Shown here piece by piece: positions 1 to 21,623 of a stretch of DNA of 21,623 nt (position 1 is the stretch's first letter; each line of letters starts with the position of its first letter). Source of the DNA: a virus; IMG/VR virus record IMGVR_UViG_3300027608_000184, positions 1 through 21,623 of that record. The stretch is one strand, 5' to 3'. A program made the translations under genes and the position numbers. The notes beneath the pieces are model-generated. The model was not told where the DNA came from. It worked only from the letters and a program-made list of their open reading frames with translations, and made no database searches.

Positions 1-1
1 T

Positions 2-244
2 ATTGATGGTTGTCATGATTATGATATTGTATTAATTGATTATTATAATTGTGTTGATGCATTGAATCAACAAGGCATTCTTGTTTTAGATGATTCTAGT
101 TTATATGAAGATTTTAATTACCCCAATACATTTAAGGGACACGAAGGCCCTTCAAAAGTCGTTCAAAATTTTATTAAACCCGAGCTTGATAATTTCTTAG
201 CTGTCGGACATAACAATTGTTTTAGGATTCCTAATTATGAGTAA
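2..244 (+). CDS. SAM-dependent methyltransferase, C-terminal fragment
   Basis: The frame is open from base 2 of the window, so the 5' part of the gene lies outside; 80 residues are visible. They read like the C-terminal half of a class I Rossmann methyltransferase of the Methyltransf_24 kind: an IDGCHDYD segment (strand 4 and the acidic/His motif), then a GILVLDDS strand, then a GHEGPSKVV tail. Proteins of this kind often modify sugars or small metabolites in glycan clusters, and a glycosyltransferase follows immediately, overlapping it by 8 bases. The substrate cannot be told. Translation of the next gene is probably coupled. The family call is by eye and fairly secure; the exact function is unknown. 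Confidence 0.7.
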   Translation: MDGCHDYDIVLIDYYNCVDALNQQGILVLDDSSLYEDFNYPNTFKGHEGPSKVVQNFIKPELDNFLAVGHNNCFRIPNYE

Positions 245-962
245 AGTAACTATTATTACAGCAACAACTGGATCTGCATATTTAACAAAAAATATACTAT
301 CCGTTCAATCACAAACATATAAAGATGTGCAACATTTAGTTGTTGTAGATGGCGAAGAACATGTCATGAAAGTCGCAGAACAACTGGACATGCTTAATCA
401 ACCTAATATTGATTTACTAATTCTTCCATATCCAACAGGCACAGAACAATATAATGGTCATAGAATTTATGGCGCAGCTACTTATTTGGCTAAGGGAGAT
501 TATATTTGTTTCTTAGATGAAGACAATTGGGTTGATCCTGACCATGTTAAAAGCTTAATGTACACTATTAAAGATGGCGGATTTGCGTGTGCTCTTAGAA
601 AGATTGTTGATTCAAACGGTAAGTTTATTTGCAACGATGATTGCGAATCTCTTGGTAATTGGAAATCTGTTATTAATGATTACTTTGTAGATGTAAATTG
701 TTTCTTTTTGCCAAAGCCGTTAGCATTAGAACTATCACCTATTTGGTATAGACGTGCAAGACATCCAGACGATCAACCTGAAGTCGATCGAGCATTGACA
801 AACGCACTAAAAGATAATAAAATAGAGTGTAATGTAACTGGAATGTATTCTGTTAATTACAGAGCAGGCAATAGAGCAGATTCGGTTCAAGCCCAGTTTT
901 TTAAACAGGGCAATGAAATAATGAAACAACGATATAATGGAGATTATCCGTGGCGGAAATAG
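237..962 (+). CDS. Family 2 glycosyltransferase (GT-A fold)
   Basis: The 241-residue protein begins with the typical GT2 opening VTIITATTG, followed by SVQSQTYKDVQHLVVVDG (about residues 21-39), the nucleotide-sugar binding half. FLDEDNWVDPDH (about 92-103) carries the acidic DxD-like motif that binds the metal and sugar nucleotide. The enzyme should move a sugar from an activated donor to an acceptor in the cytoplasm; donor and acceptor are not predictable. An AGGA sequence about 9 bases before the ATG supports this start. It overlaps the methyltransferase upstream and DUF3310 downstream, so the three are probably one transcript. Phages carry such genes for DNA, virion or host-surface glycosylation, and I cannot choose between these. 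Confidence 0.85.
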   Translation: MSKVTIITATTGSAYLTKNILSVQSQTYKDVQHLVVVDGEEHVMKVAEQLDMLNQPNIDLLILPYPTGTEQYNGHRIYGAATYLAKGDYICFLDEDNWVDPDHVKSLMYTIKDGGFACALRKIVDSNGKFICNDDCESLGNWKSVINDYFVDVNCFFLPKPLALELSPIWYRRARHPDDQPEVDRALTNALKDNKIECNVTGMYSVNYRAGNRADSVQAQFFKQGNEIMKQRYNGDYPWRK

Positions 963-1279
963 ACTACAAATATAATGAAGGTGAATTGATTAAAGAGTTT
1001 CAAGAATATATTGATTCTACATATGGTCAACACTACTCAATGAACAGATTTCAAGCAAGTGAATTTATTATTGACAATGGACACGGTGTTGGTTTCACCG
1101 CAGGCAATGTCATGAAATATGTTCAAAGGTACGGAAAAAAAGCAGGAAGGAATAGACAAGACCTACTAAAGGTGTTACACTATGCATTGATGCTTTTATA
1201 TGTACATGACATTGAAGTTGAAGAACCAACGGCACATCGTGAACCAATTGAAAATTTTGTGCCACATCATCCAGTTTAA
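950..1279 (+). CDS. DUF3310 family protein
   Basis: A 109-residue protein starting with GTG; a GGAG sequence 7 bases upstream supports that start, and there is no in-frame ATG until about codon 31. The segment from about residue 36 to 88, containing GNVMKYVQRYGKK and then LLKVLHYALMLL, is the signature of DUF3310 (PF11753), common in phages and sometimes annotated as nucleotide-kinase-like without proof. No catalytic motif is visible. It overlaps the glycosyltransferase by 13 bases and is followed 12 bases later by the sliding clamp gene. The family call is good; the function is unknown. Confidence 0.75.
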   Translation: MAEIDYKYNEGELIKEFQEYIDSTYGQHYSMNRFQASEFIIDNGHGVGFTAGNVMKYVQRYGKKAGRNRQDLLKVLHYALMLLYVHDIEVEEPTAHREPIENFVPHHPV

Positions 1280-1291
1280 AGGAAAAATATT

Positions 1292-1948
1292 ATGCAAATT
1301 AGTAATGAAACAATCCAAATTTTGAAGAACTTTGCTGCGGTAAACAGCAATATTCTCATTCGTAAAGGCAAGACTTTGTCTACAATCAGCACAGCAAAGA
1401 ACATCTTTGCTAAAGCAACAGTAGCAGAAGACTTTCCCGTTGAGGTTGCGGTGTATGATTTAAATTCATTGTTAGCATTGTTGACATTGATGGAGAATCA
1501 AGATGTTGAGTTTGGCGAGAAGTCATTGACTATCTCTAAAAACAATGGTAAGTTTGAGTACTTCTATTCTAACGCAAACGTAATTGTTGCGGCTCCTGAT
1601 AAGTCTATTGAGATTGATAATCACTTTCAATTCCAATTGTCAGCAGAAGATGTTAACATGATTATGAAGGCAGCTAATATTACAGCAGCCCCTACAATTT
1701 CAGTAACAGCAAAAGACGGTACAGTTGTATTGACTATCGGTGATAAGAAAAACGATACAGCAAATACTTATAAGAAAACAATTGGTGCAAGTGACGAGTC
1801 ATTTGAATGCCATATGTCTGTAGACAATTTTAAAATTGTCCCTGACGCCTACACAGTAACAGTATCTAAAAAGAAATTGTTCCACTTCCAGCATGCTACA
1901 AAGGCATTGGAATATTTTATCGCAATGGAACCCGATTCGGTAGTTTAA
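1292..1948 (+). CDS. 45: Sliding clamp, DNA polymerase processivity factor (gp45)
   Basis: The 218 residues match the T4 gp45 type in length (T4 protein 228 aa) and character: acidic, two clamp-type domains, early segment ILKNFAAVNSNILIRKG and a later FEYFYSNANVIVAAP stretch. The trimeric ring is loaded on DNA by gp44/gp62, tethers gp43, and in T4 also activates late transcription together with gp33 and gp55. AAGGAA lies about 10 bases upstream of the ATG. The order clamp, loader large subunit, loader small subunit, regA is that of T4 relatives, here with inserted genes. In T4 this mRNA is repressed by RegA; an A/U-rich initiation region is present here, but a RegA site is only inferred. Confidence 0.93.
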   Translation: MQISNETIQILKNFAAVNSNILIRKGKTLSTISTAKNIFAKATVAEDFPVEVAVYDLNSLLALLTLMENQDVEFGEKSLTISKNNGKFEYFYSNANVIVAAPDKSIEIDNHFQFQLSAEDVNMIMKAANITAAPTISVTAKDGTVVLTIGDKKNDTANTYKKTIGASDESFECHMSVDNFKIVPDAYTVTVSKKKLFHFQHATKALEYFIAMEPDSVV

Positions 1949-1949
1949 T

Positions 1950-2594
1950 ATGTTTAAACAATTCATACACGATGTCCATTCTCAAAATGGTGAGGATGGT
2001 ATTATAGCTAATATTCTGACTCGATTGCCAACTTCTACATTAACTAAATGGGCGGTAGAATTTGGAACATTGGATGGCAAGATATATAGCAATACTCTTA
2101 ATCTAGTAAAACAGGGCTGGCATTCTGTTATGATTGAGGGCGATCCTGCGCAGACTGAAGCATTGCACAACACTGCTAAAGAATTTCCTACTATCATTCC
2201 AATTATTGCATTTGTTGCAAGAACTGCTGAAGAAGAAAATTCTTTATTTAATTTACTTAAAACTACAGATGTCCCAGAAGATTTTGATGTGCTTTCTATA
2301 GATATAGACACATATGATTCTGATGTATGGGAATCTTTTGTGGGGTATAATCCTAAGATTGTAGTTATTGAAATTAATAGCGATACCCCAGTAGGGGTAC
2401 ATCATCGACACGTTGAAGGTGCTATCTCTGGAGGAACATCATTTAGCGAAATGTTAAATGTTGGAACTAATAAGGGATATACTTTAGTATGTCACACTGG
2501 CAATTGTATCTTTGTTAGAAATGATCTTATTAGTCATTTAGGAATGCCTCAAAATTTATTGGATAATCCCAATTCATTATTTAAGGGACCGTGA
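1950..2594 (+). CDS. FkbM-like SAM-dependent methyltransferase
   Basis: A 214-residue protein with the opening SQNGEDGII, a WAVEFGTLDG motif I (about residues 34-43, SAM-binding loop), HSVMIEGDP (end of strand 2, about 58-66), and VLSIDIDTYDSD (about 114-125) as the acidic motif. This pattern is seen in Methyltransf_21/FkbM-like proteins of bacteria and marine phages. It would methylate a small molecule or glycan in the cytoplasm; the substrate is not predictable. It begins one base after the clamp stop with no clear ribosome-binding site, so translation is probably coupled. It separates gp45 from gp44, which are adjacent in T4. A second methyltransferase fragment and a GT lie upstream. Confidence 0.72.
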   Translation: MFKQFIHDVHSQNGEDGIIANILTRLPTSTLTKWAVEFGTLDGKIYSNTLNLVKQGWHSVMIEGDPAQTEALHNTAKEFPTIIPIIAFVARTAEEENSLFNLLKTTDVPEDFDVLSIDIDTYDSDVWESFVGYNPKIVVIEINSDTPVGVHHRHVEGAISGGTSFSEMLNVGTNKGYTLVCHTGNCIFVRNDLISHLGMPQNLLDNPNSLFKGP

Positions 2595-2656
2595 TACTGG
2601 TTGGACCTGACGGAAAGCTATACGTCAAAGAGAATGACATTTGGCGTAAAATTTAA
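2591..2656 (+). CDS. Possible 21-residue micro-ORF
   Basis: A GTG overlapping the stop of the FkbM-like gene (GTGA junction) opens a 21-codon frame that ends 18 bases before the gp44 start. The peptide has the sense-like sequence LVGPDGKLYVKENDIW. Such overlap is the normal gene junction in this window, so it may be translated by coupling and may lead ribosomes toward gp44. It has no recognisable family. It could equally be a non-coding gap. Confidence 0.35.
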   Translation: MILVGPDGKLYVKENDIWRKI

Positions 2657-2674
2657 TATTATGGAGTTATTATT

Positions 2675-3616
2675 ATGGATATTCGTGAACAAGAGTTTTT
2701 GTGGGTTGAGAAGTATCGCCCACGCACATTAGCCGATTGTATTCTTCCTGCAGATCAAAAGAAGATCTTTCAGGAAATGCTCTCTAAAGGAGAGATTCAA
2801 AATATGCTATTGTGCGGTGGCGCAGGCATGGGCAAGACCACAATTGCCCGAGCATTATGTGAAGAATTACAAACAGACTATATCATCATTAACGGCTCAG
2901 AAGAATCCGGTATTGATGTTCTTCGTACAAAGATTAAACAGTTTGCTTCTACTGTATCATTCAGTGGTAAGCCGAAGGTTGTTATTCTAGACGAAGCTGA
3001 TTATTTGAATCCCAATTCTACTCAACCTGCTCTTAGAGCATTTATGGAAGAGTTCTCATCGAATTGTAGATTCATTTTTACTTGTAACTTTAAGAATCGT
3101 ATTATTCCTCCGCTTCATTCTAGAACTGCGGTAGTTGAATTTAAGTTGCCAAAGGCCGAGAAGCCAAAGATTGCAGCTGCATTCTTCAAGCGTGTTCTTG
3201 AGATTCTCAAGCATGAGTCTGTAGAAGCAGATGATAAAGTTATTGCTAAAGTAATTGAAAAACACTTCCCCGATTATCGTCGTATTCTAAATGAATTGCA
3301 GCGTTATAGTTCTTCGGGCAAAATTGATGAGGGCATTCTTGTCAATATGGGTGAGATCAATATGCAAGAACTCACTGCTGCACTTAAAGATAAAGACTGG
3401 AAGAAGATGCGTACTTGGGTTGTTAATAACATTGACAATGACCCACAGACTTTATTTCGTAAGTTCTATGACACTATGAGTGATAGTGTGGTTCAAGTAC
3501 CACAGCTTGTTTTGTTACTTGCAGACTATCAATATAAATCAGCATTTTGTGCAGACCAAGAAATTAATCTTGTAGCTTGTTTAACAGAGATTATGGCCTC
3601 GGTAGAGTTTAAATGA
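2675..3616 (+). CDS. 44: Clamp loader large subunit, AAA+ ATPase (gp44)
   Basis: At 313 residues this is close to T4 gp44 (319). WVEKYRPRTLAD near the N terminus is typical of clamp loaders. Walker A is GGAGMGKTT (48-56), Walker B ends in DEAD (106-109), sensor 1 is TCN (about 136-138), and an HSR triad (148-150) stands where the SRC arginine-finger motif is expected. With gp62 it opens gp45 and closes it on primed DNA, using ATP. GGAG 8 bases before the ATG supports the start. The start of the next gene overlaps its stop (ATGA). T4 gene 44 is a classical RegA target; the A/U-rich start here would suit that, but no site was tested. Confidence 0.95.
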   Translation: MDIREQEFLWVEKYRPRTLADCILPADQKKIFQEMLSKGEIQNMLLCGGAGMGKTTIARALCEELQTDYIIINGSEESGIDVLRTKIKQFASTVSFSGKPKVVILDEADYLNPNSTQPALRAFMEEFSSNCRFIFTCNFKNRIIPPLHSRTAVVEFKLPKAEKPKIAAAFFKRVLEILKHESVEADDKVIAKVIEKHFPDYRRILNELQRYSSSGKIDEGILVNMGEINMQELTAALKDKDWKKMRTWVVNNIDNDPQTLFRKFYDTMSDSVVQVPQLVLLLADYQYKSAFCADQEINLVACLTEIMASVEFK

Positions 3617-3900
3617 TTGAATTATTAAAACCTACATTTGATTGGATTAAACATGATTACACTAGTAATAAGTTTCGTTTTTGCGTGGAGTTGTTTGCTT
3701 GGGCTATTAGTATTGGGTGTTCAATTACCATGGCTCTCACTGTCCCCAATCCGCCCTTACTTTCTCTGTACCCTATATGGATTGTCGGCTGTGGTATGTA
3801 TGCTTGGGCTGCTTTTACTCGCAAATCTTTTGGCATGCTGGCTAACTACTTGCTATTGGTAACAATAGATTCAGTCGGATTGATAAGGATGTTAACATGA
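3613..3900 (+). CDS. Small hypothetical membrane protein
   Basis: A 95-residue protein tied at both ends by ATGA overlaps to gp44 and gp62. It has about three hydrophobic segments: roughly residues 26-44 (LFAWAISIGCSITMAL), 50-67 (LSLYPIWIVGCGMYAWAA) and 75-92 (MLANYLLLVTIDSVG). It therefore looks like a small integral inner-membrane protein. No family is recognised. Its place between the two clamp-loader genes guarantees co-expression with them, but a role in loading is not implied. An alternative frame over the same bases (3638-3862) is also open but lacks the end-to-end overlaps, so I prefer this one. Confidence 0.7.
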   Translation: MIELLKPTFDWIKHDYTSNKFRFCVELFAWAISIGCSITMALTVPNPPLLSLYPIWIVGCGMYAWAAFTRKSFGMLANYLLLVTIDSVGLIRMLT

Positions 3901-4337
3901 GTTTATTTGGAACCCCTGTTGAAAAACCTGCAGAAGTTCCATATAAGGCTCCTGCAATTTCACCCTTTGACTTCATTAATGCTATTCATTACAGTAAAGA
4001 TAACCTTATTGTAGATGATTGGTCTGAGAAACAATACAACCCGTTTATTATTAATAAAGGACTATCTTACGGACACGACACAGTAATCCCCGCAAATGAG
4101 ATGAATTCCCGCCCACATCTTGAGAAAAAGATGCAGTTTTCGTTTCTTATAAATACTATTAGGCCCCGTAAAAGATTCAACAAATGGATCAAAGCGGACA
4201 AACTTGAATCGATCGAAGTAATTAAAGAATACTATGGATATAGCACAGAGAAAGCCCGCCAAGTACTCCCCCTCTTTGACGACTCAAAATTAGATTATTT
4301 AAGAACAAAACTAATAAAAGGTGGTCGTAATGGCTGA
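3897..4337 (+). CDS. 62: Clamp loader small subunit (gp62)
   Basis: 146 residues, shorter than T4 gp62 (187). The central part is diagnostic of the gp62 family: PFDFINAIHYSKDNLI, then EKQYNPFIINKGLSY (about 45-59), and IRPRKRFNKWIK further on (about 88-99). It has no ATPase motif, as expected: one gp62 joins four gp44 subunits to form the loader of gp45. AAGGA lies about 9 bases before the ATG. The gene overlaps the membrane-protein stop upstream (ATGA), and its 3' end overlaps the regA start by 8 bases. Position beside gp44 and regA confirms the call. Confidence 0.88.
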   Translation: MSLFGTPVEKPAEVPYKAPAISPFDFINAIHYSKDNLIVDDWSEKQYNPFIINKGLSYGHDTVIPANEMNSRPHLEKKMQFSFLINTIRPRKRFNKWIKADKLESIEVIKEYYGYSTEKARQVLPLFDDSKLDYLRTKLIKGGRNG

Positions 4338-4761
4338 AGATATTTTTCACATTGATTATCCGGGATATACTCCGTTAGAAGTAACCCTTGTACAACCTGA
4401 CGATTTTTTGAAGGTCAGGGAAACACTTACACGTATAGGTGTAGCTTCTAGAAAAGATAAAGTATTATATCAATCTTGTCATATCCTACATAAACAAGGT
4501 AGATATTTTATTGTACACTTTAAAGAACTATTTGCGTTAGATGGCAAGTCTGCAGATCTAACTGAAAACGATTTACAAAGACGTAATACAATTGCTAAAT
4601 TGTTAATAGATTGGGGTTTAGTGCAGGTCATTAATCAAGATAAGTTTACAGATTTGGCGCCATTATCGCAGATCAAAGTAATTGCTTTTAAAGATAAAAA
4701 TGAATGGTCTCTCCAAACAAAATATAATATTGGTAAGAAAAAACAAACTACAGAGCAGTAA
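4330..4761 (+). CDS. regA: RegA translational repressor
   Basis: 143 residues from this ATG (T4 RegA has 122). The body matches T4 RegA closely in order: EVTLVQPDDFLKVRETLTRIG, KDKVLYQSCHIL, GRYFIVHFKELF, RRNTIAKLLIDWGL, then an IAFKDKNEW segment near the C terminus. RegA binds A/U-rich start regions of early phage mRNAs, including those for clamp, loader and its own, and blocks ribosomes. An in-frame GTG nine bases upstream is possible, but AAAAGGTGG lies at the right distance for this ATG. It has about 15 extra N-terminal residues compared with T4. The last gene before the late promoter and RNA leader. Confidence 0.93.
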   Translation: MAEDIFHIDYPGYTPLEVTLVQPDDFLKVRETLTRIGVASRKDKVLYQSCHILHKQGRYFIVHFKELFALDGKSADLTENDLQRRNTIAKLLIDWGLVQVINQDKFTDLAPLSQIKVIAFKDKNEWSLQTKYNIGKKKQTTEQ

Positions 4762-4765
4762 TCTG

Positions 4766-4773
4766 TATAAATA
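4766..4773 (+). promoter_or_regulatory. T4-type late promoter box TATAAATA
   Basis: An exact TATAAATA in the gap after regA. In T4 this octamer is the late -10 element read by gp55-bound RNA polymerase with gp33 and gp45. Initiation about six bases downstream would put the 5' end near 4779, exactly where the structured RNA begins. The octamer is expected a few times by chance in AT-rich DNA, but its placement in a gap is telling. Confidence 0.65.
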
Positions 4774-4778
4774 ATTAT

Positions 4779-4935
4779 ATCCCCGGGATGGGAAACGCAG
4801 CAACCGGTGTGGGCTGTATAAACCAGAAGCCGAACTAATTTAAGTCCCACTACCTTGGGAACGTCTAAAGCTGGCACAACGTATGGTGCCCCTGTAGTCA
4901 GTAAGCAGGATCACGCTATGCCTTCGGGGTAGCAA
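4779..4935 (+). ncRNA. Structured 5' leader RNA, candidate cis-regulator (manA-like?)
   Basis: This gap is clearly richer in G and C than the flanking genes and has no convincing ORF, but many local pairings. UCC (4780-4782) can pair with GGA (4858-4860), CCGG (4783-4786) with CCGG (4804-4807), GUGGG (4809-4813) with CCCAC (4846-4850), GGCAC (4873-4877) with GUGCC (4886-4890) and CCUG (4891-4894) with CAGG (4906-4909). A UUCG-capped hairpin spans 4915-4933. The last hairpin has no U-tract, so it is not a simple terminator. The element starts at the expected late transcription start and ends about 30 bases before the phasin-like gene, with Hsp20 next. From memory, the manA RNA motif of marine phages has been reported upstream of ibpA-type chaperones; I could not test a match. 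Confidence 0.6.
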
Positions 4936-4965
4936 AATTATAAACTCGCTTAATAGGAGAACTAT

Positions 4966-5196
4966 ATGTTTTACGCAAACATGGCTATCGATTCAATTCA
5001 AGACGCCAAAATCAACTTCCTCAAACAAAATGTTAAGGAAGAATCCCTTAAAAAACCCCTAGTCGATTTTGTAGAAGCACAACGTGTTTTTACAAAGCAA
5101 GTTGCTAAGTCTACCAACGATGTAATGAACATTGCTGCAGAAACTTTTGCCAATTCGATTTCTGGTATAACAAATAAAAAGGGAGATACAAAATGA
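4966..5196 (+). CDS. Small helical, phasin-like protein
   Basis: 76 residues, almost entirely predicted helix, with heptad-friendly segments such as FVEAQRVFTKQVAKSTNDV (about 46-64). The style is that of phasin-domain proteins, amphipathic helices that coat polyester granules or act as chaperone-like surfaces, but the similarity is weak and by eye only. AGGAG lies 6 bases before the ATG. It overlaps the Hsp20 gene by 4 bases (ATGA), so the pair should be translated together, behind the structured leader. A plausible alternative is a co-chaperone or client-binding helper of the Hsp20. Confidence 0.7.
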   Translation: MFYANMAIDSIQDAKINFLKQNVKEESLKKPLVDFVEAQRVFTKQVAKSTNDVMNIAAETFANSISGITNKKGDTK

Positions 5197-5717
5197 CATT
5201 TGTTAAAGATGTATTTGGTCGTGATCTGTTCAAAGACTTTGACAAACTATATGTAGGCTTTGACGATCAATTTAATAAGATGGCAAAAATTCATGATGAT
5301 CTAACAAAGAGCATTCCAAATTATCCACCTTATAATATTAAGAAAACTGGCGATAACACTTATGTTATTGAAGTTGCTGTTGCTGGATTTGCGCGACAGG
5401 ATATTGAAATTGAACTTGATAATGGTAAGATGATTATTAAGGGCAACGTACATAATACAGACGCAGAAGAAAGCTTCTTGTTTAAAGGTATTGCTAATAG
5501 AGCATTTACCCGTACATTTGCACTTGAAGACCAGATTGAAGTTAAAGATGCTGAAATGTTTAATGGTATGCTTAAAGTATGTTTGGAAAGAATTATTCCA
5601 GAACACAAGAAGCCAAAGAAAATTGAAGTTAAAGATGCCGAAGCAAGCACAAAGCCTGCAAAGAAATCTAAACCACAATTGCTTACAGAAGATCCTGTAG
5701 AAGCTAGGTCGCTATAA
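5193..5717 (+). CDS. Small heat-shock protein, Hsp20/IbpA-like
   Basis: 174 residues. The alpha-crystallin domain covers about residues 45-140: it opens with YPPYNIKKTGDNTYVIEVAV, continues with GFARQDIEIELDNGKMIIKG, has the IbpA-like FLFKGIANRAFTRTF, and closes with NGMLKVCLERIIPE. The C-terminal tail is basic and proline/lysine-rich. Such proteins hold unfolding proteins in oligomers without ATP. Homologues are widespread in marine T4-like phages, where a role in virion-protein folding is suspected. It starts in the ATGA of the phasin-like gene, and its stop overlaps the next start by one base (TAATG). Expression is presumably late, through the box at 4766 and the RNA leader. Confidence 0.93.
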   Translation: MTFVKDVFGRDLFKDFDKLYVGFDDQFNKMAKIHDDLTKSIPNYPPYNIKKTGDNTYVIEVAVAGFARQDIEIELDNGKMIIKGNVHNTDAEESFLFKGIANRAFTRTFALEDQIEVKDAEMFNGMLKVCLERIIPEHKKPKKIEVKDAEASTKPAKKSKPQLLTEDPVEARSL

Positions 5718-5902
5718 TGAATAATGATCTAAAAGAATTTGAAGGAGTACATGTTCCTTCAATGAAAGACTTTTGGTCATGGGTTGGAAAAGCATTTACC
5801 CCTTCATATCAAAAAGAAATTGATATGTATTTGAAAGATTCTGTAGATCATAAAGATCTAGAAACCAGAATGGCTGTACTAATGAGAAGAGGTTTAATAT
5901 GA
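5717..5902 (+). CDS. DUF3563-like small protein
   Basis: A 61-residue protein whose C-terminal half, YQKEIDMYLKDSVDHKDLE followed by RMAVLMRRG, resembles DUF3563 (PF12086), a short bacterial family of unknown role. No signal peptide or membrane segment is seen. Its start overlaps the Hsp20 stop by one base and its own stop overlaps the next ATG, so it is part of the chaperone operon. The family assignment is moderate. Confidence 0.65.
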   Translation: MNNDLKEFEGVHVPSMKDFWSWVGKAFTPSYQKEIDMYLKDSVDHKDLETRMAVLMRRGLI

Positions 5903-5991
5903 AATTCATTAAAGCATTTGTAAAAATCGTACATGAAGTACGACAACGACTGGCTAACCGCAGGAATAAATATCCTGGAACGGGTTCATAA
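5899..5991 (+). CDS. 30-residue basic peptide
   Basis: An ATGA overlap with the DUF3563-like gene opens a 30-codon frame ending 4 bases before a terminator hairpin. The peptide is amphipathic and basic: FIKAFVKIVHEVRQRLANRR, then a KYPGTGS tail. The junction type and the position as last frame before a terminator argue for translation. The family is not recognised; the helix could bind membranes or nucleic acid. Confidence 0.55.
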   Translation: MKFIKAFVKIVHEVRQRLANRRNKYPGTGS

Positions 5992-5995
5992 GAAC

Positions 5996-6018
5996 ACTAG
6001 GGCTTCGGCCCTAGTTGT
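5996..6018 (+). terminator. UUCG-capped hairpin terminator
   Basis: An 8-bp perfect stem, from ACTAGGGC to its complement GCCCTAGT, is closed by a TTCG tetraloop at 6004-6007. The 3' side runs into TTGTCC, a weak U-tract. UUCG-capped stems are usual in T4 terminators. It closes the phasin/Hsp20 operon just before the next promoter region. Confidence 0.75.
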
Positions 6019-6028
6019 CCAATAGTAT

Positions 6029-6056
6029 TGATTATAAATAAAAAAGATGTTATAAT
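6029..6056 (+). promoter_or_regulatory. Overlapping late (TATAAATA) and sigma70-like promoters
   Basis: A late-type box TATAAATA lies at 6033-6040. It sits inside a sigma70-like promoter with -35 TTGATT (6029-6034) and -10 TATAAT (6051-6056), spacer 16. Both point to the LSm-like gene at 6077. The late box would start transcripts near 6046; the sigma70 element near 6063. Confidence 0.6.
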
Positions 6057-6076
6057 GTAATTGACATGGAGAAAAA

Positions 6077-6373
6077 ATGGCTACTAAAATTTTAAAATTA
6101 ATTTCGGGTGAAGAGATTGTTGCTGATATTACAGTTGGTAAAGAAGAATATACATTAAATAAACCCTTTCATCTAACTATGGCACGGGATCCAATCAAAC
6201 CCGACGGGGATTTGCAATTGGCATTGTTCCCATATGCACCGTATGTACAAGATCATACCTTACACATTAACAAAAGTCATGTGATTTGGATTGAAGATTC
6301 CCATGCATCTATGATTAAAGATTATGCTCGTGCATTATCAGCATTATCAATAACAGATGTTAATGCAAAATAA
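6077..6373 (+). CDS. LSm/Sm-like small phage protein
   Basis: 98 residues starting ILKLISGEEIVADITV, then a YTLNKPFHL segment and a LALFPYAPY segment: a pattern of short beta strands seen in an Sm-like protein family common in marine T4-like phages. Sm folds often bind RNA, but nothing here shows that. GGAG 8 bases before the ATG supports the start. First gene behind the dual promoter; the next begins 3 bases after its stop. Family recognition is from memory of similar phage proteins. Confidence 0.65.
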   Translation: MATKILKLISGEEIVADITVGKEEYTLNKPFHLTMARDPIKPDGDLQLALFPYAPYVQDHTLHINKSHVIWIEDSHASMIKDYARALSALSITDVNAK

Positions 6374-6376
6374 CGT

Positions 6377-6667
6377 ATGAAAAAACAATTGAACGGCCCT
6401 GTTGTTTATATTGATCCAAAAACAGGGCTAGCGGTATGTGATTCTGAAAAATGCAAAAAGAAATTCACAATAAATAAATATTCTGTTAAAGAAACAAATT
6501 ATAAATGGTCAGGTGGACCTGTTATACATAAGTTTTTTTATTCGTTATGTGAAGAATGTGGCAGAAGCAACTCCACTAGTAAAGACAAAGGCCTAACAGG
6601 TCAAAGTTTTAGACGTGGTACTATGAATGCAGGTGTTGATCCTGAAATTAAGGAGAATGAATTATGA
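6377..6667 (+). CDS. Zinc-ribbon-like hypothetical protein
   Basis: A 96-residue protein with paired cysteines: CDSEKC (about residues 21-26) and CEEC (about 58-61), spaced like the two knuckles of a zinc ribbon or treble clef. The rest is basic and polar. It might bind nucleic acid or protein; no family is recognised. No clear Shine-Dalgarno precedes the ATG, so it probably depends on the LSm-like gene 3 bases upstream. Its stop overlaps the next ATG (ATGA). Confidence 0.65.
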   Translation: MKKQLNGPVVYIDPKTGLAVCDSEKCKKKFTINKYSVKETNYKWSGGPVIHKFFYSLCEECGRSNSTSKDKGLTGQSFRRGTMNAGVDPEIKENEL

Positions 6668-6786
6668 GCGACAAAAAAGTAACAAACTTTAAAAAACGCA
6701 CCAAGCAAGGTGGTAAAGCAAAAACATCGTCAATGAATAAAACTCAGAAACGATCACATAAAGCGTATAGGGGTCAGGGCAAATAA
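6664..6786 (+). CDS. Small, very basic phage protein (40 aa)
   Basis: Forty residues, roughly a third Lys/Arg, ending in KTQKRSHKAYRGQGK, a C-terminal pattern I associate with a conserved tiny protein of marine T4-like phages. The charge suggests nucleic acid or ribosome binding, which is inference. It opens in the ATGA overlap of the zinc-ribbon gene and its stop abuts the next ATG, so it lies within an unbroken set of coupled genes. Confidence 0.65.
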   Translation: MSDKKVTNFKKRTKQGGKAKTSSMNKTQKRSHKAYRGQGK

Positions 6787-6963
6787 ATGAGCGGAAAAGG
6801 TAGTAATCCAAGACCATATAGTGTTCCTTTAGAAACATTTGGTAATAACTTTGATGCTATATTTCGTAAGAATAAAAAATCAGATAAAGAAAAATTTGAT
6901 GACGCTCTTATGAAAAACGAATACTATGACCAAGAAGAAATAAAGGAAAAAAATGACAGTTAG
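6787..6963 (+). CDS. Small conserved phage protein (58 aa)
   Basis: Starts directly after the preceding stop (TAAATG), with purine-rich AGGGG and AGGG upstream. The 58 residues begin MSGKGSNPRPYSVP and continue with FGNNFDAIF, a layout repeated in many phage genomes (GKGS..RP followed by F..NFD.IF). The C-terminal half is charged. Function unknown. It overlaps the DUF4214 gene by 11 bases in another frame. Confidence 0.68.
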   Translation: MSGKGSNPRPYSVPLETFGNNFDAIFRKNKKSDKEKFDDALMKNEYYDQEEIKEKNDS

Positions 6964-7654
6964 TACAAAATTTACATACAAAGATATGCCAACAACGGGC
7001 CTAACAGGGTTAGGCGGTGACGGTGGCGGTAGTGGATGGTCTGGAGACAGTGATATTGATTTGTTGATTGAGGCAACAGGCACATCAGCAAAGCATGAAG
7101 CATTGGAATTAAATGTTAACCTTGCAGATTTAAACATTACTAAGGGACAGCATGAGACGTATGTTGTCACACATAAAAATATTGATGATGTTGTCTTAAC
7201 AATGAAAGATGTTGAACGTCTTGTATGTACAGATAAAGCATTAGCATTAGATGTTAATGGCGAAGCAGGTGAAGTATATTCTTTGTTAGCAGCTGGCTTA
7301 GGGCAAGCTGACGTAACTCCTGCATTGTTAGGTATTGGTCTTGCATTAAAAGATGCAGGCAAATCTGATGTAGAACTTGCACAAATGATACTTGACTCTG
7401 CTCTTTATAAACAAGATGCACTTGGTTCAAGCAACGAAACATTTGTTAAGCATGTATATAAAAACCTTACAGGCGAAACAATTTCATTAGCGGACCTTAC
7501 AGTATTTACAGGTTGGCTAGATCGTAACGAAGTAACACAGGCACAATTGCTTGAAACTGCTTCAAATCTAGAATCATTCAGAGATGCAGATCACATTAAT
7601 TTAGTTGGTGTAGTCGATACTGGTCTTGAATACATTCCATATAATTTGGTATAA
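6953..7654 (+). CDS. DUF4214 domain protein with Gly-rich N-terminal linker
   Basis: 233 residues. A glycine-rich stretch (about 17-31) leads into an acidic body. From about residue 86 the sequence has DUF4214 (PF13946) character: LALDVNGEAGEVYSLL (98-112), LAQMILDSALY (142-152), FVKHVYKNLTGE (164-175) and GWLDRNEVTQAQLL (187-200). DUF4214 occurs in large secreted, S-layer and adhesin proteins, usually as helical repeats. There is no signal peptide, so in a phage a virion protein is likely. AAGGAA before the ATG supports this start. The next late-type box begins within its last sense codon. Confidence 0.7.
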   Translation: MTVSTKFTYKDMPTTGLTGLGGDGGGSGWSGDSDIDLLIEATGTSAKHEALELNVNLADLNITKGQHETYVVTHKNIDDVVLTMKDVERLVCTDKALALDVNGEAGEVYSLLAAGLGQADVTPALLGIGLALKDAGKSDVELAQMILDSALYKQDALGSSNETFVKHVYKNLTGETISLADLTVFTGWLDRNEVTQAQLLETASNLESFRDADHINLVGVVDTGLEYIPYNLV

Positions 7655-7657
7655 ATA
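7650..7657 (+). promoter_or_regulatory. T4-type late promoter box TATAAATA
   Basis: Exact late-type octamer at the very end of the DUF4214 gene. Initiation about six bases downstream would fall near 7663, three bases before the tRNA. It would drive the tRNA, the lipoprotein and the peptidase as one late transcript. Confidence 0.6.
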
Positions 7658-7665
7658 ATTAATAC

Positions 7666-7739
7666 CGCGGATTAGTGAAATGGTATCACAAAGGACTCAT
7701 AATCCTTAGTTCCTAGTTCGACTCTGGGGTCCGCAACCA
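7666..7739 (+). tRNA. tRNA with CAU anticodon (Met; initiator-like C1-A72)
   Basis: A full 74-base cloverleaf can be drawn: acceptor CGCGGAU against GUCCGCA; U8 A9; D stem GUGA/UCAC; anticodon stem AAGGA/UCCUU with loop CUCAUAA (anticodon CAU); four-base variable loop; T stem CCUAG/CUGGG with loop UUCGACU; discriminator A and encoded CCA (7737-7739). In this register the end pair is C1-A72, unpaired, a hallmark of bacterial initiator tRNA. The D-stem pair U11-A24 and the A31-U39 pair are elongator-like, so identity is mixed. Elongator Met or lysidine-type Ile (CAU) remain possible. Confidence 0.9.
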
Positions 7740-7741
7740 TT

Positions 7742-8044
7742 ATGAAAAAAATTATATTATCACTGCTACTAGCTGTATCTACAATTGCTTGTAGTAAAGA
7801 AACAAACAAACCCGTTTTGTGTATGGAAGCAAAAGAGTTGTTTGATGCAATTTTTGAGGAATATCGTGAGACAATACTCATGGTATTTGACCAAGATTCA
7901 TTTCCAAATAAAATTGTTTTAACAGTTAATCCTGCAACAAAGACATGGTCATTAGTCGAATATAATACTGAGATAGCTTGTTTGCTAGGCTCAGGAAATA
8001 ATTATAAGATAATGGGTCGTGTACCAAGTAAAGATTACTTATGA
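7742..8044 (+). CDS. Small lipoprotein
   Basis: A 100-residue protein with a lipoprotein signal: basic MKK, hydrophobic IILSLLLAVSTIA, then Cys17 in a near-lipobox STIAC followed by Ser. The mature part has three more cysteines (27, 79 or nearby) and no recognised domain. It should be exported and lipid-anchored. Start is two bases after the tRNA CCA end; the only purine-rich stretch upstream is GGGG inside the tRNA T arm, so initiation is unusual. It overlaps the peptidase start (ATGA), so the two envelope proteins are coupled. A phage lipoprotein can act in exclusion, lysis or envelope remodelling; none can be chosen here. Confidence 0.75.
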   Translation: MKKIILSLLLAVSTIACSKETNKPVLCMEAKELFDAIFEEYRETILMVFDQDSFPNKIVLTVNPATKTWSLVEYNTEIACLLGSGNNYKIMGRVPSKDYL

Positions 8045-8781
8045 AGTCTATACTATTATTGGCATTACTTATAACGGGTAATGCCTTTTCTATGACAGTA
8101 ACTGCTCATTCGTGGCTTGTAGCTGACGGCAATGGCAAAATAATTCAGAGTGAACGTGTTGAAGAATCTCGTTCAATAGCCAGTATCACAAAACTTATGA
8201 CTGCAATGGTTGTAATTGATGCTGGACAAAATCCAAAAGAAAAGATTGGAAAATTTACAAGGGAACAACATATACAGTTAGCTCTTGTTAAATCTAGTAA
8301 TGAATCTGCTATTTTATTGTGTGACAAATATCCAGGTGGTAAACCAAAGTGTATCCGGGATATGAATGAAAAGGCAGTTGCTCTTAATATGCCTAATACT
8401 AGATTTGTTGAGGCTTCTGGATTGAGTCCAATGAATATTAGTACTGCTAAAGATTTATTAGAATTGACCTTAGCTTCAAGCTACTATCCCGAAATTGTTG
8501 AAGCAAGTAAAACCTCACAAGTAAAAATTCAGATTAAAAAGAAATGGTTCTTCTTTAATAATACTAATCCCATTATTGGAAAGAGACACAATTTTATTGT
8601 AAGTAAAACTGGAACAACAACTGCTGCCGGTGGTTGCATCGTTATGATGATTGATACCGATATCGGCAGACGTGTCGTTGTTGTTCTTGGAAGTAAAAAC
8701 GGTAAGACCAGAATTCCCGAAGCGGAATTTATCGCACTTCGGAAATACCAATTAGAGAACGATAGGAATCCAGAGCCATAA
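8041..8781 (+). CDS. Secreted DD-peptidase, S11 family (DacA-like)
   Basis: 246 residues with a signal peptide (MKSILLLALLITGNAFS). The three active-site motifs of penicillin-binding S11 enzymes are in order: SITK (48-51, nucleophile Ser48), SSN (85-87) and KTGTT (189-193). EASGLSP (124-130) is also typical. The enzyme should remove the terminal D-Ala of peptidoglycan pentapeptides in the periplasm. It is short compared with PBP5 (about 400 aa): the C-terminal beta domain and membrane anchor are absent. It is coupled to the lipoprotein gene. A phage copy suggests envelope remodelling or protection late in infection. Its last 30 bases overlap a convergent gene. Confidence 0.9.
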   Translation: MKSILLLALLITGNAFSMTVTAHSWLVADGNGKIIQSERVEESRSIASITKLMTAMVVIDAGQNPKEKIGKFTREQHIQLALVKSSNESAILLCDKYPGGKPKCIRDMNEKAVALNMPNTRFVEASGLSPMNISTAKDLLELTLASSYYPEIVEASKTSQVKIQIKKKWFFFNNTNPIIGKRHNFIVSKTGTTTAAGGCIVMMIDTDIGRRVVVVLGSKNGKTRIPEAEFIALRKYQLENDRNPEP

Positions 8782-9300
8782 TCCTTGGCTCATTAGTAGT
8801 GCAGCAAATGCACCTACTACAATACTTGCAGTATATAATGCAGGGGCGACAGCTAAGATACTAGCTGATAATAACACAATAGCAATTTGAAATGCTGAAC
8901 CGGCAAATGTCATCCAAGGCCCAGACTTTCGAATTTCATCTCGCTCTGCTTCGAGTGCTTTTGCTTTAGCAAATAATTCTTTTTTGCCTTCACCTGTTGC
9001 AGGCTCAGATTCATATCTATTAATTTTAGCAGTTAACTTATCTGCCTTCTCAAATTGTTTTCTTTCAATTGCATCATCTCTAGCCATTTCAGCAAGAGTT
9101 TGTTTAATAGATTTTGCTTGAAAGAATGCCCAAGTATCATTTGCTTTGATTGTATTGTTTAATACTTTAGAACTATTGCCTGATGCAATATAGGTATTAA
9201 TAGCTAAAAGAGCAGCAAGTACAGTAATTAACCAACCGGCTTTGTCTTTAATTAGTGCTTCTCTTTCGCTTCTGCTAAGAGGTTTCTTTTCTTCTGTCAT
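8752..9300 (-). CDS. DUF4337 membrane protein
   Basis: 182 residues from the chosen ATG; AAGGA a few bases upstream favours it over an in-frame start 24 bases earlier. There is one membrane segment near the N terminus (WLITVLAALLAINTYIA) and a hydrophobic pair at the C terminus (FAGSAFQIAIVLLSASILA and VGAFAALLMSQGLWLWIP), separated by a charged coiled-coil-like middle. SKVLNNTIKANDTWAFFQAK is characteristic of DUF4337 (PF14235). Function unknown. It is the last gene of the minus-strand block, and its 3' end overlaps the peptidase gene on the other strand by 30 bases. Confidence 0.78.
   Translation of the reverse strand: MTEEKKPLSRSEREALIKDKAGWLITVLAALLAINTYIASGNSSKVLNNTIKANDTWAFFQAKSIKQTLAEMARDDAIERKQFEKADKLTAKINRYESEPATGEGKKELFAKAKALEAERDEIRKSGPWMTFAGSAFQIAIVLLSASILAVAPALYTASIVVGAFAALLMSQGLWLWIPIVL
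8773..8791. terminator. Weak symmetric hairpin at convergent gene ends
   Basis: GAGCCA (8773-8778) and TGGCTC (8786-8791) form a 6-bp stem with a 7-base loop over the stop codon of the peptidase gene. It is placed where two transcripts collide and could act in both directions, but neither side has a proper U-tract, and the minus-strand side is inside DUF4337 coding sequence. Confidence 0.3.
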
Positions 9301-9310
9301 ATTACATCCT

Positions 9311-9427
9311 TTATTTTTTAGCAATCATTGCTTGTATTTTTTCTTGCATCATTTTAGCCCAAAATGGTTGTGGAAAATTCCAACCTATAAATGCACCTAC
9401 TGCTATCCAAAGTAAAATATCTAACAT
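9311..9427 (-). CDS. 38-residue membrane peptide
   Basis: A frame too short for most gene finders but with AAAGGAG 7 bases before its ATG. The peptide begins MLDILLWIAVGAFIGWNFPQ, a single hydrophobic helix ending in an aromatic/proline turn, then a charged amphipathic tail. Similar tiny proteins (GAFIGWN-P-P) are familiar from marine T4-like phages. It is followed 10 bases later by the DUF4337 start. Function unknown. Confidence 0.65.
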   Translation of the reverse strand: MLDILLWIAVGAFIGWNFPQPFWAKMMQEKIQAMIAKK

Positions 9428-9450
9428 AATTTTCTCCTTTTTTGTATTTA

Positions 9451-9603
9451 TTATCCTGATAAAAATCTACCTATTAACCCATTAACAATTCTATCTGACA
9501 AATCGTCTGGTAAGAATTTTAAAAATCCTAAAAAATATAGTGCAACACTTCCATAAACAAAAATTTTCAAACACATGTCAAAAGTCTTTTGATATTCGTT
9601 CAT
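9451..9603 (-). CDS. 50-residue hydrophobic protein
   Basis: Starts in an ATGA overlap with the stop of the upstream gene. It has a hydrophobic stretch at about residues 12-31 (LKIFVYGSVALYFLGFLKFL) and a polar C-terminal half. Probably a small membrane protein. No family recognised; coupling with its neighbour is the main support. Confidence 0.6.
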   Translation of the reverse strand: MNEYQKTFDMCLKIFVYGSVALYFLGFLKFLPDDLSDRIVNGLIGRFLSG

Positions 9604-10097
9604 CTTCCGCACCTATTACCTGTTTGGCAAAACTGCATTAGTTCATATCCACCTATAAACAATACAAATAAAACAAATGCAGCTCCACCAATTACCATGG
9701 CCCATTCGTTTAATTCTTCTTCTTTTTGTTTACGTTTACGCTCTTGGTCGTTGAACATTCTTATATCATTAGCATCGTTTGCATCCATTTCTGCTTGACG
9801 GGCTTTGATCTTATTCCATACGTCAATCTTGCCTGTTTGCATAAACAACATTTTAAGTTCTTCTTCAAATGCTCTGGCCTGTTCTAATGCCATTTCAATC
9901 TGAAGTGCGGTTCCCATGTTGGAACCTTTCTTAGATTTTTTAGCCTCCATTAATGCTTTAGTAGCAGTACTCTTAGCATCAAACATCTTGCCAATCATAG
10001 GAGCAAGTGAACCTAAGTCATTGGCTACTTTACTAGCCTTTTTAACCATGCTTATTGCAGACTGTATACCTGCAAGTGCCGTTATTGGATCTATCAT
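9600..10097 (-). CDS. Conserved phage protein with C-terminal membrane segment (165 aa)
   Basis: MIDPITALAGIQSAISMVKK and the following KASKVANDLGSLAPMIGKMFD are typical of a protein found in many marine T4-like phages. The middle (about 68-128) is charged helix: EMALEQARAFEEELKMLFMQTG and then a basic Lys/Arg/Glu-rich part. A single hydrophobic segment, MVIGGAAFVLFVLFIGGYEL, lies near the C terminus. It could be a membrane-anchored coiled-coil protein. It overlaps its neighbours by ATGA on both sides. Function unknown; a virion or envelope role is inference from the block it sits in. Confidence 0.75.
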   Translation of the reverse strand: MIDPITALAGIQSAISMVKKASKVANDLGSLAPMIGKMFDAKSTATKALMEAKKSKKGSNMGTALQIEMALEQARAFEEELKMLFMQTGKIDVWNKIKARQAEMDANDANDIRMFNDQERKRKQKEEELNEWAMVIGGAAFVLFVLFIGGYELMQFCQTGNRCGR

Positions 10098-10240
10098 TTT
10101 TGTTTACCTTTTTTTTCTTCTTTTTCTTTTCTCCACTCAAGGCAAATCACTTTTCTATTATAGACATCTCCACCCCATGTCCATCGTATACATTCTGGTT
10201 TTTGAATGTACATATACATAGCAAGGGCAGTAGCAAACAT
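10094..10240 (-). CDS. 48-residue hypothetical protein
   Basis: Its ATG overlaps the TAA of the gene upstream by one base and its stop overlaps the next ATG, so it fills the gap exactly. The peptide has a short hydrophobic start (MFATALAMYMYI), two cysteines, a WTWGGDVYNRKVICLEW core and a lysine/glutamate tail. The fixed overlaps and the tryptophan-rich core argue for a real gene. No known function. Confidence 0.62.
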   Translation of the reverse strand: MFATALAMYMYIQKPECIRWTWGGDVYNRKVICLEWRKEKEEKKGKQK

Positions 10241-10827
10241 TATTTATTCGCCAATGGATTATCAATAGCTTTTTGAATTTTATTATCAACTTCCTTCTTC
10301 AACACTTCAACTTCTCTGCTAATCTCTCTACGAGCATCTGCCATTTCTTTACGTATAGCATTTACTTCGCCTCTAGCCTTATCCAAATCTTCTCTCACAT
10401 CTTTGCGAGCCTGGCGCATTTCTTGCTCCGTCTCTCTTTGTGCTAATTTAACACTGCGCTCTACCTGTTCTGTAACTGATTCATTACGACGAATATCGTT
10501 CTTTAAATCAGTCTTAATATCGCGAGTATAGTCTGCGCCCTTTTGGCTATTCTCTTCGATTACTGCTAAACGTTTATCAAATTCTGATAGATCAGGCGCA
10601 GCATAACTTGCGATCTTCTTTTTCATATTAATGTAATCTTGGTAGAATTCAAATGTGCCGTACAATCCACCTAACGCAGATGATACGATACCTGCGGCAA
10701 TCATTAACTTCGCAGGGGTAAATTCATATCCCCCGATACTAATAACAGTATCTTTGCTTGCGTATTTTTTAGCTGCCGCTTCTAATTCGTCAACTTTTGC
10801 GTTTAAGTTCTTACCTTCTTCTGCCAT
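10240..10827 (-). CDS. Membrane-anchored coiled-coil protein (195 aa)
   Basis: The ATG at 10827 has AGGAG 9 bases upstream, so I prefer it to an earlier in-frame ATG at 10893. The protein starts with a charged helix, has one hydrophobic segment (LMIAAGIVSSALGGLYGTF, about 41-59) and then about 130 residues of highly charged heptad-like helix rich in Arg, Glu and Lys. This is the architecture of a long coiled-coil stalk. Its start overlaps the preceding small gene by 17 bases. Similar proteins occur in marine T4-like phages near structural genes; function not established. Confidence 0.75.
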   Translation of the reverse strand: MAEEGKNLNAKVDELEAAAKKYASKDTVISIGGYEFTPAKLMIAAGIVSSALGGLYGTFEFYQDYINMKKKIASYAAPDLSEFDKRLAVIEENSQKGADYTRDIKTDLKNDIRRNESVTEQVERSVKLAQRETEQEMRQARKDVREDLDKARGEVNAIRKEMADARREISREVEVLKKEVDNKIQKAIDNPLANK

Positions 10828-10990
10828 TTTTGTCTCCTGCTTTTGTTTGGCTAGATACCATTCGTACCCATTCTTTTTTGGCTTCAAGATCATCTATAGC
10901 ATTTTGTACTTTTTTACTGTTTTTGTTTATAATACTTGTTGCTGATAATCCTAGCCCAATTCCTATAATCATGTGAGCAATATACCACAT
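10811..10990 (-). CDS. 59-residue single-span membrane protein
   Basis: A frame starting 9 bases after the stop of the large secreted-protein gene and ending inside the next gene. MWYIAHMIIGIGLGLSATSI is a likely membrane helix; the rest is basic and polar, including VQNAIDDLEAKKEW. The start has GGAA about 7 bases upstream. The gap would otherwise be empty in a fully packed block. Family not recognised. Confidence 0.6.
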   Translation of the reverse strand: MWYIAHMIIGIGLGLSATSIINKNSKKVQNAIDDLEAKKEWVRMVSSQTKAGDKNGRRR

Positions 10991-10999
10991 ATTATTCCA

Positions 11000-12826
11000 C
11001 TACTTATATTGTTGATCAACCATTTGTTGATGTAATCTATCAGAACTCATTTGTCTTAATGCTCTAACATTATCTACGGTCTTTTGATTTTTATAAATTT
11101 CTTTTGGTGCATAGAATGCAACATCCGGTATCATAAAGAAATATTGTGAGTAATTTGCAGGTTGTTTTGCAATTGATTCTATTGTTATATTGCCTGCCAA
11201 CTCGTTGTTATCTACATTCTTTTTAACACTATCATTTTGCTGAGAGTTATCATTCATTTGAGGCATGAACGGTTTAGATTCCATTGCAGAATCTACTGCA
11301 TTTTTATGCCCAAATTTTATTCCCTCAAGCATAGGTATTTCAACTTGCGGTTGAGATAAAGCCCTTGTGGGTGCAACTAAACTATATGATACTTGAGGCG
11401 TGACCATTGCCACAGTAACTTCCTGCCTTGTAGTATTTTGATAACTACTTTGTTGAGTAGTTGTTCCTGTAAAGTTTAATGTATTTGATTGTGAACTAAC
11501 ACTGCTATTAATTGATTGTTGTATTCTTGCAGCATTAGATGCATTACTTGATTGCTGATTACCTTGTAACGACACCATTGAACTTTGTGTTTGTGTAAAT
11601 GATGATTGTGTTCCTGCCGTTTGTGCAGTAGCAGTTGATCCGCCAGCAGTGCTCATACTTTGAGATTGCATATCACCTGCAATTTTTTCAGCTTGTTGCT
11701 TTGCTGTTTCTCCTGCAGAAAATGCTTGAGCATCAGCCGATTGTACTACAGATTTTTCCAATGCAGATGTTTTATCCTGATTAGAACTAATCATATTAAG
11801 AACTGAAGATAAAGATACCGGAGAACTTTTTCCACCGCCTCCAGAATCTGCTACCTCACCTGCTCTAGGTTGCTGATTATTTGCAGCCGGTTGCGATGCA
11901 GCTTGTTGCGGTGCTGGGCCAGCAGCAGGTGCACCGGGTTGTATAGGCCCTGGTTGCGTTGGAGAAGTAGAGCTATCCGGTAAAGGCTGACTTCCAGGTA
12001 ATGGGGTACTACCTGGTGGAGGTGCAATTCCAGTTGTTGTAATTGTGACATTATCAACTGTAGTTTGAACTCCTGTTGGTGTTGGTTCTGCAACTATTGT
12101 AGTCGGTAGTGGTTGTGGGGTCAATTTAGCAAGTGCTTCAAAATAACCAGAACAAGTTGGACTACTTAATACATTAGTCGCACATGGGTCTACAGAATAT
12201 TTTAAACTAAAACTTACATTATAAATTTCAGGACCATATGGACCCGCCCAAAAGTTATTGTCTCTTCCGACAAAACCATATTGAACACTTCCTAAATCTT
12301 TAGATGCGAAAGGACTATTAAATGTTTCGGAATAGTTAAATGTTGTCCAGTTAAATCTAGAATTTAAATCATAGTTTTTATTGAATACTGTAGAACCGTT
12401 TGCACCATATAAACTGACATAAGCAGTAAGATAGTCCATTCTTCCATCATCCCACCCATTTCCGTTCTTAGCAGTAAATCCAAAATTATATCCGTTTACT
12501 GAAAGTCCAGTTCCTGTGTTTGGTAGAATATTTGCAATTGTTTGCAGCTGATACAAATTGGTCATACCATAAGAAAAGTTAATGCTATCTCCCGGACGAA
12601 CAATTGGATTTGGCCCACAATAACCTGGATCGCCCCAACCCCAACAAGTGAGATTGTTCTGATAGACGCCATTTACCCAAGGTGTAGGTCCACCTTGAGG
12701 AGTTGTTTGGACAATATTTCCTGTGGTATAGACTTGACCTGGCTCTGGTGTTTGCGCTTTACTTGAAAGCAGCGTGAACAAGAACGCCAAGCAAAGAGCC
12801 GAAGCCAATGTTTTTAGCAGTTTCAT
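11000..12826 (-). CDS. Secreted Gln/Ser/Pro-rich protein (608 aa)
   Basis: The chosen ATG gives a clean signal peptide (MKLLKTLASALCLAFLFTLLSSKAQ); the frame extends 105 bases further upstream without one. The N-terminal region, about residues 30-240, looks like a folded beta domain with repeated WGWGDPGYCGP, YGANGSTVF and FVGRDNNFW type segments. It is followed by a Pro/Gln/Ser/Thr-rich low-complexity region (about 245-480) and a less biased C terminus. The layout suggests an exported, possibly surface or virion-associated protein. Its first 68 bases overlap the previous gene in another frame. Related proteins are known from marine phages, without function. Confidence 0.78.
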   Translation of the reverse strand: MKLLKTLASALCLAFLFTLLSSKAQTPEPGQVYTTGNIVQTTPQGGPTPWVNGVYQNNLTCWGWGDPGYCGPNPIVRPGDSINFSYGMTNLYQLQTIANILPNTGTGLSVNGYNFGFTAKNGNGWDDGRMDYLTAYVSLYGANGSTVFNKNYDLNSRFNWTTFNYSETFNSPFASKDLGSVQYGFVGRDNNFWAGPYGPEIYNVSFSLKYSVDPCATNVLSSPTCSGYFEALAKLTPQPLPTTIVAEPTPTGVQTTVDNVTITTTGIAPPPGSTPLPGSQPLPDSSTSPTQPGPIQPGAPAAGPAPQQAASQPAANNQQPRAGEVADSGGGGKSSPVSLSSVLNMISSNQDKTSALEKSVVQSADAQAFSAGETAKQQAEKIAGDMQSQSMSTAGGSTATAQTAGTQSSFTQTQSSMVSLQGNQQSSNASNAARIQQSINSSVSSQSNTLNFTGTTTQQSSYQNTTRQEVTVAMVTPQVSYSLVAPTRALSQPQVEIPMLEGIKFGHKNAVDSAMESKPFMPQMNDNSQQNDSVKKNVDNNELAGNITIESIAKQPANYSQYFFMIPDVAFYAPKEIYKNQKTVDNVRALRQMSSDRLHQQMVDQQYK

Positions 12827-13985
12827 ATTTGTCTTCTTTAGGTCGTTGTGGGATTTTATCTTTATTATCTTCCCATGCAAGTTTAGCTTGTTCACCAATC
12901 TTACCCTCAATCGGACAAGGTGTTCCAGCATTCATCATTGCGTTAAACACTCGCTCATCCTGACACATGACTGCTACTGCAGCAACTTTCATTCCCATAT
13001 CATAAAGGGTCTTAGAAAGTTTTAATCTTTCACAATTTAAATCTCTTATTGTTCCGCCAGATGAAACACCAAATACTTGTGTTTGTACTGAACCAGATGA
13101 TCCTGTACTACATAGATCATTGTTTCCGCCACTCATCATTGTAGGTGCAACTGCTGTTGGTGGAGGCTGAATTACTCTTTGCGTAATAACAGTTTCGTTT
13201 TTATTGATATTAGTTACTTCACCAGAATTTATGTTCTGATTAATGTTTGCATTTTGATTCACATTATTATTTGTGCTAACACTTTGCGATGTAGAAGTAC
13301 TGATATTACGATTAGTCATGTCTCCCGTATTCACATTGTTATTTGTGTTTGTAGAAGTACTTACATTATTATTTGTTGCTGTACTAACATTGTTATTATT
13401 GTATGTCATTGTACCAGTATTTTCATTTTTATTAACATTGGTGCTTGTGGATGTACTTACACTATTGTTATTATTGTTGAATGTCTGAGTACCACTATTT
13501 ATATTGTAATTTGTATTGGTGTTAGTATTGTTACTTGTAGATGACGATGTATTCTGATTGACATTTGTTAATGTGCCAGAATTAACATTATTGTTATTAT
13601 ACGTCATTGTACCAGAATTGACGTTATTGTTATTAAGCGTCTGTGTTCCGCTATTAACATTGTTATTAGTATTTACGGTTGTACTTGTACTGGTACTTGC
13701 ATTATTGTTGTTATTAGTATTTGTAGAAGTACTATTTACAGTAGATGTGCTGGTTGCAGTACTGTTACTTGTTGCTGTACTATTACTATTAACTGTGCTT
13801 ACACTATTAGAAGTGCTATTGGTGTCTACTAACGATTTACTGTCATAACTACCTTGATTGATAATACTAGTAGTTCCTGTTGTCGTTCCTCCAGTTGTGC
13901 TAGAGGTCCCACTTGTCGTTTGCGCCAAAGTGCTACCAAACATCATAACAAAAAGTGCCATTGCGGCTACCTTTTTGTTGAACAT
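12759..13985 (-). CDS. Secreted Asn/Ser/Thr-repeat protein (408 aa)
   Basis: AAGGAG precedes the ATG. A signal peptide (MFNKKVAAMALFVMMFGSTLAQ) is followed by about 245 residues made almost only of Asn, Ser, Thr, Val and Gly. Part of it repeats about every 12 residues around an NVNSGT core (about 108-140, again at 162 and 253), suggesting stacked beta strands. The C terminus (about 285-408) is a normal folded domain with Cys292, 318, 341 and 357, including MKVAAVAVMCQDERVF and MNAGTPCP, and ends in a hydrophobic segment. That domain seems conserved in marine phages. The repeat region could form a beta-solenoid or amyloid-like fibre; this is inference. Confidence 0.82.
   Translation of the reverse strand: MFNKKVAAMALFVMMFGSTLAQTTSGTSSTTGGTTTGTTSIINQGSYDSKSLVDTNSTSNSVSTVNSNSTATSNSTATSTSTVNSTSTNTNNNNNASTSTSTTVNTNNNVNSGTQTLNNNNVNSGTMTYNNNNVNSGTLTNVNQNTSSSTSNNTNTNTNYNINSGTQTFNNNNNSVSTSTSTNVNKNENTGTMTYNNNNVSTATNNNVSTSTNTNNNVNTGDMTNRNISTSTSQSVSTNNNVNQNANINQNINSGEVTNINKNETVITQRVIQPPPTAVAPTMMSGGNNDLCSTGSSGSVQTQVFGVSSGGTIRDLNCERLKLSKTLYDMGMKVAAVAVMCQDERVFNAMMNAGTPCPIEGKIGEQAKLAWEDNKDKIPQRPKEDKYETAKNIGFGSLLGVLVHAAFK
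13169..13922 (-). repeat. Low-complexity AAT/ACT/GTN coding repeat
   Basis: The DNA coding residues 22 to about 272 of the repeat protein is a mosaic of Asn, Ser/Thr and Val codons. Tandem units of about 36 bases encoding NNNNVNSGT-x-T are clearest around 13560-13670. Third positions vary between units, so the peptide pattern is better kept than the DNA. Such a tract is prone to slippage, yet the frame is open throughout. Confidence 0.7.
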
Positions 13986-14012
13986 TTTGTCTCCTTTTTA
14001 AATATTACTTGT

Positions 14013-14020
14013 TATTTATT
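14013..14020 (-). promoter_or_regulatory. Possible late promoter box AATAAATA
   Basis: Read on the minus strand, AATAAATA lies 28 bases before the repeat-protein ATG, in the only sizeable gap (61 bases) of this part of the block. It differs from the T4 late octamer at the first base. It would start a transcript near 14007. Confidence 0.4.
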
Positions 14021-14046
14021 AAGTGGTTGTCAGGTTATTATCATTT

Positions 14047-17000
14047 TTATTTTGTCTCAAATGCTCTTTCCGGGGGTGTAAAACCAGTTGAAGTATAACG
14101 AGCATATCCTCGAGTGATACGAAGATCATCTATGTAACCATTTAATGAGCCCGAGGCCTCGTCGTACCCGTTTACGCCAAGTATCGGTCTATTGGCATTG
14201 CCGCAAACATAGTTATTGGTATCGGTATACGTTGACCCAACTTGCTGCCCGTTAATAAAAAGTTTACTAACACCAGATGCTCTTGCATACGCAATATGAT
14301 ACCATGTCTGAGTATTTATAGTGCCACCTATAATCATTGTCTGCCCAGTTCCATTATATGCCTGTAGTTGATTTGAATTTATTTGCATTGCAAATCTACC
14401 TGAACCAGAAGCATCTCCTCCATTATTTGTATCAATTAAATGGCCGTTATTTGATAATGTATATATCCACATTTCAATTGTAAAATCAGCATTACCCATA
14501 GAATACAATGCCTGTTGATTGCCCGTTACAGTTACGAAATCTGTGGTGCCATCAAAATACATACTACTTAAACCATACTTATACTGCGTTGTAGATAATT
14601 TTACATCGTTAACTGTTCGTAAATTAGTATTCATTGATGCATCATATATACCAGCATTTGTAAAATTACATAACAATTTCGTGTTAGCGATTGCTGTTAA
14701 TGGTGTTGTTGGCGGAGTAGTATTTGCTGTATATACTGCGGTGCCATTAACAATGCGAACATCTGAAATCCATCCTGTTACATACTCAAAATTGCCAGCA
14801 CCATTACGACCAATACCCACTACCTGTGAAGAATCAGTTATTGCCAAGGCACCCATATTTAAATCAGGGCCTTTAACTCCGTTAACATATACATTAACCA
14901 TTGCACCATTACGAACACCCGCAATATGATACCATTGATTAATTTTTGCAGTTGTGCCAAATGTTGAGTAATACATTGTTCCCGCATAACCTACTGCAGC
15001 AAATGGAAAAGATGTATTGGTTAGTCCAAGTACAAAACTCATTGAGCCTTGATTGCCAGGAGCATCACATGTTCCGATAAAAACTTGTTGCGCTACACTG
15101 GATAAATATACCCAACATTCAATAGTAAAATTATTAGTCCCCATAGTGAATGCAGTTGAATCTGGTATAGTTAAAGCATCACTGCCGTCAAGATATACAG
15201 ATCCGCTATAGACATCTGCCGGATATGATCTGTCAAAGGCATAAGGAGAGAATTTAAGTACCTTAGGAGCACCGCTCAATGTTATCGTATGATTATTTGT
15301 TGCATTATCTTTAAATCCGTAAGATTGACAAGTTAATAATACTGTATTTGTTATTGCAGTTAATGGCGCAGTTGGTACAGTATAATTACCGGTATATGCA
15401 AATGAACCTTTTAAAATTCTAAAGTCAGATATATACCCAAAAAATTCAGATACAAACTGACTATTTGCTCCGCCTATAACCGCTGCTCGATAATATGCTG
15501 TTTGGGTTGACATATTTTGAGACGTAAACGTATTTAACAATACTCCATTTGCAAACAACTTAACAGTTGCACTTGATGATGTTGTTGCATCAACTGTTAC
15601 TGCAATATGATTCCATTGGTTTTGTGTTATTGCAGATGCTGTAGATGCAAGATCATTTTGTGTACCGGTTCCTGTAGTATACGAAAAATTTAATTTTGAC
15701 GTAGTTGCTGCAGTTTTCTCTAAATATATTAGCCATCTACCATTTGCGGCAACTGCAGCATATGCTCCAGTAATAGCTTGCCCATATGATCCACCATTGA
15801 AGTTTGTAGGATAAATCCACATTTCAAATGAAATAATATTACCTGCAAATCCAGTACCCATTGCAGTATTAAGTGCGGAATCGGGATACATATAACTAGA
15901 TCCATCAAAGTAATTACTCCATTTAGTACCATACGGAGCAAACGTTCCAGGAGTAGAATCTCCGACACGTGTTATTGCAAAATTATTTGTTGAGCTATCC
16001 ACAAATACTTTATTGTTTGCATTGTTTGTTCCATTTGCAGATATTAACAATGTGACATATTTGAAATAAGGATCTGTTGCTATAGTAGGTGTTAGGTATC
16101 CGGAAAAACTACTTAGAATACTACTACCAACACTATTGGTTGCATAAACCGCAAACACATAGGTTGTATTATAATTCAAACCCGTTATGCTAATATTACC
16201 ACTTTCTGCACCTTGACGCGTAACAGTTCTATTTTCTGGAACAGTTGTTAGTGTGTAACTTGTAATAGGAGAATTACCGTTAAAACTTGGCGCAGTATAT
16301 CCTATATTTGCAGCACCATCAGATGCTTCCCACGTAGCCATTATCGGAGGATTTGGAACAGTTAGTGTTTGTACACTATTAGATATTGTCGCATTACCAC
16401 TCCCCGCAGAATTTGTTGCACTTACAGCAAAAGTATAATTTGTATTAATTGATAATCCACCTACTGTAATGTTTCCGCTATTAACAGTAGCAGTTACGTT
16501 ACCAGGAATACTTCTTGCAGTATATGAAATAATTGCAGAGTTACCAATATAATCGGGGGCAGTATAAACAATGTCAGCAGCCGTTCCGGAAATTGATCTT
16601 GCATATAATACCGTAGGTGCCCCTGGTACATTATATGTAAATATGTTAGATGATGAATTACTTGAAATGCCTCTGCCATATTCATTTACTGCATATACAG
16701 AAAAACTATGTGACACATTTGGTGATAACCCTGTTATAGTAATATTACCACTGTTAGCAGTATTCACAGTTGTAGCCGCGCCACCTACATTATTTACTGC
16801 AGTATAAGATGTAATTGTCGAATTGCCATTATATGCAGGTGCGGTGTATACTATATTTGCAGTTGAAATAGATGTCAACTCAACATAATTAATTGTTGGC
16901 GCCGAAGGATAACTATTTGTAGTAATAGAATTACTTGAAGAACTATTTACACTAGGACCATCGGTGTTGTTAGCAGTCACACTAAAAGTATAGGTTGTAT

Positions 17001-17250
17001 TATCGGTTAATCCATTTACTGTAATTATCCCAGACTCCGAGGAATAAATATCCTGTCTTATTCCCCCGGGATATGCAATCGCAGTATACCCAGTTATGGG
17101 CGTATCCCCTGTAAAAATTGGAGCAGTAAATGACACATTTGCACTGGTGTTTGAAACTATGAAAGCAGTCCCAATCGTAGGAGCATCTGGAACACGCAAT
17201 GTCCCTCGTAAATTAAAGCCCGATGTTATATTAGTTCCCGATATTATCAT
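14047..17250 (-). CDS. Adhesin/fibre protein: four FN3-like and three LamG-like domains
   Basis: 1067 residues without a signal peptide. Four fibronectin type III-like domains lie at about 20-111, 115-206, 208-294 and 297-389, each with P-x-x-PT, an NIVYTAP-like strand and an NTTYTFSV-like strand. Then three concanavalin-A/LamG-like domains follow at about 396-625, 635-845 and 855-1062, each with FEMWIYP/IECWVYL/IEMWIYT and a late WNHIAVT/WYHIAGV/WYHIAYA strand. FN3 stalk plus lectin-like tips is a host-binding layout, so a tail fibre or virion-surface adhesin is likely. The first 390 residues are paralogous to the protein at 17671-19977. There is no evident Shine-Dalgarno. Confidence 0.85.
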   Translation of the reverse strand: MIISGTNITSGFNLRGTLRVPDAPTIGTAFIVSNTSANVSFTAPIFTGDTPITGYTAIAYPGGIRQDIYSSESGIITVNGLTDNTTYTFSVTANNTDGPSVNSSSSNSITTNSYPSAPTINYVELTSISTANIVYTAPAYNGNSTITSYTAVNNVGGAATTVNTANSGNITITGLSPNVSHSFSVYAVNEYGRGISSNSSSNIFTYNVPGAPTVLYARSISGTAADIVYTAPDYIGNSAIISYTARSIPGNVTATVNSGNITVGGLSINTNYTFAVSATNSAGSGNATISNSVQTLTVPNPPIMATWEASDGAANIGYTAPSFNGNSPITSYTLTTVPENRTVTRQGAESGNISITGLNYNTTYVFAVYATNSVGSSILSSFSGYLTPTIATDPYFKYVTLLISANGTNNANNKVFVDSSTNNFAITRVGDSTPGTFAPYGTKWSNYFDGSSYMYPDSALNTAMGTGFAGNIISFEMWIYPTNFNGGSYGQAITGAYAAVAANGRWLIYLEKTAATTSKLNFSYTTGTGTQNDLASTASAITQNQWNHIAVTVDATTSSSATVKLFANGVLLNTFTSQNMSTQTAYYRAAVIGGANSQFVSEFFGYISDFRILKGSFAYTGNYTVPTAPLTAITNTVLLTCQSYGFKDNATNNHTITLSGAPKVLKFSPYAFDRSYPADVYSGSVYLDGSDALTIPDSTAFTMGTNNFTIECWVYLSSVAQQVFIGTCDAPGNQGSMSFVLGLTNTSFPFAAVGYAGTMYYSTFGTTAKINQWYHIAGVRNGAMVNVYVNGVKGPDLNMGALAITDSSQVVGIGRNGAGNFEYVTGWISDVRIVNGTAVYTANTTPPTTPLTAIANTKLLCNFTNAGIYDASMNTNLRTVNDVKLSTTQYKYGLSSMYFDGTTDFVTVTGNQQALYSMGNADFTIEMWIYTLSNNGHLIDTNNGGDASGSGRFAMQINSNQLQAYNGTGQTMIIGGTINTQTWYHIAYARASGVSKLFINGQQVGSTYTDTNNYVCGNANRPILGVNGYDEASGSLNGYIDDLRITRGYARYTSTGFTPPERAFETK
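16084..17250 (-). repeat. Duplicated FN3 module, copy 2
   Basis: Codes for the first about 390 residues of the LamG-bearing protein. It is collinear with copy 1 at 18787-19977: start ATGATAATA, the same order of four FN3 domains and near-identical runs, for example around 16822-16870 against 19544-19592. Confidence 0.75.
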
Positions 17251-17268
17251 TGTGTTTATTTTATTAAA

Positions 17269-17658
17269 TTATTCAGGAGTCGTAAAAATAAGTTCTTCCC
17301 ATCCAACAATGGATTCATTCCATTTATAAGCTTTTCCTTCATCCGTAGGTGAACGCTTTCCATCTGCTGGGTAAGGAATAGGGGGATTCCACAAACAAGT
17401 ATCTTCATCCATTACCCATGAATTATATGGCTTTGGTGGAATAAACGCATCTCGTTCCCTATCATAAGTATATCCAATACCTGCAAAATTTTTTCGTAAT
17501 GGAGTGCCTCCCAATTTGTGCATTCCCCCATATGTATTATATGATGTTTGTATCCAAGATGCCGGATCACCAAACAGTCCAGTATTAATTACTTCTTGAT
17601 CCGCAACAATAACTTGTGCAACTATATTAGTTTCATTAATTTGTGCAAAATGTGCCAT
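17269..17658 (-). CDS. Conserved small phage protein, fibre-associated (129 aa)
   Basis: Starts MAHFAQINETNIVAQVIVAD and contains WIQTSYNTYGG (about 36-46), RKNFAGIGYTYDRERDAF (about 55-72), PPKPYNSWVMDE and a W-x-PP-PYP region. This pattern is common in marine T4-like phages, often next to fibre genes; it is sometimes annotated as structural. GGGAG lies 8 bases upstream of the ATG. It sits between two paralogous fibre genes and may be a chaperone, tip or collar component, which is inference from position. Confidence 0.8.
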   Translation of the reverse strand: MAHFAQINETNIVAQVIVADQEVINTGLFGDPASWIQTSYNTYGGMHKLGGTPLRKNFAGIGYTYDRERDAFIPPKPYNSWVMDEDTCLWNPPIPYPADGKRSPTDEGKAYKWNESIVGWEELIFTTPE

Positions 17659-17670
17659 TATATTTTCTCC

Positions 17671-19977
17671 CTACAAAGTAATCGATCCCGATTGCCAGAA
17701 TCTATAAGTTCTCCATCCGCCAGCTACTGTTACGTTAGGGCTTCCTGTGGTTAAGGTGGCCGCAGGTTCGGAATCAGCGTATCTAATAACTGCAACACCT
17801 GAACCGCCTGTATTATTAGTTATTACTCCACCCCAGAATCCTGTCCCGGCGCCAGATCCACCGCCAGTATTAGTTGTGCCATTTACGTTAATAGTTCCTC
17901 CGCCAGAACTTGCTTGATTTGCCGCACCTGCTCCGGCACTGGTACCACCACCTGCATATCCAACTGATGAACCAGAAATACTATATGCTAAACCTGGGCC
18001 GCCGTTACCACCGCCAGATCCATAGTAACCGCCATCTACACCATTGCCTCCGGCTCCGCCACCTCCTCCGCCTACGGCATTTCCTCCAGCAGCATATGTA
18101 TCTCCCGCGCCACCGCGATATCCTTGCCCATCAACATTTGATCCATAGTTACCGCCGCTGCCATTACCAGCAGATCCTCCAGATGAGCCGCCATCGCCGC
18201 TGATAGAAGGAGTATAAGATTGATTCCCGCCTCTACCACCTCCTATTGCAATTAGATTTACAGACTGACCTACTATTAAAGAGTTTGATCCGTTTGCAAA
18301 TCCTGTTCCTCCAGACCCAATCGTTACGGCATAATTGCTTCCTTTTAACAATTGAACGTTCGACCCGTTTGGTGGTTTTGGTGTTTCTGTACCATAATAT
18401 AATAGGCCACCTGCACCTCCGCCTCCATTACAATCATTATATCCGCCACCGGAACCGCCGCCTCCACCTGCTATCAATAACAACTGTGTTGCGATTGGTG
18501 TTGGCGCTGTTAATGTGTGGTATACTGCCGTACTAGGTAAACTATTTCCTGAAACATTTGTAGCCACTACTGTAAATTCGTAATTCACATTAGTAGTCAA
18601 TCCTGTAACTGTAATATTTCCAGAGGTTGTTCTCGTAACTGTTGAATATACAATACCATTTGCATTTGCGGTATAACTTATAATAGAATCGCCACCATCA
18701 AAAACAGGGGCAGTATAAACTATATTTGCTTGGCCAATAATATCGCCAGATTTAACATATGATATTGAGGGTGCCCCTGGATTAGTAGTTGCTTTAATGT
18801 AGTTACTAAATTCGCTTAATATACTACTACCAATATTATTAGTTGCATAAACGGCAAACACATATGTCTTGCCAATAGTCAATCCCGGCATAAGAATACT
18901 ACCACTGTTTGCGGTTAATACTGTAGTTGTTCTATTTTCAGGAACACTAACTAAAGTATAACTAGTGATTGGCGTACTTCCTGTAAAGCTAGGTGCAATA
19001 TAACTTATATTAGCCGTACCACTTAATTGTGACCATGCAGCCATTATAGGTGCATTTGGAACTGTGAAAGTTGTTATACTATTACTTATATTACTATTTG
19101 AACTTGTGCCAAAAGCATTTGTAGCAGTTACCACAAATGTGTAATCTGTATTTCTTGTTAGGCCACCTAATGAAATATTTCCGCTATTGGCAGTATTTAC
19201 AGTTGCTCTTACATTGCCAGGAATACTAGTTGCAGTATAAGATATAATTTCAGAATTACCATTTATTGCAGGTGCGGTATAAACAATATTTGCACTTACT
19301 CCATCCCTTGTTTCTGCATATGATATTGTAGGTGAATTTGGGGCAGAATATACAGTAGGATGAATAAAGAACCCATTTGTTAAATTACTCGAAATTCCTC
19401 TGCCATATTGATTTACGGCATAAACAGAAAACCCATGTGTTATGTTATTTGCTAATCCGGTTATAGTAATATTTCCGCTATTGGCAGTACTAACTGTAGC
19501 AGATACGTTACCCACATTACTTACTGCAGTGTATGATGTAATTGTTGAATTGCCATTATATGCAGGTGCAGTATAAACAATATTTGCAGATGTAGAGGAA
19601 GTAATTTCTACATAACTAATTGTTGGTGCGGGAGGATAGCTATCTGTTAAAATTAAATTACTTGAAGAACTATTTGCACTAGGACCATCACTATTATTTG
19701 CGGTAACACTAAATGTATAATTAGTATTGTCATTCAATCCGGTAATTGTAATATTAGATGCATTTGGATCTAATATTTCATTTTTAATATTGTCCGGAAA
19801 AGATAATGCGGTATATCCTATAATAGCAGAATCTCCGTTTAATACAGGTCCTGTAAATGATATATTGACGCTGTTATTGGATAATACATTAGCAACACCT
19901 ATCGTAGGCGGTTCAGGCGCTCTAAACTGCGATTTGAGAGTGACCCCGTTTGAAACATTAATTCCGGTTATTATCAT
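17671..19977 (-). CDS. Adhesin/fibre protein: five FN3-like domains and polyglycine-rich tip
   Basis: 768 residues, no signal peptide. Five FN3-like domains at about 20-112, 116-208, 212-303, 305-397 and 399-489, the first four paralogous to those of the protein at 14047-17250. From about 497 the protein becomes glycine-rich: LLIAGGGGGSGGG, then many GG blocks to about 726, and a closing GGSGVAVIRYAD. This is like the glycine-rich C-terminal domains of phage adhesins and related bacterial proteins, where polyglycine helices pack as a sandwich and the loops bind receptors. Host recognition is therefore likely. No Shine-Dalgarno is visible; a late-like box lies 34 bases upstream. Confidence 0.85.
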   Translation of the reverse strand: MIITGINVSNGVTLKSQFRAPEPPTIGVANVLSNNSVNISFTGPVLNGDSAIIGYTALSFPDNIKNEILDPNASNITITGLNDNTNYTFSVTANNSDGPSANSSSSNLILTDSYPPAPTISYVEITSSTSANIVYTAPAYNGNSTITSYTAVSNVGNVSATVSTANSGNITITGLANNITHGFSVYAVNQYGRGISSNLTNGFFIHPTVYSAPNSPTISYAETRDGVSANIVYTAPAINGNSEIISYTATSIPGNVRATVNTANSGNISLGGLTRNTDYTFVVTATNAFGTSSNSNISNSITTFTVPNAPIMAAWSQLSGTANISYIAPSFTGSTPITSYTLVSVPENRTTTVLTANSGSILMPGLTIGKTYVFAVYATNNIGSSILSEFSNYIKATTNPGAPSISYVKSGDIIGQANIVYTAPVFDGGDSIISYTANANGIVYSTVTRTTSGNITVTGLTTNVNYEFTVVATNVSGNSLPSTAVYHTLTAPTPIATQLLLIAGGGGGSGGGYNDCNGGGGAGGLLYYGTETPKPPNGSNVQLLKGSNYAVTIGSGGTGFANGSNSLIVGQSVNLIAIGGGRGGNQSYTPSISGDGGSSGGSAGNGSGGNYGSNVDGQGYRGGAGDTYAAGGNAVGGGGGGAGGNGVDGGYYGSGGGNGGPGLAYSISGSSVGYAGGGTSAGAGAANQASSGGGTINVNGTTNTGGGSGAGTGFWGGVITNNTGGSGVAVIRYADSEPAATLTTGSPNVTVAGGWRTYRFWQSGSITL
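18787..19977 (-). repeat. Duplicated FN3 module, copy 1
   Basis: Codes for the first about 397 residues of the polyglycine-bearing protein, collinear with copy 2 at 16084-17250. Similarity stops after the fourth FN3 domain: this copy gains a fifth FN3 domain and the glycine-rich tip, the other gains LamG domains. Confidence 0.75.
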
Positions 19978-20010
19978 TTTAACAGCACAAACAATCCTAT
20001 GTTAATCATA

Positions 20011-20018
20011 TATTTATG
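20011..20018 (-). promoter_or_regulatory. Possible late promoter box CATAAATA
   Basis: On the minus strand CATAAATA lies 34 bases before the first gene of the minus block. It differs from TATAAATA only at the first base. It would start the fibre transcript near 20005, in the divergent gap before gp43. Confidence 0.5.
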
Positions 20019-20063
20019 CCTTAACAAATATGAAGATTTTTGGTTATATTTTAGCCTATTCTG

Positions 20064-20092
20064 TTGACTTTCTAGGCAATTTATATTATAAT
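20064..20092 (+). promoter_or_regulatory. Sigma70-type promoter for gp43
   Basis: -35 TTGACT (20064-20069) and -10 TATAAT (20087-20092) with a 17-base spacer, nearly the bacterial consensus. Start of transcription near 20099 leaves a leader of about 28 bases before the polymerase ATG. This suits early expression by unmodified host polymerase. Confidence 0.75.
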
Positions 20093-20126
20093 GAACAATT
20101 ATTTATTGTGTCTAAAAAGGTTTTTA

Positions 20127-21623
20127 ATGAAGTTCTACACTAATGTGAATCAGTATGGTAACCGTATTCTAGTAAGAGGTGTAAATAACGGTAAGACTGT
20201 ACAAGATAAAATTGAATTCAAACCAAGTCTATATACTAAATCTCAAAAACAAACTCAGCATAAATCGTTATACGGAGATTTTCTTGAAGAAATTGAATTT
20301 GCAGATATTAACGATGCCAAAGATTATGTCAGCAGATATAAAGAAGTAGAAAACTTTCCTATCTTTGGCAACACGAATTACGCATATCAGTATATTACAA
20401 AGACGTTTCCGGGAGAAGTAGAGTTTGATATTTCGCAGATTAAAATTTGGTCGTTGGATATTGAAACATCTGCAGAACTTGGCTTCCCCGATGTTCGTGA
20501 TCCAAAAGAGGAATTGTTACTAATTACAATTCAAGATGCAAATACTAAAGAACTTGTTACGTTTGGAACAAAACATTTCAATGTAACTAAAGATAATCAT
20601 ACTTACATTCAATGTAGAGATGAATATGATCTTTTGCAGAAGTTTGTTCTGTATACGCAGGATAATTGCCCTCATATTTTAACAGGATGGAATCTAGAGT
20701 TTTTTGATATTCCATATTTGTGTTCTCGTATTGCTCGTATTCTAGGAGACGAATATGTTCGTAAGCTATCTCCGTGGGGAGTAGTGAAGGCAAAAGAGTT
20801 TACCCGTATGAATCGTACAGAACTTACATACGATATTCTAGGTGTTGCTATTCTAGACTATCTTGATCTATATAAGAAGTTTACTTATAGTGCGCAAGAA
20901 TCATATAAGTTAGATCACATTGCCAAAGTAGAATTGGGTAAAGAAAAATTATCGTATGCAGAATATACTTCATTCCGAGACTTCTATAAAAATGATTGGC
21001 AAAAGTTCGTTGAGTATAACGTAATTGACGTAGAGCTTGTCGACCAACTTGAAGATAAGATGAAGTTGATTGAACTGATTCTGACAATGGCGTATGACGC
21101 TAAGTGTAATTATGTAGATGTATTCTCAGCTGTACGTACTTGGGATTGCATCTTGTGGAATCACTTGTGGAATCAGAACATTGTTGTTCATCAGCGAGAA
21201 GGATTACCAGCAAGATCTATTGTAGGCGCGTATGTACAAGAACCACGTCCAGGACAATATGATTGGGTTGTATCTTTTGATGCGACAAGTCTGTATCCGA
21301 GTATTATTATGCAGTATAATTTGTCCCCAGAAACTCAGGTCAAACGAGAGACAAAGAGTACTACTGTAGAACAATTGCTTAAAAACAAATATAATTTAGA
21401 TGACCTAAAAGAAAAGAACTTGTGTATGTCTGCAAATGGCTTTTGTTATACTAGGGAAAAGCAAGGTCTGTTTCCTGAGATTGTCCAAAAGTTATTTGAC
21501 GATCGACAAAAATATAAGAAGCTGATGTTAGCCGCTCAATCTAAGTATGAAGAAACAAAAGATAAAAAATGGCAAAAAGAGATTGCAAAATTTAATAACT
21601 TTCAGATGGCTCGTAAGATTCAA
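20127..21623 (+). CDS. 43: DNA polymerase, family B (gp43), N-terminal part
   Basis: The frame is open for 499 codons and leaves the window; T4 gp43 has about 900. The 3'-5' exonuclease motifs are intact: SLDIET with Asp111 and Glu113 (T4 112 and 114), GWNLEFFD with Asp194, and YNVIDVE with Asp301. Polymerase motif A is SFDATSLYPSI with Asp385, where T4 has DLTSLYPSI. Motifs B and C lie beyond the window. It copies the phage genome with gp45 and proofreads. AAAAGG lies 7 bases before the ATG. It is transcribed away from the fibre block. No sign of the inteins, introns or splits seen in some relatives is visible in this part. Confidence 0.95.
   Translation, partial: MKFYTNVNQYGNRILVRGVNNGKTVQDKIEFKPSLYTKSQKQTQHKSLYGDFLEEIEFADINDAKDYVSRYKEVENFPIFGNTNYAYQYITKTFPGEVEFDISQIKIWSLDIETSAELGFPDVRDPKEELLLITIQDANTKELVTFGTKHFNVTKDNHTYIQCRDEYDLLQKFVLYTQDNCPHILTGWNLEFFDIPYLCSRIARILGDEYVRKLSPWGVVKAKEFTRMNRTELTYDILGVAILDYLDLYKKFTYSAQESYKLDHIAKVELGKEKLSYAEYTSFRDFYKNDWQKFVEYNVIDVELVDQLEDKMKLIELILTMAYDAKCNYVDVFSAVRTWDCILWNHLWNQNIVVHQREGLPARSIVGAYVQEPRPGQYDWVVSFDATSLYPSIIMQYNLSPETQVKRETKSTTVEQLLKNKYNLDDLKEKNLCMSANGFCYTREKQGLFPEIVQKLFDDRQKYKKLMLAAQSKYEETKDKKWQKEIAKFNNFQMARKIQ

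What the first reader, a model, noticed from the sequence alone, without database searches (positions are those of the whole stretch)
7742..8781. Phage late operon of a lipoprotein and a compact S11 DD-peptidase
All three S11 motifs are intact and a signal peptide is present, so this is probably an active periplasmic penicillin-binding enzyme. It lacks the C-terminal domain and membrane anchor of DacA, and the SxxK to SxN spacing (37 residues) is short. Coupling with a lipoprotein suggests an anchored pair that edits host peptidoglycan: to limit lysis, aid lysis, or block other phages.
Basis: partly seen in the sequence, partly recalled or inferred. Interest (0 to 1): 0.6.

Follow-up and report, generated by a model that had tools for sequence, protein, structure and literature searches.

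The report
Phage-carried PBP7-type cell-wall endopeptidase
A freshwater phage carries a small secreted enzyme of the kind that cuts cell-wall cross-links in bacteria (PBP7), in a shortened form otherwise seen here only in SAR11-type bacteria, and a relative of the phage also has a separate standard set of lysis genes, so the enzyme probably loosens or remodels the host wall rather than being the main lysis enzyme.

Summary
In detail: a lipoprotein ORF (7742-8044) overlaps by 4 nt an intact S11 serine peptidase with a signal peptide (8041-8781; SITK, SSN, KTG; SxxK-SxN spacing 37). The interpretation needs correcting. (1) The enzyme belongs to the PBP7/PbpG DD-endopeptidase subfamily, not DacA; PBP7 lacks DacA's extra domain, so its absence means little. 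(2) The short spacing is real: 60 of 61 unique phage copies and 4 of 4 Pelagibacterales copies have 37, against 57 in 101 of 106 other cellular PBP7s; phage and Pelagibacterales proteins form one clade. (3) The lipoprotein is an optional insert between a tRNA(CAU) and S11. The steadier neighbour is a convergent DUF4337 membrane-protein gene, which also sits beside S11 in one SAR11-type chromosome. (4) The best-assembled relative (157 kb, T4-like) has its own GH19 endolysin, holin and spanin candidates, so S11 is not the endolysin there. Best reading: a late periplasmic DD-endopeptidase under purifying selection (dN/dS about 0.1) that cuts 4-3 cross-links without PBP7's septal targeting helix. 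Whether it aids lysis, sustains wall growth or opens the wall for neighbouring envelope proteins is undecided. No isolate phage record searched holds a close homologue.

The parts
7650..7657 (+). TATAAATA, T4-type late promoter -10 consensus
   Evidence: 4 copies on the + strand of the window against 1.9 expected; same offset (-92/-93 from the next gene) in 10 of 13 pair-bearing loci and in L160, which lacks the lipoprotein
7666..7739 (+). tRNA with anticodon CAU (called tRNA-Met), 2 nt before the lipoprotein start codon
   Evidence: a tRNA(CAU) lies within 700 nt upstream of S11 in 39 of 58 unique phage loci
7742..8044 (+). 100-aa lipoprotein ORF, optional insert between tRNA and S11
   Evidence: lipobox STIAC (Tyr in L007/L008); no Pfam match
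8041..8781 (+). S11 / PBP7-type DD-endopeptidase, 246 aa, with signal peptide
8182..8193 (+). SxxK motif (SITK, residues 48-51)
   Evidence: Invariant in alignment A3
8293..8301 (+). SxN motif (SSN, residues 85-87)
   Evidence: S and N invariant in alignment A4
8320..8352 (+). Cys94...Cys104 (CDKYPGGKPKC), candidate disulfide shared with Pelagibacterales copies
   Evidence: Both Cys invariant in A3; motif in 40/61 phage, 4/4 Pelagibacterales, 2/106 other cellular proteins
8605..8613 (+). KTG motif (residues 189-191)
   Evidence: Invariant in A4
8752..9300 (-). DUF4337 membrane-protein gene, convergent with and overlapping the 3' end of S11
   Evidence: PF14235 9.8e-30; conserved neighbour in phage loci; beside S11 in a SAR11-type chromosome, L222/L290
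9600..10097 (-). protein with C-terminal transmembrane segment (phrog_32327), downstream module
10240..10893 (-). coiled-coil protein with a transmembrane segment (sequence reading), downstream module
11000..12931 (-). 643-aa protein, probably secreted (sequence reading), downstream module
12759..13985 (-). 408-aa Asn/Thr-repeat protein with signal peptide (sequence reading), downstream module
   Evidence: (phrog_20531)

Best explanation
The S11 gene encodes a Sec-exported, soluble periplasmic DD-endopeptidase of the PBP7/PbpG subfamily. Ser48, helped by Lys51, Ser85 and Lys189, would attack the D-Ala-mDAP (4-3) bond between peptide stems and open cross-links in the host wall (inferred from family chemistry and the model). 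Unlike E. coli PBP7 it lacks the C-terminal helix that brings PBP7 to the septum and has about 20 residues fewer between SxxK and SxN, so it should act along the whole wall (inferred). It is made late in infection together with a tRNA and, in this clade, a small lipoprotein (inferred from the promoter motif). Because a relative carries a separate endolysin, holin and spanin, I think it most likely weakens or remodels cross-links before or during lysis as an accessory enzyme. The gene lineage is shared with SAR11-type bacteria; the direction of transfer is open.
For: PBP7 subfamily: NCBIfam PRK11669 6.1e-42 against 8.9e-13 for DacD; best PDB matches are the PBP7 structures 6azi and 6muq by sequence and fold (TMq 0.82). 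Catalytic Ser48, Lys51, Ser85, Asn87 and KTG invariant across 41 phage and cellular sequences. Purifying selection, dN/dS 0.06-0.19. Separate GH19 endolysin (phrog_181 1.5e-76), holin and Rz-like spanin in relative G001. E. coli PBP7: S67/S124/K231 needed for activity, overproduction lyses cells, C-terminal helix dispensable for activity but needed for midcell position (PMC11586513); S67 to S124 is 57 residues, the canonical spacing counted. Late motif.
Against: No activity was measured. A. baumannii PBP7 has both endo- and carboxypeptidase activity (PMC13059705), so carboxypeptidase action is not excluded. The lysis genes were seen in a relative (S11 77% identical), not in the window's own fragment. 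The late motif is short, is absent from three of 13 pair-bearing loci, and the relatives are not independent. A secreted active hydrolase could endanger lysis timing.
Confidence: 0.6

Rival explanations
1. Wall-growth support (auxiliary gene): the enzyme keeps the sacculus expanding in a small-celled host during a long infection, replacing or boosting a limiting endopeptidase.
For: Only 3 of 147 sampled Pelagibacterales genomes have a PBP7-type enzyme; the other matches are DacA-length proteins. Endopeptidases are needed for wall expansion (abstracts of PMC11211486 and PMC8996183).
Against: Host not established; if it is a Methylophilaceae, nearly every genome already has PBP7. The late motif fits less well.
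Confidence: 0.2
2. Wall opening for a phage-encoded envelope assembly: S11 makes gaps for the membrane and secreted proteins encoded next door (DUF4337, 9600, 10240, 11000, 12759).
For: Gene neighbourhood kept across the phage loci; S11-DUF4337 adjacency also in a SAR11-type chromosome although both genes are rare in that order. A similar role was proposed for a SagA-like enzyme with a CsgGF pore in phage Melnitz (PMC9004378).
Against: The module lies on the opposite strand and is sometimes 2-3 kb away; adjacency with DUF4337 was found in one cellular genome only, and none of the other DUF4337 loci fetched has S11 beside it.
Confidence: 0.15
3. Superinfection exclusion by altering cross-links, possibly with the lipoprotein.
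For: Weak PHROG match of the lipoprotein family to Cor superinfection exclusion (best E 0.0043).
Against: The match for the window's protein covers residues 1-50, which include the signal peptide, and is weak (E 0.033); the lipoprotein is not a constant partner; late expression suits exclusion poorly.
Confidence: 0.05

Closest known systems
PBP7/PbpG (D-alanyl-D-alanine endopeptidase, S11; PDB 6azi, 6muq)
   Same: Fold, three motifs, MNxKA region, no DacA-type C-terminal domain, signal peptide
   Different: About 35-38% identity; SxxK-SxN spacing 37 instead of 57; no C-terminal localisation helix; Cys94/Cys104 pair; encoded by a phage
Short PBP7-like S11 of Pelagibacterales (L066, L067, L222, L224)
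   Same: Spacing 37, LCxxYPGGxxxC, on one side of a 100/99 branch with the phage proteins; up to 61% identity
   Different: Chromosomal; not next to a tRNA/lipoprotein; DUF4337 co-directional (L222) or absent nearby
phrog_5304 (phage 'peptidase')
   Same: Phage protein family matched at E 1.8e-24
   Different: 386-position profile; not specific to this clade
Melnitz gp67 SagA-like hydrolase in an OM43 phage (PMC9004378)
   Same: Extra wall hydrolase in a related T4-like phage of streamlined aquatic hosts; gp44 of the window is 62% identical to Melnitz
   Different: Annotated as a glycosyl hydrolase, a different family; no S11 match in Melnitz

Membership tests
Peptidase family S11 | SxxK, SxN and KTG motifs on the PBP5/PBP7 fold | tested here: met
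PBP7/PbpG subfamily | Best match to PRK11669 rather than to Dac families | tested here: met
   143.8 bits against at most 48.3 for other families
PBP7/PbpG subfamily | Score above NCBIfam's equivalog cut-off (294 bits) | tested here: not met
   143.8 bits, so a divergent relative, not the named equivalog
PBP7/PbpG subfamily | SxxK-SxN spacing of about 57 | tested here: not met
   37 here
PBP7/PbpG subfamily | DD-endopeptidase activity on 4-3 cross-links | not testable with these tools
   Needs purified protein
DacA/PBP5 carboxypeptidases | C-terminal beta domain and amphipathic anchor | tested here: not met
   246 aa; the model ends with helix 224-242
Phage endolysin | Main lysis hydrolase beside holin/spanin genes | tested here: not met
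   In relative G001, S11 lies at 90 kb and the GH19 endolysin/holin/spanin set at 64-66 kb; not testable in the window's own fragment
Bacterial lipoprotein (7742-8044) | Lipobox with invariant Cys | tested here: inconclusive
   Present in the window; Tyr in L007/L008, no lipobox in L057

The most novel reading that the evidence does not exclude
S11 and DUF4337 form a two-gene wall-remodelling unit exchanged between SAR11-type bacteria and aquatic phages, in which the endopeptidase opens the sacculus for an envelope-spanning structure built from the neighbouring phage membrane and secreted proteins.
Probability: 0.15. Interest if true: 0.65.

Novelty: new variant of a known kind. Interest (0 to 1): 0.42.

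Why it matters
It corrects 'DD-carboxypeptidase' to PBP7-type endopeptidase, which changes the predicted action from trimming stem ends to cutting cross-links. It points to a large family of phage-carried PBP7-type enzymes (426 viral stretches encode a relative) that shares a structural signature with a few SAR11-type bacteria. It offers a natural minimal PBP7 for asking what the 20-residue segment and the targeting helix do.

Tried and rejected
S11 as the phage's endolysin: rejected for the relative G001, which has its own lysis set. Lipoprotein and S11 as an obligate pair: rejected. Host by tRNA: the window tRNA gave only short weak matches in 8 genomes; the tRNA array of L025 gave mixed SAR11 and Methylophilaceae signals; host left open. 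Region L025:7079-7533 suspected to be a tmRNA: Rfam found none; it is an ORF. DUF4337 as a general partner of PBP7 in bacteria: not seen in the other cellular S11 or DUF4337 loci fetched. Literature: Limnohabitans phage DC31 ORF110 and Dishui Lake DSL-LC01 ORF7 are annotated as D-Ala-D-Ala carboxypeptidases, but their family could not be checked; vanY genes in freshwater viral contigs are a different family by annotation. The searches of the paper library found no report of phage PBP7; most subscription papers are not held.

Full report
Observation. The window is a 21.6 kb IMG/VR virus record. The motifs are SITK (48-51), SSN (85-87) and KTG (189-191); the first two are 37 residues apart. The N-terminus reads as a type I signal peptide without a lipobox. 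The surroundings are T4-like: gp44-like clamp loader (2675-3616, best isolate matches Melnitz 62%; Pelagibacter phage Mosig 57%), Hsp20, and, by my reading of the sequence, sliding clamp, gp62 and RegA.

Which S11. NCBIfam ranks the PBP7/PbpG endopeptidase model first by a wide margin (143.8 bits against 48.3 for the next), although below its equivalog cut-off of 294. The closest solved structures by sequence are the PBP7-type enzymes 6azi and 6muq. An AlphaFold model (pLDDT 91.7, pTM 0.87) matches 6azi best (Z 32.9, rmsd 1.9 over 223 residues; TMq 0.82). So the missing DacA domain is expected of this subfamily. The model ends with helix 224-242. The helix A287-D312 that E. coli PBP7 needs for midcell placement but not for activity (PMC11586513) therefore has no counterpart here; this last point is inference from length.

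The short spacing. Among unique proteins, 60 of 61 phage copies have spacing 37 and one has 43; 4 of 4 Pelagibacterales copies have 37; 101 of 106 other cellular proteins have 57. In a maximum-likelihood tree the phage and Pelagibacterales proteins form one side of a 100/99 branch. The Pelagibacterales rows sit between the divergent phage row L037 and all other phage rows (93/78 and 92/96), so the direction of transfer is not settled, and long branches (L037 among them) call for care. Only 3 of 147 sampled Pelagibacterales genomes carry the gene (E 1e-92 to 1e-104), whereas the best other genome in a 398-genome sample of the phylum scores 4e-50 and the best of 60 Methylophilaceae 1e-54; completeness of these genomes is not stated, so absences are not proof. 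A candidate disulfide (LCxxYPxGxxxC) is in 40 of 61 phage, 4 of 4 Pelagibacterales and 2 of 106 other proteins.

Neighbourhood. A tRNA(CAU) lies within 700 nt upstream of S11 in 39 of 58 unique phage loci with enough flank, and within 60 nt in 16. In the window's clade the lipoprotein fills that gap; in other loci the gap is empty or holds another short ORF. On the other side a convergent DUF4337 gene and four further minus-strand genes keep their order, directly adjacent or 2-3 kb away, in most of the T4-like loci, though not in all S11-bearing contigs. In one Pelagibacterales genome (G076, on a contig with trpA/trpB-like, pyrF-like and folC-like genes by my reading, so chromosomal) S11 (61% identical to the window's) and DUF4337 are side by side on one strand. 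DUF4337 was found above cut-off in only 1 of 147 genomes of that order, so the adjacency is unlikely to be chance. DUF4337 is commoner elsewhere in the phylum (51 of 299), without S11 beside it in the loci read.

Expression and selection. TATAAATA lies at 7650-7657, 8 nt before the tRNA, and at the same offset in 10 of 13 pair-bearing loci (the window included) plus L160, which has no lipoprotein. Several TATAAATA sites in G001 lie 13-78 nt before ORFs, as expected of late promoters, but the total count there is near expectation (10 against 7.2), so the evidence is moderate. Pairwise dN/dS is 0.06-0.19 for S11 and 0.09-0.32 for the lipoprotein: both are maintained proteins.

Is it the lysin? 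In G001 (157 kb; T4-type uvsX, gp32, uvsY, gp59, gp15 and others by Pfam) a GH19 endolysin (phrog_181, 1.5e-76), a holin match and an Rz-like spanin match lie together at 64-66 kb, about 25 kb from S11. S11 is therefore an extra wall enzyme there. The window fragment itself shows no lysis genes, so this is transferred from a relative.

Mechanism. Shown: intact conserved active site, fold, selection, position. Inferred: export, cleavage of D-Ala-mDAP cross-links, late timing, action along the whole wall. PBP7 overproduction lyses E. coli, which makes an accessory lysis role natural; A. baumannii PBP7 has both endo- and carboxypeptidase activity, so the exact cut needs an assay. Wall-growth support and wall opening for the neighbouring envelope module remain live rivals.

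Known or new. S11 enzymes in phages are known (phrog_5304; 45 records in the phage collection at about 34% identity or less, most of them bulk faecal contigs), but no record there holds a close relative of this clade. I rate it a new variant of a known kind. Limits: no complete genome of the window's own phage, host unknown (GC 36% for the window and 38% for G001; S11 points to SAR11, gp44 to a Methylophilales phage), and no experiment.

Noticed in passing
window 7666-7739: The tRNA called tRNA-Met ends 2 nt before the lipoprotein start codon, so processing of the tRNA would leave a nearly leaderless mRNA; its anticodon loop CTCATAA would also suit a tRNA-Ile(CAU). Identity not tested.
   Followed up: no
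window 9600-13985: Minus-strand module of two membrane proteins and two secreted repeat-rich proteins, conserved in the T4-like relatives; almost no match in the phage records searched.
   Followed up: partly
L025 7079-7567: 162-aa ORF inside the 23-tRNA array with 66-68% nucleotide identity to small-genome Methylophilaceae chromosomes, a host hint that conflicts with the SAR11 affinity of S11.
   Followed up: partly
L174, L217, L180: Relatives of the S11 gene lie on contigs of 353, 270 and 203 kb, larger than the 157 kb of the T4-like relative G001.
   Followed up: no
window 14047-19977: Two large proteins with fibronectin type III domains, one also with concanavalin-like domains, probably tail fibre or adhesin parts.
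   Followed up: no
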